Positions 1-64,000 of a stretch of DNA of 64,000 nt are shown here, in pieces. Under the pieces are notes generated by a model. The model made no database searches. It was not told the origin of the DNA and saw nothing but the letters and a program-made list of their open reading frames with translations. The DNA comes from Natrinema salifodinae (GTDB taxonomy: Archaea; Halobacteriota; Halobacteria; Halobacteriales; Natrialbaceae). Position numbers and translations under genes: made by a program. Numbering within the stretch: position 1 is the first letter of the stretch; every line of letters begins with the position of its first letter. Where the stretch lies: contig NZ_FOIS01000001.1 in assembly GCF_900110455.1 (NCBI RefSeq), positions 682,001 through 746,000 on the forward strand, given 5' to 3'.

Positions 1-428
1 CGGGCGGTCCGAAACGCCGTCTGGAGGTGGCGCTGGTAGCCGACCATCACGGTCCGATCGCTCCGTTCGACGCGCTCGGCGAGGTCGCGGGCCCGTTCGA
101 GGTCGGTCGTCAGCGGCTTGTCGCAGTAGACGTGATAGCCCCGGTCGAGCGCGGCGACGACCTGCTCGTAGTGGAGGGTGTGCGGGGTTCCGACGAGCAC
201 CGCGTCGAGCGGTGCGTCAGCGAGCATCGTCTCGTACTCGGCGTACCGGCGGTCGGCCGAGATGGCGAACGCCTGACCGACCTCGTCGCGGAGCGCCGCG
301 TCGAGGTCGCAGATCGCCTCGACGGTCGCGTCCGGATGGCGGTGGAACTGCCCGCCGACGGTGGTACCGATGTAGCCCAGGCCGACGATACCGATGCGAA
401 TCGGACGTGACGCAGCGTCGTCACTCAT
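1..428 (-). CDS. Gfo/Idh/MocA family oxidoreductase, N-terminal part (cut by window edge)
   Basis: This is the first 142 residues of an NAD(P)-dependent oxidoreductase of the Gfo/Idh/MocA family, which acts on sugars, inositols and related polyols. The start is the ATG whose complement lies at 426-428. The Rossmann motif GIVGLGYIG follows about ten residues later, and the family's lysine motif appears as CDKPL near residue 105. The gene runs off the left edge, so the substrate domain is missing. It may be a sugar dehydrogenase related to the pentose cluster further right, but nothing in this fragment fixes the substrate. Confidence 0.85.
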   Translation of the reverse strand, partial: MSDDAASRPIRIGIVGLGYIGTTVGGQFHRHPDATVEAICDLDAALRDEVGQAFAISADRRYAEYETMLADAPLDAVLVGTPHTLHYEQVVAALDRGYHVYCDKPLTTDLERARDLAERVERSDRTVMVGYQRHLQTAFRTA

Positions 429-902
429 ACGGGCCCGCACAGCGCGCAGCGATATCCCTCTGGCGGCGTCGCAGGCAAGTACCCCGTCGATTCCCCGCCG
501 TAAGCGGCCGGCTACTGCTTCGAAGGGGGCGGCTGTCGATCCATAGGAGGGTGCTACGGCCGGATTACACGCCGCCTGCGGGTGGTTCGGGCCTGCTACC
601 GGCCTCCAAGCGAGCGCATAACAATACTCGAACCCCGCGTTGGCCGATGTGCGGGGTTGCAAAGACCCCCGCCGGGTACGCGCTCGGCCCAACCGGCGAC
701 GCGCTGACCGGCCGATTGCGTGCGTTCGTGCCCGGATCGCTCGGACGTGGACTCGCCCCCGCTTCGAGTACGCTCATGTCTCTCACGCCCAGGGCGGTTC
801 CCGCCCCGCCCGGGTTTCACGCGGCCGACTCGTCGACCGAAATCGACCGAAAAGCCGCGGCTCCGAGTATCGATCGAAAGACCGCTCCTCGCGGAGCGCC
901 GC
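429..902. other. Intergenic region without a supported gene; one strong hairpin
   Basis: Several frames are open here on both strands, but they are arginine- and proline-rich, lack acidic haloarchaeal composition and look like chance frames in G+C-rich DNA. The only clear structure is a perfect 8-bp inverted repeat, AACCCCGC at 631-638 and GCGGGGTT at 651-658, with a 12-nt loop. An A/T-rich stretch (ATAACAATAC, about 618-627) lies just before it and could be a promoter element. Confidence 0.5.
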
Positions 903-1964
903 TTAGAACTCCGTGATGACCGGGATCCCGACCGTCTCGTAGTCGTCCATCGCGGCCAGGGTCTCCGGCGCGTCCTCGAGCGACAGCGTCTCGCCGATGA
1001 TCTTACTCGGCTCGAGGGTCCCCTGGGCGATCAGGGAAAACAGTTCCTCGTAGCGGACCAGCGGCATGCCGAACGAGCCGTGGAAGTCGATCTCCTGCAT
1101 CGTCATGACGTCGACGGGGAGGTTGATCTGGCCCGCCTCCTCGCCGGTGGTGAGCCCGACCTGGACGTGACTGCCGCGGGTACCGAGGCTGGTAACCGAG
1201 TTCTGGCAGGTCTCGGCGATGCCCAGCGCGTCGATCGAGACGTCGGCCCCGCCGTCGGTGATCGCTTTGACTTCCCGCGGGGCGTTGTCGACGTCGGCGC
1301 CGTTGATCGTCTCGACGGCGCCCAACTCCTCGGCCCGCTCGAGTTTGCTGTCGAGGACGTCGATCGCGATCGGATGCGCGCCAAGCGCCCGAGCGATGTG
1401 GATCGCCGAGAGCCCGACGCCGCCGCAGCCGTGGACCGCGACCCAGTCGCCTGGCCGGAGGTCGGCCCGATCGGCCAGCGCGTGATAGGCCGTCATGAAC
1501 CGACAGCCCAGGCCGGCCATCTCGGCGAAGTCGACCTCGTCGGGGAGTTTTACGCAGTTGAAGTCGGCTTCCCGGACGGGAAATGCCTCCGCGAACGCCC
1601 CCGGCGCGTACTCCGAGAGTCCGAGCGGGAGCACCGTCTCGCAGTTGTTCGCCCGCCCCTCGCGGCAGTGGGCGCAGTTCCCGTCGCCGAGGTGGAACGG
1701 CACCGCCACGCGGTCGCCCGCCGCGAGCGTTTCGACGTCCTCGCCGACCGCGGCGACGACGCCCGCGGGCTCGTGGCCGAGGATCTGCCCCTCCGGGACG
1801 CCCGCACCGATCCAGCTCCAATCGCCCTGCCAGGCGTGCCAATCGCTGCGACAGATGCCACAGGCCTTCGTCTCGACGACGACCTGGTCCGGTTCCGGTT
1901 CCGGGTACTCGACGTCCGTGATCGCAAGCGGTTCTCCGTGTTCTTCGATGACGGCTGCTCGCAT
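903..1964 (-). CDS. Zinc-dependent alcohol dehydrogenase (MDR family)
   Basis: This 353-residue protein is a medium-chain zinc dehydrogenase. The catalytic zinc cysteine lies in KACGICRSD near residue 36, GHEPAGVV carries the usual His-Glu pair, and the cofactor site is the glycine-rich GCGGVGLSAI near residue 175. The structural-zinc loop reads D-x2-C-x2-C-x7-C (around residues 95-110), so the first of the four usual cysteines is an aspartate. It is likely a cytosolic NAD(P)-dependent alcohol or polyol dehydrogenase of unknown substrate. It stands alone, upstream of and divergent from the histidine kinase gene. Confidence 0.88.
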   Translation of the reverse strand: MRAAVIEEHGEPLAITDVEYPEPEPDQVVVETKACGICRSDWHAWQGDWSWIGAGVPEGQILGHEPAGVVAAVGEDVETLAAGDRVAVPFHLGDGNCAHCREGRANNCETVLPLGLSEYAPGAFAEAFPVREADFNCVKLPDEVDFAEMAGLGCRFMTAYHALADRADLRPGDWVAVHGCGGVGLSAIHIARALGAHPIAIDVLDSKLERAEELGAVETINGADVDNAPREVKAITDGGADVSIDALGIAETCQNSVTSLGTRGSHVQVGLTTGEEAGQINLPVDVMTMQEIDFHGSFGMPLVRYEELFSLIAQGTLEPSKIIGETLSLEDAPETLAAMDDYETVGIPVITEF

Positions 1965-2148
1965 GTCCCTCGGTTTCGGGGGACACCATAAAAGTTTATG
2001 AGGTATTTATCGCGCATCGGAGCGGCGTCGATCCGCATCGTCCGTGGAGCGGTCACACTGGTACGCGCGCTCGCACGTCGGCCGACGGGCGACACACCGG
2101 CCGAACCACCGTTCTTCTCTTATACTATCGGTGCCTACTGAGCGCGGA

Positions 2149-3363
2149 ATGTCCCATCGTTCGCGGTACATCCACGGGCTGGGGGTCCTGTTCATCGCGA
2201 TCGCGGCGGTCCAATCGGTCGTCAAAGTGGTCAACGGTGGGGTGCCTCTGGAAGCGACGATCGACTTCGTGTTGATCAGCCTTCCGGGGATTCTCTTTCT
2301 GTACGTCGGCGGCTGGTTGTCGAGCACGGACCTCGATCCCGAACTCTACCCCCGGATCGCGATCTGGAGCCTCGGCGGCGTCAGCGTGATGTTCGTCTTT
2401 CTTTTCTTGCGTGCGGTTCACCCCGGAGTCGCCGCCTCGTTCACGTTCGGAGAGCGCGCCATCGCGTTAGCGCTCGGGTCGGTCGCGGGCCTCGGAATCG
2501 GCATTCACGAAGCGCAGGCGATCACTCGAGAGCGGGAGGTCAATCAGCGAAACGAGGCGCTGAAGCGAACGCGGCGACGGCTCGAACGGCGGAATCGGGA
2601 GCTATCGCAGACGCGAGACGACCTCGAAGCCGCGGTAGAACGGTTACAGGAGTCCAACGAGCGATTGGATCACTTCGCTTCGATCGTCTCCCACGATTTA
2701 CGGGAACCGCTCCGAATGGTGACGAGTTACCTGGGACTCATCGAGGACAGGTACGCCGACGACCTCGACGACGACGGCGAGGAATTCATCGAGTACGCCG
2801 TCGACGGGGCCGAGCGGATGCAGACGATGATCGACGACTTACTCCGGTACTCGCGGATCGAGACGAAGGGGAACCCGTTCGAACCGGTCGAGCTCGACGC
2901 CGTGCTCGACGACGTCCGCCAGGACATACGGGTCAGCGCGGACGAGACCGACGCGACGATCACGGTGGAGTCGCTCCCGTGCGTCCGCGGCGACGAGAGC
3001 CAACTGCGCCAGCTGTTTCAGAACTTACTGTCCAACGCGATCGAGTACAGCGGCGACGACCCGCCCCGAATTCACGTCGCCGCCGATCGAACCGAGGCGA
3101 CGTGGGTCCTCTCGGTCCGCGACCACGGCATCGGGATCGATCCCGACGATCAAGACCGCATCTTCGAACTCTTCCAGCGCCTCCACGCGATCGACGACTC
3201 CGAGGGATCGGGAATCGGCCTGGCGTTCTGTCGCCGCATCGTCGAGCGACACGGCGGCGAGATCTGGGTCGACTCCGAGCCCGGTAACGGATCGACGTTC
3301 TCGTTTACGCTGCCGGACGCCGTCGACGCGCCGGTACCCGCCGACGCGAATCCGCAGCACTAG
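2149..3363 (+). CDS. Membrane sensor histidine kinase
   Basis: This 404-residue kinase has four predicted N-terminal membrane helices (roughly residues 10-28, 38-58, 73-92 and 107-124), then a coiled-coil linker of about 60 residues rich in Arg, Glu and Asn. The HisKA dimerisation domain carries the phospho-acceptor His182 in VSHDLREPL. The HATPase domain shows the N-box (FQNLLSNAIEYS), the G1 box DHGIGID and the G2 box GSGIGLAF. I chose the ATG at 2149 because it directly precedes the first helix; an in-frame start about 105 nt upstream would add an arginine/histidine-rich stretch of no evident function. No response regulator gene is adjacent, which is common for haloarchaeal orphan kinases. 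Confidence 0.9.
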   Translation: MSHRSRYIHGLGVLFIAIAAVQSVVKVVNGGVPLEATIDFVLISLPGILFLYVGGWLSSTDLDPELYPRIAIWSLGGVSVMFVFLFLRAVHPGVAASFTFGERAIALALGSVAGLGIGIHEAQAITREREVNQRNEALKRTRRRLERRNRELSQTRDDLEAAVERLQESNERLDHFASIVSHDLREPLRMVTSYLGLIEDRYADDLDDDGEEFIEYAVDGAERMQTMIDDLLRYSRIETKGNPFEPVELDAVLDDVRQDIRVSADETDATITVESLPCVRGDESQLRQLFQNLLSNAIEYSGDDPPRIHVAADRTEATWVLSVRDHGIGIDPDDQDRIFELFQRLHAIDDSEGSGIGLAFCRRIVERHGGEIWVDSEPGNGSTFSFTLPDAVDAPVPADANPQH

Positions 3364-3504
3364 ATCGGGTTCGCGCGAGCGGCGATCACAGACTGAACGG
3401 ATCGCCGCTCGCGATAGCTCACTGCGATCGGTTGCCGATGACGACAGTCAGGGACGCCTACGGCTCCAGGAAGTCATTTGACGCTGCGTGTGGACGTCCG
3501 GACC

Positions 3505-3762
3505 ATGGGGATTCGTACCGCGGTCGATCAGAACCCGCTGCTCGCGTTCGGGCTGCTGTTCATCGCCGGCTGGGCCGTCTTCGTCGGCTCGCACATCATC
3601 AGCGTGATGGGGAGCATCACCGGCGGCGACTGGGTCGGCCGACACGGCCTCGGCGGCCTGATGGGACTGCTCGTGCTGGCGATCTTCCTCGGCATCGTGA
3701 TCGCCGCGTTCGGCGCGCTCAGCGAACCGGAACCGGCGCCCAACGAGTGGCCGCCCGAGTAA
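3505..3762 (+). CDS. Small two-helix membrane protein, unknown function
   Basis: This hypothetical protein has 85 residues and two predicted membrane helices (about residues 10-30 and 50-72), joined by a glycine-rich loop and followed by a short acidic, proline-rich tail. The ATG at 3505 directly precedes the first hydrophobic segment; an upstream in-frame start at 3478 would add only nine residues. I do not recognise a family. It stands between the kinase and the small CxxC protein and shares no obvious operon with either. Confidence 0.65.
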   Translation: MGIRTAVDQNPLLAFGLLFIAGWAVFVGSHIISVMGSITGGDWVGRHGLGGLMGLLVLAIFLGIVIAAFGALSEPEPAPNEWPPE

Positions 3763-3827
3763 CGGCCGCCGACCGCTCGTCGACTGCTCGTCGACCGCCC
3801 GCCGCGACTCCGACCAGTTGATACGCG

Positions 3828-3968
3828 ATGTACGACGAATGCACTCGATGCAGACAGATGGACCGAATTGCCCACCTCAATCCCGACCAGGCGTACCGCC
3901 GCCGTCTCAACTGCGAGGAACGCACGCGCTGGGAGTTCGCCTTCCGCGGGGAGGGCGTGTCGCCGTGA
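3828..3968 (+). CDS. Small CxxC protein, 46 residues
   Basis: This short gene encodes a 46-residue protein with a C-x2-C pair near its start (CTRC, residues 5-8) and a third cysteine near residue 29, which suggests a small metal-binding or regulatory protein. Its third codon positions are strongly G/C-biased. Its TGA stop overlaps the GTG start of the next gene (GTGA at 3965-3968), an arrangement typical of translationally coupled haloarchaeal genes. I do not recognise the family, and the product is inferred only from coding signal and coupling. Confidence 0.55.
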   Translation: MYDECTRCRQMDRIAHLNPDQAYRRRLNCEERTRWEFAFRGEGVSP

Positions 3969-4324
3969 CCCTCGAAATCGACGTCAGCGACCGGTTCCTC
4001 GAGGCCGCGACCGAGTGGGGCGACAACCGCCTCATGGACGACGAGCAGGCCCTCGAGACGAAGGCCGAGCAGGCCCTGCTCGAGATCGAACACCTCGTTT
4101 CCGGTGCGAACGAGGTCGACTTCGAGGTCGACGCCGACGAGGGCGTCATCTACCACGAACCCACCGACGAGCTCGACGCGTTCCTCGAACGCCAGGCCGA
4201 CGAAGTCGGGCTCGACCCTGACGCGGTGCTGGCGTTGCACGTCGATCTGTTCGCCCGCGCGTTCCTCGACGACGCGGACGGCGGGTCGGCGTCGGACCGA
4301 CCGGACGATCCGCGGCCGTTCTGA
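3965..4324 (+). CDS. Acidic haloarchaeal protein, unknown function
   Basis: This 119-residue acidic protein begins with a GTG that overlaps the stop of the preceding 46-residue gene. It is mostly predicted helix (MTLEIDVSDRF, then a long Glu/Ala/Leu-rich segment), has no membrane segment or cysteine, and ends in a low-complexity Asp/Pro/Ser tail. A longer in-frame start at 3818 exists, but the extra 49 residues are arginine- and proline-rich and read out of frame through the small upstream gene. The two genes probably form an operon. Function is unknown. Confidence 0.65.
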   Translation: MTLEIDVSDRFLEAATEWGDNRLMDDEQALETKAEQALLEIEHLVSGANEVDFEVDADEGVIYHEPTDELDAFLERQADEVGLDPDAVLALHVDLFARAFLDDADGGSASDRPDDPRPF

Positions 4325-4424
4325 CGCGGGGGTGGGCGGCCGTTCCGCAACTGTTCTCGCTCTCGGCCGAGATCGAGCCGGGGCCGAGCCCCGCATGACG
4401 CGGAACGTCTAGGCGAACCCTGAC

Positions 4425-4435
4425 AAAAGCATAAG
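4425..4435 (+). promoter_or_regulatory. TATA-like promoter element for the small acidic gene
   Basis: The sequence AAAAGCATAAG lies about 30 nt before the ATG at 4460. This spacing fits a leaderless haloarchaeal transcript. Confidence 0.4.
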
Positions 4436-4459
4436 CCCGTCACTAGTGCACACATAGCT

Positions 4460-4642
4460 ATGACCCACACCGACTGGCGACCGGACCCGGACCTCGACAA
4501 GAAACGCGATCGGGAGGTTTGGACGCACACCGCGCCGCACAACATCAACGACGGCGAAGTCGACGGCGACGTCTCCTTCAGCGACGAGGTGTTGGCGCCG
4601 TTCGTCGACGACGAGGAGGACGAGTCCGAAGACGAGGAGTGA
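4460..4642 (+). CDS. Very acidic small protein, unknown function
   Basis: This 60-residue protein has a polar N-terminal half (MTHTDWRPDPDLDKKRDREVW) and a C-terminal run dominated by Asp and Glu, giving a highly negative charge typical of halophile proteins. There is no membrane segment, cysteine pair or recognised motif. A TATA-like element 30 nt upstream supports it as a separately transcribed gene. It is convergent with the TorD gene; no functional link is evident. Confidence 0.6.
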   Translation: MTHTDWRPDPDLDKKRDREVWTHTAPHNINDGEVDGDVSFSDEVLAPFVDDEEDESEDEE

Positions 4643-4705
4643 CGACGGCGCGGCTCCGTCGGCGCACCGCCGCCAGGCGACGGCCGGGCCGCGACCGGCC
4701 TGAAA

Positions 4706-5338
4706 TCAGGCCATCTGCACCGAGATTTCCTCCTCGAACGCGATGTACCCTTCGAGCAGCGCCGCGACGGCCGCGTAGAAGCGCTCGTCGGTACGCTCGT
4801 GGACGTCCGCGGCCAGGTCGTCGATCCACTCGGAGAGGTGCTCCTCGTGGAACACCCGCTGGTAGCCGAACGTCTCCTCGTACCCCGCTCGCTGTCGGCG
4901 GATCAGGTTCCGGAGAAAGGCCAGTTCGACGGCGACGTAGTCGTTCTCCTCGGGGTAGTCCTCGGGCGGCGACCACCCCGCCGCGCCATAGCTGGCTTCG
5001 ACCTCCGCCAGGCCCTCGCCGCGGAAGTCGGTGTCATCGCGGTAGTAGGTCTCGTGGGGGAGGATCGGCGGCCGCGGACCGACGAACAGCCGCGTGAACT
5101 CGCGTTCCAGGTCGGCCTGAACGTCGGCGACGTCGCGGTGGCGGTTCTCTTCGATGAACGCTTCGAGCGCTGCGAACCCCCGATCGAGGTCCTCGCTGAC
5201 GCTGTCTTCGGGGAGCATCACGTCCTCGGAGAGCAGCGTCTCGACGAACGCCTCGTCGGGGACGTCGACGAACGCGTCGATCAGGAAATTCACTAACTCG
5301 GTTCGGGCGTCGTACAGCGCTCGTTGGTTGACACTCAT
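4706..5338 (-). CDS. TorD/DmsD-family chaperone for molybdoenzyme maturation
   Basis: This 210-residue all-helical acidic protein fits the TorD/DmsD/NarJ chaperone family, which binds the Tat signal or apo-form of molybdopterin oxidoreductases before cofactor insertion and export. Recognisable features are the N-terminal LYDARTELVNFLIDAF helix, the EFTRLFVGPRPPILPHETYY segment close to the family's E-x-x-R-L-F and P-x-x-S/E-x-Y signatures, and the C-terminal helices ending in FYAAVAALLEGYIAFEE. It starts 8 nt after the polyferredoxin gene ends, so the two are probably co-transcribed. The natural client is the Tat-exported formate dehydrogenase catalytic subunit encoded divergently at 7776. 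Confidence 0.85.
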   Translation of the reverse strand: MSVNQRALYDARTELVNFLIDAFVDVPDEAFVETLLSEDVMLPEDSVSEDLDRGFAALEAFIEENRHRDVADVQADLEREFTRLFVGPRPPILPHETYYRDDTDFRGEGLAEVEASYGAAGWSPPEDYPEENDYVAVELAFLRNLIRRQRAGYEETFGYQRVFHEEHLSEWIDDLAADVHERTDERFYAAVAALLEGYIAFEEEISVQMA

Positions 5339-5346
5339 GGGTACGA

Positions 5347-7512
5347 TTACTCACCTCGGTGGAGCAGTTGCGCGCGGCAGTCGCCGCAGTACTCGAAGAC
5401 GCTGCCGCGGGCACTCGGCGCGATGCCAGCGACGACGTCGCCGACCTCCGCCTGGATCTTCCGCGCGGTCCCCTCGCTCGTGAACGGCTTCCCGCAGTTG
5501 CGACACTCGCGCATTTCGCCGTCGAAGACCTCGGTCCAGGCGGGATCGGTGCCGTCGCCCGCGGCCTCGTTCTCGTCGTCTTCGACGTCGCGGTTCTCCG
5601 GCAGCAGCGACAGGTCGAGGCCGTCGCGCATCGTGATGACGTCCTCGACGCAGCCCTCCTCGCAGAGCCCGCAGTTCACGCACCGCTCGTGGTTGAACTC
5701 GAGGACGGCGTCGGCCTCGTTCCGGCGGATGGCGTCGGTCGGACAGAGGTTCGAACATGTCGGCGTGAGCGTACAGCCGTCGGCGACCTCCATGCGGCCG
5801 AAGTCCTTCAGCCCGCGGATCACGTCGCGGTCGGGCTCGACGTGCTCGAGGATCGCGCGGACGCTCTCGAGCGTCCAACCGTGGCTGTCGAACGGCGGGT
5901 TCTCGCGCTCGGGGTCGTCGATCCCGCCGGTGGCCTCGTGTTCGCCGACCGGAACCGGCGAGTCGTCGAGAGCGGCGGTGAACGACGAGAGTTCCTCGGC
6001 GAACGCTGCGGGCGCGTCGGGATCGGGCGCGACGAACGCGACCCGCTCGCCGAGTCCCAGGTCCGCGGTCGCGCGATCGAGCCGGTCGACCAGGTCGGCC
6101 TTCGGCTCCGGCCCGGAGTGGCGGCAGTCGCCGCCGCAACCGACGATCGCGACGCCGTCGGCGCCGGCCGCCAGCGCGTGCATCGCGTGGGCCTCGCCGA
6201 CGGTATCGGTACAGTTGACGCGCACGGGGAGGATCGGCGGGTACTCGATATCGGCCTTCCCCGCGGCGGCCAGGCGACCGTACTCGGCCAGCGCGTCGTC
6301 GGCGTCTTCGGAGCAGACGAAGGCGACGACGGCCGTATCGAGGTCCGAGCCCGAACGGTTCAGGAGCCAGCCGCCCTCCTCGCCGGTCGGTCGGAGCAGG
6401 GCCTCGACCTCGCGGGCGAGGCGCTCGTTCGAGGGTTCGCGGAGCCGCGTCGCGCCCGTGGGGCAGGCGCTTGTGCAGGCGCCGCAGTTCTGGCAGGCCT
6501 CCTTGTGGAACTCGACCTCGTCGATCCGCGCGCGCTCGACGGCGTCGTGGGGGCAGGCCTCGACGCACTCGTTACAGCCGGGCTGGCTCGAGTCGCCGGC
6601 CGCACAGACGTCCATCTCGAGGTCGAGGTGGTCGGGTTTCTCGATTCCGCCGAGCAGGTCTTTCACCGCCGAGATCGTCGCCGCGTCGATCGGCGCGGTG
6701 TAGAAGCCGATCCGCCCGCCGCGGGCCGCGCTGGAGGCCGCGGGGTAGACGACCTGGTCGAACTCGAGCGTGCGCTCGGTCCCGTCGAGGTCGATCGCGT
6801 CGGTGGGACAGACGTCGGTCCAGTCGCCGTCGGGAGCCTCGGGGTCGACGTCGACCGGGTAGCGCGTCACCGCGCCGTCCGGGCCCTCGCGGACGCACTG
6901 CATGCAGGACACGCAGTCCTCCGTGACGCGGGACTCGAGGCGGACGGAAAAGTCGCCGAACCGGCCGTCGACGCCGACCACGCGGCCGCGTTCGATCGTC
7001 ACCTCGTCGAGGGCCGGCGCCGCGTCGACGTACTCCTCGCCGTCGGCGATCAGGGTCACGTCCGCATCGTCGGCCAGCGCCGCCGCGGTCTCCGGATCGG
7101 CCACGACCGCGACGCGCTCGCCGGCCGCCCGCGAGACCGATCGGGAGACCGGTTCGGTCTCGAGACCGGCGCGCCTGGCGGTGACCAAGCGAGCGGTCTT
7201 GGCCGTGGCGTCGGCTTCGTCGTGGACCCAGCCGGCGCCCTCTCGCTGGTCGACGAACTCGACGGCGTCGGGGTGAAGCCCCTGCTGTTCGGCGACCCGT
7301 TCGAGCTTTCGCTGGACCCGCGACTCGGGGCACGTGACGATCAACTGGTCGAGGTCGTACTCGTCGATCACCTGCTCCATCGCGGGGAGGCCGTCCTCGC
7401 AGAGCAGGCTCGAACTGGCCGCGACGTCGACGTCGGCGATGCCCTCGCGGACGCCCTCCAGATCGATGTCGCAGGTGTCGGCGCACGAGCAGACGAAGCT
7501 CCCGACCTTCAT
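5347..7512 (-). CDS. Polyferredoxin with HdrA/MvhD-like domains, formate dehydrogenase-associated
   Basis: This 721-residue iron-sulfur protein begins with a cysteine-rich segment (VCSCADTC) resembling the start of HdrA-type heterodisulfide reductase subunits. Several ferredoxin motifs follow: CVSCMQC with CPTDAI, CNECVEACP, CQNCGACTSACP, and near the C-terminus CSNLCPTDAI and CVNCGLCEEGC. Between them lies a region like the MvhD/FlpD hydrogenase delta subunit (VAFVCSE, VNCTDTVGEAHAMHAL, VGCGGDCRHSG). The last 60 residues hold two further C-x2-C pairs (CRNCGKPF, CGDCRAQ) like a zinc ribbon. It has no signal peptide or membrane helix, so it is probably cytosolic. It likely passes electrons between the formate dehydrogenase system and another carrier; that role is inference. 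Confidence 0.8.
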   Translation of the reverse strand: MKVGSFVCSCADTCDIDLEGVREGIADVDVAASSSLLCEDGLPAMEQVIDEYDLDQLIVTCPESRVQRKLERVAEQQGLHPDAVEFVDQREGAGWVHDEADATAKTARLVTARRAGLETEPVSRSVSRAAGERVAVVADPETAAALADDADVTLIADGEEYVDAAPALDEVTIERGRVVGVDGRFGDFSVRLESRVTEDCVSCMQCVREGPDGAVTRYPVDVDPEAPDGDWTDVCPTDAIDLDGTERTLEFDQVVYPAASSAARGGRIGFYTAPIDAATISAVKDLLGGIEKPDHLDLEMDVCAAGDSSQPGCNECVEACPHDAVERARIDEVEFHKEACQNCGACTSACPTGATRLREPSNERLAREVEALLRPTGEEGGWLLNRSGSDLDTAVVAFVCSEDADDALAEYGRLAAAGKADIEYPPILPVRVNCTDTVGEAHAMHALAAGADGVAIVGCGGDCRHSGPEPKADLVDRLDRATADLGLGERVAFVAPDPDAPAAFAEELSSFTAALDDSPVPVGEHEATGGIDDPERENPPFDSHGWTLESVRAILEHVEPDRDVIRGLKDFGRMEVADGCTLTPTCSNLCPTDAIRRNEADAVLEFNHERCVNCGLCEEGCVEDVITMRDGLDLSLLPENRDVEDDENEAAGDGTDPAWTEVFDGEMRECRNCGKPFTSEGTARKIQAEVGDVVAGIAPSARGSVFEYCGDCRAQLLHRGE

Positions 7513-7538
7513 CTCGTCATGCTATATCATGGCAGCAT

Positions 7539-7608
7539 AATAGCGTTATGTGGGGATTCGATGAATGTCCAGTGTAATTTCGATATCGTGGCGAAAATTA
7601 ACGCTATT
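7539..7608. promoter_or_regulatory. Divergent promoter region with a spaced 10-bp inverted repeat
   Basis: AATAGCGTTA at 7539-7548 is exactly complementary to TAACGCTATT at 7599-7608, 50 bp apart, in the intergenic region between the divergent polyferredoxin and formate dehydrogenase genes. The left copy directly abuts a TATA-like sequence (ATTATG on the minus strand, about 26 nt before the start at 7512). Paired sites for one regulator controlling both directions are the simplest reading. Confidence 0.45.
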
Positions 7609-7775
7609 CGTTTATTCTACGGCCATGATCTAGCTCCGATTCTAATTACAGAAAACGTTCCGTAGCAAATATTCATACGGTATAGCGTCGAAGTAGGGTA
7701 TGGCATGGTAAATGTTCGCATTGGACCAACACGATCGCGGAAGGGTGTCAGCCACACGGCGATCGCTCGGCCACC

Positions 7776-10700
7776 ATGAGCGGAGCCGGCGACCCGGTCA
7801 CGATCGACCTCGACCGACGGTCGTTCATGAAAGCTAGCGCGCTCGCCGGCGGCCTGTTCCTCGGCGGCGGCGTGACCGGGCACGTTCTCAGTCAGGAGGA
7901 GGAGGGCGAGGAGGGCGTCGTCGACGACGCCGAGACGTCGAAGGTGATCTGTAACTACTGCGCCGTCGGCTGCGGCTTCAAGGCCGTCAAGGACGGCGAC
8001 TCCTTCGTCGCCCAGGAGCCGTGGTTCGAGAACCCGATCAACAACGGCTCGCTGTGCTCGAAGGGCGCCGGGATTCTCGAGACGGAACACTCGCCCAAGC
8101 GGCTCAAACATCCGATGCAGAAGGTCGACGGCGAGTGGCAGAAGCTCACCTGGGACGAGGCCTACAGCGAGATCGCCGACACGTGGGAAGAGACGATCGA
8201 GGAGTACAGCCGCGAGAGCGTCATGCTGTTGGGCAGCGCTCACCACGCCAACGAGGAGGCCTACGCCATCCGCAAGCTCGCGGCCTTGATGGGCACTAAC
8301 AATGTCGACCACCAGGCGCGGATCTGTCACTCCCCGACGGTCACGGGCCTGGCCAACACCTGGGGCTTCGGCGCGATGACGAACACGATCAACGACTACC
8401 GCAACTTCGATCTGCTCATCATCCTCGGCCAGAACCCCGCCGAGTCCCACCCGATCGCGATGCAGCACATCCTGGAGGGCCAGGCTCGCGGCGGGACGAT
8501 CGTCTCGATCGATCCGCGCTACACGAAGACGTCGGCCCACGCCGACTACTACTATCGGCTGCGGCCGGGGACGGACGTAGCGCTGGTCTTCGGGTTGCTC
8601 AACTACGTCCGCGAGCAGGACGGACTCGACGACACCTTCCTCGAGGAGCGGGTGATGGGCTGGCCCGACGCCGAGACCGAACTCGACCGGTACGACCTCG
8701 ACACGGTCTCGGATATCACCTGGATCGATCAGGCGGACCTCGAGGAGATCGGCGACCTAATCATCGAGAACGTCCCTCACATCCAGGTCGAGTGGGCGAT
8801 GGGCGGGACCCAGCACAACAACGGGACCCAGAACATCCGCGCCTACGCGCTGTTTAGCCTGGCAACCGGGAGCGCGGCTCGCTCGGGCGGCGGCCTGCAG
8901 GTTATGCGCGGGCACGCGAACGTCCAAGGGGCGACCGACCTCGGCGTCGACGCGAGCATCCTGCCGGGCTACTACGGCGTCGACTCGCCTGGCTCGTGGG
9001 AACACTGGGCCGACGTCTGGGATCAGAGCCCCTGGACCAGCGGCAGCACATCGTTCGAGGAGCTGTACAACAAGTTCGAGATGATGCCGGAGGACATGTG
9101 GGGCGGCATGGAGACACCGGCTGAGGTCGAGTCGCAGGGGGCGGGCGTCGACGTCGAGGAGGAAGAAGAGAGCCAAGGGGGCGAAGGAGAGGAGAGCGGA
9201 GGGGGCCAGGGAGACGAGGAGCAGGGCCAAGACCAGGAAGGAGACAACGAAGAGGAGGGCCTGGACCAGGAGGCCCCGATCGACGTCGAGGAGCGGTCGA
9301 TGATGTTCCAGATCGGGCTGACCGTCGCCCGCTGGTACGAGGCGGCCCTCGGGCAGGAGGATCGCCTGCTCCAGTCGAACCTCTACCAGCCCGAGCCGCT
9401 GAAGATGGCGTTCTTCTGGGGTCACTCGGCGAACTCCATCAGCGAGATGGACCGGATGAAACGGGCGATGGAGTCGCTCGACCTCATGGTCGTCGTCGAC
9501 GTCTTCCCGTCGGTCGCCGGGACGCTGCCCGACGACGCGAACGTCATCCTGCTGCCGGCCTCGAGCCAGTACGAGCACGTCCGGACGGTGACGAACTCCC
9601 ACCGCTCGGTCCAGTGGAGCGAGCGGGCCTCGCCGCCGGCGCACAACTCGCGGCCCGACCTCCGGATCATGCAGGAGCTGGCCCACCACCTCGGGTTCGG
9701 CGACCACTTCGACTGGGGAAGCGGCCCCGAGATCCACAACGGCCAGAGCTCCTACGAGGACGCGCTCCGGGAAATCAACCTCGGGACCCGCTCGATCGGG
9801 TACCAGCAGTCCCCCGAGAAGCTCCAGCAACACAAGGAGTACGACTGGGCCTTCAACACGGACAACCTGCGGGCGGACACCAACGGGCTGCCGGTCGACG
9901 GCGACTACTGGATGCTCCCCTGGCCCTACTGGGGCGACGACCATCCCGGGTCGCCGATCATCTGGACGAAGGAGGCCGATCCCCGCGAGGGCGGTCACGA
10001 CTTCCGTGAAAACTGGGGCGTCAGGGCCCCGAACCCCGACGAGTGGGAGCAGTTGGATATCGACAAGGAGTACCCGCTCCAGGAGACCGTCAATCAGGAG
10101 GGCGAGGATGGCCTCGACCTGATTGCCGACTCCTTCGAAGCGCCGTGGTGGGACGGCCAGCAGGTCAACGGCGTCCCGTCGTATCCGAACTACGCGACGA
10201 TGCTGCCGGACGATCCGGCGAACGCGTCGACTCAGACGCTGCCCGTCGAGTACGCGCTCGACGAGTCGGAATCGGTCTACACCGCGGCCCAGGCGCTTAA
10301 CGAGGAGTACGGCGACGAGGTCGACATCGATGCCTCGGCCTACGAGGAGTACGACTACGCCCAACCCGATCCGCCGACGGGTCGCGGGAAGGCCCGCGCG
10401 GTCGTCTGGAACTTCCTCGATACGGTGCCCGTCCACCGGGAACCGGTCGAGAGTCCGCGGCCCGACCTCGTCGAGGAGTGGCCGGCAAACGGCGAACAGA
10501 CCAACTTCTGGCGGCTCGACCAGAACAACGCCTCGGTCCAGCAGCGAGCCACGGAGGCCGTCCACACCGAACTCGGTAGCGATTCCGAGAACGGACGGAC
10601 GGTGATCCTGACCTCCGGTCGTCAGGTCGAACATCAGGGCGGCGGCGCCGAGACGCGGAACAACGAGTACACCGCCGACCGCCAGCCCCACATGTACGCG

Positions 10701-11138
10701 GAGATCAGCCCCGCGCTCGCCGAGGAACTGGACGTCGTGGGCGGCGACGATCACGTCGTCGTCACCTCGGCAGATAAGGGGTCGATCCTGGTGAAGGCCA
10801 ATGTGACGAACCGGGTTAACGAGGAGGAGATCTTCCTCCCCTACCACTGGGGCGGCGTCTTCCACGGCGAGGACAGGAGCCCCAACTGGCCCGAGGGGAC
10901 CGAACCGCTGGCGATCGGCGAGAGCGCGAACATCATCACGCCGAGCGGCTTCGACGCCGAGACGCAGATGCAGGAGACCAAATCGGGCGTCGTCCACGTC
11001 CAGAAGGCCACGCAGTCGGTCGTCGATGACCTCGACATGGAGTTCATCGACTACCCGCAGGACGAGGTCGGGCTCGGCGCACAGAAACAGTACGACGTCC
11101 GCGACTGGGACATGTTCGAGGGAGGTGCAACACAGTGA
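7776..11138 (+). CDS. Formate dehydrogenase catalytic (alpha) subunit, Tat-exported molybdopterin enzyme
   Basis: This 1120-residue molybdopterin oxidoreductase starts with a twin-arginine signal (DRRSFMKASALAGG, residues 13-26), so the enzyme acts outside the membrane. The [4Fe-4S] site is Cys59, Cys62, Cys66 and Cys94, followed by Lys96. The active site reads HQARICHSPTV with Cys184-His185, the position occupied by selenocysteine or cysteine followed by His in formate dehydrogenases. The C-terminal dinucleotide-binding domain includes VILTSGRQVEHQGGG and LPYHWGG. Residues about 450-505 are a low-complexity Glu/Gln/Gly insertion. The gene overlaps the ferredoxin gene by GTGA. It probably oxidises formate and feeds electrons to the quinone pool through the next three proteins. 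Confidence 0.9.
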   Translation: MSGAGDPVTIDLDRRSFMKASALAGGLFLGGGVTGHVLSQEEEGEEGVVDDAETSKVICNYCAVGCGFKAVKDGDSFVAQEPWFENPINNGSLCSKGAGILETEHSPKRLKHPMQKVDGEWQKLTWDEAYSEIADTWEETIEEYSRESVMLLGSAHHANEEAYAIRKLAALMGTNNVDHQARICHSPTVTGLANTWGFGAMTNTINDYRNFDLLIILGQNPAESHPIAMQHILEGQARGGTIVSIDPRYTKTSAHADYYYRLRPGTDVALVFGLLNYVREQDGLDDTFLEERVMGWPDAETELDRYDLDTVSDITWIDQADLEEIGDLIIENVPHIQVEWAMGGTQHNNGTQNIRAYALFSLATGSAARSGGGLQVMRGHANVQGATDLGVDASILPGYYGVDSPGSWEHWADVWDQSPWTSGSTSFEELYNKFEMMPEDMWGGMETPAEVESQGAGVDVEEEEESQGGEGEESGGGQGDEEQGQDQEGDNEEEGLDQEAPIDVEERSMMFQIGLTVARWYEAALGQEDRLLQSNLYQPEPLKMAFFWGHSANSISEMDRMKRAMESLDLMVVVDVFPSVAGTLPDDANVILLPASSQYEHVRTVTNSHRSVQWSERASPPAHNSRPDLRIMQELAHHLGFGDHFDWGSGPEIHNGQSSYEDALREINLGTRSIGYQQSPEKLQQHKEYDWAFNTDNLRADTNGLPVDGDYWMLPWPYWGDDHPGSPIIWTKEADPREGGHDFRENWGVRAPNPDEWEQLDIDKEYPLQETVNQEGEDGLDLIADSFEAPWWDGQQVNGVPSYPNYATMLPDDPANASTQTLPVEYALDESESVYTAAQALNEEYGDEVDIDASAYEEYDYAQPDPPTGRGKARAVVWNFLDTVPVHREPVESPRPDLVEEWPANGEQTNFWRLDQNNASVQQRATEAVHTELGSDSENGRTVILTSGRQVEHQGGGAETRNNEYTADRQPHMYAEISPALAEELDVVGGDDHVVVTSADKGSILVKANVTNRVNEEEIFLPYHWGGVFHGEDRSPNWPEGTEPLAIGESANIITPSGFDAETQMQETKSGVVHVQKATQSVVDDLDMEFIDYPQDEVGLGAQKQYDVRDWDMFEGGATQ

Positions 11139-11809
11139 CACAAGAGGAACCATCCGGCCAGATCATGAGCCAGGGCGTGATGAGCACCGGCGAGGGGATG
11201 CGGATCTTCCCCGACGTCGAGGCCTGTATCGACTGCGGCGGCTGCGTCGTCGCCTGCAAACGCACCTGGGACCGCGAAATTCAAAATCAGCGTATCGACA
11301 TCACGACGATGGCCGAGGGGTCGGCCGGCCCGCAGGGCGAAAACGCCAACAAGACCGATCGATTGGAGGCCGGCGAACGACCTGGCGAGACGAGCCTGCC
11401 GATGCAGTGTTACCACTGCGAGAACGCACCCTGCGTGTCGGTCTGTCCGACCAACGCCTTACAGAAGGAAGACGACGGGTTCGTGTCGGTCAGTGAGGAT
11501 CTCTGCGTCGGCTGCCAGTACTGCCTGTCGGGCTGTCCGTTCGGCGCGCCGCAGTTCCCGGACAGCAACGACGGCGCGGCCCAGATCTTCGGCACCGGCG
11601 GCATCATGGACAAGTGTACCGGCTGTCGCGAGCGCCAAGAAGCCCAGAAGGGACCGGCCTGCGCCGAAGAGTGCGCCACCGACGCGATCCTGGTCGGAGG
11701 CGCCGGCGAGATCGCCGACGAACTCGAGAAGCGAGACAGCGGCCCGTTCTTCAACGACGAGGCCATGGCGGTCATCTTCGGGGCGGAGGACGCCCAGCTA
11801 TTCCAGTGA
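11135..11809 (+). CDS. Formate dehydrogenase iron-sulfur (beta) subunit
   Basis: This 224-residue ferredoxin-like subunit carries four cysteine groups: CIDCGGCVVACK, CYHCENAPCVSVCP, CVGCQYCLSGCP and CTGCRE followed by CAEEC. That is the four-[4Fe-4S] pattern of the FdnH/HybA/DmsB electron-transfer family. It starts with a GTG overlapping the stop of the catalytic subunit. It has no signal peptide and probably travels with the catalytic subunit through the Tat pathway, carrying electrons from the molybdenum site to the membrane cytochrome. Confidence 0.9.
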   Translation: MTQEEPSGQIMSQGVMSTGEGMRIFPDVEACIDCGGCVVACKRTWDREIQNQRIDITTMAEGSAGPQGENANKTDRLEAGERPGETSLPMQCYHCENAPCVSVCPTNALQKEDDGFVSVSEDLCVGCQYCLSGCPFGAPQFPDSNDGAAQIFGTGGIMDKCTGCRERQEAQKGPACAEECATDAILVGGAGEIADELEKRDSGPFFNDEAMAVIFGAEDAQLFQ

Positions 11810-11812
11810 GCC

Positions 11813-12490
11813 ATGAGCGACGAACAACCACCCGACGACTCCCGCGACCGTGACCGCGAGGGCGACGACACCCGGGCCGCGAACGAGCGAGAGCGAACCC
11901 GGGAGCGGACGACTGACGCTGTCGACCGCGAGGCCCGAGCCGACGACCAGGCCGGGGCATCGACATCGACAGTCCGGAACGGCGGCGCGTCCGATCCGGA
12001 GGCCGAGCCGTCGAGCGACGGCGGCGATACCGGGAGCGGCAGCGGCGGCCGCTCCGACCGAATCGCCTTCGTCGTCAGCGCGATCGTCGGTCTCGTACTG
12101 GCGGTCGGCTCTATCGCGCTGGTCTCCGGCCGTGGGCCGTTCTTCGAGGACCTCCTTCGTGTCCGCCCGAGCGTCGAGGGCGGCGGCGTCGGCGCCGACT
12201 GGGTCGTCGGTAACACGGAACCGGCCCTCGAGATCGCGATCGCCGTCGTTCACTTCGCGGACGTCATCATGGGGATCTTCATCCTCCTGATGGTGTTCAT
12301 CCACTGGGCGGCGTTCCGCCGCCTGGCCGCCCGGATGCGACCGCCGGGAGCCCCGACCCGCGGCCGAGACGCGGCGGCGGCGACCGACGGCGGTGCGCCG
12401 AGCGGCGACGCGGAGCCGAATCCGGAGCCTGGCGACGGCGACGAAACCGACACCGATCCAAGCCGATCCGACGGCGGTGATGCCCGATGA
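11813..12490 (+). CDS. Two-helix membrane protein of the formate dehydrogenase operon
   Basis: This 225-residue protein has a long charged, disordered N-terminal region (residues 1-80, rich in Asp, Arg and Gly), a membrane helix around residues 83-103, an outer loop, a second helix around residues 143-164 (VHFADVIMGIFILLMVFIHW), and a disordered acidic tail. It lies between the ferredoxin and cytochrome genes, starting 3 nt after one and overlapping the other by ATGA. It is therefore probably a structural or anchoring part of the complex. His residues at the start and end of the second helix could bind haem, but that is a guess. I do not recognise a named family. Confidence 0.7.
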   Translation: MSDEQPPDDSRDRDREGDDTRAANERERTRERTTDAVDREARADDQAGASTSTVRNGGASDPEAEPSSDGGDTGSGSGGRSDRIAFVVSAIVGLVLAVGSIALVSGRGPFFEDLLRVRPSVEGGGVGADWVVGNTEPALEIAIAVVHFADVIMGIFILLMVFIHWAAFRRLAARMRPPGAPTRGRDAAAATDGGAPSGDAEPNPEPGDGDETDTDPSRSDGGDAR

Positions 12491-13596
12491 CCAACCTCGA
12501 TCACGGGAAGTTCTCCCGCGTAACTACCACGTTCCACTCGCTGCTGGCGCTGACGGTGTTCTTCCTGTTCTTTACGGGGTACGCCATCGCCTTCAACACG
12601 GAGCTGTGGTGGATGGTCGAGCTGATGGGCGGCAATCGAGGCGTGCTCGCGGTCCACCGCTTCGCTGGGTTCTCGCTGATCCTGCTGACCGGGTTCTGGG
12701 TCACCTTCATGCTCCTTCGGTCGGCGAGCCGGGCCAACTTCCGCGAGGTGCTGCCGGACCTCCGGACAGACCTGGCGGCATTCATTCAAGACGTTAAGTT
12801 CGCGCTCGGGCGGACCGACGAGCGCCACCCGGCCGCCCGCCAATTCGCGGGCTACAAGGCCGAGGAGGTGCCGCTGATCTCCTACGTCGGGAAGGGCGTC
12901 ATCTGGATCTTCACCGTGGAGTTGCTCCTCCTGATGCTCTCCGGGCTGCTCATCTGGCGCAAGACCTGGCTGATCGACTTCTACAACTCCCAGTCGGTCG
13001 TCATGGCCTTCGTCGCCTTCCACGGCCTGCTCGGGGTCATCATGCTGATGGGCGTGATGTTCCACACCTTCGAACACGGGTTCCACCCTGCGTTCTACCC
13101 GGTCGAGATGAAGGCGTTCCTGCCGAAGGATCGGACGCCGAACTTCCACGACGATCCGGACGAGTACGAAACCACCGGCATCGATCGGCTTCGCCTGCGC
13201 CCCTCCTGGCGGTGGGCGACCAACCTGATGGGCGTGCTGGTCGTCGTCGGCATCGTCAGCGTGATGATGGCCAGCCTCTCGTACGGCGGCTACCCGGTGC
13301 CCGACCGGTTGCAGTTCAACGAGGGCAGCGTCCTGCGCACCATCGGCGTCAACATCGGCATGCTGGTGTTGCTCGTCGGTCTCATGCTCTCGGTCTACGG
13401 GAACGTCCTCCGGGCGCGGTACCTGCGCCGACGTCGGACCGAACCGGCGGAAGACGTCGAGCGAGCGCCGGCGACCGCCGACGGCGGTGACCGCGACGGC
13501 GGAACCCAAACCAGCACCGACGGCGGCCCGCGACCGCCCGCCGATCGATCGACAGATACCGATCGGCCGGACGGCACCGCCGACTCCGGCGACTAA
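12487..13596 (+). CDS. Formate dehydrogenase cytochrome b-type (gamma) subunit
   Basis: This 369-residue integral membrane protein has five or six predicted helices. The histidines expected of a di-haem b-type cytochrome of the FdnI/HydC group are visible: FHSLLALTVF in helix 1, AVHRFAGFS in helix 2, AFHGLLGVIMLMGVMFHTFEHGFH in a later helix. The C-terminal 60 residues are a disordered Asp/Pro/Thr tail, common in haloarchaeal membrane proteins. It would accept electrons from the ferredoxin subunit and reduce quinone. Its ATG overlaps the preceding gene's TGA. Confidence 0.88.
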   Translation: MTNLDHGKFSRVTTTFHSLLALTVFFLFFTGYAIAFNTELWWMVELMGGNRGVLAVHRFAGFSLILLTGFWVTFMLLRSASRANFREVLPDLRTDLAAFIQDVKFALGRTDERHPAARQFAGYKAEEVPLISYVGKGVIWIFTVELLLLMLSGLLIWRKTWLIDFYNSQSVVMAFVAFHGLLGVIMLMGVMFHTFEHGFHPAFYPVEMKAFLPKDRTPNFHDDPDEYETTGIDRLRLRPSWRWATNLMGVLVVVGIVSVMMASLSYGGYPVPDRLQFNEGSVLRTIGVNIGMLVLLVGLMLSVYGNVLRARYLRRRRTEPAEDVERAPATADGGDRDGGTQTSTDGGPRPPADRSTDTDRPDGTADSGD

Positions 13597-13753
13597 CCGT
13601 CCGCCTCCGCCCGCTTTTCTCGAGTCGCGGCGCAGCGAGTCGCTCGCCAGGCGAGACCGACGCCACAAGCGCAGCGGTCGAAGCGCCGAAGATCCGTCGG
13701 AATCCCGACCGCTCCGGTGGGGATTTACCTGTGTCCGCATCGTGTGAGAAGAC

Positions 13754-13933
13754 ATGGCAGACGCGCTGTACTCGATCTACGCCGTCGCGATCCTGATCGT
13801 GGCCGTCGGCGGACTCGTAGGCGTCGTTTTCGGCACGCCGGACACCGAGGGTGGCTCGAAGTACCGGTTCGAGACGCTCGCGGCCGTCGCTGCCCTCTTT
13901 ATCGTCGCGATGGTCGGAAGCTTCGTCCTGTAG
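13754..13933 (+). CDS. Small two-helix membrane protein, 59 residues
   Basis: The ATG at 13754 opens a 59-residue frame ending with TAG at 13931-13933. It encodes two hydrophobic helices (ALYSIYAVAILIVAVGGLVGVVF and ALFIVAMVGSFVL, with AVAALF between) separated by a short polar loop (GTPDTEGGSKYRFE). Third positions are G/C-rich as in neighbouring genes. It follows the cytochrome subunit on the same strand by 157 nt and may be an accessory membrane peptide of that operon or an independent gene. Confidence 0.55.
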   Translation: MADALYSIYAVAILIVAVGGLVGVVFGTPDTEGGSKYRFETLAAVAALFIVAMVGSFVL

Positions 13934-14725
13934 CCGAACCGAGTCGATCCGCGAGCGGGAGCGGCGGGACGGTACCGCAACCGACCCCATCCGATTTCGT
14001 CGGAAGACCAGTGCCGACTAGCATTGGGGGCGGTCAGTAGCCGTGTTCCACGGCTCGCTGCAACTGGCGCCTAACGAGTATCATATACCAAACAGTATTG
14101 TATAGTTGTGTTAGAGGCGACAAAACTATCGGTCGTCTTTCTGGATCGGGGCCGACCGACACGGTCTGTCTTCGCGTGGTTGACCGCCGATCGGTCCCTC
14201 CCTAGCTCGCGTTTCATTTCGAGAGCAAAAATACGGTGTGTTGTACCGAATAAGTCCGTTACAGCTGTTCTATCACGGTATCCATCGACTGGCCGCTGAG
14301 ATCGGCTGCCGCCGCTACCGGCCGCGAACGGTGTCTCCTGCGGCGCGGTTGAAATTCGATCGGTAGCCGTGACCGCGCCCATCAGTTCGGCTCCGGATCC
14401 AGCGGCAGCGACCGTTAGTAGATCGAGTATCTATCATATTAGAATACTACTCTCATTCCTGGTACTTGTTAGAATGAGGTCGAACGATCAACGTCGGCGG
14501 TCGCCCCCGAAGCGGTGATATCGTTCTCGCGTCTCGCCGACCGACCGCGTTCGAACGACGATCCGCGAGCCGAACCAACGTCAGGTGTCGATCGCCGCTC
14601 CCGGTCGATCGAACAGCCATCGGGGCGTCACCTGGTATCGTCGGCGCGACCGCGCAGCCGATAAAAATGTTGGCGAAGCTTGAAGATCGAATAAATGATG
14701 CATATCGGCCATGTTAAAATACGAG

Positions 14726-14811
14726 GTGGCCGGTCAGGGTGATTCGAACGTGGAGTGTGGTATCTGCTCCGAGCACACGTGATACGTTACCTTCACCATC
14801 TACCCCGGATA
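14726..14811 (-). pseudogene. Degenerate tRNA-like sequence
   Basis: Read on the minus strand this stretch has the order of a tRNA. TA sits at positions 8-9, a 4-bp D-stem GATG/TATC encloses a loop with GG, a possible anticodon loop CTCGGAG (T33 then CGG, a proline anticodon) has a 4 of 5 bp stem, a GTTCGAATC T-loop follows, and the end is CCTGACCGGCCA. The T-stem does not pair and only about half of the acceptor stem does, so it cannot fold as a working tRNA. It is probably a tRNA fossil or an integration scar. Confidence 0.35.
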
Positions 14812-14898
14812 GCGTATCGGCGTTACTGTAGAAAAAGGAGCGTTCGACACCAGTGACGGACTAATTTTTTATTTGTGACAATATATGAGAGACGATAC

Positions 14899-15084
14899 TT
14901 AGTTGCCGGTTGTGGTTTCTTCGACGGAGCGACTCGTGAACGCGCCTCCAATCAGTTTTCCAGCCTTCGGATTTACGGCCATACGATTGTAATTCCCAGT
15001 AAGTGATGCGTTGGAGTCGTGCTCGATAGCCAGCGCCGCATTGGTTCGCCGAATCGCTTCGGTGAGCGGGCGCGACTGTGGCAT
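14899..15084 (-). CDS. Doubtful short frame, possibly a remnant
   Basis: This frame would encode 61 residues from an ATG at 15084. It has an even amino-acid composition rather than the arginine-rich look of chance frames, but only moderate third-position G/C bias and no acidic surplus. There is no recognisable motif and no promoter in good position. It may be the eroded end of a lost gene. I include it only because the region is otherwise empty. Confidence 0.2.
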   Translation of the reverse strand: MPQSRPLTEAIRRTNAALAIEHDSNASLTGNYNRMAVNPKAGKLIGGAFTSRSVEETTTGN

Positions 15085-15462
15085 TCACAGTTTTCTAAAA
15101 CGCCCGTTTCCTAATTATGAACGAAATGAGGAACGGGAAATTTTCCGCGGCCTCTCGATCAGCAAATCGGCTCTCGACCCGAGTTTTGCGGCTATTGCCG
15201 GGTCTCAACTCCGCCTAACGGGACGGTCTCCGCTCGACCGTCCGTCGCGCTCTCGCGCCGTGAAACCGAATGGCGTGGGTTCACTCGATGCCCCTATGGA
15301 GAACGAATATTCATTATTGATAAACACTATCGTATACGATGGCGATGGTTTCGGTAACTAATCACACGTATTTGCTGGTTGCCGGCCTCGTCTCATCGAT
15401 CGGCCTGCTGAACCATTGATCCACATACTGACTACCATATTCGTAATTATTGAACACATAGG

Positions 15463-15470
15463 TATTTATA
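15463..15470 (+). promoter_or_regulatory. TATA box of the IclR-type regulator gene
   Basis: TATTTATA is centred about 26 nt before the ATG at 15493, which places the transcript start at or next to the start codon. Confidence 0.55.
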
Positions 15471-15492
15471 GGAAACGCTGACTAGGCATGGT

Positions 15493-16257
15493 ATGGGCAA
15501 ACAGGCGAACAATCCCGTCAAATCGGTCGTGACCACGTTCAGGATTCTCCAAACGCTGCGCCGGTTAGACGGGGCCGGCGTCACCGAACTGTCGACCGAA
15601 CTCGATCTCCCGAAGAGTAGCGTCTACAACTACCTCAGCACGCTCGAGCAGGAAGAGTACGTCGTCAAGGAGGACGGGCAGTACACCCTCGGGCTCCGCT
15701 TTCTCGACCTCGGACGGTACGTGCGAGAGCGCGACGACCTCTACGAGACGGCCCGTCCCGAAATGGAGTCGATCGGCGAGGAGACCGGCGAACTCGTCAA
15801 TCTGCTCGTCGAGGAACACGGCCAGGGCGTCTACGTCTGCCGCGTCCGGGGCGACCAGGCCGTCAACGTCGCGGCGAGTACGGGCCACCGCGTCTCGTTA
15901 CACAACACGGGGCTCGGAAAGGCGATCCTCGCGTATCTGCCCGAAGAGCGTGTCGACGAGATCCTCGACGAGAACGGGCTGTCGGCCGATACGCCGCACA
16001 CGATCACCGATCGCGACGAACTCAAGGCCGAACTCGATCGGATCCGCGAACGCGGCGTCGCGTTCGACCGCGAGGAGCGCATCGGCGGCCTCTGCTGCGT
16101 CGCCGTGCCGGTTCTCGATCTCGACGACCGGCCGATCGGGGCGCTCAGCGTCGCCGGCCCGACGAGCCGCATGAAGGGAGAGCGGTTCGAGAGCGAACTG
16201 CCCGAACTGCTGAAGAGCGCGGCGAACGTCATCGAACTAAATCTCACGTACTCCTGA
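15493..16257 (+). CDS. IclR-family transcriptional regulator (XacR-like candidate)
   Basis: This 254-residue regulator has an N-terminal winged helix-turn-helix (residues about 12-65; recognition region VTELSTELDLPKSSVYNYLSTLEQ) and a C-terminal IclR effector domain containing SLHNTGLGKAILAYLP and GGLCCVAVPVLD. In Haloferax volcanii an IclR protein, XacR, controls the pentose genes. The position at the head of the xac-like region makes this gene the natural candidate for the same role, though it could control the adjacent dehydrogenases instead. It is transcribed toward, and convergent with, the MBL hydrolase gene. Confidence 0.88.
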   Translation: MGKQANNPVKSVVTTFRILQTLRRLDGAGVTELSTELDLPKSSVYNYLSTLEQEEYVVKEDGQYTLGLRFLDLGRYVRERDDLYETARPEMESIGEETGELVNLLVEEHGQGVYVCRVRGDQAVNVAASTGHRVSLHNTGLGKAILAYLPEERVDEILDENGLSADTPHTITDRDELKAELDRIRERGVAFDREERIGGLCCVAVPVLDLDDRPIGALSVAGPTSRMKGERFESELPELLKSAANVIELNLTYS

Positions 16258-16327
16258 GAGCCCGATCGGATCAAACCCACGCTACGCCGTCGCACAAACT
16301 ACTGTTCATCGAAGACGAACGAACGTC

Positions 16328-17296
16328 TCACGCTCGACGCCAGGCGACGACGTCGGCCGCGGTCGTCCGTTCGAGGGTGCCGCGATCGACGTGGGCGTCG
16401 AGGTGACCCGACAGCGGGTACGCGAGATCGACGTCGAGCCCGTAGCTGCCGCGCCGGTCGACGACGGCGTCGATGGCCTCTTGGAGCGTGATCGTCCCGC
16501 GGTCGTCGACCAGGTCGAGCGCGAGCGCGTCGAGTTCCGACGCGAACGCCAGCGACTCGTCGACGAACGCCGTGACGTCGTCGCCCTCGAAGACCTCGTA
16601 GTGGGTCAGCGAGAGGATTTCCGGCGAGAGGGTTCGAAGCAGTTCGATCGTGTCCCGGTACTCGGGGTAGCGGTAGTACGGCGGCGGCTGGATGGAGTCG
16701 CCGTCGACGGTGAACACGCCGCGGCCGAAGATCGCGTCGCCGCCGAGTACGACGTCGTATTCGGGGTCGTAGAGCGCGAGGTGACCACGCGTGTGTCCGG
16801 GCGTGTGCAGGACCCGGAGGTCCCGGTCGGCGAGCGCCAGGCGCTCCCCGCCGCGGAGGCGGAGATCGATCCGTTCGTCGGGGCCCAGCATGCCGTCCAG
16901 CCACTCGCGGGTGGCCGCGTCGTAGCCGATGTCGTGGTCGGCCTCGAACATGCCGTAGCGCTCGCGCATGATTCGGTCGACGCTCTCCATCAAAGGGGCG
17001 TCTGCGTCGTGAGCCGCGAACGTGACACCAGGTGCGTGCTCGCGGAGTTCGCGGTTGCCGCCGTGGTGGTCGGCGTCGGCGTGCGTGATCACGGCCAGCG
17101 AGACGTCTTCGAGCGACCATCCCTGTGCTTCGAGGAACGGACGGTAGACGGTCGTCGGTGCGTCGACGACGCCGGGATCGACGATGATGGGGCCGTCGGC
17201 GCCCTCGAGGACGTGATAGCCGTGGAGCTTCTCGTCGATGACGGTCTCGACTCGGTAGATTCCGGGCGCTATCGTGTCAGTCTCTATCGCTCGCAT
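16328..17296 (-). CDS. MBL-fold metallo-hydrolase
   Basis: This 322-residue protein belongs to the metallo-beta-lactamase fold. The metal-binding loop reads THADADHHGG, so the usual H-x-H-x-D-H is H-x-D-x-D-H with an aspartate in the second position. Further ligands are visible in HTPGHTRGHLALY and GGDAIFG. The C-terminal quarter forms a helical domain like that of hydrolases with an added winged-helix tail. The substrate is unknown. Because it sits among pentose-oxidation genes, a lactone or thioester substrate is plausible, but there is no direct evidence. Confidence 0.85.
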   Translation of the reverse strand: MRAIETDTIAPGIYRVETVIDEKLHGYHVLEGADGPIIVDPGVVDAPTTVYRPFLEAQGWSLEDVSLAVITHADADHHGGNRELREHAPGVTFAAHDADAPLMESVDRIMRERYGMFEADHDIGYDAATREWLDGMLGPDERIDLRLRGGERLALADRDLRVLHTPGHTRGHLALYDPEYDVVLGGDAIFGRGVFTVDGDSIQPPPYYRYPEYRDTIELLRTLSPEILSLTHYEVFEGDDVTAFVDESLAFASELDALALDLVDDRGTITLQEAIDAVVDRRGSYGLDVDLAYPLSGHLDAHVDRGTLERTTAADVVAWRRA

Positions 17297-17392
17297 TCGT
17301 TCGATCGAATTTTCGTCGGAGCTACAAAAGCGTTCGTTCGAGCGGGGTGTCGGCCGTCGAGCGGTGACCGGCCGGCGGAACCGGGTAGCCGA

Positions 17393-18166
17393 TCAGAACG
17401 CGCTGTCCGCGAACCCGCCGTCGACCGTGAGGACCTCGCCGGTGACGAACGACGCCGCGTCGCTGGCGAGGTAGATCGCCGCGCCGACGATCTCCTCGCG
17501 CTCGGCGACCCGACTCAGCGGGGTCCGCTCGTCGATGCGCTGGCGCTTCTCGGTTCCCTCGGCGTACGTGTCCGCGTTCTGGGGCGTGATGACGAACCCG
17601 GGCGCGATCGCGTTGACCCTGATCTCCGGGGCCAGTTCCTTCGCAGACGCACGCGTGAATGCCTCGACGCCGCCCTTGGCCGCAGAATAGGCCGGCAGGT
17701 TCGCCATCGAGAGCCTGGCCGACAGCGAGGAGATGTTGATGATCGATCCGCCCTCCTCGATCGCCGGTGCGAACGCCTGGGTGACCCGGCGGACGCCGTC
17801 GAGGGCGACGTCGGTGACGAAGTCCCAGTCCTCCTCCGAAATGCCCTCGACGGTCGCCCGGGAGATGGCCCCCTGGGAGGCGACGACGATGTCGATCCCG
17901 CCAAGTTCGTCGACGGCCGTTTCACGAACCCGATCGAGCGAATCGTGCTCGGTGACGTCGCAGGTGACGCGTGCCGTGTCGACACCCCGGTCTTCGATCG
18001 CCGCCGCGGTCTCCTCGACTTTCGTCTCGTCGCGACTCGTCGCGACGACGTCGGCGCCCTCTTCCGCGAAGCCGAGAGCGATCGCCTGTCCGATGCCGCT
18101 GGTCCCGCCGATGACGACGGCGCGTTTGCCGTCGACGGTCACCGGGCTATGTCGGTAATCGACCAT
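17393..18166 (-). CDS. SDR-family oxidoreductase
   Basis: This 257-residue short-chain dehydrogenase has the cofactor motif GGTSGIGQAIA near residue 18, and the catalytic Ser-Tyr-Lys set appears in NISSLSARLSMANLPAYSAAKGG. The C-terminus VDGGFADSAF is typical of classical SDRs. I chose the ATG at 18166 because the domain begins within ten residues; a longer in-frame start at 18361 would add arginine-rich sequence and overlap the divergent dehydrogenase gene. It is probably a sugar or sugar-acid dehydrogenase. A similar SDR at 46430 shares much of its sequence. Confidence 0.86.
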   Translation of the reverse strand: MVDYRHSPVTVDGKRAVVIGGTSGIGQAIALGFAEEGADVVATSRDETKVEETAAAIEDRGVDTARVTCDVTEHDSLDRVRETAVDELGGIDIVVASQGAISRATVEGISEEDWDFVTDVALDGVRRVTQAFAPAIEEGGSIINISSLSARLSMANLPAYSAAKGGVEAFTRASAKELAPEIRVNAIAPGFVITPQNADTYAEGTEKRQRIDERTPLSRVAEREEIVGAAIYLASDAASFVTGEVLTVDGGFADSAF

Positions 18167-18320
18167 GCGGTGACCGAACTCGTCTATCCCTATTATGGTT
18201 TCCCTCCGTCGCGGTGCCGGGCGGTCGCAGGCGCGAGCGGCGATCCGTCGCCATCGACCGGCGGATCGGGTCGTCGTGAAACCCCACAGAATTATAACTA
18301 CCGGCGATCGATGCGGAACC

Positions 18321-19364
18321 ATGCGCGGACTTGCCAAGACCAGTCGTAGCCACGGAGCCATGGAACTCGTCGACCGCGAGCGGCCCGAGCCCGGACCCGA
18401 CGAGGCGCTGATCGAAGTCGACTACGCGGGCCTGTGCGGAAGCGACGCGGGGATCTACGAGTTCGAATCGGCGTTCGAGCGGATGGAGCTGCCGACCGTC
18501 ATCGGCCACGAGTACACCGGCCGGGTCGTCGAGACCGGCGACGACGTCACGAAGTTCTCTGTCGGCGACCGCGTCGTCGAACGGCCGATCCGGGGCTGTG
18601 GCGACTGCTACCAGTGCGAGATCGGCCAGGAGAACGTCTGCCAGAACGCCGTGATCACGGGCGTCGACCACGACGGCGCGTACGCAGGGCACATCGCCGT
18701 TCCCGAGACGGCACTCCATCCCGTCCCCGACGACGTCGACCCCAAACACGCCGCGCTCGTCGAACCGACGAGCATCGGCGCGCGGGCGGTCATCCAGAAC
18801 TCCCGCGTGAGCCCCGGCGACCACGTCATGGTCGCCGGCCCCGGCCCCATCGGTCAGCTCACGGCTCAGATCGCGCGGTCCCAGGGCGGCGAGGTCGTCG
18901 TCGCCGGCGTCGGACGAGACGCCGACTACCGGCTCCCGCTCGCCGAGGACCTCGGCTTCGAGACGATAAACGTCGCGGACGACGACCTCGACGCCAGGCG
19001 CGACGAACTGACCGACGGCATCGGCTACGACGTGGTCTTCGACACGACCGGCCACCCCTCGGGTCTGACGATGGCGGTCGACGAGGTCCGGAAGGGTGGG
19101 CAAATTGTCCTCGTCGGCCAGACCGGCGAGACCACGATGCCCTACTCTCCGCTCGTGCGCTCGGAGATCGACCTGCAGTGTTCCTACGCCTCGATGTACG
19201 AGGACTTCGAGCGCTCGCTGCGGCTGATCGCCTCCGGCGACGTCGACCACGCGACCTTTCTCGACGACCGGTTCAGCCTGCTCGAGGCCGACGACGCGTT
19301 CGAGACGTTCCTCGATGGCGGCACCTGTAAACCCGTCTTCGACATCTCGGTGCTGCGGAACTGA
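18321..19364 (+). CDS. Zinc-dependent sugar/polyol dehydrogenase (MDR family)
   Basis: This 347-residue medium-chain dehydrogenase resembles threonine, sorbitol and galactitol dehydrogenases. The catalytic zinc site is seen in AGLCGSDAGIY and GHEYTGRVVETG, the structural zinc loop is complete (CGDCYQCEIGQENVC), and the NAD(P) site is AGPGPIGQLTAQIA. The ATG at 18321 was chosen because the conserved N-terminus starts directly after it and a TATA-like AATTATAA lies about 28 nt upstream. It is divergent from the SDR gene and precedes the dehydratase on the same strand, which suggests a role in oxidation of a sugar in the same pathway. Confidence 0.88.
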   Translation: MRGLAKTSRSHGAMELVDRERPEPGPDEALIEVDYAGLCGSDAGIYEFESAFERMELPTVIGHEYTGRVVETGDDVTKFSVGDRVVERPIRGCGDCYQCEIGQENVCQNAVITGVDHDGAYAGHIAVPETALHPVPDDVDPKHAALVEPTSIGARAVIQNSRVSPGDHVMVAGPGPIGQLTAQIARSQGGEVVVAGVGRDADYRLPLAEDLGFETINVADDDLDARRDELTDGIGYDVVFDTTGHPSGLTMAVDEVRKGGQIVLVGQTGETTMPYSPLVRSEIDLQCSYASMYEDFERSLRLIASGDVDHATFLDDRFSLLEADDAFETFLDGGTCKPVFDISVLRN

Positions 19365-19466
19365 CGCGCCTACCGCGAGTCCGATCGGCTTCACGGCAAT
19401 CGGATCGGAACAGGTCACGCGTCAGACAGAAGTTTTAGTAGTGACTGTCGTAATTCACGAACGTCG

Positions 19467-20696
19467 ATGGACTACAGACAGCTGTCCGACCCGAACGCAG
19501 AGTATACGATGCGCGACCTCTCCGCGGAGACGATGGGGGTTTCCAACTCCCGCGGGCCGCGCGACGTGAAGATCACCGACGTCCAGACGACGATCGTCGA
19601 CGGCAACTACCCGTGGACCCTCGTCCGCGTCTACACCGATGCCGGGATCGTCGGCAACGGCGAATCCTACTGGGGCGCCGGCGAACAGGAGATCATCGAG
19701 CGGATGGCCCCCTTCATCGAGGGCGAGAACCCGCTGGACATCGACCGGCTCTACGAGCACCTGGTCCAGAAGCTCTCGGGCGAGGGCTCGATCTCAGGGA
19801 AGGCGATCTCCGCGATCTCCGGGATCGAACTCGCGCTCCACGACGTCGCGGGCAAGATCCTGGAGGTCCCGGCCTACCAGCTACTGGGCGGCAAGTACCG
19901 CGACGAGATGCGGATCTACTGCGACTGCCACACCGAGGAGGAGGCCGACCCCGACGCCTGCGCCGACGAGGCAGAACGCGTCGTCGGGGACCTGGGCTAC
20001 GACGCCTTGAAGTTCGATCTCGACGTCCCTTCGGGTCACGAGAAAGACCGCGCGAACCGCCATCTCCGGAACCCCGAAATCGAGCACAAGGCCGAAATCG
20101 TCGAGAAAGTTACCGAGCGCGTCGGCGACCGCGCCGACGTCGCCTTCGACTGCCACTGGTCGTTCAGCGCCGGCAGCGCACACCGCTTAGCCGAACGGCT
20201 CGAAGAGTACGACGTCTGGTGGCTCGAAGACCCGATCCCGCCGGAGAACCACGACGTCCAGGCGGAGGTCACCAAGCGGACCTCGACGCCGATCACCGTC
20301 GGCGAGAACGTCTACCGCGATCACGGCAACCGCCGGCTGCTCGAGGAGCAGGCCGTCGACATCGTCGCGCCGGACGTTCCCCGCGTCGGCGGCATGCGCC
20401 AGACCCGGAAGGTCGCGGACCTCGCCGACCTGTACTACGTACCGGTCGCGATGCACAACGTGTCCTCGCCGATCGGCACGATGGCCAGCATTCACGTCGG
20501 CGCGGCGATCCCCAACTCCCTGGCCGTCGAGTACCACTCCTACGAACTCGGCTGGTGGTCGGACCTGATCGAGGAGGACATCATTCACGAGGGGTACGCC
20601 GAAGTACCGGAGAAGCCGGGGCTCGGCGTGACGCTCGACCTCGACGCCGTCGAGGAGCACTTGGCTGACGGTGAGACGTTGTTCGACGAAGCGTGA
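19467..20696 (+). CDS. xacD: Xylonate/arabinonate dehydratase (enolase superfamily)
   Basis: This 409-residue enolase-superfamily enzyme removes water from a pentonate to give 2-keto-3-deoxypentonate. The metal ligands are Asp228, Glu254 and Glu280, spaced 26 and 26 as in galactonate dehydratase, with catalytic-type His230 and His330 exactly 100 residues apart as in that enzyme. The N-terminus (LSDPNAEYTMRDLSAETMG) and the FDEA end match my memory of the Haloferax volcanii xylonate/arabinonate dehydratase XacD. It precedes the sugar ABC transporter on the same strand. A galactonate or gluconate specificity cannot be excluded from sequence alone. Confidence 0.8.
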   Translation: MDYRQLSDPNAEYTMRDLSAETMGVSNSRGPRDVKITDVQTTIVDGNYPWTLVRVYTDAGIVGNGESYWGAGEQEIIERMAPFIEGENPLDIDRLYEHLVQKLSGEGSISGKAISAISGIELALHDVAGKILEVPAYQLLGGKYRDEMRIYCDCHTEEEADPDACADEAERVVGDLGYDALKFDLDVPSGHEKDRANRHLRNPEIEHKAEIVEKVTERVGDRADVAFDCHWSFSAGSAHRLAERLEEYDVWWLEDPIPPENHDVQAEVTKRTSTPITVGENVYRDHGNRRLLEEQAVDIVAPDVPRVGGMRQTRKVADLADLYYVPVAMHNVSSPIGTMASIHVGAAIPNSLAVEYHSYELGWWSDLIEEDIIHEGYAEVPEKPGLGVTLDLDAVEEHLADGETLFDEA

Positions 20697-20850
20697 GCGA
20701 CGTCGAACTCACGGAGCTTCGATCTGGGTTGTTCGATGAGGCGTAAGCTGATATCGAGCCCGCAAATCCCCGATTTGCGTCGTTTGACGAAGCGTGAGCG
20801 AAGTCGAATTCGCGGAGTGCCGCTCCGGGTCGTTCGATGAAGTATCGCTT
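20681..20850. repeat. Four imperfect 50-bp tandem copies of the dehydratase gene's 3' end
   Basis: Copies begin at 20681, 20731, 20782 and 20832, with spacings 50, 51 and 50 bp. Each starts with a version of GTTCGACGAAGCGTGAGC. The first copy contains the last codons and stop of the xylonate dehydratase gene; copies two and three repeat a Phe-Asp-Glu-Ala-stop frame (copy two with TAA), and copy four is truncated at its end. The array lies between the dehydratase and the ABC transporter operon. Confidence 0.75.
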
Positions 20851-21163
20851 CATCGGGCTCGCGGATCGGACCGCTGTGTCGATCGACGCGGCGCGAGACG
20901 CGACGCGTTCCGACGCGTGAACGGATCGCGACGGGATCCGGTCGGTCACCGGTTCCGGTGACGGACTGCCGTACCCGCGACGGACGTACCGCCTTCGAGA
21001 GCATCCGTCCCACCTTTCTATTCGGTAGCGGTATCGCCTGCGCCCGGAGGGAATCGCGAGCCGGACCACGGCTCCAAGCGATGCGTTCGGCGCCAGCATC
21101 GACAACGTGTAGCTGACTTGTACCGGTAGTTTTATAATTATATACGCTTGTTTTCCAATTAGT
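20851..21163. other. Intergenic region before the sugar ABC transporter
   Basis: No gene is supported here. The right end holds the transporter promoter: an 8-bp palindrome TACCGGTA at 21121-21128, directly followed by the TATA-like TTTATAATTA at 21131-21140. Confidence 0.5.
21121..21140 (+). promoter_or_regulatory. Transporter promoter with palindromic element
   Basis: TTTATAATTA (21131-21140) is centred about 28 nt before the ATG at 21164, consistent with a leaderless transcript. The palindrome TACCGGTA immediately upstream overlaps the expected BRE position and could be an operator. Confidence 0.5.
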
Positions 21164-22468
21164 ATGGTTAACAATAACACGGCTGACAATGGTATGGGGA
21201 GACGGACGTATCTCGGTGGCGTCGCGGCGAGCGCCGCGCTCGGCCTGGCCGGCTGTGTCGGGGATGGGGGAAGCGACTCCGGCGAACTCGAGGTGTTGCA
21301 CGGCTGGACCGGGGGTGACGGGGCGGACGCCGTCGACGCGCTCACCACTGCCTTCGAGGAGGAACATTCCGACGTCGAGTCGAACTTCCAGCCCGTCGGT
21401 GGCGACGGGAACGTCGAACTGAACACGAAGATTCTCCAGCGATTGACCAACTCCAATCCCATGAGTTCCTTCGCGAACTGGCCGGGGAACAACCTCGAGC
21501 GATACCGGGGCGGCCTGATGGACCTCGAAGAGGACGTCTGGGAGGCGGAAGGGTACAAGGAGAGCATACAGGATCGAGCGATCGATTACTGTACGTTCAA
21601 CGATAAGATGCCGGCGGTCCCGCTCGGGTCCCACCGGATGAACAACCTCTTTTATAACACGACCGCGTTCGAGGAGGCCGGCGTCGACGCCGAGAGCCTC
21701 GATAGCGTGTCGGACTTCCTCGACGCGCTCGACACAATCGATCGAGAGACCGATTACACGCCCTTCGCACACGGGATGCGCGCGCCGTTTCTCGGCCTGC
21801 AGACGTGGGCCCAGATCCTCACGAGTCAGAGCGGCGTCGACGCGTACATGGACTTCATCGAGGGCAACGGCGACAGGGACGCGATAATCGACGCGCTCGA
21901 AACGCTCCGAGAAATTCAGGAAAACTACATCAACGCCGACGCGTCCTCGATCGGGTACACGACAGCCGCCCAGAAGATCATCGGCGACGCGGACGAGCCG
22001 AGCGACGCCGCGTGTATCCACGGCGGCAACTGGCTCTACGGAATGTTCCGCGGCGACGACAGCTTCAACTACGGCGAAGAGTGGAACTGGGCCCCCTTCC
22101 CCGGCACCGAGGGGATCTACTTCTACCACATCGACGCGTTCGTCGCACCCGGAAGCAACCCGAGTCGGGAGCAGACGATCACCTGGCAGAAGTTCGTCGG
22201 CACGAAGACGGCGCAGATCGAGTTCAACAATCTCAAAGGCTCGGTTCCGCTCCGAACTGATATCGACCCCGGCGAACTGACGGACTTTCTGGCGATGACC
22301 TACGAGGACCTGACCGACTCCGAAGCGTATCCCCCGACGATCGCCCACGGGCTCGCCGTCGAACCCGAGGCCATGAACGACTGCAAGAGCGCCATCGGGA
22401 ACCACTTCATGGGTCCGTATGACGCCGAAGCGGCGGCTGACGGACTGCTCGATGCCGTTTCCCAGTGA
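21164..22468 (+). CDS. Sugar ABC transporter substrate-binding lipoprotein (XacG-like)
   Basis: This 434-residue solute-binding protein is of the family 1 (maltose/sugar) type. The N-terminus has a twin-arginine GRRTYLGG, a short hydrophobic stretch and a lipobox GLAGC, so it is exported folded by Tat and anchored by lipid at Cys near residue 31. The mature region begins acidic (VGDGGSDSGELEVLHGWTGG). The operon order of one binding protein, two permeases and two ATPases is that of the Haloferax XacGHIJK xylose/arabinose importer. The neighbouring pentose genes support that substrate. Confidence 0.88.
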   Translation: MVNNNTADNGMGRRTYLGGVAASAALGLAGCVGDGGSDSGELEVLHGWTGGDGADAVDALTTAFEEEHSDVESNFQPVGGDGNVELNTKILQRLTNSNPMSSFANWPGNNLERYRGGLMDLEEDVWEAEGYKESIQDRAIDYCTFNDKMPAVPLGSHRMNNLFYNTTAFEEAGVDAESLDSVSDFLDALDTIDRETDYTPFAHGMRAPFLGLQTWAQILTSQSGVDAYMDFIEGNGDRDAIIDALETLREIQENYINADASSIGYTTAAQKIIGDADEPSDAACIHGGNWLYGMFRGDDSFNYGEEWNWAPFPGTEGIYFYHIDAFVAPGSNPSREQTITWQKFVGTKTAQIEFNNLKGSVPLRTDIDPGELTDFLAMTYEDLTDSEAYPPTIAHGLAVEPEAMNDCKSAIGNHFMGPYDAEAAADGLLDAVSQ

Positions 22469-22553
22469 TGGGCCATACTCGACTTCCGTCTCCACCCGGA
22501 CCCCGACCGGATACCGCGCTATCATAACTCAATTTTTATTACGGTCGGAAGTA

Positions 22554-23519
22554 ATGGCTAGCCCGATGGCAACGCGCGACAAGACAGAACCGACGGCAGT
22601 ACCGACGGAGGAGGTGGTAGACTGGAAGACGAAGCTCAGGTACTTCCTGAACAGCGACTTCGTCCGGTCGTCACCGTACTGGGGGATTCCCTTCATACTG
22701 ATGGGAATCGCCGTCTACGGAGGAATCGGCTACAATATCGCGATCTCGTTTACCGATTACGCGGGAATCGGTCAACCGACGTTCTCCAGCTTCGACCTCG
22801 AGATGTACCGGGAAGCGCTCGCGAGCGAGGCGTTCCGCGAGGCTGCATTCAACAACTTCGTCCTGCTCATCGCCTTCACGACGATCTCGCTGGCGCTGGG
22901 GCTGTTCCTCGCGATCTTGCTCGATCACGGGATCCGATACAAGGACAAGATCCAGACGATCTATCTCCTTCCGATGGCCCTCTCGTTCGTCGTCACGGCC
23001 CAGCTCTGGCTGTGGATGTTCAATCCCGAAAGCGGCGTCCTGACGGTCATCGTGACGACGCTCGGCTTCGAACCGATCGACTGGCTCGGCAACCCGCGGC
23101 TCGCCCTGCCGGCGGTCATCTTCGCGCTCGTCTGGCAGTTCAGCGGGTACGCGATGGTCGTCTACCTCGCGGGCCTCCAGTCGATCCCCGCTGACCAGTT
23201 CGAAGCGGCGAACGTCGACGGCGCGAGCACGATCCGGACCTACCTCCGGATCATCGTGCCACAACTCAAGGAGTCGTCGGTCAGCGCGGCCGTCGTCCTG
23301 ATGGTATTCGCGCTCAAGGCCTTTACCTTCCTCTACTCGCTGGTCGGCCAGTACCGGCCGCCCAACGGGACCGACATTCTGGCCACGCTGATGGTTCGCC
23401 AGGCGTTCAAGTTCGGAAAGTGGGCCTACGGGGCCGCGATCGCGACGATGTTGCTATTGCTCGCGCTGAGCGTCATCGCGCCGTACCTCGCGTACCAACA
23501 CCGTCAGGGGAGCCTCTAA
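22554..23519 (+). CDS. Sugar ABC transporter permease, MalF type (XacH-like)
   Basis: This 321-residue protein has six predicted membrane helices and the binding-protein-dependent permease loop EAANVDGASTIRTYLRIIVPQL near residue 230, which contacts the ATPase. The start at 22554 was chosen because the first helix follows some 40 residues later as usual; an upstream in-frame start at 22419 would overlap the end of the binding-protein gene and add a basic, low-quality stretch. It is followed by the second permease after a single base. Confidence 0.87.
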   Translation: MASPMATRDKTEPTAVPTEEVVDWKTKLRYFLNSDFVRSSPYWGIPFILMGIAVYGGIGYNIAISFTDYAGIGQPTFSSFDLEMYREALASEAFREAAFNNFVLLIAFTTISLALGLFLAILLDHGIRYKDKIQTIYLLPMALSFVVTAQLWLWMFNPESGVLTVIVTTLGFEPIDWLGNPRLALPAVIFALVWQFSGYAMVVYLAGLQSIPADQFEAANVDGASTIRTYLRIIVPQLKESSVSAAVVLMVFALKAFTFLYSLVGQYRPPNGTDILATLMVRQAFKFGKWAYGAAIATMLLLLALSVIAPYLAYQHRQGSL

Positions 23520-23520
23520 C

Positions 23521-24453
23521 ATGTCACAGTCAACCTCCAGATCACCAATCGACGTCGAATCGCTCGTCGAGGACTTCAATTACAGGCGAGTCGGGCAGTA
23601 CGCGCTGGTCGTGCTCTTCCTGGGTTTCTTCCTCGTGCCGCTCGAGACGGGTATCATGACGGCCCTGAAGACGAATTCGGCCGTCGCGCGGTCGCTGCCG
23701 TTCGCACCGCCCGTCGGGGACGGGTTCACGCTGGCGAACCTCGAGTACGCGTTCAATCAGCTCACGCGCGCGTTCGTAAACTCGCTGCTCATGGCGGTCC
23801 CGGCGACGATCCTCAACGTTCTGCTCGCGAGCATGGCCGCCTACGGGCTCACGATGGTCTCTTGGCGCGGTCAGCTGGCGGTGCTGTCGTTGTTCCTGGT
23901 CGGTGTCTTCGTCCCCTACCAGGCCGTGCTGGTACCGCTGGCACAGTTTTGGAACAATATCTTCCCGTTGGCACGGATGCTGGAGCCGCTGTTCGCGGCC
24001 GTCCCGCTGTTGCAGGGCGAGCACTCGCGGCTGGTACCGCTGATCATCACGCACGTCGCGTACGGGATTCCGATCTGTACGGTCCTCTTTCGATCGTACT
24101 ACAAGGGCATGCCCAACTCGCTGGTGGAGGCGGCCAAGATCGACGGCGCGAGCATCACGAAGATCTACCGGCGTATCGTCCTGCCGCTGTCGCTGCCGAT
24201 GTTCGGCGTCGTGTTCATCTACCAGTTCACCCAGATCTACAACGAGTTCCTGTTCTCGTTCACCCTCATTCCGGGCGCCGGTCACTCGGCGGCGCCGGTG
24301 ACGCTGATCCTCCCGGCGATCGGCGCTTCGACCGAGGGGATCGACTTCGGGATCCGAATGTCCGCGGCGTTCCTCGCGGCGCTGCCGACGATCATCCTCT
24401 ACGTCGCGTTTGCAGAACAGTTCGCGAAAGGACTGCGCACGGAGAGTGGATAA
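23521..24453 (+). CDS. Sugar ABC transporter permease, MalG type (XacI-like)
   Basis: This 310-residue protein has six predicted helices and the permease loop EAAKIDGASITKIYRRIVLPLSLP near residue 205. It pairs with the preceding permease to form the membrane channel. The next gene, an ATPase, starts three nucleotides after its stop, so the operon is compact and translationally linked. Confidence 0.88.
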   Translation: MSQSTSRSPIDVESLVEDFNYRRVGQYALVVLFLGFFLVPLETGIMTALKTNSAVARSLPFAPPVGDGFTLANLEYAFNQLTRAFVNSLLMAVPATILNVLLASMAAYGLTMVSWRGQLAVLSLFLVGVFVPYQAVLVPLAQFWNNIFPLARMLEPLFAAVPLLQGEHSRLVPLIITHVAYGIPICTVLFRSYYKGMPNSLVEAAKIDGASITKIYRRIVLPLSLPMFGVVFIYQFTQIYNEFLFSFTLIPGAGHSAAPVTLILPAIGASTEGIDFGIRMSAAFLAALPTIILYVAFAEQFAKGLRTESG

Positions 24454-24456
24454 CTG

Positions 24457-25599
24457 ATGGGACGCATTCAACTCGATCATCTGACGAAACGATTCGGAGA
24501 CACGGTCGCCGTCGAGGACGTAACTCTCGACATCGAGGACGGCGAGTTCCTCGTTCTGGTCGGCCCCTCCGGGTGCGGGAAGTCGACGACGCTGCGGATG
24601 GTCGCCGGCCTCGAGACGCCGTCCGAAGGCAACCTCTACATCGACGGCGCCCACATGAACTACCGCGTGCCCCAGAACCGGGACATCGCGATGGTCTTCC
24701 AGGACTACGCGCTGTACCCGCACATGACCGTTCGGGAGAACATCCGGTTCGGGCTCGAAGAGGAGGCCGAGTACACCGCCGCGGAGATGGACGATCGCGT
24801 CGCGGCGGTCGCCGCCGACCTCGGAATCGACGACCTGCTCGACCGCAAGCCAGGCGAACTCTCGGGCGGCCAGCAACAGCGGGTCGCGCTGGGTCGGGCG
24901 ATCGTCCGCGATCCGGAGGTCTTCCTGATGGACGAACCGCTGGCCAACTTGGACGCGAAGCTTCGGTCCCAGATGCGGACCGAGCTCCAGCAGCTCCAGT
25001 CGGACCTCGGCGTGACGACCGTCTACGTCACGCACAACCAGACGGAGGCGATGACGATGGGCGACCGGATCGTCGTGTTGAACGACGGGCACCTGCAGCA
25101 GGTCGGCGAACCGCTGGAACTCTACCACGAGCCGGCCAACCGATTCGTCGCGGGGTTCATCGGCGAGCCGATGATGAACTTCCTCCGGGGGCGCAACGAC
25201 GACGGCGCCTTCGTCGGCGACTACCTCGAGTACCCGTTCGACGAGCGGCTCGCCGACGCCGTCGGCGACGCCGACGAACTCGTGCTCGGGGTCCGCCCCG
25301 AGGCCGTCGACGTGCGGCGGGCCGAGGCTGCCGGGTCGGCGCTCGGGCCTCACGAGTTCCGGATGCGGGTGACGGTCACCGAGACGCACGGCGACCAGAA
25401 CGTGGTGTCGCTTACGGCCGACGAGGAGACGGACCACGACGCCCTACGGGCGGTGACCGACGGGATGCACGTCGTCGACCAGTCCGACTCGGTCGTGGTC
25501 TCCATCGTCCCCGACGCGGTCCACGTCTTCGACGGCGCGACCGGCGACGCGTTGTGCAACCGACGGCTCGAAACCGAACGCAAACTCACGACGGTGTAA
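24457..25599 (+). CDS. Sugar ABC transporter ATP-binding protein, first copy (XacJ-like)
   Basis: This 380-residue ATPase is of the MalK/MsmX/UgpC group. Walker A is GPSGCGKSTT, the signature is LSGGQQQR, Walker B is VFLMDEPLANLD, and the C-terminal 140 residues form the OB-like regulatory domain. The switch residue region reads YVTHNQTEAMTMGDR, with Asn after the switch His where the second copy has Asp (HDQTEA). It is one of two adjacent ATPase genes in the operon, so the transporter may use a heterodimer or alternative subunits. Confidence 0.9.
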   Translation: MGRIQLDHLTKRFGDTVAVEDVTLDIEDGEFLVLVGPSGCGKSTTLRMVAGLETPSEGNLYIDGAHMNYRVPQNRDIAMVFQDYALYPHMTVRENIRFGLEEEAEYTAAEMDDRVAAVAADLGIDDLLDRKPGELSGGQQQRVALGRAIVRDPEVFLMDEPLANLDAKLRSQMRTELQQLQSDLGVTTVYVTHNQTEAMTMGDRIVVLNDGHLQQVGEPLELYHEPANRFVAGFIGEPMMNFLRGRNDDGAFVGDYLEYPFDERLADAVGDADELVLGVRPEAVDVRRAEAAGSALGPHEFRMRVTVTETHGDQNVVSLTADEETDHDALRAVTDGMHVVDQSDSVVVSIVPDAVHVFDGATGDALCNRRLETERKLTTV

Positions 25600-25605
25600 T
25601 CGCAT

Positions 25606-26775
25606 ATGGCGCGCTTAGAACTCGACGACGTAACCAAGGTGTATCGGGAGAGCGACGGTGATAGTGACGCGGGCGTCGTTGCGGTCGACGACGTCTCGGT
25701 CGACATCCCCGACGGGGACTTCCTCGTGTTGGTCGGCCCCTCCGGCTGTGGGAAGTCGACGACGCTGCGGATGATCGCCGGCCTCGAAACGGTGACCGAC
25801 GGCGAGATCAGGCTCGGCGACCGGACCATCAACGACGTGTCCGTCCAGGAGCGGGATATCGCGATGGTCTTTCAGTCGTACGCGCTGTACCCGCACAAGA
25901 CCGTCCGCGAGAACATGTCCTTCGGGCTCGAGGAGTCGACGGACCGCTCCGACGGCGAGATCGTCGAGACCGTCTCGGAGGTCGCGACCCTCATGGGCAT
26001 CGACGACCTGCTCGACCGCAAACCAGGCGAACTCTCGGGCGGCCAGCAACAGCGGGTCGCGCTGGGTCGGGCGATCGTCCGCGATCCCGACGTCTTTCTG
26101 ATGGACGAGCCGCTGTCGAACCTGGACGCGAAGCTCCGCGCGGAGATGCGAACGGAGCTGCAACATCTCCAGGAGCAACTGGGCGTGACGACCGTCTACG
26201 TCACCCACGACCAGACCGAAGCGATGACGATGGGCGATCGGATCGCCGTGTTGGATCAGGGAACGCTCCAGCAGGTCGGCACGCCGTTGGAGTGCTACCA
26301 CGAGCCGAACAACCTGTTCGTCGCGGGATTCATCGGCGAACCCTCGATGAACTTCTTCGACGGCCGATTCGAGGGGGACGCGATCGCGACCGACGCCTTC
26401 GAGTACCCGCTCTCCGCGGACCTTGACCTGCCGGCCGAAACCGGCCTCGAGGACGGCAGCGGCCTGGTCTTCGGGATCCGTCCGGAGGACATCACGCTCC
26501 GCGGCCAGGCGACGGGCGAGCGCTGCTTCGCGGCCGAGGTGACGGTCGTGGAGCCGATGGGCAACGAGAACATCGTCCACCTCCGGTTCGACGACGCGGA
26601 CGGCGGCGAGTCGTTCATCGCGACGACCGAGGGGATTCCGAGGGTCAGCGACGACGACCGGATCGGCGTCGAGTTTCCGGAGGAAGCGATTCACCTCTTC
26701 GACGCCGAGACCGGAGCGGCGGTGAAGAACCGACGGCTGTCCTTTACGGGGGCGGCCGAAGGGACGCTTCCGTAA
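25606..26775 (+). CDS. Sugar ABC transporter ATP-binding protein, second copy (XacK-like)
   Basis: This 389-residue ATPase closely resembles the preceding one. Walker A is GPSGCGKSTT, the signature LSGGQQQR, Walker B VFLMDEPLSNLD, and the switch HDQTEA, followed by a MalK-type regulatory domain. It begins six nucleotides after the first ATPase gene. Long stretches of the two genes are nearly identical at DNA level around the signature (for example 24850-24905 and 26015-26075), which points to duplication or gene conversion. It is the last gene of the transporter operon. Confidence 0.9.
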   Translation: MARLELDDVTKVYRESDGDSDAGVVAVDDVSVDIPDGDFLVLVGPSGCGKSTTLRMIAGLETVTDGEIRLGDRTINDVSVQERDIAMVFQSYALYPHKTVRENMSFGLEESTDRSDGEIVETVSEVATLMGIDDLLDRKPGELSGGQQQRVALGRAIVRDPDVFLMDEPLSNLDAKLRAEMRTELQHLQEQLGVTTVYVTHDQTEAMTMGDRIAVLDQGTLQQVGTPLECYHEPNNLFVAGFIGEPSMNFFDGRFEGDAIATDAFEYPLSADLDLPAETGLEDGSGLVFGIRPEDITLRGQATGERCFAAEVTVVEPMGNENIVHLRFDDADGGESFIATTEGIPRVSDDDRIGVEFPEEAIHLFDAETGAAVKNRRLSFTGAAEGTLP

Positions 26776-26887
26776 GCGGACGCTGTTCTATCCCTCTAGC
26801 GGACGCACTGTTCTCTATCGGCGGTTCCTCGAAAGAAGTGTAACCGGGGCGTGACTAATTCTCAAAAGCGGTGGGACCGCCAGCCAC

Positions 26888-28285
26888 TCAGGCGAACGGG
26901 AGGATCGCCGAGAAGACGAGCGTACTGATTAGACCCGTGATCCCGATGAGGGTCGTCACAACGGTCCACGTCTTGAGCGTCTCGGCCTGCGTGAGGCCGC
27001 CGATCTCCTTGACGATCCAGAAGCCGCTGTCGTTGTACCACGAGCAGAACGACGCGCCCGCGCCGATGGACATGACGAGGTAGGCGACGTTGACGTCGAG
27101 GCCGCTCGCCAGCGGAGCCATGATCCCCGCGGTAGTGACGATCGCGACGGTCGCCGACCCCTGGACGACGCGGACGCCGGCGGCGATCACCCACGCCGTC
27201 ACGAGCAGCCCGAGGCCGACCCCTTCGAGGTTGTCAGCGATGTACGTGCCGGCGCCGGCCGCCTGCAACATCGCGCCGAACGCGCCGCCCGCGGCGGTGA
27301 TGGCGGCGATGTTCCCGCCGCTCTTGAGCGCGTCCGTGAGTTCGTCGGAGAACGCATCGCTGTTGAGGTCGCTCATGCGGAAGTACGTAAGCGCCGCAGC
27401 CAGCGCGGCCGCCGTGAGCGCGAGGTTCGGATCGCCGAAGAAGCCGGTGACGGCTCCGACCGCCGCGTCTTCCCCGAGGATCGTCTGCGCGGTCGTGTCC
27501 GCGGTGACGAGGAGGACGGCGAGGAGGATCGGGAGCAACGACTCGAAGACACCCGGGAGTTCGCTCGTCGGCACCTGGTTCTGCGCCTCGAGTTCCTCGA
27601 CCGTCGTGCCCATCGAATCGCGAAGCGGAATTTCGAGTCGGCGGTTGATCCAGTACCCGTACCCAAGCCCCGACACGAGCGCGGTCGGGACGCCGACGAG
27701 CACGCCGATCATGATCGTGCTTCCGAGGTTCGCGTCGAACTCCTCGACGGCGAGCAGCGGACCGGGCGTCGGCGGCACGAACCCGTGGGTGACGACGCCG
27801 GCGGCGCCGACCGCGACGATGTACAGGGTGTAGTTCTTTCCGATGCGCGACCGCGCGGACCGCGCGAGCGGCGCGAGCAGGTAGAACACGTTGTCGAAGA
27901 ACACGGGAATCGACATCAGGAAGCTGCTGCTGAACAGCGACAGCTCCGTGTTCTCGTCGCCGAACACGCTCGTAAACGCGCGCACGATCCGATTCGCGGC
28001 GCCGCTTTCGACCATCGCCTTGCCGATGATCGCAGCCATCAGGATGGGGATCCCGATTCCGACCATGTTGTCACCGAACGCCGACGCGAACTCGCTCGGG
28101 ACGTCGGCGAAGGCGACCTCCGGAGCGACGATCCCGACCGTGAACCCTGCGATAACGAGCGACACGAACGCTGGCAAGTCGAGGACGACCAGCAGTAGAA
28201 TAATCGCCACGATGCCAGCGACCAGCGACACGAGGGGCGCCTGGCCCCCTAACTGCAATACAGTGTTATTGAACATCACACCCAT
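26888..28285 (-). CDS. GntP-family gluconate/sugar-acid permease
   Basis: This protein of about 465 residues has 12 or more predicted membrane helices and typical GntP features: FGDNMVGIGIPILMAAIIGKAMVESGAA, FDNVFYLLAPLARSA, VPPTPGPLLAV and ASFCSWYNDSGFW. The family moves gluconate and other sugar acids together with protons. The ATG at 28285 (or another three codons downstream at 28276) follows an A/T-rich promoter (TATATTTTAT on the plus strand, 28299-28308), so upstream extensions to 28492 are unlikely. Placed beside two dehydratase genes, it probably imports aldonic acids such as xylonate or gluconate. Confidence 0.88.
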   Translation of the reverse strand: MGVMFNNTVLQLGGQAPLVSLVAGIVAIILLLVVLDLPAFVSLVIAGFTVGIVAPEVAFADVPSEFASAFGDNMVGIGIPILMAAIIGKAMVESGAANRIVRAFTSVFGDENTELSLFSSSFLMSIPVFFDNVFYLLAPLARSARSRIGKNYTLYIVAVGAAGVVTHGFVPPTPGPLLAVEEFDANLGSTIMIGVLVGVPTALVSGLGYGYWINRRLEIPLRDSMGTTVEELEAQNQVPTSELPGVFESLLPILLAVLLVTADTTAQTILGEDAAVGAVTGFFGDPNLALTAAALAAALTYFRMSDLNSDAFSDELTDALKSGGNIAAITAAGGAFGAMLQAAGAGTYIADNLEGVGLGLLVTAWVIAAGVRVVQGSATVAIVTTAGIMAPLASGLDVNVAYLVMSIGAGASFCSWYNDSGFWIVKEIGGLTQAETLKTWTVVTTLIGITGLISTLVFSAILPFA

Positions 28286-28381
28286 ACATATATGATCATT
28301 ATATTTTATCGTTTTTAATGATTGCAGACGTCTTCGATGAAAGAGTAACTCGTAGCGGAGTGAATTTGAAGCGTATCGCGT

Positions 28382-28573
28382 ATGGGCGACGGCGAAAAGC
28401 GGCTCCGACAGTGGTTCGACAGCGCCGATCCGACCGAACCGCCCGGAGTCGCCGGTCCTACTCCCGGTCTCGACTCCGACTCCGACTCCCAATCGGGGGA
28501 GAGAATCTCGTTCGCATCGCTCCGCGGGGACGATCCCATCCCCGAGACGTGGATCCCGATTAGACTTCGATGA
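28382..28573 (+). CDS. Possible small acidic protein overlapping the FAH-family gene end
   Basis: This 63-residue frame has good third-position G/C bias and an Asp/Ser/Pro-rich centre, and its last 14 bases overlap the end of the convergent FAH-family gene. It has no motif or membrane segment. A TATA-like TTTTTAATG lies some 60 nt upstream, which is not ideal. It may be a genuine small gene or a fragment. Confidence 0.3.
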   Translation: MGDGEKRLRQWFDSADPTEPPGVAGPTPGLDSDSDSQSGERISFASLRGDDPIPETWIPIRLR

Positions 28574-29423
28574 CCGGATTCGAGAGTTCGCCGATCTCGT
28601 CGATCTCGATGCGAACTTCGTCGTCCGGCCGAAGCGTAAACCCGTCGTCCGGGACCAGCGACGTACCGGTCAGCAGGAGACCGAGTTCGGGAACGGTATT
28701 GTGGTCGCGCCAGAACTCGACCAATTCCTCGCAAGTCCGAGCCATGTTCCCGGTGGAGGTTTCGCCCTCGTAGCGGACCTCGCCGTTACGGCTGATCTCC
28801 ATCGTCATCGTCAATTCGTGGGGGTCGTCGACGGAGTCAGCGGATACGATCGCGGGGCCGATCGAACAACACCGCTCGTACATCTTCGCCTGGGGCAGGT
28901 AGAGCGGGTTCTCGCCCTCGATCTCGCGGCTGCTCACGTCGTTGCCGATCGTGTAGCCGACGATGGAGCCGTCGTAGAGGACGATCCCGAGTTCCGGCTC
29001 CGGGACGTCCCACGTCGAGTCCGCGCGGATCCCGATCGCCTCGCCGGGGCCGACGGTGCGGCTGGGCGTCGCCTTGAAGAAAATCTCCGGTCGCTCGGCC
29101 TCGTACGCGTGCAGATACATCTTGGGCATGCCGCTCTCGGCCTCGCGCGCCTCCTCGCTGATCTCGTAGGTGACGCCCGCGGCCCACACTTCCTCGGGCA
29201 CCACCGGTCGGCTCACGGCCGCCGGGTCGACGTCGACGACGGGCGCGGTGTCGGTTAGCTCGGACGCGAGCCGATCGACGCCCTCGTCGGAGATACTCGC
29301 AGCGGCTGCGAGGTCGCCGAAACTGTCGAGCCGCGGCTTGACGGCCGTGAGATCGTACGCAGTCTCGTCTTCGACGGCGAGCAGCCGATACTCACCGCCG
29401 CTGAAACGGCGATAGTAGCGCAT
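28560..29423 (-). CDS. xacE: 2-keto-3-deoxypentonate dehydratase, FAH family (XacE-like)
   Basis: This 287-residue protein belongs to the fumarylacetoacetate hydrolase family, whose haloarchaeal member XacE dehydrates 2-keto-3-deoxyxylonate/arabinonate to ketoglutarate semialdehyde. The metal-binding pattern is seen in DVPEPELGIV with the following IGNDVSSREIEGENPLY, and an upstream FFKATPSRTVGPG segment is typical. I chose the ATG at 29423 because a TATA-like CTTTATCA on the minus strand lies 27 nt before it; a start eight codons upstream at 29447 is possible. It is divergent from a second dehydratase and two genes from the semialdehyde dehydrogenase, the exact next step of the pathway. Confidence 0.8.
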   Translation of the reverse strand: MRYYRRFSGGEYRLLAVEDETAYDLTAVKPRLDSFGDLAAAASISDEGVDRLASELTDTAPVVDVDPAAVSRPVVPEEVWAAGVTYEISEEAREAESGMPKMYLHAYEAERPEIFFKATPSRTVGPGEAIGIRADSTWDVPEPELGIVLYDGSIVGYTIGNDVSSREIEGENPLYLPQAKMYERCCSIGPAIVSADSVDDPHELTMTMEISRNGEVRYEGETSTGNMARTCEELVEFWRDHNTVPELGLLLTGTSLVPDDGFTLRPDDEVRIEIDEIGELSNPVIEV

Positions 29424-29446
29424 GAGAGGATTGAATGCCCTATCCA

Positions 29447-29533
29447 TGATAAAGTTCACCATTGCGGACAATTGCGGGGAAGCGCACGGACGGCCTGGCG
29501 GAGACGAGCCGTCGCGGGACACAGATTTATTAA
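29447..29533. promoter_or_regulatory. Divergent promoter pair with ATTGCGG direct repeats
   Basis: On the minus strand CTTTATCA (29447-29454) serves the FAH-family gene. On the plus strand GATTTATTAA (29524-29533) lies 27 nt before the ATG at 29556. Between them ATTGCGG occurs at 29461-29467 and again at 29471-29477, one helical turn apart, just upstream of the minus-strand TATA, where a regulator could act. Confidence 0.5.
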
Positions 29534-29555
29534 CCAGACCGGGAAACACGGCGAC

Positions 29556-30731
29556 ATGGCACCGACGATCACGCGGATAGAGAGTCGCGAATTCGAGTAC
29601 CCGCTGGAGGACATCGGGACCGACGAGCACGGGTTCAACCTGGTCTACGAGCCAGGCGAGACGACCTCTCGAAAGCTGTTCGGCATCGAAATCCACACGG
29701 ACGAGGGAATCACCGGCGAGTACGTCGGCGGGAACTCCCCGGCTGCGGCCCAGTACAACATCATCGCGAAGTACCTGATCGGAACGGACCCGCTGAAACG
29801 CGAGAAACACTGGTCGGAGATCAAGCGCGCCCTCCGAAAGTACGACCGGATGGGGATCGGCCCAATCGACATCGCGCTGTGGGACTTCGCCGGCAAGTAC
29901 TACGACGCGCCGATTCACGAACTACTGGGGACGTACCGCGAGCGCATCCCCGCCTACGCCTCTACCTACCACGGGGACGACGCCGGCGGCCTCGACTCGC
30001 CGGAGGCGTTCGCCGACTTCGCCGAGGAGTGTCGCGACCGCGGGTTCGGCGGGTTCAAGATCCACGGCTGGGGCGGCGGCGACGACGCCCGCGACTTGAC
30101 GCGAGAGATCGAGGCCGTCCGCGCCGTCGGCGAGCGGGTCGGGGACGAGATGGACCTGATGCACGACCCGGCCTGCGAACTCGAGACGTTCGCCGACGCC
30201 CTCGAACTCGGCCGCGCGCTGGACGAGGAGGGGTTCTTCTGGTACGAGGATCCGTTCCGCGACGGCGGGATCTCCCAACACGCCCACCGGAAGCTCGCCC
30301 GGAAACTCGACACGCCGATCCTCCAGACCGAACACGTCCGCGGCCTGGAGAGCAAGTCCGACTTCGCCGCCAACGACGCCACGGACTTCCTGCGCGCCGA
30401 TCCCGAGTACGACGCCGGCATCACGGGAGCGATCAAGGTGGCGCGGATGGCCGAGGCCTTCGGCCTCGACGTGGAGTTCCACGCGCCTGGTCCCGCACAG
30501 CGACACTGTATCGCGGCGTGTCGAAACTCTAACTACTACGAGATGGCGCTCGTCCATCCGAAGTGCCAGAACACTCAACCGCCCGTCTACCGGGACGGCT
30601 ACTCCGACATGATGAGCGCCGTCGGCGAGGACGGAACCGTCCCGGTCCCCGACGGCCCCGGTCTGGGCGTCGAGTACGACTGGGACTACATCGAAGCCAA
30701 CACGACTGGCAGCGTTCACGTCTACGAATAA
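29556..30731 (+). CDS. Second enolase-superfamily sugar-acid dehydratase
   Basis: This 391-residue member of the mandelate racemase/muconate lactonising group has a K-x-H motif (Lys168, His170) in place of K-x-K. Probable metal ligands are Asp204, Glu231 and Glu259, with His260 and His309 near the active site. It differs clearly from the dehydratase at 19467. The ATG at 29556 sits 27 nt after a TATA box, so the transcript is leaderless. It lies between the FAH-family dehydratase and the semialdehyde dehydrogenase. A gluconate, galactonate or lyxonate-type substrate is likely, but sequence does not decide which. Confidence 0.82.
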   Translation: MAPTITRIESREFEYPLEDIGTDEHGFNLVYEPGETTSRKLFGIEIHTDEGITGEYVGGNSPAAAQYNIIAKYLIGTDPLKREKHWSEIKRALRKYDRMGIGPIDIALWDFAGKYYDAPIHELLGTYRERIPAYASTYHGDDAGGLDSPEAFADFAEECRDRGFGGFKIHGWGGGDDARDLTREIEAVRAVGERVGDEMDLMHDPACELETFADALELGRALDEEGFFWYEDPFRDGGISQHAHRKLARKLDTPILQTEHVRGLESKSDFAANDATDFLRADPEYDAGITGAIKVARMAEAFGLDVEFHAPGPAQRHCIAACRNSNYYEMALVHPKCQNTQPPVYRDGYSDMMSAVGEDGTVPVPDGPGLGVEYDWDYIEANTTGSVHVYE

Positions 30732-30909
30732 CAGCGCAGCGCGATCGCCGACCGTCGGGCGGGGCTTCGCGGCCCGTCGACGGGTTCATCGACCCGGGAG
30801 CGGGCCGGACGAGCCAGGCGACGGCGACCGTTCGATCCGCCGACCGGTTCTTCGCCGAACATTTCGGAACGGGAAGAATTATGGGCGAACGGGATGACTG
30901 ATACACTGT

Positions 30910-32349
30910 ATGTCCGACCAGCGGCTGAACTTCATCGGCGGCGAGTGGACCGAATCGCAAACCGGAGAGACCTTCGAGACGACCGACCCCGCGAATCCCG
31001 AGGAGGTCATCGCGACCTATCCCCAGTCCGACGCCGCGGACACCGAACGGGCCATCGAAGCGGCCGCCGAGGCCAGCGACGAGTGGGCCGCGACGCCCGG
31101 TCCCGAGCGCGGTCGCGTCCTCACGAAGACCGGCTCCCTGCTCGACCGGCGCAAGGACGACCTGACCGAACTGCTCGTCCGCGAGGAGGGCAAGACCCGG
31201 AGCGAAGCCGGCGGCGAGGTACAGCGGGCTATCGACATCTTCCACTACTACGGCTCGAAGGCCAGCGACCTCGGCGGCACGGTCAAGAGTTCGAGCGCCC
31301 GCGACACGAACCTCTACACGAAAACTGAGCCCCTCGGCGTCGCAGGCCTGATCACGCCGTGGAACTACCCCATCGCCATTCCGGCCTGGAAGATCGCGCC
31401 CGCCCTGGCCGCCGGCAACGCGGTCGTCATCAAGCCTGCCTCGCTCGCGCCTGGCGTCGTCCACGAGATCGCCGACGCGCTCGCAGAAGCCGGCCTTCCC
31501 GACGGCGTGCTCAACGTCGTCACCGGCCCCGGGAGCGAAGTCGGCGCCACCATCGCGGGCCACGAGGATGTCGACGCCGTCTCCTTTACCGGCAGCACCG
31601 CGGTCGGCAACACCGTCTACGACACCGCGACCGAGGACGGCAAGCGCGTCCAGCTCGAGATGGGCGGGAAGAACCCGACGCTCGTCGGTGCCAGCGCGGA
31701 CGCCGAGGAAGCGGCCGACATCGTCGCCGACGGCGCCTTCGGCGTCACCGGCCAGGCGTGTACCGCCTGCTCCCGGGCGATCGTCCACGAGGAGGTCTAC
31801 GACGAGTTCGTCGACGCCGTCGTCGATCGGGCCGCGGCCATCGAACCCGACCATGGAATCGACGATCCGGACATGGGTCCCCACGTCAGCGAGTCCGAAC
31901 TCGAGAGCACGCTGGAGTACGTCGAAATCGCCGAAGACGAGGGGGCAACCCTCGAGTACGGCGGGTCGACGCTCGATCGCGAGGGATACTTCGTCGAACC
32001 CGCCGTCTTCTCGGACGTCGACTCCGAGATGACCCTCGCCCAGGAGGAGGTCTTCGGCCCGGTGCTCGCGGTCATCCCCGTCAGCGATTTCGACGAGGGC
32101 GTCCGCGTCGCCAACGACGTCGACTTCGGGCTCTCGGCCGGCGTCGTCACGGACGACCACACCGAGGCCAACCGCTTCGTCGAGGAGATCGAAGCCGGCG
32201 TCGTAAAGATCAACGAGAAGACGACCGGCCTCGAACTGCACGTCCCCTTCGGCGGGATGAAAGACTCCTCGAGCGAGACCTACCGCGAACAGGGCGACGC
32301 CGGACTCGACTTCTACACGATCAGCAAGACGGTCTACGACAACTACTGA
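30910..32349 (+). CDS. xacF: 2,5-dioxovalerate (ketoglutarate semialdehyde) dehydrogenase-like aldehyde dehydrogenase
   Basis: This 479-residue aldehyde dehydrogenase has the complete superfamily core: TPWNYPIAIPAWK, SFTGSTAVGN, catalytic base Glu250 in LEMGGKNP, nucleophile Cys284 in GQACTACSR, and the PFGGMKDSSSE end. Oxidative pentose pathways of haloarchaea finish with NADP-dependent oxidation of ketoglutarate semialdehyde by XacF, and the position downstream of two dehydratases supports that role. The gene has its own A/T-rich promoter (AATTATGG, about 30 nt upstream). Another aldehyde substrate remains possible. Confidence 0.82.
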   Translation: MSDQRLNFIGGEWTESQTGETFETTDPANPEEVIATYPQSDAADTERAIEAAAEASDEWAATPGPERGRVLTKTGSLLDRRKDDLTELLVREEGKTRSEAGGEVQRAIDIFHYYGSKASDLGGTVKSSSARDTNLYTKTEPLGVAGLITPWNYPIAIPAWKIAPALAAGNAVVIKPASLAPGVVHEIADALAEAGLPDGVLNVVTGPGSEVGATIAGHEDVDAVSFTGSTAVGNTVYDTATEDGKRVQLEMGGKNPTLVGASADAEEAADIVADGAFGVTGQACTACSRAIVHEEVYDEFVDAVVDRAAAIEPDHGIDDPDMGPHVSESELESTLEYVEIAEDEGATLEYGGSTLDREGYFVEPAVFSDVDSEMTLAQEEVFGPVLAVIPVSDFDEGVRVANDVDFGLSAGVVTDDHTEANRFVEEIEAGVVKINEKTTGLELHVPFGGMKDSSSETYREQGDAGLDFYTISKTVYDNY

Positions 32350-33034
32350 CGAACCGCCAACCCGCTCGAGACGAGTTCGGAACCGACGCTATTTTTCGGC
32401 GGCTGTGTCCCGACTGCGATCGCTGGTCGAGCGCCTGGCGACGGGTCAACGGGTGCACCCGGCCACCCTGAACCGAGCGGGCGGAACACTGTATAGAACC
32501 ACGGAATGGGGCAGAGATAGTCGTCGCAGCGTTGCCAGTCGTTCCCGAAGAGGGGTGGTTTGTTATCTAATAGCGAACGTGTGTTAGGATGGTCCCACAT
32601 ACGCCGGAAAACAAATTACGGACGTATGGTTGTAATCCATCGGTGGCGTCGAAACACCTCATTCGACGTATTGTCGGGGTACCGTGGGTCGAATCCAGTG
32701 TCTGACTGCACAGATCAATCCGTCACGGGGACGCGATCGCTATCACTTCTGTTTACCAATTATGGATAGGTGAGGCGCGAACAACATTACTCTAAGATCG
32801 GTTGTCCGTGCTTCGAGGCCGTTTCTTACTCGAATTTTCCAGATGATTGCCATTCGCCTATATGGGATTTGAGTTTCGGATAGGTGAATCCGAATCGATA
32901 CGAAAGACGGGTCGCCGACGATCGGGAGGCGGAACCCTCGGAAAGAACGCTTCGTGCTTCTAGAGCCAGCAAAGACGTGACAAATCGGACACCGGTCCGA
33001 ATTATTAAGGATCTGGGTTGTGAGCGTACGGGTG
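32350..33034. other. Intergenic region between pentose and xylan loci
   Basis: This stretch of 685 bp has lower G+C, and no frame with haloarchaeal coding character was found. It contains a 10-bp direct repeat GGATAGGTGA (32764-32773 and 32878-32887) and, at its right end, the promoter of the GH3 gene (ATTATTAAGG, about 33001-33010). Confidence 0.5.
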
Positions 33035-35365
33035 ATGCAGACGAGCCCAGACAGCGGCGTCAGCAGGACGCCGGCCGAGCAGCGCATAGAGGACCGTCTC
33101 CGAGAGATGACGCTCGACGAGAAGGTGGCACAACTCGGGTCCGTAAACGCCGACAAACTTCTAGACGATACCGGAGAACTCGACGAGGACGCCGTCACCG
33201 AGCACCTCTCGGACGGTATCGGCCACGTGACTCGCATCGGCGGTGAGGGGGGCTTACCGCCGTCCGAGGCGGCCCAACGGACGAACGAACTCCAGGCGTA
33301 TCTCCAGACAGAGACGCGACTCGGTATCCCTGCAATCCCCCACGAGGAGTGTCTCAGCGGGTACATGGGCCCGGAGGGGACGACGTTTCCGCAAATGATC
33401 GGGATGGCGAGCACGTGGTCGCCCGACCTTCTCGAAGCGGTCACCGACACTATCCGCGACCAGTTAGAAGCCATCGGGACCGCACACGCGCTGTCTCCGG
33501 TCCTCGACGTCGCCCGCGATCTCCGGTGGGGGCGCGTCGAGGAGACGTTCGGCGAGGACCCCTACCTGGTCGCGGCGATGGCGTGTAGCTACGTCGACGG
33601 ACTTCAGGGGGACGGTGACGGCGTCGCCGCGACGCTCAAGCACTTCGTCGGCCACGCGGCTGGGGAGGGCGGGAAGAACCGGAGTTCGGTCTCCCTCGGA
33701 CGGCGCGAACTCCGCGAAACCCACATGTTCCCCTTCGAAGCGGCCGTCCGCACGGCGGACGCCGAGTCGGTCATGAACGCCTATCACGACGTCGACGGCA
33801 TCCCGTGTGCCAGCGACGAGTGGCTGCTGACCGACGTGCTCCGCGGCGAGTGGGGATTCGACGGGACGGTGGTCTCCGACTACTACAGCGTCGAATACCT
33901 CCGGAGCGAACACGGGATCGCCGCCGACGAACGGGAGGCGGGCGTCACGGCCGTCGAAGCCGGCATCGACGTCGAACTCCCCTGTACGGACTGCTACGGC
34001 GATCACCTTGCAGCCGCCGTCGAGGCCGGCGAACTCGCCGAGGAGACGATCGACGAGGCCGTTCGTCGCGTCCTCCGCGCGAAGGCCCGAAAGGGGCTGC
34101 TCGACGACCCGACGGTCGATCCCGACGCCGCGACGGACCCGTTCGGCACCGACGCGGCGAGGGAACTCACCGCGCGTGCCGCCCGCGAATCGATGACGCT
34201 CCTGCAAAACGACGGCGATCTGCTTCCCCTCGTCGGCGAGGAGACGGACGCCGTCGCGGTCGTCGGCCCGAAAGCCGACGACGCCCAGGAGCTCATGGGC
34301 GACTACGCCTATCCCGCCCACTACCCCGAAGCGGAGGTCGAGTTCGACGCGACGACGCCGCTCGACGCCGTCCGCGAACGGAGCGACGAGTACGGGTTCG
34401 AGGTGCACTACGAGCGAGGCTGTACGACGACCGGCCCCGACACGGACGACTTCGATGCGGCCGCGGACGCCGCCGCGAACGCCGACGTCGTCCTCGCATT
34501 CGTCGGAGCGCGCTCCGCCGTCGACTTCTCGGACTCGGACAGAGAACGGGTCAACAAGCCCAGCGTCGCCACCAGCGGCGAAGGGTGTGACGTAGTCGAC
34601 CTCGGGCTCCCCGGCGTCCAGCGCGACCTCGTCGAACGCGTTCACGAGACCGGGACGCCGGTCGCGGTCGTCGTCGTGAGCGGGAGGCCCCACTCGATGG
34701 AGTGGATCGCGGCGGAAGTCCCGGCGGTCGTGCAGGCGTGGCTCCCCGGCGAACGCGGCGGCGACGGCATCGCCGCCGTCCTGTTCGGCGAACACAATCC
34801 CGCCGGCCACCTCCCCGTCTCTATCCCGCGCACCGTCGGGCAACTCCCCGTCCACTACAACCGGAAGCCGAACACCGCGAACGAGGAGTACGTCTACACG
34901 GAGAGCAAGCCGCTCTACCCCTTCGGCCACGGTCTCTCGTACACCGACTTCGAGTACGGCGACCTCTCGGTGTCGACGGACGAACTCCCGCCCGCTGGCA
35001 CGATCGTCGCGGACGTGACCGTCGAAAATACCGGCGACGCCGCTGGAGACGACGTCGTCCAACTGTACGCGAGCGCCGAGAATCCCGGCCAGGCGCGCCC
35101 GGGTCAGGAACTCGTCGGGTTCGAACGCGTCTCTCTCGATGCGGGCCAGGCGAAGCGCGTCAGGTTCGAGGTCGACGCCTCGCAACTCGCCTACCGCGAC
35201 CGAGACTTGGACCTGATCGTCGAGGAGGGGCCCTACGAGTTCCGCGTCGGCCATTCGGCCGCCGACGTGGTCGCGACCGCATCCTTCGAGGTGACCGGGA
35301 CGAGCGACGTACCGCGGTCCGGTCGAACGTACTTCACCGAGACGGACGTCGCGGACGTCGAGTAG
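33035..35365 (+). CDS. Glycoside hydrolase family 3 beta-xylosidase/beta-glucosidase
   Basis: This 776-residue GH3 enzyme has the N-terminal barrel with the nucleophile Asp282 in VVSDYYSVEYL and the KHFVGHAAGEGGKNRS substrate loop. It also has the second alpha/beta domain and a C-terminal fibronectin III-like domain starting near PLYPFGHGLSYTDFEYGDLSV. No signal peptide is visible, so it acts inside the cell on imported oligosaccharides. I chose the ATG at 33035, placed about 27 nt after a TATA-like ATTATTAAGG, rather than the GTG at 33020. GH3 members split between xylosidase and glucosidase activity; the surrounding glucuronoxylan genes favour xylosidase. Confidence 0.87.
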   Translation: MQTSPDSGVSRTPAEQRIEDRLREMTLDEKVAQLGSVNADKLLDDTGELDEDAVTEHLSDGIGHVTRIGGEGGLPPSEAAQRTNELQAYLQTETRLGIPAIPHEECLSGYMGPEGTTFPQMIGMASTWSPDLLEAVTDTIRDQLEAIGTAHALSPVLDVARDLRWGRVEETFGEDPYLVAAMACSYVDGLQGDGDGVAATLKHFVGHAAGEGGKNRSSVSLGRRELRETHMFPFEAAVRTADAESVMNAYHDVDGIPCASDEWLLTDVLRGEWGFDGTVVSDYYSVEYLRSEHGIAADEREAGVTAVEAGIDVELPCTDCYGDHLAAAVEAGELAEETIDEAVRRVLRAKARKGLLDDPTVDPDAATDPFGTDAARELTARAARESMTLLQNDGDLLPLVGEETDAVAVVGPKADDAQELMGDYAYPAHYPEAEVEFDATTPLDAVRERSDEYGFEVHYERGCTTTGPDTDDFDAAADAAANADVVLAFVGARSAVDFSDSDRERVNKPSVATSGEGCDVVDLGLPGVQRDLVERVHETGTPVAVVVVSGRPHSMEWIAAEVPAVVQAWLPGERGGDGIAAVLFGEHNPAGHLPVSIPRTVGQLPVHYNRKPNTANEEYVYTESKPLYPFGHGLSYTDFEYGDLSVSTDELPPAGTIVADVTVENTGDAAGDDVVQLYASAENPGQARPGQELVGFERVSLDAGQAKRVRFEVDASQLAYRDRDLDLIVEEGPYEFRVGHSAADVVATASFEVTGTSDVPRSGRTYFTETDVADVE

Positions 35366-35532
35366 CGACTCCGATCGCGGCTGGGTGTCGGTCCCGTCTG
35401 GATCGGTCCTGACTCCAGGTTCGGGTGCGACGGACGGCCCGCCGACGTGGATCGTCCTCGGTCAGTGGTGCCGACGGTTGGTGCGGTAGTCAAACCCACA
35501 CGTATTTACCCGCCGACGCGTATCACACGGCC

Positions 35533-36447
35533 ATGCCGACAGATTCATCGGAGCTACTCGATGGGATCGCTTCCGAGTCGGAATCGATACCCCGCGGTGG
35601 CCTCGACGAAGCGGCGGTTCGCACCGCCCTCTCGTCAGCCGATCCGTTGATCCGACAGCGAGGCGTGGCGGTCTGCGAGACCCTTCTGGAAAGGGACGTC
35701 GACGCCGTCCGCCCGTACCTCGATGCGATCGCGTCGTTCGCCGCCGACGACAACGCCGCGATCGCACTGCGCGCGATCGCCGTCCTCGACGCCGTCGCCG
35801 AAAGCGATCCGGCGGCGCTCGAAGGCCGGGTTACCGACCTCGTCAGTGCCGTCGACAGCGACATCGCGGACGTGCAATTGACCGGTGCGACCGCACTCGG
35901 CACGCTCGTCGTGTCGCGACCCGATCTCGTCGCGCCGTCCGCACGGCAGTTGATCGCGGCCGTCCGAGCCGCCGAGGTCGACCCGAACGGTCGGGACTTC
36001 AGCGACGTGGTGGACGACGAGGTGACCCGACGAACGCTTCGGAACCACGAGGAAGAAGAGCGAAACCGGCGAATCGCCGGTCGTCGCACGCTCGTCAACG
36101 TCGTCGTCGCCACCACCGAAGCGGAACCCGAATCGGTCGTTGCCGCCGTCGAGGACCTCGTCGCGCTGGTGGACGACGAGGACCCGGTCGTCGCCGGCGG
36201 CGCCGTCGATGCGCTCGCCGAACTGGCGGCGGCGGACCCGACGGCCGTCGCCCCCGCGACCGATCGTCTGGTCGCCTGTCTCGACCGCGAGAGCGTCGTC
36301 GTCCGTGCGCGCGCCGTTCGAGCGCTCGGGCACCTCGGGGACGGAACGGTCGCGCCGAAACTTCGAGCGGTGGCCGCGAGGGACGCCGACGACGACGTTC
36401 GGGAACTCGCGGCCGTGACCGCGGGCTTCCTCGCCGAGCCGTCGTGA
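35533..36447 (+). CDS. HEAT-repeat-like protein
   Basis: This 304-residue alpha-helical protein is made of degenerate 35-40-residue repeats (for example ADPLIRQRGVAVCETLLE, ADDNAAIALRAIAVLDAVAE, SDIADVQLTGATALGTLV, DEDPVVAGGAVDALAELA, ESVVVRARAVRALGHLGD). This pattern is typical of HEAT or PBS-lyase-like scaffolds that bind proteins. It is strongly acidic and has no signal or membrane segment. The start follows a promoter-like CGTATTTACC. It sits inside the xylan locus without an evident metabolic role and may be a bystander. Confidence 0.75.
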   Translation: MPTDSSELLDGIASESESIPRGGLDEAAVRTALSSADPLIRQRGVAVCETLLERDVDAVRPYLDAIASFAADDNAAIALRAIAVLDAVAESDPAALEGRVTDLVSAVDSDIADVQLTGATALGTLVVSRPDLVAPSARQLIAAVRAAEVDPNGRDFSDVVDDEVTRRTLRNHEEEERNRRIAGRRTLVNVVVATTEAEPESVVAAVEDLVALVDDEDPVVAGGAVDALAELAAADPTAVAPATDRLVACLDRESVVVRARAVRALGHLGDGTVAPKLRAVAARDADDDVRELAAVTAGFLAEPS

Positions 36448-36477
36448 TCCGGGTCGCGAGCCGACGGCGAGCGAGGA

Positions 36478-36711
36478 TCAGTCGTCCATCGCGCGTTTCG
36501 TGCAGTACCAGTACGTTACGCTGAAGCAGGCGAACGCTCCGACCACCAGCACGATATCGATGACGAGGATGGGAAACGCCTCGTCGCCGGGTTCGACGAA
36601 CGGGATCGAGAGCGCGAGGAGGAACCCAGACGCGATCAGCAGCGCGAGGACGACCTTCATCTGCTCGCGCTGAGCGGCGACGAGGTCGAGCAGCGTCGAC
36701 GTCTTCGACAT
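36478..36711 (-). CDS. Small two-helix membrane protein, unknown function
   Basis: This 77-residue protein starts with a short amphipathic region (MSKTSTLLDLVAAQREQMK) followed by two membrane helices (about residues 19-38 and 47-66) and ends in a charged tail. A promoter-like A/T-rich run lies directly upstream. It is convergent with the HEAT-repeat gene and divergent from the ABC binding-protein gene. I do not recognise a family. Confidence 0.6.
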   Translation of the reverse strand: MSKTSTLLDLVAAQREQMKVVLALLIASGFLLALSIPFVEPGDEAFPILVIDIVLVVGAFACFSVTYWYCTKRAMDD

Positions 36712-36997
36712 GGCATGTGAATTGTGAACTCATTGTAAAAACCTACTGGTGTCCTCCCTACCGTCACTCGCGCCGCTACTGCCGGCCGTCACTCGGTCGG
36801 TTCGGGGCCGGCGGAGACGAGGTGTTTCGGCGGGCGCTAGTCGGCTTGCCGTCAGTAGTTCGATCCCGTCACACCGATACTACCGGATATCCCTGTGGGA
36901 GCGAGACGGCCTGCTCCGCTCGCCCCGTCCCGAAGGAATATCATTGAAAATAAGCATCATAATGTTTATTGCTAACTATGATTATCTATTCCACGTC
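36712..36997. other. Promoter region of the oligosaccharide-type ABC operon
   Basis: This stretch holds no gene. Its right end is strongly A/T-rich (36944-36990), with ATAATGTTTATT near 36959-36970 as the likely TATA region some 30 nt before the ATG at 36998. Confidence 0.4.
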
Positions 36998-38725
36998 ATG
37001 GTGTCTGATAGCAGCCCGGATGACTACAGCGATGTGGTCAGTCGCCGGGAGATGGTGACGATAGCAGGGGCGTCCGGTGTGGCCGCGCTCGCCGGCTGCG
37101 TCGGCGGCAGCGGGACGGACGACGGCACGTTCGTCAACGCGTACACCGGAAATCCCGCCGATCTCCACTTCAATACCTCGGCGATCCAGAACTACAGGTG
37201 GCCCGCGGGCCGATCGGTGTTCGCTCCGTTCATGAAGTACTCGTTTACCGAAAACGAGTTCCTGCTCGGAGCGCTCGACGACCTGGAAATCGAGGACGAG
37301 GAAGTCACGCTCACCTTCCGCGACGACCTGGCGTGGGACGACGGCGACGGGTGGACGACCGAGGACCTCGACGTCCAACTCCAACTCGCGGAGAAGACCG
37401 GCAGCTCGCTATGGGGCTATCTCGACGACTACGAGATCGTCGACGACAAGACCGTTCGCCTGCTCCTCTCGGGACCGACGAACCCCCAAATCATCAAGTT
37501 CGAACTCACGAACTTCCTCGTGGATACAAAAGCGGAGACCCACGAGCAGTGGCTGGACGCGGACGAGTCGGAGTTCCTCCGGTGGGAGTGGGACGACCCC
37601 GTCGCCAGCGGCATGTTCTCGTTCGTGAGCAAGGACCGCCAGGCGTTCGAGTTCGAACCTAACCCCGAGTTCTACAACGCCGACGACGTCGATATCGAGA
37701 CGTTCCTGATCGAGAGCTACGGCGGGAACACCGCACAGCACCAGGCGTTGATGTCGGGGACGGAAGCCGACGCGGCGCCGAGCCTGTTCGCGCCGCCGGA
37801 GATCGTCGACCAGTTCCCGGACCACGTCGTCGAGGTCCAAATCCCGGCCAAGTGGGGCTACGGCATCGTGTTCAACCACGACGACCCGCACTTCGGACAG
37901 CGGGAAGTCCGACAGGCGGTCGCACACGTCATCAATCGCGAGGCGATCGTCGAGAACGCCGGTCCGCGATCGAAGTTCGTGACCCCGACACCCTGCGGTA
38001 TCGCACCCCGCGATCAGGAGTACTGGCTCGGCGACTGGTACGACGACTTCGAAACCTACGGCGCCGGGTCCGGTCAGACGGAGGAGGCGGCCGACCTGCT
38101 CCGGGACGCCGGCTACACCCGGGAAGACGGCACGTGGCGGGACGCCGACGGGAACGCCATCGGCGGGGAGTACTACTCGCCCGCGGGCTGGACGGACTGG
38201 ACGACCATGTCCCAGACCGTCGTCACCCAGCTGAACGAGTTCGGGTTCGACTTTTCGGTCAGCACGAAGCCGACGAACGACTGGTTCAGCCAGTACTCCG
38301 ACAGCAACTTCTCGATGGGGAGCCTCTACTGGCTGCCCGGCGGCTCGCGGTCGTCGTTCCCGTACTTCCCCCTGCGCTACCAGCTGTGGGAGGAGGAAAT
38401 CGGCGGCGGCCACAACTACCGATCGAAGGCGGACTCCGAACAGACGATTCCCGACAGGGACGGCGGGGAGCTGACGCTCAATCCGCTCGAGGTGACCGAG
38501 GAGATCGCAAGACAGCCCAACGACGAGGAGGCGCGGCCGTACGTCCAGCAAGCGGCGTGGCACAGCCACATCGAACTGCCGTTCCTCGGATTGGTATCCA
38601 AGTACGAGCAGTCCTGGGTGACCGACGACGAGTGGACGGTCGCGGACGAGGACAGCCCCAACCGACGGGTCAAGTGGCCGCAGTTCTGGTGGGTCCACGA
38701 GGGTGAACTGCAGCCCCGGAGCTAA
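36998..38725 (+). CDS. ABC transporter substrate-binding protein, oligopeptide/oligosaccharide class (SBP family 5)
   Basis: This 575-residue binding protein starts with a twin-arginine-like SRREMVTIAGASG and a lipobox ALAGC, marking a Tat-exported lipoprotein. The fold belongs to the DppA/OppA (family 5) group, which besides peptides also binds cello-, manno- and xylo-oligosaccharides. Typical segments are VTLTFRDDLAWDDG and HFGQREVRQAVAHVINREA. The ATG at 36998 directly precedes the signal; an in-frame start at 36749 would add arginine-rich sequence. Two permeases and a fused ATPase follow. The nearby GH67 and GH3 genes suggest xylo- or aldouronic oligosaccharides as ligands. Confidence 0.85.
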   Translation: MVSDSSPDDYSDVVSRREMVTIAGASGVAALAGCVGGSGTDDGTFVNAYTGNPADLHFNTSAIQNYRWPAGRSVFAPFMKYSFTENEFLLGALDDLEIEDEEVTLTFRDDLAWDDGDGWTTEDLDVQLQLAEKTGSSLWGYLDDYEIVDDKTVRLLLSGPTNPQIIKFELTNFLVDTKAETHEQWLDADESEFLRWEWDDPVASGMFSFVSKDRQAFEFEPNPEFYNADDVDIETFLIESYGGNTAQHQALMSGTEADAAPSLFAPPEIVDQFPDHVVEVQIPAKWGYGIVFNHDDPHFGQREVRQAVAHVINREAIVENAGPRSKFVTPTPCGIAPRDQEYWLGDWYDDFETYGAGSGQTEEAADLLRDAGYTREDGTWRDADGNAIGGEYYSPAGWTDWTTMSQTVVTQLNEFGFDFSVSTKPTNDWFSQYSDSNFSMGSLYWLPGGSRSSFPYFPLRYQLWEEEIGGGHNYRSKADSEQTIPDRDGGELTLNPLEVTEEIARQPNDEEARPYVQQAAWHSHIELPFLGLVSKYEQSWVTDDEWTVADEDSPNRRVKWPQFWWVHEGELQPRS

Positions 38726-38768
38726 CGCTGAGCCGGTGACGTGATCCCGACATCACAGCAACCTACAA

Positions 38769-39767
38769 ATGAACTACTACCTCAAACGGACGATACAGAT
38801 CCCGTTAACGATCCTCGCAGTGGCGACGCTTACCTTCGGCCTGATCCGACTGCTTCCCGGCGGTCCGTTCACGCAGTTACGAATCCAACTGCTCCAACAG
38901 GGCGTTCCCGCCGAGCAGGTCGATGCGCGTATCGAGGCGCTGCAGAACATCAGGCCGGACGCACCGCTTTGGCAACAGTACCTCGACTATCTGATCGGGG
39001 TCGTCCAACTGGACCTCGGCCAGTCGATCTCGCTCAACGAACCCGTCATGGACGTGCTGGCCCGATCGCTTCCCTGGACCGTCTTCCTCGTCGTGACGTC
39101 GACGATATTGATGTTCGTCGTCGGCGTGGTGATCGGCGCGCTCCAGGCGTACTGGGAAGGGTCGCGATTCGACCGGCTCGCCTCCGGCGGGTCGATCTTC
39201 CTGATGTCGGTTCCGTACTACATCTTCGCGGTGCTTTTCCTGTTTTTCCTGGCGTTTCAACTCCAGCTGTTTCCGACCGGGAACGCCGTCGACCGAGGCG
39301 TCGACGCCTCGCTCAGTCCCGCGTACCTCTCGAGCGTGCTCCGCCACGCTGCGTTACCCATCCTGGCGTTTACGATCAGCGGCATCGGATCGACGGCGCT
39401 CAACATGCGTGGGAACGGGATTCAAGTGCTCGGCGAAGAGTTCGTCGAAGTCGCCAGGCTTCGCGGCCTCTCAAATAGTCGCATCGCCACTCGGTACGTC
39501 GCCAGAAACGCCATCCTGCCGATGTATACGGGACTGCTCCTGTTGATCGGGTTCCGTCTCGGCGGCACCGTCGTGCTCGAGGAAATCTTCTCGTACCCCG
39601 GGCTCGGCTACTACATGATCCAGGCGGTGAACGCGAACGACTACCCGCTCATGATGGGATGTTTCCTCGTCATCACGGTCACGCTCGTCGTCGCGGTCTA
39701 CGTCGCCGACCTGACGTACGGACTGATCGATCCGCGCATCACGGCAGGTGATTCGAATGAGTACTGA
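38769..39767 (+). CDS. ABC transporter permease, DppB type
   Basis: This 332-residue permease has six predicted helices. The N-terminal signature of the group (MNYYLKRTIQIPLTILAVATLTF, then LPGGPF) and the loop EFVEVARLRGLSNSRIATRYVARNAILP, which contacts the ATPase, are both present. Its end overlaps the next permease gene by 11 nt. It forms the channel together with that protein. Confidence 0.88.
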   Translation: MNYYLKRTIQIPLTILAVATLTFGLIRLLPGGPFTQLRIQLLQQGVPAEQVDARIEALQNIRPDAPLWQQYLDYLIGVVQLDLGQSISLNEPVMDVLARSLPWTVFLVVTSTILMFVVGVVIGALQAYWEGSRFDRLASGGSIFLMSVPYYIFAVLFLFFLAFQLQLFPTGNAVDRGVDASLSPAYLSSVLRHAALPILAFTISGIGSTALNMRGNGIQVLGEEFVEVARLRGLSNSRIATRYVARNAILPMYTGLLLLIGFRLGGTVVLEEIFSYPGLGYYMIQAVNANDYPLMMGCFLVITVTLVVAVYVADLTYGLIDPRITAGDSNEY

Positions 39768-40773
39768 ACCGGACTCCGCCGCCGAGGGGATCGACTGGCG
39801 ATCGGAGACGTCGAACGTCGAGATGAGTCGGCGCGACCGGCTGAGCGAACTGTACGAGCAGAAGATCCGCGTGCCCGCCATCGTCGCGTGGTCGGACGGA
39901 CGGACCCGGCTCGGGATCCTCATCCTGAGCGTCTACCTCTTCATGGCGCTGGTAGACGTGCTCGGTCTCTGGCGCGATCCCAGTCCGAACCAGGCGGAAC
40001 GGTTCCTCAGGCCGTTCGAGAACATGCAGTATCCGCTCGGGACGACCAATTCGGGGGTCGACCTGCTGGCCCTGATTATCGACTCGACGCCGTTTATCCT
40101 GCTGATGGTGCTCGCGGGCGGGGTGTGGGCGACCACCCTCGCGGTCGCGGTCGGCACCGTCTCGGGATACAAGGGCGGGACGGTCGACACCGTCATCACG
40201 GCGATCTCCGACTTCTTCATGGCGATTCCGGGGCTGCCGCTCGTTATCGTCTTGGCGATCGCACTCAGTCCGGAGAACCCGCTCCTTCTCGGGGTCGTCC
40301 TGACGATCAACTACTGGGCCGGCCTGGGCCGCTCGATACGGTCGCAGGTCCTCTCGATACGAGAAGCGAGCTACATCGAGGCGTCCCGAACGATGGGGAC
40401 GAGTACGCCCCGCATCATCATCAAGGACGTGCTGCCGAACATCATGCCGTACGTGATGGTCAACTTCGTGCTCGCCGCGCGGTACACGATCTTCGCGTCC
40501 GTCGGCCTGTACTTCATCGGCGTGTTGCCCTATTCCGGGCAGAACTGGGGCGTCACGTTGAACAACGCGTATTATCAGGGCGGCCTGTTCACGATGCAGG
40601 CGTTCCACTGGCTCCTCGTTCCGATCGTCGCCATCGTCGGGTTAGCCTTCGGGCTCATCCTGTTGAGCCAGGGGATGGACCGGATCTTCAATCCACGAGT
40701 CCGGACCCGACTCACCGGCGACTCCGAGTCCGTAACGGAGGACACAGACACGTCGACGACGGAGATGATATAA
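39757..40773 (+). CDS. ABC transporter permease, DppC type
   Basis: This 338-residue permease shows the DppC-type pattern: a cytosolic N-terminal region, a first helix near residue 55, a periplasmic domain with YPLGTTNSGVDLL, and the ATPase-contact loop EASYIEASRTMGTSTPRIIIKDVLPN. The ATG at 39757 was preferred over the in-frame GTG at 39748, which adds three residues. The next gene begins 1 nt after its stop. Confidence 0.87.
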   Translation: MSTEPDSAAEGIDWRSETSNVEMSRRDRLSELYEQKIRVPAIVAWSDGRTRLGILILSVYLFMALVDVLGLWRDPSPNQAERFLRPFENMQYPLGTTNSGVDLLALIIDSTPFILLMVLAGGVWATTLAVAVGTVSGYKGGTVDTVITAISDFFMAIPGLPLVIVLAIALSPENPLLLGVVLTINYWAGLGRSIRSQVLSIREASYIEASRTMGTSTPRIIIKDVLPNIMPYVMVNFVLAARYTIFASVGLYFIGVLPYSGQNWGVTLNNAYYQGGLFTMQAFHWLLVPIVAIVGLAFGLILLSQGMDRIFNPRVRTRLTGDSESVTEDTDTSTTEMI

Positions 40774-40774
40774 T

Positions 40775-42997
40775 ATGGCTACCGATAGTTCATCCGGCGA
40801 CCGAGCCGTCTCGCGAGCGACCGTCGAAGATCCGATCTTCGAAATCAACGACACGAGCGTCACCTACGACGACGGCGAAACGCGCGTCCTCGAGGACGTC
40901 AACGTCAGCATCGAGCGCCACGAGATCCTCGGCATCGTCGGCGAGAGCGGCAGCGGGAAGTCGATGTTCGCGTCCGCACTGCTCGATGCCATCCCGGATC
41001 CCGGCGTCCTCACCGGAGACATCCGATACCATCCGAAGGACGGAGAGTCGATCGACCTCCTGGCGTTGAGCGACGAGGAACGTCGACGGTTCCGCTGGGA
41101 GGAGGTGTCGATGGTGTTCCAGGGCGCGATGAGCTCGTTCAACCCGACGATGAAAATCGGAGCCCACTTCGAGGAGACGCTCACGGCCCACGACGAGAAC
41201 GTCTCGGACGGGCTCGACTTCGCCCGCGAACTCCTCGAGAACCTCTATCTCGAGCCGGAGCGGGTGCTCGACGCGTACCCCCACGAGCTCTCCGGCGGGA
41301 TGCAACAGCGGGCCCTGATCGCGTTGAGTATGGTCCTCGACCCGGAGGTCCTGGTGATGGACGAACCGACGGCCGCGCTCGACTTGCTGATGCAGCGGTC
41401 GATCCTGACGCTGCTCGACGACTTACAGCGCGAGTACGACCTGACGATCGTCTTCATCACCCACGACCTGCCGCTGGTCGCCTCGCTCGCCGATCGAATG
41501 GCCATCATCTACGCGTTCCAGTTCGCCGAGATCGGTCCGCGCGACGAGATCATCGGTAACTCCGCCCACCCGTACACCCGGGCGTTGTTGAACGCGACGC
41601 CGAATATCGATGCGCCCCTCGAGGAGATGCAGCCGATCGAAGGCGAAGGCCCCGCGCCCGTGAGCGTTCCATCCGGGTGCCGGTTCGAGCCGCGGTGTCC
41701 GCTCGCGACCGAAGCGTGTCGGACGACCGATCCGCCGTTAGCCCCGGTCGACCAGGGCCGCGCCGATCACCGGGCCGCGTGTCACCACTGGGAGACCGCC
41801 CGCGAGGAGATCCGGCTCAATTTCGACGAGACGAGCGACGACTTCGAGCCCGTCTCTTCCGCCGATCCGTCGACGTCTGTAGTCGAAGCGCGGACCGAAC
41901 GGGCGAGCGAGACGCCGCTCCTGTCGCTCGACGACGTCGAGGTCCACTTCACCGAGGAGCAGGGACTGATCGAACGGTTCACCGACGACCCGACGGTCGT
42001 CCGCGCGGTTGACGGCATCTCGCTCGATATTCACGAGCAGGATCTCGTCTGTCTGCTCGGCGAGAGCGGCTGCGGCAAGACGACGCTGGGGAAGACGCTG
42101 ATCGGCCTCCAGCGTCCGACCAGCGGCTCGATCGAGTATCGCGGACAGAATATCTGGGAGGCGAAAGCGGGCGACGGCGAAATTCCCTACGACGACGTTC
42201 GGTCGGCGCTCCAGATCATCCATCAGGATCCGGGGAGCGCGCTCAACCCCAACCGACGCGTCGTCGACATCCTCTCGGAGTCGCTCAGACACACCCATCC
42301 GAACATCGATCGGAACGAGCGCCGGCAGCGGATGCACTCGTTGCTCGAACGGATCGGCATGGCCCCGGCGGAGGAGTTCCTCGACCGGTACCCCCATCAG
42401 CTCTCGGGCGGGGAAAAACAGCGCGTCGCGCTCGCTCGCGCCCTGTTGATGAATCCGGACGCGATCCTCGCCGACGAGGCCATCAGCGCGGTCGACGTCT
42501 CGTTGCGCATCGAGATCATGGATCTGATGTTGGAGCTCCAGTCGGAGTTCGAAACCTCGTTCCTCTTCGTTTCCCACGACCTCTCGAACGCGCGCTACTT
42601 CGCCGAGCACGGCGACGGTCGCATCGCCGTCATGTACCTGGGCGAGATCGTGGAGATCGGCTCCGCCGAACGGCTCATCCACGATCCTCGCCATCCGTAC
42701 ACCGACGTGCTTCGATGGGCGACCCCGGATCTCGATCTCGATTCGATGGCGGCCGGTGACCCGCCGCTCAGAGCGGTTGACGTCCCGGACCCGGTCGATC
42801 CGCCGTCGGGCTGTCGGTTCCACACGCGCTGTCCCGTCGCCCGCGAGGCGTGCCGCGAGCAGCGTCCGGCCCTCCGGGAGATCGATGATGGAGACGGGAA
42901 GGCCGCGTGCTTCCGCGAGGACCCGACCCACGAGTACTGGGACAGCGAACCCTTAGCGGGGGCCGTCAAGCAGCCCGAAGACATCGAGCGGGACTGA
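40775..42997 (+). CDS. Fused ABC transporter ATPase (DppD-DppF type)
   Basis: This 740-residue protein joins two complete ATPase domains of the oligopeptide class. The first (about residues 20-330) has Walker A GESGSGKS, signature LSGGMQQR, Walker B VLVMDEPT and the C-terminal cysteine motif CRFEPRCPLATEAC. The second (about residues 380-720) has Walker A GESGCGKTT, signature LSGGEKQR, Walker B AILADEAIS and the motif CRFHTRCPVAREAC. The paired cysteine motifs are typical of ATPases that bind an iron-sulfur or metal site in this transporter group. The fusion provides both ATP sites of the importer in one chain. Confidence 0.9.
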   Translation: MATDSSSGDRAVSRATVEDPIFEINDTSVTYDDGETRVLEDVNVSIERHEILGIVGESGSGKSMFASALLDAIPDPGVLTGDIRYHPKDGESIDLLALSDEERRRFRWEEVSMVFQGAMSSFNPTMKIGAHFEETLTAHDENVSDGLDFARELLENLYLEPERVLDAYPHELSGGMQQRALIALSMVLDPEVLVMDEPTAALDLLMQRSILTLLDDLQREYDLTIVFITHDLPLVASLADRMAIIYAFQFAEIGPRDEIIGNSAHPYTRALLNATPNIDAPLEEMQPIEGEGPAPVSVPSGCRFEPRCPLATEACRTTDPPLAPVDQGRADHRAACHHWETAREEIRLNFDETSDDFEPVSSADPSTSVVEARTERASETPLLSLDDVEVHFTEEQGLIERFTDDPTVVRAVDGISLDIHEQDLVCLLGESGCGKTTLGKTLIGLQRPTSGSIEYRGQNIWEAKAGDGEIPYDDVRSALQIIHQDPGSALNPNRRVVDILSESLRHTHPNIDRNERRQRMHSLLERIGMAPAEEFLDRYPHQLSGGEKQRVALARALLMNPDAILADEAISAVDVSLRIEIMDLMLELQSEFETSFLFVSHDLSNARYFAEHGDGRIAVMYLGEIVEIGSAERLIHDPRHPYTDVLRWATPDLDLDSMAAGDPPLRAVDVPDPVDPPSGCRFHTRCPVAREACREQRPALREIDDGDGKAACFREDPTHEYWDSEPLAGAVKQPEDIERD

Positions 42998-43124
42998 AAC
43001 GCGGCGGTTCCCTTTGCGTTCGTCGACGCTTCCGGCCTGGTCTCGGCTCTCGCTCCTGCGGTTCTCGGATCGTCCTTGCCAGGTGTCAACACTATTATTA
43101 TGCGGGTGGCCGTACTCCGTACTG

Positions 43125-43502
43125 ATGACACGGTACACGCCGGAGTGTTCGGACGGAACGCTCTTCCTCGTCGCCGACGGCGATCGCCTCGAGGTCGGCG
43201 CCGTCGACGACGTCGTGGGCGCGATCGGCGGCGACACGCATTCGATCGAGTACGACCGGCAACAACGAACGCAGCCGTGGTTGGAAACCGACGACGGCGT
43301 GCTCGAGATCGACGTTCGAGAGGCGGTGACGACGCTTCCCCACACCGACGAACTGGTTTCGGAGCTCCGCGAGTACGACATGGAAACGGACCGGTACGGG
43401 CTGCCCAGGCGGACGGTCGAGTTCGCCGACCGGCTCGTCGACATCCTCGAACAGCAGGGGCAGTCCGCGTCGCCCGACGGCGAGCAGCAGGGACCGCCGT
43501 AG
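43125..43502 (+). CDS. Haloarchaeal acidic protein, unknown function
   Basis: This 125-residue protein has an N-terminal half that looks like beta strands (LFLVADGDRLEVGAVDDVVGAIGGDTHSIEY), then helices (VREAVTTLPHTDELVSELREY), and a disordered Gln/Pro end. A TATA-like ACTATTATTATG lies about 33 nt before the ATG at 43125. It lacks membrane segments and cysteine pairs apart from one cysteine near the start. It follows the ABC operon but has its own promoter. I cannot assign a function. Confidence 0.65.
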   Translation: MTRYTPECSDGTLFLVADGDRLEVGAVDDVVGAIGGDTHSIEYDRQQRTQPWLETDDGVLEIDVREAVTTLPHTDELVSELREYDMETDRYGLPRRTVEFADRLVDILEQQGQSASPDGEQQGPP

Positions 43503-43673
43503 CCGGTTCGGTCGATCCAGTTCGATCGGCGGCACCGAAACCGCTTCGCGAACCCGGCGCAGGATCCGATTTGCCCCGTTCGTGGAGTTCATTCGCGCGG
43601 TCGCGTTTCCGGGATCGGCATCGAAGCCGAATTGCGTCCCGAACTGGTGGATCGCGATTTCGCTTCCGAACGG

Positions 43674-43934
43674 TCAGTTACGCCTCTCCGCCCCGTTCTC
43701 CGACGGCGGGGTAAGTTCGATCGTCACCGAGCCGTTCTCGTCGTCGAACGTGACGGCCGCCTGGCCGGACAGGGCTCCCTTTTCGGCCGTAATCCTGTAG
43801 CTTCCGTTGAAACCACGTATAGTGTAAATGCCGTCCTCGTCGGTCTCGCCGCGTTCGTCGGTCCACCACTCCTCGAAGACGAGTTCACGGTACTGCTCGC
43901 CGTGTGGCCGCAGCGTCCAGTCGGAATTATAGTA
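43674..43934 (-). pseudogene. C-terminal remnant of a GH10-type glycoside hydrolase
   Basis: Read on the minus strand, the last 86 residues before the TGA at 43674 contain YYNSDWTLRPHGEQYRELVF, EEWWTDERGETDEDGIY and TIRGFNGSYRITAEKG. I recognise this as the end of the catalytic region and the small beta domain that follows GH10-like xylanase modules in several bacteria. Upstream of residue YY the frame continues into unrelated basic sequence and the uxuA promoter, so the rest of the gene is gone. It is a truncated relic of a secreted or cell-bound xylanase-type gene; the assignment is from memory of the motif and needs checking. Confidence 0.5.
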
Positions 43935-44040
43935 GGTACTTCGGTCGCGGCTTCGGAGACCGCGCTCTCCGGTATCCGGCGGACCGGATGCGACGAGTCG
44001 TCGCATAACATCTATTAGCGGTCTTTCCGAAAGAGATTCT

Positions 44041-44994
44041 GTGAGACCGACATTGATGCTCCCGCCGTCCCCCGACCGGCGGTGGACGCTCGCCAGGCAA
44101 CTCGGGCTGTCGACGGCCGTCGTCCGCTTCTGGGGGGCAGACGAGTGGTGGACGTTCGACTCGCTGCTCCGGACCCGGAACCGGTTTGCGGACCACGGAC
44201 TGTCGCTCGACGTCGTCGAGGACCGACCGCCGATGACGAAGACGGTGCTCGGTCGGGAGGGACGTGACGAGGAGATCGAGACGGTCAAGCGGCTGCTCCG
44301 AAACATGGGCCAGGCCGGTATCAGCGTCTACTCCTGGGTGTGGACGGAGAACCCGGTCGGCGTGGTCCGCACGGCCGACGCCGTTCCCCTCCGGGGCGGC
44401 TCTCGAACGACGGCGTACGACCACGACCAGGCGGAACGCGCGCCCGACTACCCGGTCGACGTCACGGAGGCGCAACTGTGGGAGAACCTCGAGTACTTCC
44501 TCGACGAGATCGTTCCTGTCGCCGAAGAAGCCGGCGTCGAACTCGCGCTCCACCCCGACGACCCGCCGGCGGAGTCCGTCCACGGCGTCCCCCGACTCGT
44601 CAACTCCGTGGAGAACGTCGCGCGGATTCTGGACCTCTACGAGAGCCCGAACCACGGGTTGACGTTCTGTCAGGGGAACTTCGCGGCGATGGGCGCGGAC
44701 GTTCCCGCGACGATCCGTCGGTTCGGCGACCGAATTCACTTCGTCCATTTCCGCGACGTGGAGGGGACCGCCGAGGAGTTCGTCGAGACGTGGCACGAAG
44801 CGGGACAGACCGACATGCTCGCGGCGATGGCGGCCTACCGCGACGTCGGGTTCGACGGCCCGATCCGCCCCGACCACGTTCCGAAGATGCTCGACGAGGG
44901 AGATCGCGAGGAAGCGCAGGCCGGTTACACCGATATGGGCCGGCTGTTCGCCGTCGGATACATGAAGGGACTGCTGGAGAACGTGCGCTCCTGA
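44041..44994 (+). CDS. uxuA: Mannonate dehydratase
   Basis: This 317-residue protein has the xylose-isomerase-like barrel of mannonate dehydratases, which turn D-mannonate into 2-keto-3-deoxygluconate. Characteristic segments are GISVYSWVWTEN, ELALHPDDPP, GLTFCQGNFAAMG, IHFVHFRDVEG and RPDHVPKM. It is a little shorter than bacterial UxuA. It starts with GTG at 44041 (an ATG five codons later is possible), about 28 nt after the A/T-rich ATAACATCTATTAG. It forms, with glucuronate isomerase and the SDR downstream, the classical glucuronate branch. Confidence 0.88.
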   Translation: MRPTLMLPPSPDRRWTLARQLGLSTAVVRFWGADEWWTFDSLLRTRNRFADHGLSLDVVEDRPPMTKTVLGREGRDEEIETVKRLLRNMGQAGISVYSWVWTENPVGVVRTADAVPLRGGSRTTAYDHDQAERAPDYPVDVTEAQLWENLEYFLDEIVPVAEEAGVELALHPDDPPAESVHGVPRLVNSVENVARILDLYESPNHGLTFCQGNFAAMGADVPATIRRFGDRIHFVHFRDVEGTAEEFVETWHEAGQTDMLAAMAAYRDVGFDGPIRPDHVPKMLDEGDREEAQAGYTDMGRLFAVGYMKGLLENVRS

Positions 44995-45021
44995 CCGCGC
45001 TCCCGGCGGTCCCGTCCGAAG

Positions 45022-45029
45022 TTTTATCA
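45022..45029 (+). promoter_or_regulatory. TATA box of the glucuronate isomerase gene
   Basis: TTTTATCA lies 27 nt before the ATG at 45053, giving a leaderless transcript. Confidence 0.5.
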
Positions 45030-45052
45030 GTATTCTCGAAGCACACTTGGTC

Positions 45053-46420
45053 ATGGGATTCATTGACGAGCGGTATCTCCTCGACACGGAGGTCGCCGCG
45101 GACCTGTATCAGGCTATCACCGACCGCCCGATCGTCGATCCGCACACCCATATCGACCTCGCGGCGGTCGTCGAGAACGAGCCCTGGACCGACGTCTGGG
45201 AGGTCGAGGGGGCGACCGACCACTACGTCTGGCAGCTCATGCGCAAACGCGGCGTCCCCGAGGAGAAGATCACCGGCGACGCCGACAACCGCGAGAAGTG
45301 GAACGCTCTCGCCGCGGTCTTTCCGGACTTCGCGGGGAATCCGACTTACGATTGGGTTCACCTCGACCTAAAGCGGCGGTTCGGGATCCAGAAGCCCCTG
45401 AACGCGGAGACGGCCGACGAGATCTGGGAGCGGACCAAGGCGGCACTCGACGACCCGGGGATGCGGCCACAGGCGGTCCTCCGCGAGATGAACGTCGAGG
45501 TCCTCTGCAGCAGCGACGACCCGACGTCGCGACTCGAATACCACGAGCGGGCCGAAGAGGAGGTCGCCGACGTCGACGTCCGCCCAACGTGGCGGCCGGA
45601 CCGGGCGCTGAAGATCGAGCGTCCCGAGTGGTCGACGTTCGTCTCGGAGCTCGACGCGGTGACCGACGGCGACGTCGACCGCTTCGAGGGGTTCCTCGAC
45701 GCCCTCGCGGAGACGCACGACTACTTCGTCGACCACGGCTGCGTCGCGTGCGACATCGGAATGGGGACCGATCCGGTCTCCAAGCCCGTGAGCGACGAGC
45801 GCGCCCGCGAGGTCTACGCGAACGCGCGGCGCGGAGCGAGCCTCGACGAGGACGAAATCCGCGACTACAAGGCGTACCTCCTCGACTTCGTCGGCGAGTT
45901 GAACAACGATGCCGGCTGGGTGACCCAACTCCATATCGGCGCGGTTCGCGACTACCGCGAGTCCCTCTTCGAAACCGTCGGCCAGAACGCGGGCGGCGAC
46001 GTCTCGACGCAGGACGTCGACCTGGTCTCGGGGCTCGATCACTTCCTCGACGCCTTCGACGGCGAGATGGATATCGTCCTCTATACGCTCGATCCGATGC
46101 ACTACCCGAGCGCGACGGTCGTGGCCCGCGCCTATCCCAACGTGAGCATCGGACCGGCCTGGTGGTTCAACGACAGTCCGCTCGGGATCGAAAACCAACT
46201 GGAGCGGGTCGCGGCCGTCGACCTGCTCGCCAACTACGCCGGGATGGTCAGCGACTCCCGGAAAGTCGTCTCCTACGGCTCTCGGTTCGAGCTGTTTCGC
46301 CGGACGCTCGCGACCGTCGTCGGTGAGATGGTCGAGCGGGGACGGATCCCCTTCGACAACGCCGAGCGACTCGTCGAACACGTGGCGTACGATCGGCCGA
46401 AGGAGCTCTACGGACTGTAG
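45053..46420 (+). CDS. uxaC: Glucuronate isomerase
   Basis: This 455-residue protein belongs to the glucuronate/galacturonate isomerase family (an amidohydrolase-like barrel), converting D-glucuronate to D-fructuronate. Visible signatures are the metal site DPHTHIDL near the N-terminus, the EVLCSSDDPTSRLEYH strand, TQLHIGAVRDY, and the C-terminal GIENQLERVAAVDLLANYAGMVSDSRKVVSYGSRFELFRR. The length matches the family (about 460-470). A TTG start two codons upstream is possible, but the TATA spacing favours the ATG at 45053. Confidence 0.9.
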   Translation: MGFIDERYLLDTEVAADLYQAITDRPIVDPHTHIDLAAVVENEPWTDVWEVEGATDHYVWQLMRKRGVPEEKITGDADNREKWNALAAVFPDFAGNPTYDWVHLDLKRRFGIQKPLNAETADEIWERTKAALDDPGMRPQAVLREMNVEVLCSSDDPTSRLEYHERAEEEVADVDVRPTWRPDRALKIERPEWSTFVSELDAVTDGDVDRFEGFLDALAETHDYFVDHGCVACDIGMGTDPVSKPVSDERAREVYANARRGASLDEDEIRDYKAYLLDFVGELNNDAGWVTQLHIGAVRDYRESLFETVGQNAGGDVSTQDVDLVSGLDHFLDAFDGEMDIVLYTLDPMHYPSATVVARAYPNVSIGPAWWFNDSPLGIENQLERVAAVDLLANYAGMVSDSRKVVSYGSRFELFRRTLATVVGEMVERGRIPFDNAERLVEHVAYDRPKELYGL

Positions 46421-46429
46421 CGGCTCCCG

Positions 46430-47200
46430 TTACTGTGCGCTGTCGTCGTAGCCGCCGTCGACCGTGATGATCTCGCCCGTCGTGAACGACGCGGCGTCGC
46501 TCGCGAGGTAGACGGCCGTCCCCGCGATCTCGTCGGGCGTCGCTACGCGCTCCATCGGCGTCCGTTCGTCGACGGTCTCGCGGAACGCCGTCCCGTCGTC
46601 CAGCTTCGGTCCGGCCATCTCCGTCTTGACGAACCCGGGCGCGATGGCGTTCACGCGGATGTCCGGCGCAAGGTCCGCGGCCACCGCGCGAGTCAACCCG
46701 TTGACGCCGCTTTTCGCGGCGCAGTACGCCGCGCGTTCCTCGCGGGCCTGGTCGGCCGACATCGAGGAGATGTTGATGATGCTCCCCTCGCTCATCGCTC
46801 GCCCGAACGCCCGACACGCCCGGAAGACGCCCGTGAGACAGACGTCGATGTCCCGCTGCCACTCCTCGTCGCTCAGCTCCGTCACGGCGGACGTCGCCAC
46901 CGCTCCCGCCGAGTTGACGAGGACGTCGACGCCCCCGAACGTCTCGATAGCGGCGTCTCGGAGCGCTTCGATCGATTCGGTGTCGGTCACGTCGCACGTG
47001 AGCTCCGCGGTTGCCGCGCCGCGCTCGCGGAGCTCCGCCGCGACGTCCGCGACGGCGTCCCGCGATCGGCTCGTCGCCACGACGTCCGCTCCGTCCGCGG
47101 CGAATCCGAGCGCGATCGCGCGTCCGATTCCTCGCGTCCCGCCGATGACGACCGCGGTCTTTCCGTCGACGCTCACGGGCGCATTTGGTTCGGTATCCAT
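46430..47200 (-). CDS. SDR-family oxidoreductase, probable fructuronate/mannonate oxidoreductase
   Basis: This 256-residue short-chain dehydrogenase has the cofactor motif GGTRGIGRAIA, the catalytic set in NISSMSADQAREERAAYCAAKSG, and the typical VDGGYDD end. It closely resembles the SDR at 17393. Its position convergent with the glucuronate isomerase and next to mannonate dehydratase suggests that it fills the UxuB step (D-fructuronate to D-mannonate), done in bacteria by an unrelated long-chain dehydrogenase. That role is inference from context. A TATA-like TACATAAA (minus strand, 47225-47232) lies 28 nt before the ATG at 47200. Confidence 0.8.
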   Translation of the reverse strand: MDTEPNAPVSVDGKTAVVIGGTRGIGRAIALGFAADGADVVATSRSRDAVADVAAELRERGAATAELTCDVTDTESIEALRDAAIETFGGVDVLVNSAGAVATSAVTELSDEEWQRDIDVCLTGVFRACRAFGRAMSEGSIINISSMSADQAREERAAYCAAKSGVNGLTRAVAADLAPDIRVNAIAPGFVKTEMAGPKLDDGTAFRETVDERTPMERVATPDEIAGTAVYLASDAASFTTGEIITVDGGYDDSAQ

Positions 47201-47663
47201 ACCGCCGTGTTCCTCGGCCAATTGTTTATGTATTTCTATGACACTCACGCTGATAGAAGCGCGAACGGCGCCGGCTCGGGCCGCCCGTTCGACGCCGCGA
47301 TCTATCGGACATTCCGCCGCAGCGATCCGCTCCGCGGAGAATTCGCACGCTTACTTCTCCCGAAGCGCCGGAACTCGCGGACCGTGCAGACATTCGGCGA
47401 ACGTCGTCCCAATCTCTGATCCACTACTAGTGGATTCCCGAGATCCCGTCCGCGCGAGCATCGAGGGTGACCGAAAGCAACCTGTTAGCACGCACCAGTC
47501 AAGAATAATGTCCCTTCAATCCCGATTGGTGGACGATCCTCGGGATATAGTCTGGGAGACATCCACTTCTGCAAACGGAATCGTCGCGGTCTCTCGGGGT
47601 TGTTTACAGCTGTACGAGTGTAATGGAAATGATCGCCATTCCCGCTTCGGTCGAGCCGGCGGC

Positions 47664-48434
47664 TTAGGTGTACGTGTACTTCAATTCGACCACGTTGGCC
47701 GTGTTTCGAAGCGAATCCAGCAGTTCGCCGATTCGATCGTCGCTGAGCCTGCTCTTCGGACCGGAGAGGGAGATCGCTCCGATAACGCCGGCATCCACTA
47801 TGATTGGAACGGCGACGGATCGGATTCCCGCTCGGCGTTCCTCGTCTTCCAGCGCGTATCCCTGGTCTCGAATCCGTTCCAGTTCCGCCGCGAGCGAGTC
47901 CCGGTCGGTGATCGTCCGGTCCGTCTGCGCCGGCAGCCCGTAAACGTCGATGACGTCGTCGATGTAGGATTCCGGGCGGTGGGCGAGGAGCGCCTTTCCG
48001 AGCGCCGTCCAGTGCATATTCGTGTACTCGCCAGGCGGTGCGTTGTCGTAGACCGCGTCGCTGCCTTCGGCCTGGTAGAGGAGGACCCGCTGTCCGTTCT
48101 CCTCGACGCCGAGGTTCGCAACCTCGCCCGTCTCCGCCGCGAGTTCGTCGATCTCGCTCTCGCAACTGATGTACGCGCCGTTCTCCCGCCGAACGGCGAT
48201 CCCGTCGCGGAAGAATCGCAGGCCGAGTCGGTACTCGCCGTCGTCTTTGATAACGTATCCGACCGATCGTAAGGTCTTGAGATAGACGTGGGCCGTACTC
48301 GAAGGCATATCGAACGACTCGGCGACTTCCGAGACCGTCATGCCGCCGGCTTCGCGCAGGGCGTCGACGATCGAAAAGGCTCGTTCGACCGCCCCGACCG
48401 TCTTTCCCGATGCCCCCGTTTGCGGATCGATCAT
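47664..48434 (-). CDS. IclR-family transcriptional regulator, second copy
   Basis: This 256-residue regulator has a winged helix-turn-helix (residues about 15-75; MTVSEVAESFDMPSSTAHVYLKTLRSVGY) and an IclR effector domain with WTALGKALLAHRPE and AGIRSVAVPIIVDAG. It is transcribed divergently from the GH67 gene, across 146 bp, which makes it the likely local regulator of the glucuronoxylan genes, probably sensing glucuronate, an aldouronic acid or xylose. It is only moderately similar to the IclR protein at 15493. Confidence 0.88.
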   Translation of the reverse strand: MIDPQTGASGKTVGAVERAFSIVDALREAGGMTVSEVAESFDMPSSTAHVYLKTLRSVGYVIKDDGEYRLGLRFFRDGIAVRRENGAYISCESEIDELAAETGEVANLGVEENGQRVLLYQAEGSDAVYDNAPPGEYTNMHWTALGKALLAHRPESYIDDVIDVYGLPAQTDRTITDRDSLAAELERIRDQGYALEDEERRAGIRSVAVPIIVDAGVIGAISLSGPKSRLSDDRIGELLDSLRNTANVVELKYTYT

Positions 48435-48490
48435 GAATTATATGATAGGATCGACGATAATATTCCTTTCCACTACTGTTGAACTGCCGA

Positions 48491-48557
48491 AACCGGTTCG
48501 CTGCAAACACGTCCCTCGATACCGTTGTACTCGGTACCAACCGCCACTATTTTATCT
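48491..48557 (+). promoter_or_regulatory. GH67 promoter with palindromic elements
   Basis: CTATTTTATC (48548-48557) is centred 28 nt before the ATG at 48581. Upstream lie a perfect 8-bp palindrome AACCGGTT (48491-48498) and an inverted repeat TACCG/CGGTA (48520-48536). These are candidate operators for the divergent IclR regulator. The sugar ABC operon has a similar palindrome, TACCGGTA, at 21121. Confidence 0.5.
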
Positions 48558-48580
48558 GCAGTTGACGAACGGCGGTCCGT

Positions 48581-50653
48581 ATGCCACTCGAAGAGTACGA
48601 CGACTGTTGGCTCCGGTACGATCGAATCGACGAGGGGGATCGTCCGGCGTCACATCGCCGCTACTGCCAGCACGCCTACGTCTCCGACGGCGCCCCGGAA
48701 CTGGGCGCGGTCCGGGACGAACTCCGACGGGGAATCGGCGGCCTTCTGGGGCGCGAACCCCACCTCTGGCACCATCCGCCCCGAACCGTCGACGGATTCC
48801 TGGCGATCGGGACGCCCGACGAGATGGCGGTCGTCCGCGACATCGTCGCCGTCGAAACGGTCGAATCGCTCGCCGATGGCGGGTACTGCATGCGAACGGG
48901 GCGGTGGAACGGCGCCGACTGCCTCGTCGTCACCGCCCCGACCGATCGGGGGCTCGTGTACGGGACGTTCCACCTCCTCCGGCTGCTGGCGACCGGCCGG
49001 CCGATCGACGACCTCGACGTGATCGAGGAACCCGCCACCGCCGACCGGCTGATCGACCACTGGGACAACCCGTTTCGCAAGTCGGTCGAGCGCGGCTACG
49101 CGGGACAGTCGATCTTCGATTGGGAGCTGCTTCCCGAGTTGCGACCCCGGTACGAGGACTACGCCCGATTGCTCGCCTCCGTCGGGATCAACGGCGTCGT
49201 GGTAAACAACGTCAACACGCAGCTTCCCCCACGCGAGAGCGCAAATCCCGCACACGACGAACTCGAGGGGTGGCGGTTGCTCGAGACTCGCTCCCTCGAG
49301 AAGTTGACCAGCCTGGCGGGACTGTTCCGCCGCTATGGGATTCGGACGCTTCTCTCGGTCAACTTCGCGGCGCCGATGCGGATCGGCGAGTTGGATACCG
49401 CCGATCCGCTCGATCCCGAGGTCGAGGCGTGGTGGAAGCGGAAGGCCGACGAGCTCTACGAGCGCGTGCCGGACTTCGGGGGCTTCCTCGTCAAAGCCGA
49501 CTCGGAGGGACAACCCGGTCCCTACGAGTACGACCGCGATCACGTCGACGGCGCGAACGTCCTCGCGCGTGCCCTCGAGCCCCACGGCGGGCGAGTGTGG
49601 TGGCGAGCGTTCGTCTACGGGTCCCACGAAGACCGAGCCGTTCAGGCCGCCGAAACGTTCGCACCGCTCGACGGGGAGTTCCACGACAACGTGACCGTCC
49701 AGATCAAGAACGGCCCGATCGACTTTCAGCCGCGAGAACCCGTCTCGACGCTGTTCGGCGCGATGCCCGAAACGAACGTCGGGTGCGAGCTCCAGATCAC
49801 GCAGGAGTACACCGGGCAGGGCGTTCACTGCTGTTATCACGTTCCGATGTGGAAGGAGATCCTCGAGTTCGACGTCGACGGCGAGGGCACCGCGGTCACG
49901 GACGTCCTCGGAGACGAGGGGGAAGGGATCGCCGGCGTCGGCGCCGTCGGGGACGATTACAACTGGACCGGCCACTACCTTTCCCAGGCGAATCTATACG
50001 GGTTCGGCCGGCTCGCGTGGAATCCGGATCTCGACGCCGAGACGATCACCGAGGAGTGGGTCCGGCTGACGTTCGGCACCGAGCCGGCGGTCGTCGAGAC
50101 GGTCTCCGACATCCTCATGGCGTCCTGGGAGGCGACGATCAAGTACACGACCGGCGGGCTCGGCCTGATGCACATGATGGACAACGGCAGCGAGTTCCTC
50201 GAGAACCACTACGATCCCTCGCCCGAGGAGTGGCCAGGCTACCACGGCGCGACCGCGGACGGGATCGGCGTCGACCGAACGTCGGCCGGAAGCGGCTACG
50301 CACCGCAGTTTCGCGACCCGGTCGCCGAACGGTACGAATCGGTCGATACCTGTCCGGAAGAGCTCCTGCTGTTCTTCCATCATCTCCCGTGGGAGCACGA
50401 ACTCGAGGATGGAACGACCGTCGTGCAGCGGCTCTACGACAACTGTTTCGAGGGGGTCGAGACTGTGCGAGAGCTTCGCGCCGATTGGGCGTCGCTCGAG
50501 GGTGAGATCGATCACGAGCGGTACCGACACACGATGGAACGCTTCGACGAACACGTCGAACACGCCGCGATATGGCGGGACACGCTGGTTTCGTTCTTCT
50601 ACGAGCACTCCGGAATTCCCGACGAGCGCGGTCGAGTCCCGCGAGCGAATTGA
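48581..50653 (+). CDS. GH67 alpha-glucuronidase
   Basis: This 690-residue enzyme belongs to glycoside hydrolase family 67, which removes (4-O-methyl-)glucuronate from the non-reducing end of xylo-oligosaccharides. The family signatures DNPFRKSVERGYAG, KADSEGQPGP, NGPIDFQPREP and LQITQEYTGQG are present. Likely catalytic residues are Glu309, Asp381 and Glu409; the 28-residue Asp to Glu spacing is the same as in the bacterial enzyme from Cellvibrio. The length is usual for the family. There is no signal peptide, so it works on imported oligosaccharides. Transcription is probably leaderless from the promoter 28 nt upstream. Confidence 0.92.
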   Translation: MPLEEYDDCWLRYDRIDEGDRPASHRRYCQHAYVSDGAPELGAVRDELRRGIGGLLGREPHLWHHPPRTVDGFLAIGTPDEMAVVRDIVAVETVESLADGGYCMRTGRWNGADCLVVTAPTDRGLVYGTFHLLRLLATGRPIDDLDVIEEPATADRLIDHWDNPFRKSVERGYAGQSIFDWELLPELRPRYEDYARLLASVGINGVVVNNVNTQLPPRESANPAHDELEGWRLLETRSLEKLTSLAGLFRRYGIRTLLSVNFAAPMRIGELDTADPLDPEVEAWWKRKADELYERVPDFGGFLVKADSEGQPGPYEYDRDHVDGANVLARALEPHGGRVWWRAFVYGSHEDRAVQAAETFAPLDGEFHDNVTVQIKNGPIDFQPREPVSTLFGAMPETNVGCELQITQEYTGQGVHCCYHVPMWKEILEFDVDGEGTAVTDVLGDEGEGIAGVGAVGDDYNWTGHYLSQANLYGFGRLAWNPDLDAETITEEWVRLTFGTEPAVVETVSDILMASWEATIKYTTGGLGLMHMMDNGSEFLENHYDPSPEEWPGYHGATADGIGVDRTSAGSGYAPQFRDPVAERYESVDTCPEELLLFFHHLPWEHELEDGTTVVQRLYDNCFEGVETVRELRADWASLEGEIDHERYRHTMERFDEHVEHAAIWRDTLVSFFYEHSGIPDERGRVPRAN

Positions 50654-50658
50654 CCGAG

Positions 50659-51729
50659 CTAGAGGTCGACCGGCTCGCCGCGCTCGGCGGACTCGTGGAC
50701 GGCCTCGATGATCCGCATATCCCGGAGGCCGTGTCGCCCGTCGGGATAGATCTCGGCGTCGCCGAGCAACCGATCGGCGAAGTAGTCGAACTCCTCTTCC
50801 ATCTCGCGTTCCGCGTCGAAGGCGTCGTGTTCGATCGTGACCGACACGTCGCCGCGCGAGAGGTGAAGCGAGCACTCCCCGTGGAACGCCGGCCGGAGTT
50901 CGATCCGCCCCTCCGTCCCCGTGATCTTGAGGTGGGTGTCCTCGTGGGCGCGCTGGCTGGCCGTCGAGATCATCTGGACGTCGTCCTCGAAGACGAACAG
51001 CGACGAGGCGCGTTCGTCCGGGACGTCGTCGAACGCCTCGTGGTTCGAGAGCATGTTCGAGTGAACCGTCACGGGCTCGCGCCGGAGGAGGTAGCGCGCG
51101 GTGTTGATCGAGTAGATCCCCAGGTCCATCACCGACGTCCCGTAGCCGCTTAGGTCCGAATCGAGCCGCCACTGGTCCGGATCCGGAATCATCTCGAGAA
51201 GCGGTTGACTGTTGTGGCCGTAGACGGATACCGGCTCGCCGATGAATCCATCTGTAATCAACTCGCGCGCTCGCTGAGCCGCCGGATCGGTGTGCATCCG
51301 GTAGGCGATCATCAGCGGGACGTCGGCCGCTTCGCAGGTCTCGACGAGTTCCTCGGCGCGCTCAACGGTCGCCTCCATCGGCTTCTCGCAGAGGACCGCC
51401 TTGTCCAGCTCGGCCGCGGTCTCTGCGTACGCCAGGTGGTAGGCGTTCGGCGTCCCGATGTAAACCGCGTCGTACTCGTCGCTGGCCGCGCCGTCGTGGA
51501 ACTCGTCGTAGCTGATCCCGCGTGCGACGTCGTTTTCGTCGGCCAGGCGCTCGGCCTTCTCTGTCGAACTGCTGACCAGCACGGTCACCTCGCCCAGGTC
51601 CGAGGATTCGATCGCCGGCAGCGCGACGTCGATGGTCCACCAGCCCAGGCCGATCAGCGCGTAGTTGATAGTCCCCTCGTCGGTGGTTTGCCACGTTCGT
51701 TTCTCGTAACTGTCGATCCAATCGAGCAT
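50659..51729 (-). CDS. xacA: D-xylose dehydrogenase, Gfo/Idh/MocA family
   Basis: This 356-residue protein oxidises D-xylose with NADP to xylonolactone in the haloarchaeal pentose pathway. The N-terminal Rossmann domain starts with YALIGLGWWT, the lysine motif is CEKPME near residue 117, and the catalytic His region is DLGIYSINTARYLL. The pattern IGLGWWT together with VSSSTEKAERLADEN and YDEFHDGAASDEYDAVYIGTPNA matches my memory of the Haloferax volcanii XacA enzyme. The start at 51729 follows a TATA-like TTTTTTATCA 26 nt upstream. It is convergent with the GH67 gene, which releases xylo-oligosaccharides for it. Confidence 0.82.
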   Translation of the reverse strand: MLDWIDSYEKRTWQTTDEGTINYALIGLGWWTIDVALPAIESSDLGEVTVLVSSSTEKAERLADENDVARGISYDEFHDGAASDEYDAVYIGTPNAYHLAYAETAAELDKAVLCEKPMEATVERAEELVETCEAADVPLMIAYRMHTDPAAQRARELITDGFIGEPVSVYGHNSQPLLEMIPDPDQWRLDSDLSGYGTSVMDLGIYSINTARYLLRREPVTVHSNMLSNHEAFDDVPDERASSLFVFEDDVQMISTASQRAHEDTHLKITGTEGRIELRPAFHGECSLHLSRGDVSVTIEHDAFDAEREMEEEFDYFADRLLGDAEIYPDGRHGLRDMRIIEAVHESAERGEPVDL

Positions 51730-51750
51730 AGGCGGTGTTATTCTCCAGTC

Positions 51751-51760
51751 TGATAAAAAA
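51751..51760 (-). promoter_or_regulatory. TATA box of the xylose dehydrogenase gene
   Basis: On the minus strand TTTTTTATCA is centred about 26 nt before the ATG at 51729. Confidence 0.5.
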
Positions 51761-52255
51761 TGATCGATGAAAGTGCGTGGTGCTGACAAGGTTCGTGGAG
51801 GCCCGTATCGCACCCGTCGCTCGGAGACGAACGAGTCGGTGCGTAGAAGGGAGACGCTACCGAGCCCGGACGCGGGTAATCCGTGTCCGGTCCCCGCCGC
51901 GGGAGCGATCGTCTCGACGACACCCGGACGTTCAGTAATGAAAAACGAGGGCTCGCCGTCTCCGGCGCGGGAGCGTCGGTATTCGCCGTCCGAGAGATCG
52001 CACACGCTGCGGTCACCACATCTGACACGGGGAGTGACCTTCCGTCTCACCTCGATCGGTTCATTCGTGCTCGTTCTATACCACTACTTGTCCGAACGGC
52101 CCGTCGTATCCGTTCGAACGCGGAGTGCGCGACGCTGTGCTCCGGGGCAGCGGTCTCGAGGTCGCGCTCGCAGCGGGACGCCCCCGCCGAAACGATAGCA
52201 CTGCTCGTTGCTCCGAGAGGTGGCCCGGCGAATGCCGGTCGGCACCGACCGTCGA
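51761..52255. other. Intergenic region without a supported gene
   Basis: Between the xylose dehydrogenase promoter and the end of the malic enzyme gene no frame has convincing coding character. One inverted repeat, CCGGAC/GTCCGG near 51868-51892, could fold as a hairpin. Confidence 0.45.
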
Positions 52256-54511
<2,256 letters not shown>

Positions 54512-55341
54512 TGGTCTGTGCTGGTGTTCGCCCGCGTATCACCAAAAGTGTACGCTTCGACACACTGGTTGTGATGGTCGCACCGCTCGCCGCGACGCGA
54601 GTCGGTGAGACGTCGCCTTCGGGCGGCGAGACGATCGTAGCGGTGCTCGTCCGCGAACCGGTATCGAGCGCCGTTCGGCGGAATGGCTATTAAACGTTCT
54701 CTTCGAGCCTCGGAGGTACGGCGACCGTCGCGCGAGTCGTACCGCTGGACGGCTCGGTCCGATCCGCTCACCCGCGTCAAGCCGCGGCGAATCGGCGGGG
54801 CGCTGCCCGTCGATCGCGGCGGCGATTTGCCGTCCGTTCTCGGTGCTGACGGCGATCGCGGACCGGGGAGACGGCGCCGCCGAATTCGGCTCGAACGGGG
54901 TACGGTCGGGTCACTAATACGGACCGTTCCCAAAGACCGAACGGCGGCCGGATGACGCCGTCTACCAGCCGTGACGTCGCGTCTCGGCCAGTGGGCCGCC
55001 GCCCGGACGATTTACAGGCGTACATTTGTAATTATCAATTTCGCTTGCGGGGCTCGTGACCGGGTTCACGAAGTGGTCGAAACCCGAACTGTGGATAAAC
55101 GACCCGGACGTGAAACGATTACAAACGGCGAATTCACCGGAGCGAAATAGACCCGTATACCCGGTCTACCACACGGATTAGGGGGCCGTGCGTGCCGACG
55201 TGGTTCCCACTCGCCGGCCGTTTCCTCGATAGGAGATATGAATGACATGCTGTGACGTACTCCCTCTCGTCCGGATCGCACCGGTCGCCCGCGCCGAAGC
55301 TAATCGCAACATTTGTACTATAGGCCTCGCTGACTTCCACT
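54512..55341. other. Intergenic region without a supported gene
   Basis: These 830 bp separate the malic enzyme from the RdfA gene. Frames on either strand are arginine- and proline-rich or very short. An A/T-rich patch (about 55021-55045, TACATTTGTAATTATCAATTTCG) could be a promoter with nothing recognisable behind it. The RdfA promoter region is at the right end (TTGTACTATA, 55313-55322). Confidence 0.5.
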
Positions 55342-55965
55342 ATGACGGACGACTCGAGCGGCGGGCGACGAACCAAGGTCGAGCGAGTGATCGACGAGTA
55401 CGACCTCGACGGATGGGGGGATCGTTTGGAGGCCGAGTGGATCGGCGACGGAACGGAGCGGACGAGCCTCCGCGATCTCGCGACCGAATTCAACAAGGCC
55501 GTGCTCCGGGCGGCGGTCCGCGAGACGGGCGGCACCGCGCTCGACTCGGACATCGAATCGCTCTACCGAACGCTCACGGACGACGACGTCTCGCGGTCCG
55601 AAGCGGTCCGGAAACGCCGCGACCTCGAACGCGCCGGGGTCGACGTCGAGCGAGTGGAGTCCGACTTCGTCACCCATCAGACGATCCACACCTATCTCAC
55701 GAACGTCCGCGAGGCCTCCCTCCCCGAGGAGGACGGCGAGGACCGCATCGAACGGAAAACCGAGACCGTCCAGCGCCTGGCCGGCCGAACGCAGGTCGTC
55801 ACCGAGTCCACCCTCGAAGAACTGGGGAACGCGGGCGAAATCGCCGACCGGGACTACGAGGTCTTCGTCGACGTTCGCGTCATCTGCAACGAGTGCGGAG
55901 CCGACTACCCGGTCGCCGACCTGCTCGATCAGGGCGGTTGTGACTGTCAGGTCGGAGACGACTGA
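55342..55965 (+). CDS. rdfA: Rod-determining factor RdfA family protein
   Basis: This 207-residue protein matches my memory of the haloarchaeal family named after RdfA, a factor required for rod-shaped cells in Haloferax volcanii. The characteristic order is RRTKVERVIDEYDLDG, then ERTSLRDLATEFN, TYRTLTDDDVS-like ESLYRTLTDDDVS, a FVTHQTIHTYL segment, and VQRLAGRTQVVTE. It ends in a zinc-ribbon-like C-terminus with CNECG and CDC. It has no membrane segment. It is followed, after 84 bp, by the SMC-related gene, and this pairing is common in haloarchaea. Genomes often carry many family members, so this copy need not be the shape-determining one. Confidence 0.75.
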   Translation: MTDDSSGGRRTKVERVIDEYDLDGWGDRLEAEWIGDGTERTSLRDLATEFNKAVLRAAVRETGGTALDSDIESLYRTLTDDDVSRSEAVRKRRDLERAGVDVERVESDFVTHQTIHTYLTNVREASLPEEDGEDRIERKTETVQRLAGRTQVVTESTLEELGNAGEIADRDYEVFVDVRVICNECGADYPVADLLDQGGCDCQVGDD

Positions 55966-56017
55966 CGCGACCGACGGTTCGTGACCGGCGAACGGGCGCG
56001 AACGACTGCAACCCGAC

Positions 56018-56027
56018 AATATTTATA
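56018..56027 (+). promoter_or_regulatory. TATA box of the SMC-related gene
   Basis: AATATTTATA is centred 27 nt before the GTG at 56050, supporting a leaderless transcript and the GTG start. Confidence 0.55.
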
Positions 56028-56049
56028 CCGACGGCGATAAACGGCAGAC

Positions 56050-58011
56050 GTGTCATCTCCAGAGTCAGTCACCTCGTCGATTGCCGTCTCTGCGGAGAAT
56101 ATCGGCGGGATCGATAGCACCGAGGTAACGCTTCAACCCGGCGTGAACGTCTTGACTGGCCGGAACGCGACGAACCGTACGTCGTTCCTCCAGACGATCA
56201 TGGCGGCGCTTGGCAGCCGCCGCTCCTCGCTGAAGGGCGACGCCGACGCCGGCCAGGTCGAGCTCACGTTCGGCGACGAGCAGTACACGCGATACCTCGA
56301 GCGACGCAACGGCGAAATCGTCTTCGACGGCGATCCGTATCTCGACGATCCGGAACTCGCCGATCTCTTCGCGTTCCTGCTCGAATCCAACGAGGCCCGC
56401 CGGGCCGTCAGGCGCGGCGACGACCTCCGCGAGCTGATCATGCAGCCGATCGATACGGACGAGATCGAAGCCGAGATCAGGATGCTCGAGCAGGAAAAGC
56501 GTGAGCTCGACGATCGACTCGAGCAACTCTCCCGGCTCGGGAACGAACTGCCCGACCTCGAGACGCGTCGCACGAGCCTCGAGTCGGACATCGAGGAGAC
56601 GACCGACCGGATCGAGGAACTCGAGGCCGAACTCGACGAGTTCGATCTGGACGTCGAAGCGAGTCGGGCCCGCAAGGAAGAGATCGAGTCGGCGTTCTCC
56701 GACCTGCAGGAGGCTCGAACCGAACTCGAGTCCGTCGAGTACGACCTCGAGACCGAACGCGAGAGTCGGACCGAACTCGAACGCGAACGCGAAGAGCTCG
56801 AAACGGAGCTCGAGGAACTCGACGAGGACCACGAGTCGCCGGACCGCCTCGACGGCCGTATCGAGGAACTCCGCGCCCGGAAGCGGTCGCTCGACACGAC
56901 CGTCAGCGAACTCCAGAGCGTGATTCGGTTCAACGAGGAGCGCCTCTCCGGCGACGGGCTCGATCTCGACCTCGGCGACTCGCTGGGCTCGGACGAGGGC
57001 GGCGACGGGAGCGGCGACATCACCGACCAGCTCCTCGGAGAGTCGACCGACGTGGTCTGTTGGACCTGCGGCTCGGAGGTCGACCGCGAGCGCATCGAGT
57101 CGACGCTCGACCGCCTCCGCGAACTCCGCCAGGCGAAACTCGACGAGCGAAGCGACCTCCAGGACCAGATCGACGAGCTCTCCGCGCGACGCAAGGAGAT
57201 CCGCGAGCGGACCCAACAGCGCGGCGAGATCGAGACGCGACTCGAGGCGATCGAGGGCGAACTCGAGCGCCGCGCGGAGCGCATCGAGGAGCTCGAGGCG
57301 GATCTCGAGGCCCAAGAAGAGCGCGTCGAGGAGCTCGAAGCCGACGCCGAGTCGTTCGAGAACGCGGAGTACGGCGACGTCATCGAGACCCACCGCGAAC
57401 TGAACCGGCTCGAACTCGATCTCGAAAACCTCGAGGACGAGCGCGACGAGGTCGAGGGCCGCATCGACGAGATCGAAGCCCAACTCGACGAGCGCGACGA
57501 GCTCGAGGAGCGACGTGAGAGCGTCGAGGACGAACTGACCGACCTCCGGACGCGCGTCGACCGGATCGAGCAGAACGCCGTCGACGCGTTCAACGAGCAC
57601 ATGGAGTCGATCCTCTCGATCCTCGAGTACGAGAACATCGACCGCATCTGGATCGAACGCCGCGAGACGACCGTCCGGGAGGGCCGCCGCAAGGTCGATC
57701 GGACCGCCTTCGACCTGCACATCGTCCGCTCGACCGCCGAGGGTGCGACTTACGAGGACACCGTCGACCACCTCTCGGAGAGCGAACGCGAGGTCACCGG
57801 CCTGGTCTTCGCGCTGGCGGGGTATCTGGTTCACGACGTCTACGAGGTCGTGCCGTTCATGCTGCTGGACTCGCTGGAGGCGATCGACTCGAACCGGATC
57901 GCCGAACTCGTCGAGTACTTCGAGGAGTACGTCGACTGTCTGGTCGTCGCCTTGCTGCGCGAGGACGCGGAGGCGCTCTCAGAGTCCTACACCTACGTCT
58001 CGGAGATCTGA
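56050..58011 (+). CDS. Archaea-specific SMC-related protein (Rad50/Sph-like)
   Basis: This 653-residue protein has the SMC/Rad50 layout: an N-terminal ATPase half, a long coiled coil of heptads rich in Glu, Leu and Arg, a central C-x2-C (Cys337, Cys340; CWTCGSEVDRE) at the place of the Rad50 zinc hook, a second coiled coil, and a C-terminal half. The Walker A region reads GRNATNRTSFL, so the usual Gly-Lys is Asn-Arg. The signature area is LSESEREVTGLVFALAGY and the Walker B is VVPFMLLDSLEAID, with Asp-Ser in place of Asp-Glu. Family members in haloarchaea share this atypical motif. It probably shapes DNA or the cell together with the preceding gene product, but the role is not known. Confidence 0.85.
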   Translation: MSSPESVTSSIAVSAENIGGIDSTEVTLQPGVNVLTGRNATNRTSFLQTIMAALGSRRSSLKGDADAGQVELTFGDEQYTRYLERRNGEIVFDGDPYLDDPELADLFAFLLESNEARRAVRRGDDLRELIMQPIDTDEIEAEIRMLEQEKRELDDRLEQLSRLGNELPDLETRRTSLESDIEETTDRIEELEAELDEFDLDVEASRARKEEIESAFSDLQEARTELESVEYDLETERESRTELEREREELETELEELDEDHESPDRLDGRIEELRARKRSLDTTVSELQSVIRFNEERLSGDGLDLDLGDSLGSDEGGDGSGDITDQLLGESTDVVCWTCGSEVDRERIESTLDRLRELRQAKLDERSDLQDQIDELSARRKEIRERTQQRGEIETRLEAIEGELERRAERIEELEADLEAQEERVEELEADAESFENAEYGDVIETHRELNRLELDLENLEDERDEVEGRIDEIEAQLDERDELEERRESVEDELTDLRTRVDRIEQNAVDAFNEHMESILSILEYENIDRIWIERRETTVREGRRKVDRTAFDLHIVRSTAEGATYEDTVDHLSESEREVTGLVFALAGYLVHDVYEVVPFMLLDSLEAIDSNRIAELVEYFEEYVDCLVVALLREDAEALSESYTYVSEI

Positions 58012-58710
58012 GCGGCGAAGTCGGTTCGTCTCCGCCCCGACCGCGTACCGGTGTTCTCCGAACCCGATCGAGACGGGACGCCGTTCTCCGCCTCTCTATC
58101 CGGCCCCTTTCCTGTATTATCGCATACCGACAAGTGACCGATAGTATCTATATTACGACCATTATTGGTCCGAAGAGACTGAAACCGGTTCTAATCGGCG
58201 TTGGGCTCCATTCCCGCGTCTACAGCCGAATAATGCGACTCACTCGGACCGTCTTTCGGACCCGAGGTCGTCGGTTCGATATCGTCCGGAATTCAAATAT
58301 CGCGCTCGTCACCCTATATTCGAAGGTATCACCAGCGAGTTTGGCTTCCGCCCGCCCCGTATTATAGCATCCACACCTATCTAATTTACATAATACTACC
58401 GTAGCAGAGGATTCAGCGCTAACTGTCGCGACCAGGCATCGACTGCAGTCGACTGGGGTACGTACCGCTTCACGATACCGGCCGTCGGTGTTCGTCCCGC
58501 CTCACATCGGAAGCGACAGTCACCGACGCCGACGCGTTGCATTTGCAGTTGAAAGCTACAATATCGCCGCCGTGATGGGTGGCGTGTGACCCGTTTATCG
58601 AGATCACCGCCGCGATCGATCGAGACGTGGGCGCCACGAATCGGTGCGACGACGGCAGTCCGGACCGGCACGGTACAGCTGCGCGAATCGTTCGTTCCAC
58701 TCGGATCCCC
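58012..58710. other. Intergenic region with nested inverted repeats
   Basis: No gene is supported in these 699 bp. G+C is lower than average. Outer arms GGTCCGAA (58167-58174) and TTCGGACC (58255-58262) are perfectly complementary, with inner arms TCGGC (58195-58199) and GCCGA (58225-58229). A TATA-like TATCTATATTAC lies just before the outer left arm. The block could encode a structured RNA or be chance. Confidence 0.4.
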
Positions 58711-59484
58711 ATGAGCGACAACGTGTCGAATACGGCGATGGACGAATCGCGGGGCGGACGGCCCGATTCCGAGCGGTCGCGACCGCTCGGCCGCGGGGAA
58801 CGCCTGGCCAGCGCGAGCGTCGGCGGCATGCTGCTGGTCGCCGGAATCAAGCGGCGATCGCTCGGCGGCGTGGCGATGGCGCTGGGCGGCGGCTGGCTGG
58901 TCGCGCGCGGCATCAGCGGGAGCGGCCGGTCCCTCCGGGCGTTCGGATCGGGTGGCGAGACGGATCATGGCGCCGGTGAGGATGGTGCCGGCGGCGACCT
59001 GACGGTCGAACGCTCGATTACGGTCGGCGCGCCGGCGGACGACCTCGCGCAGTACTGGCGTGATCCCGAGCGGTTGACGCGGATCATGGGCTCGTTCGCC
59101 GTGATCACCGGCGCTGGTGAGGATCGCCACCACTGGGAAGTAGAGACGCCCCGCGGGCCGAACCTCTCCTGGGAGACGGAAATCGTCGACGACGAACCCG
59201 GCGAGGTCCTGCGCTGGGAGTCGGTCGACGGAGCGACGATCGCCAACGAGGGGACGGTTCGCTTCCGACCGGCCCCGGGCGATCGGGGGACGGAAGTGAC
59301 GCTCCGGTTGCGGTTCGAGCCGCCAGGCGGCGCCGTCGGGACCGCGGTGGCACAGCGGCTGGGGATCGTCCCGAAGACGCTGGCGGGGAACGCGCTCCGG
59401 CGGTTCAAGAGCCTCGTCGAGACGGGCGAGATTCCGACGCTCGAGCGCAACCCGTCCGGCCGGGGAAGCGGTGATCTGGTGTGA
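58711..59484 (+). CDS. SRPBCC-family protein with N-terminal membrane segment
   Basis: This 257-residue protein has a polar N-terminus, a hydrophobic region of glycine-rich helices (about residues 38-68, SVGGMLLVAGIKRRSLGGVAMALGGGWLVARGI) like the DUF2892 membrane anchor, and a C-terminal SRPBCC (polyketide cyclase/START-like) domain beginning at LTVERSITVGAPADDLAQYWRDPERL. Such proteins bind hydrophobic ligands in a helix-grip pocket. Its TGA overlaps the GTG of the following zinc dehydrogenase, so the two genes are coupled and probably share a metabolic task, for example detoxification of an aldehyde. The ligand is unknown. Confidence 0.8.
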   Translation: MSDNVSNTAMDESRGGRPDSERSRPLGRGERLASASVGGMLLVAGIKRRSLGGVAMALGGGWLVARGISGSGRSLRAFGSGGETDHGAGEDGAGGDLTVERSITVGAPADDLAQYWRDPERLTRIMGSFAVITGAGEDRHHWEVETPRGPNLSWETEIVDDEPGEVLRWESVDGATIANEGTVRFRPAPGDRGTEVTLRLRFEPPGGAVGTAVAQRLGIVPKTLAGNALRRFKSLVETGEIPTLERNPSGRGSGDLV

Positions 59485-60656
59485 GCATGCGAGCGCTCTG
59501 CTGGCACGACGTCAACGACTTACGCGTTCAGTCCGTCCCGGAGCCCGAGCTCGTCAATCCGCGCGACGTAATCCTCCGGGTGACGATGACCGTGCCCTGC
59601 GGCTCGGATCTGCACTTCATCGACGGCTACCTTCCGACGATGCGCGAGGGGGACGTCATCGGTCACGAGTTCATGGGCGAGGTCGTCGAAACCGGCCGCA
59701 AGGTCGAGTCGGTGGCCGAGGGCGACCGCGTGGTCGTTCCCTCGTTCATCGGCTGCGGGCGGTGTGGCTACTGTCAGGACGATCTCTGGTCGCTCTGTGA
59801 CAACACGAACCCGAACGCGGCGCTCCAGGAGCCGATCCTCGGCGATACGACCGCCGGCATCTACGGCTACACGCACGCGTTCGGCGGCTACGCGGGCTCC
59901 CACGCCGAGTACGTCCGCGTGCCCCACGCCGACGAGAACTGCTTTGCCGTGCCCGACGAACTCGACGACGAGCAGGCGCTGTTCGCCTCCGACGCCTGGC
60001 CAACCGGCTACATGGGCGCCGACTTCTGCGACATCGAGGACGGCGACACCGTCGCGGTCTGGGGCTGCGGCGCCGTCGGGCTGATGGCCCAGCACAGCGC
60101 CGCGCTCATGGGCGCCGAGCGCGTGATCGGCATCGACCGCTTCCCGGAGCGCCTGCGGATCGCCGAGTCGGAGGCGGGCTCCGAGACCATCGACTACACC
60201 GCGGTCGACAGCGTCGTCGACACGGTGCACGAACTGACGGGCGGCCGCGGCCCGGACGCCTGCATCGACGCCGTCGGGATGGAGGCCCACGGCATCGGAC
60301 TGGAGTACACCTACGACCGCACGAAGCAATCGCTGGGGCTGCACACCGACCGCGGGACCGCGCTTCGCCAGGCGATCCGCGCCTGTCGCAAGGGCGGGAC
60401 CCTCTCGGTGCTGGGCGTCTACGGCCTGCTGGACAAGTTCCCGATGGGCGTCGTCATGAACAAGGGCCTCACCGTGCGGACGGCCCAGCAACACGGCCAG
60501 CGCTACGTGCCGGACTTACTCGAGTACGCCGCGGAGGGGGAACTCGATCCGTCGTACCTGGCGACCCACGAGCGCTCGCTGGAGGACGGGCCGGAGGCCT
60601 ACGAGATGTTCAAGCACAAGGAAGACGGCTGCATCCGGCCGGTGCTCACGCCCTGA
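59481..60656 (+). CDS. Zinc-dependent alcohol dehydrogenase, glutathione-independent formaldehyde dehydrogenase-like
   Basis: This 391-residue medium-chain dehydrogenase has TVPCGSDLHFIDGY (catalytic zinc), GHEFMGEVVETG, the complete structural zinc loop CGRCGYCQDDLWSLC, and the NAD site WGCGAVGLMAQHSA. The long insertion AALQEPILGDTTAGIYGYTHAFGGYAGSHAEYVRVP is a mark of the formaldehyde dehydrogenase-like subgroup. The GTG at 59481 overlaps the preceding stop; an ATG two codons later is an alternative. Its substrate is probably an aldehyde or alcohol, not certain. Confidence 0.87.
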   Translation: MSMRALCWHDVNDLRVQSVPEPELVNPRDVILRVTMTVPCGSDLHFIDGYLPTMREGDVIGHEFMGEVVETGRKVESVAEGDRVVVPSFIGCGRCGYCQDDLWSLCDNTNPNAALQEPILGDTTAGIYGYTHAFGGYAGSHAEYVRVPHADENCFAVPDELDDEQALFASDAWPTGYMGADFCDIEDGDTVAVWGCGAVGLMAQHSAALMGAERVIGIDRFPERLRIAESEAGSETIDYTAVDSVVDTVHELTGGRGPDACIDAVGMEAHGIGLEYTYDRTKQSLGLHTDRGTALRQAIRACRKGGTLSVLGVYGLLDKFPMGVVMNKGLTVRTAQQHGQRYVPDLLEYAAEGELDPSYLATHERSLEDGPEAYEMFKHKEDGCIRPVLTP

Positions 60657-60711
60657 GATCGGTTCCGAGACGCTTTCGATCGCGGGACGAGCGGCCGACG
60701 GCAAACGGCGA

Positions 60712-62181
60712 TCAGTCGCTGGGTGAAGACTCCGGGCGGTAACCCCGACTGATGGCCTTCCAGTGGCCGGCGGCGAACCGGTAGTACGTCACGACCGCCG
60801 GCACCAGCGTCTCCAGGATCAGCGCCGCGTACAGCGCCTCGATTCCCAGCGGCGTGACGGCGTCGACGGGGCCCACTGGGATCGAGACGGCGCCGACGAC
60901 GGCGACCGGGAGCGCGAAGACGTACAGACCGAGCGCCTGGCCGTAGAACGGCCAGCGGGTGTCGCCGCTCGCGCGCAGCGGGCCGGTCGCGCCGCCGCTG
61001 ACCCCGCGGAAGACGACGCTCACGCAGGCGACGACGATGAAGGTCGTCACGAGCGGCAGGATCGACGGATCGTCGACGAAGATGCGGCCGACCTGCTCGG
61101 AGAAGACGAAGACGAGGGCCGCGCTGACGAGGTAGACCGCGGTGCCGAACCAGAGCACCTCGTAGCCGTACCTGTCGGCGTCGCGTTCGTCGCCGGTGCC
61201 CAGTTCCTGGCCGACCAGGCTGCTCGAGGCGAGCGAGAAGCCCCAGCCCGGCGTGTCCATCAGGTCCCGGACGCGGCGTGCGACGACGTAGGCGGCCACG
61301 ACGTTCGGGCCGAACAGGGCGACGATCGCGAGCATCGGGAACTGCGCGGCCCGACGGGCGGCGTTCGTGAACACTAGCGGCGTGCCGATGGAGACGACGT
61401 CCCGGATGTCTTCGACCGTCGTGTAGGGCCGCCCGAGGTCGATCGTCACGGGGAACTCGCCGATCACCGGGAGCCGGCCGACGGTGAACCCGGTGACGAA
61501 GGCCGCTAACACGAGGACGTTCGCCAGCACCGTCCCGATGGCCGCACCGACGACGCCCAGTTCGATGACGAACAGCAGGACGGCGTTGACCGCGACGTTG
61601 ACGACCGCGCCGCCCGCCCGGAGTACCATCGGCGTCCAGGCGTCGTCTGCGCCGACGAGCGTCCGGCTGCCGATCAGGTTCAGGGCGGCGAACGGAACCC
61701 CGAGCGCGACGACCCGGAGGTAGTCCGCGCCGTAGGCGAGCGACGCGGCGTCGTCCCCGACGAGGTCGATCAGGCGCTCCGGGGCCGTCCAGTACAGCGC
61801 CGCGAGCGGGACGGTCAGCGCGACGACGACGACCGCGCTCGTCGTCACCGCCAGCGACAGCTCCTCGGTCGCCCGGGCGCTGTAGCGCTGGGAGACCAGG
61901 CTGATCGTCGCGCCGGCGACGCCGCCGCCGAAGGCGAACGCGATCGCCCAGAAGGGGGTCGCGAATCCGACGCCGGCGATGGCCGCCGGGCCAAGCGCGA
62001 TGCCGACCATCGCCACGTCGGCCGCGGACTTCGACATCCGGGCGATGCCGGTCACGATGCGCGGCCAGGCGAGATCGGTCGTTCGCTCGACGCGGCGCTG
62101 ATCGACGATCCCGGCGCGAACGAGCAGGGACCCGATCGACAGCAGGAGCCAACGGAACGGATTCGGCACTCGAGAAGCCAC
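60712..62181 (-). CDS. MATE-family efflux transporter
   Basis: This 489-residue membrane protein has about 12 predicted helices arranged in two homologous halves, as in multidrug and toxic-compound extrusion exporters. Typical segments are MSKSAADVAMVGIALGPAAIAGVGFA in the first helix, FGGGVAGATISLVSQRYSA, and GWGFSLASSSLVGQELGTGD in the second half. It would exchange organic cations or other toxins for sodium or protons. The start at 62181 is the first ATG before the amphipathic N-terminus. The gene stands alone, convergent with the dehydrogenase gene. Confidence 0.9.
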   Translation of the reverse strand: MASRVPNPFRWLLLSIGSLLVRAGIVDQRRVERTTDLAWPRIVTGIARMSKSAADVAMVGIALGPAAIAGVGFATPFWAIAFAFGGGVAGATISLVSQRYSARATEELSLAVTTSAVVVVALTVPLAALYWTAPERLIDLVGDDAASLAYGADYLRVVALGVPFAALNLIGSRTLVGADDAWTPMVLRAGGAVVNVAVNAVLLFVIELGVVGAAIGTVLANVLVLAAFVTGFTVGRLPVIGEFPVTIDLGRPYTTVEDIRDVVSIGTPLVFTNAARRAAQFPMLAIVALFGPNVVAAYVVARRVRDLMDTPGWGFSLASSSLVGQELGTGDERDADRYGYEVLWFGTAVYLVSAALVFVFSEQVGRIFVDDPSILPLVTTFIVVACVSVVFRGVSGGATGPLRASGDTRWPFYGQALGLYVFALPVAVVGAVSIPVGPVDAVTPLGIEALYAALILETLVPAVVTYYRFAAGHWKAISRGYRPESSPSD

Positions 62182-62453
62182 GAATAACCGTTCGTGTCTC
62201 AGCGCTAAAACTCTTCATACCTCAGCGATACGTCATGGTTGATCACGCGCTATCGACGACGTTATCGGTCGTGTGTGAACGAATGGGACACATACTACTA
62301 GATTACAATAGTATCTCGAGTGCGACGATCGCGCCGGCCGACATCCGCGTTCGGGCCGGGGTCGCGTTCCGTCGGTGCTCAACAATCAGTTCGTAATCGA
62401 TCCCCGCGGATGCAGGCAGTACAGGCTTCCCGCGGACCGGCCCAGCCTCGGAT

Positions 62454-64000
62454 ATGTGCGCACGGTTCTCGGAGGACGACGTCGAGAAACGAGTCGAAAA
62501 CGCGAACGGCGAGGTGATCGGCGCGATCACGGCCGTCGAGGGCGACACCGCCCACGTCGAACCGAAACAGGGGGTGATGGACTCGATCAGGGCGGCCCTG
62601 GGCTGGAATCGAACGCACGAGGACACCGTGTTGATCCACGAGGACGCGATCGCCGGGGTGTCGGCGGACGTGATTCGACTCGAGGAGACCGACGCACAGG
62701 CCGACGACGACACCGAGGCCGAAAGCCAGGCTGCAACCGGCCCGCCCGACCGGGCGGACGCCGAGACCGATCGATCGGACCCCGATATCGACGAGGACGC
62801 CCGCACCGAGCCGGCCGCAGCGAGCGAGCCGACGCGCGAAGCCGACCCCGAACCGTCTGACGGCCCGGAGTTCGAACCGGAGGACGCCGCAGAAGAACCC
62901 GGCAACGCCGCGGAGCGAGAGCCGGATCGCGATCGCGGTCCGGAGCCGGACCCGACCGCCCCTCGCAACGCGGCCGAACGGCCGAGCGGCGACGGCGGCC
63001 GGGGGACGACCGCCGACCCGGACGCACCGGAACCGACTCCCGAACCGGATCGGGCCGAGTCCGAAGCCGAGGGACCAGGCGACGTCGAGGAGCCGACCGA
63101 GGCCGGTGCTACCGAACCGAGTGCGACCGACGAGGTGGAACCGGTCGGGAGCCCCGACGAGCCGTCTCCGACCGAAGAAACGGCGACCGAACCGGCCGAG
63201 TCGCCGGCGATGGCCGAAGACGCCGCGACCGACGACCGGCCGTCGACGGCGGAGATGGACCTCGCCGACGAGCTAGATCGGGGCGTCGACATCGAGTCGG
63301 CCGCCGGCGAGCACGACGGCCTAGACGACGAGCCGAGTCCAACTGCGGACGACGACCTGACCGACGAAGTGAACACGGGCGTCGATATCGCGGCGGCCGC
63401 GGACGCCGTCGAAGCCGAGGGAGCGGCTGACGCCGACGTCGCGGGATCGTCGAGCGAGGAACGCGACCTGGCCGACGAGCTGAATCGGGGCGTCGACATC
63501 GAGTCGGCCGCCGGCGAGCACGACGGCCTGGACGACGAGCCGAGTCCGACTGCGGACGACGACCTGACCGACGAAGTGAACACGGGCGTCGATATCGCGG
63601 CGACCGCGGACGCCGTCGAAACCGAGGAAGCGGCCGACGCCGACGTCGCGGGATCGTCGAGCGAGGAACGCGACCTGGCCGACGAGCTGAATCGGGGTCC
63701 CGACATCGAATCGCTCGCGGCCGAAGCCCGCGAGCCGGACGCCGACATCGATCCGGAGAGTATCGCGGGGCAGGAAGTACCCGCCGAAGGCGGGAGTGAG
63801 GGGGCCGATCGGCGGACCATCGCCGAAAGCGAGTCCGACCTCCATTCCGCGATCGACCGTCGGCCGGCCGAGACGGCCGACGAGACCGAACGAACGCCGC
63901 TCGAGGGGTTCGATCCCGGCTCGTCGGCGGCGACCAGTGACCGACACCAGGCGACTACGCCACTGTCGGCGATGATCGCCGTCCAGCAGGCGGCGCTGGA
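62454..64000 (+). CDS. Acidic repeat protein with N-terminal PRC-barrel-like domain (partial)
   Basis: The ATG at 62454 opens a frame that continues past the right edge, over 515 residues. The first 75 residues (MCARFSEDDVEKRVENANG to HEDAIAGVSADVIRL) resemble the small PRC-barrel-like domains common in haloarchaea. The rest is an extremely acidic, Pro/Thr/Ala-rich, probably disordered region. Within it a 69-residue unit beginning DLADEL repeats in tandem at 63258, 63465 and 63672 (exactly 207 bp apart), the third copy diverging after about 15 residues. Each unit itself contains the related halves DLADELxRGVDIESAA and DLTDEVNTGVDIAAxA. No signal peptide is seen. Function is unknown. Confidence 0.8.
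   Translation, partial: MCARFSEDDVEKRVENANGEVIGAITAVEGDTAHVEPKQGVMDSIRAALGWNRTHEDTVLIHEDAIAGVSADVIRLEETDAQADDDTEAESQAATGPPDRADAETDRSDPDIDEDARTEPAAASEPTREADPEPSDGPEFEPEDAAEEPGNAAEREPDRDRGPEPDPTAPRNAAERPSGDGGRGTTADPDAPEPTPEPDRAESEAEGPGDVEEPTEAGATEPSATDEVEPVGSPDEPSPTEETATEPAESPAMAEDAATDDRPSTAEMDLADELDRGVDIESAAGEHDGLDDEPSPTADDDLTDEVNTGVDIAAAADAVEAEGAADADVAGSSSEERDLADELNRGVDIESAAGEHDGLDDEPSPTADDDLTDEVNTGVDIAATADAVETEEAADADVAGSSSEERDLADELNRGPDIESLAAEAREPDADIDPESIAGQEVPAEGGSEGADRRTIAESESDLHSAIDRRPAETADETERTPLEGFDPGSSAATSDRHQATTPLSAMIAVQQAAL
63258..63715 (+). repeat. 207-bp in-frame tandem repeat, two full copies and a partial third
   Basis: Copies start at 63258, 63465 and 63672. The first two are nearly identical at DNA level. 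The third is lost after the motif DLADELNRG and one further short run. The unit length is a multiple of three and keeps the acidic frame open. Confidence 0.85.

Follow-up and report, generated by a model that had tools for sequence, protein, structure and literature searches.

The haloarchaeon Natrinema salifodinae encodes, side by side, a polyferredoxin that remains in the cytosol and a formate dehydrogenase (FDH) that is exported across the membrane, which raises the question of what the one does for the other; namely, whether the polyferredoxin carries electrons, senses redox state or helps to mature the enzyme. The polyferredoxin (PFD; 721 aa, ATG start) is the product of an open reading frame at 5347..7512 on the reverse strand of the window, by which we mean the whole 64,000-nucleotide stretch of DNA analysed here. 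The original prediction had described a cytosolic protein with an HdrA-like N-terminus, an MvhD-like domain and at least five ferredoxin motifs, and this description holds: there are five ferredoxin-type sites, no Tat motif in the 721 residues searched and no transmembrane-like stretch (maximum 19-residue Kyte–Doolittle mean of 1.22).

A TorD/NarJ-family chaperone gene lies 8 bp downstream of the PFD gene on the same strand (4706..5338; PF02613, E = 1.4e-28). Neither this gene nor the HycF-like C-terminus and the lack of a functional FAD domain described below had been mentioned in the original prediction. A divergent intergenic region of 263 bp (7513..7775) separates the PFD–TorD pair from a forward-strand FDH operon, which encodes the Tat-exported molybdopterin catalytic subunit FdhA (7776..11138; Tat motif DRRSFMK and a Cys-His active site), the ferredoxin-type beta subunit FdhB with 16 cysteines (11135..11809), a small membrane protein (TM2) that is kept in many FDH loci (11813..12490) and a cytochrome b561-type membrane subunit (12487..13596; PF01292, E = 1.2e-17). 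When the 263-bp region was scanned for promoters, only weak matches to a consensus of bacterial type came up, and these were left out of account. The genome has a second PFD copy that is 73% identical and is found on another contig in an identical gene order. On the other side of the chaperone gene, two small open reading frames, c9 and c7 (3432..4324, forward strand), recur beside haloarchaeal FDH loci and are at most candidate members of the system; c5, a 133-aa CxxC protein (for example, at 17157–17558 of locus L073), likewise recurs beside haloarchaeal FDH/PFD loci, and no Pfam family was found for c5, c7 or c9. The gene for a PhoR-like membrane histidine kinase (2044–3363) is also located near the FDH locus.

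The cysteines of PFD form the five ferredoxin-type sites and three further sets. Site 1 comprises Cys 200/203/206/235, sites 2 and 3 comprise Cys 303/313/316/320 and 340/343/346/350, site 4 comprises Cys 580/-/586/590, with threonine in place of the second cysteine, and site 5 comprises Cys 611/614/617/621. The other sets are of HdrA-N type (8/10/38/61), of FlpD type (400/434/459/463) and a C-terminal Cys4 set with the spacing CxxC-x35-CxxC (670/673/709/712). Pfam finds many Fer4 matches, and an AlphaFold2 model calculated from 30 aligned relatives has a mean pLDDT of 85 and a pTM of 0.83.

Much of the chain shows HdrA and MvhD ancestry. NCBIfam places the resemblance to HdrA at residues 2–124 and 296–510, with scores of at most 103 bits compared with cut-offs of 1100–1400, and residues 1–375 of the model align with HdrA over 317–366 residues (Z = 16.6–18.3). 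An HdrA-like N-terminal domain (residues 1–120; 7153..7512, reverse strand), identified by sequence match and model, is followed by a collapsed FAD domain of the HdrA/thioredoxin-reductase type (residues 126–291; 6640..7137, reverse strand) into which the site at Cys 200/203/206/235 is inserted. Pfam reports no FAD domain match in PFD, the GxGxxG motif is gone (the aligned stretch reads VADPETAAAL), and residues 129–291 align with only about 108–164 residues of FAD/NAD domains that measure 280–450 residues, the NAD half being missing. The structure prediction proposed earlier as a check for an FAD domain therefore yields a collapsed remnant. The fold-match list (VIA) mostly concerns this 129–291 domain, and absent matches elsewhere in the protein are uninformative. 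A central ferredoxin domain with two clusters (residues 295–375; 6388..6630, reverse strand), whose eight cysteines are invariant across the family, leads to the FlpD/MvhD-like domain (residues 395–515; 5968..6330, reverse strand; PF02662, E = 5.8e-19), which matches 5odc_D and 7bkb_F with a TM-score to target of about 0.68. One canonical cysteine of the FlpD/MvhD [2Fe-2S] site is replaced (Ala409 at the position of MvhD Cys16), and in the relatives from Desulfobulbaceae and Helicobacter the canonical FlpD cysteines are all gone.

We judged conservation over relatives down to 17–20% identity (Helicobacter, Desulfobulbaceae and SAR324). From Helicobacter and SAR324 to the haloarchaea, 15 ferredoxin cysteines and the C-terminal Cys4 set are invariant; these are the ferredoxin cysteines within 303–350 and 580–621 and the ribbon cysteines 670/673/709/712, together with a few neighbouring residues. 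Position 583 is threonine in the main haloarchaeal clade and cysteine in distant relatives. Thus four ferredoxin sites are kept throughout the family, whereas the HdrA-N cysteines, the FlpD cysteines and the 200–235 site vary among relatives, and a basic residue near the first CxxC of the Cys4 site is incompletely conserved. Because of this pattern, the HdrA and MvhD labels denote ancestry, and the constrained part of the protein is the polyferredoxin core with its HycF-like tip. We infer that the HdrA-N domain, the FAD remnant and the FlpD part are a scaffold retained from an HdrA/MvhD-type ancestor rather than a bifurcating machine.

The HycF-like module spans residues 572–719 (5356..5799, reverse strand) and contains two ferredoxin sites followed by the Cys4 metal site. 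Its fold matches that of E. coli HycF (Z = 9.5, 3.0 Å over 125 residues), and the profile match (E = 5e-18) extends from the two ferredoxin sites through the terminal CxxC...CxxC; the HycF-type ferredoxin cysteines of 580–621 number seven of eight in the window protein and eight in relatives. Among six E. coli Fe–S proteins, the profile of the terminal Cys4 part matches HycF only, and the C-terminal profile as a whole scores 69 bits against HycF compared with 42 bits, a ferredoxin-level value, against NapF. Sequence profile and model thus identify the module as homologous to HycF, the subunit that touches FDH in the formate hydrogenlyase (FHL) of E. coli. According to one study, HycF has two [4Fe-4S] motifs and a CxxC-x34-CPxC metal site, and this site in FHL has been proposed to tune the affinity for FdhF (PMC9474812).

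We surveyed 391 genomes of Halobacteria, one per species. The window protein as query found PFD in 108 of the 391, FdhA was found in 108 of the 391 (E < 1e-100), and of the four FDH genomes that had no match to the query, three proved in a profile search to contain a divergent PFD. In the final table, 107 genomes have both genes, 4 have PFD only, 1 has FDH only and 279 have neither. Counted by genus, and with the caveat that genera are incompletely independent, the figures are 39 with both, 4 with PFD only and 1 with FDH only (Fisher P = 2e-18). The proposed coupling of PFD to the Tat-exported FDH is therefore strongly supported, PFD being present in all but one of the 108 FDH genomes and in 39 of 40 FDH genera (P = 2e-18). 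TorD is on the same strand and within 200 bp of PFD at 41 of 58 haloarchaeal loci, many of the pairs overlapping by about 4 bp, and FdhA lies within 8.5 kb at 47 of 58, counts that are lower bounds because gene calls are approximate in GC-rich haloarchaeal DNA. Tat signals are present in 49 of the 58 haloarchaeal FdhA proteins, and several of the others look like mis-called starts or variant motifs. No TorD gene and no Mo-enzyme gene lies within about 9 kb of four PFDs (L045, L064, L081 and L087). At 8245–10122 of locus L036 (genome G159) there is a PFD frame that lacks the first ~90 residues and adjoins an Mrp gene, with no Mo enzyme in reach; it is perhaps a relic.

FDH was rejected as the sole partner on account of a subclade associated with Phs-type enzymes. 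In three of the four PFD-only genomes (G212, G382 and G285), the PFD gene forms an operon with the gene for a Phs/Psr-like catalytic subunit exported by Tat, and these operons also hold FeS and NrfD subunits, a TorD-family gene, an Mrp/ApbC-type Fe–S carrier and MobA; G029 has its second PFD copy in this same setting. The single FDH genome without a detectable PFD (G128, locus L094) carries TorD and a 66%-identical Phs-like enzyme. More distant Phs-like enzymes (~45% identity) occur without PFD, and PFD is therefore not general to all exported Mo enzymes. When partner types (FDH class A, FDH class B with NrfD, FDH class B with cytochrome b, and Phs) were mapped on the PFD tree, 5 label changes were required compared with a minimum of 14 in 1,000 shuffles, although label shuffling ignores shared descent, which contributes to the fit of clade and partner. 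The original prediction had named work with an unrelated enzyme as evidence against the coupling. In part this is what we found, as one subclade has a Phs/Psr-like partner in FDH-free genomes; elsewhere the link to FDH is strong.

The family extends into bacteria. One scan of the collection identified relatives in SAR324, Deltaproteobacteria, Entotheonella, Ramlibacter, Desulfobulbaceae, Helicobacter, Aquificota, Sulfurospirillaceae and others. We left out scan rows that matched the central ferredoxin only (Lokiarchaeota and others), which look like ordinary HdrA/MvhD-type proteins. The genuine bacterial relatives adjoin TorD and in many cases also FDH alpha and beta genes; shorter relatives (350–400 aa) adjoin TorD and other Mo-enzyme subunits, at times with MobA or Mrp. 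The catalytic subunits at bacterial loci have Tat motifs with one exception, the start of which may be mis-called. In five bacterial PFD–TorD loci (L134, L135, L143, L162 and L166), the FDH catalytic gene is interrupted by a TGA immediately ahead of the active-site His codon, which fits selenocysteine. Eight short bacterial polyferredoxins (L146, L148, L149, L156, L158, L163, L175 and L176) have an internal RRxF(L/F) at residues ~170–219, and the N-terminus of E. coli NapF contains SRRGIL. Judged by its sequence, this twin-arginine-like element of the short proteins is possibly a candidate TorD-binding element.

FDH obtains its FeS clusters and sulfurated Mo cofactor ahead of export; in this class, FDH occurs in 108 of 391 genomes, yet FdhD is undetected. 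A search with PF02634 detected FdhD in 0 of 391 haloarchaeal genomes, including the 108 with FDH, compared with 8 of 14 control genomes, including M. jannaschii and M. acetivorans; TIGR00129 likewise failed to detect it in 21 haloarchaeal genomes. According to a review, some organisms that carry FDH have no fdhD (PMC10609526). The window FdhA retains its Cys-His active site although FdhD is undetected in haloarchaea. FdhE was found in 0 of 36 PFD or FDH genomes, and its domain (PF04216) has no Pfam match in PFD; this absence is weak evidence because the family is narrow (only E. coli was positive among the 14 controls). A replacement of FdhD by PFD is not favoured, as FdhD (TIGR00129) is also present in 11 of 15 bacterial PFD genomes. 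The TorD–polyferredoxin pair is a concrete candidate for a part in this process.

PFD probably serves Tat-exported Mo/W enzymes as an accessory protein in the cytoplasm, acting together with the TorD encoded beside it. The pattern of the Phs subclade and the pairing with TorD favour maturation, a role that the original prediction had raised and not chosen, and we consider it likely that PFD, linked to TorD, is a factor that matures or redox-activates the enzyme in the cytosol, in a role like that of NapF or FdhE, and docks on it before export. The HycF-like module makes docking on FDH plausible. The FdhAB dimer, bound by TorD, would be docked by the HycF-like C-terminus much as, within formate hydrogenlyase, HycF makes contact with HycB and FdhF; the wire of clusters in PFD would then deliver electrons (or clusters), reducing and completing the [4Fe-4S] and Mo-bisPGD centres of FDH, and only activated enzyme would be released to Tat. 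Some points count against maturation: the number of clusters in PFD exceeds the apparent need of simple maturation, no PFD is detectable in G128 despite its FDH, TorD and Phs-like enzyme, and the four PFDs noted above are remote from TorD and Mo enzymes. We propose more tentatively, and as less likely than not, a module shared across domains that would mature both FDH and Phs/Psr-type Mo/W enzymes for export by Tat, in which TorD acts with a polyferredoxin of HdrA descent that inserts its HycF-like tip into the alpha–beta dimer before this is exported. If so, haloarchaeal FDH would be matured without FdhD or FdhE, and Mo sulfuration and FeS completion would take another path.

The main rival to maturation is a steady cytosolic electron route, in which PFD would dock on FdhAB retained in the cytosol and pass formate electrons to ferredoxin or another acceptor, or the reverse. 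Because PFD is homologous to an electron-transfer subunit, HycF, it could carry a steady current, and both the HycF-like module and the chain of cluster sites fit such a role; moreover, E. coli FDH-H can feed the ferredoxin-like HydN and YsaA (PMC6004506). We nevertheless regard this route as unlikely, and less likely than maturation, given the Tat signals in most haloarchaeal FdhA proteins and at nearly all bacterial loci examined, the lack of a dedicated acceptor gene that is constant at PFD loci, the service of the family to Phs/Psr-type enzymes and the pairing with a chaperone. The form of electron route suggested by the HdrA and MvhD labels fares worse. A true bifurcating or confurcating subunit, as in the Fdh–Hdr complexes of methanogens, would account for the clear HdrA and MvhD descent seen in sequence and fold, but the FAD motif and the NAD half are missing, the HdrA-N and FlpD ligands are not conserved, and HdrB (TIGR03288) reaches the cut-off in 0 of 20 genomes, with weak partial matches only. 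The original prediction is not supported in this respect, and we gave up the candidate on the lost FAD site and the absent HdrB, its probability being close to nil.

Two further explanations concern the Cys4 site and the genomic neighbourhood. PFD might be a redox sensor or gatekeeper through which TorD, or release to Tat, responds to the redox state of the cytosol, with Cys4 as the switch in the way suggested for the metal ion of HycF, a view encouraged by the invariance of this HycF-type site, by the basic residue near its first CxxC, by the pairing with TorD and by the proposed tuning role of the equivalent site in FHL. It would leave four or five cluster sites unexplained and rely on a basic residue that is incompletely conserved, and we think it improbable. 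Enzymes of the aldehyde:ferredoxin oxidoreductase (AFOR) type use ferredoxin, and an AFOR gene lies near 38 of the 58 haloarchaeal PFD loci, directly adjoining PFD in L091/L092, such that PFD could be the redox partner of AFOR. However, AFOR is mostly on the opposite strand 2–5 kb away, has no match in the PFD genomes G382 and G285 and has relatives in most PFD-free control genomes. As an obligatory partner AFOR was therefore rejected, and a role for PFD as its redox partner is very improbable. The gene for this AFOR-type tungsten enzyme (for example, 8102–10692 of L033; ~38 PFD loci) is accompanied by DUF7124 and often has YqeC and MobA nearby.

TorD-linked maturation as the preferred reading also bears on annotation, in that proteins labelled ‘HdrA/MvhD-like’ can be accessory proteins rather than bifurcating enzymes. 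PFD shares with HdrA and HdrA2 the N-terminal domain, the thioredoxin-reductase-type domain with an inserted ferredoxin site and the two-cluster ferredoxin, and HdrA2-type proteins likewise finish in MvhD. Unlike HdrA, it is without the FAD motif, the NAD subdomain and HdrB, pairs with TorD and exported enzymes and carries an extra HycF-like C-terminus; from MvhD/FlpD it has the domain fold but incomplete cysteines. With HycF it has in common the order of two ferredoxin sites and CxxC-x34/35-CxxC, with a basic residue near the first CxxC, whereas in PFD the module is fused behind HdrA/FlpD-derived parts and the locus has neither a hydrogenase nor a complex-I-like membrane arm.

The closest parallels in role are among accessory factors. 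In the literature we found nothing direct that links TorD, a polyferredoxin and FDH. The exported FDH of formate-oxidizing haloarchaea has been described (PMC5437934, PMC6176080), and the available portions of these accounts do not discuss PFD. Ferredoxins and lipoproteins occur in 43% of TorD–fdh operons in the part of Bay et al. 2015 available to us (PMC4464133), and the bacterial relatives of PFD may be among the ‘hypothetical ferredoxins’ of these operons; the ferredoxins are uncharacterized in that part, which describes neither haloarchaeal members nor the HdrA/HycF architecture. FdhM, a TorD homologue, is essential for the FDH of C. jejuni (PMC10609526, PMC4148689). FdhE, an accessory factor limited to exported FDHs and equipped with CxxC rubredoxin-type sites (PMC10609526), resembles PFD in its accessory role and belongs to a different family. 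NapF is similar in being cytosolic, in having four cluster motifs and in its tie to an exported Mo enzyme; the sequence similarity is at the ferredoxin level with no specific relationship, and PFD differs in being more than four times larger, in its Cys4 site and in pairing with TorD rather than NapD. In vitro reconstitution of the R. sphaeroides NapA FeS cluster required NapF (PMC10609526, PMC4148689), which is implicated in the maturation of its exported Mo enzyme (PMC10609526).
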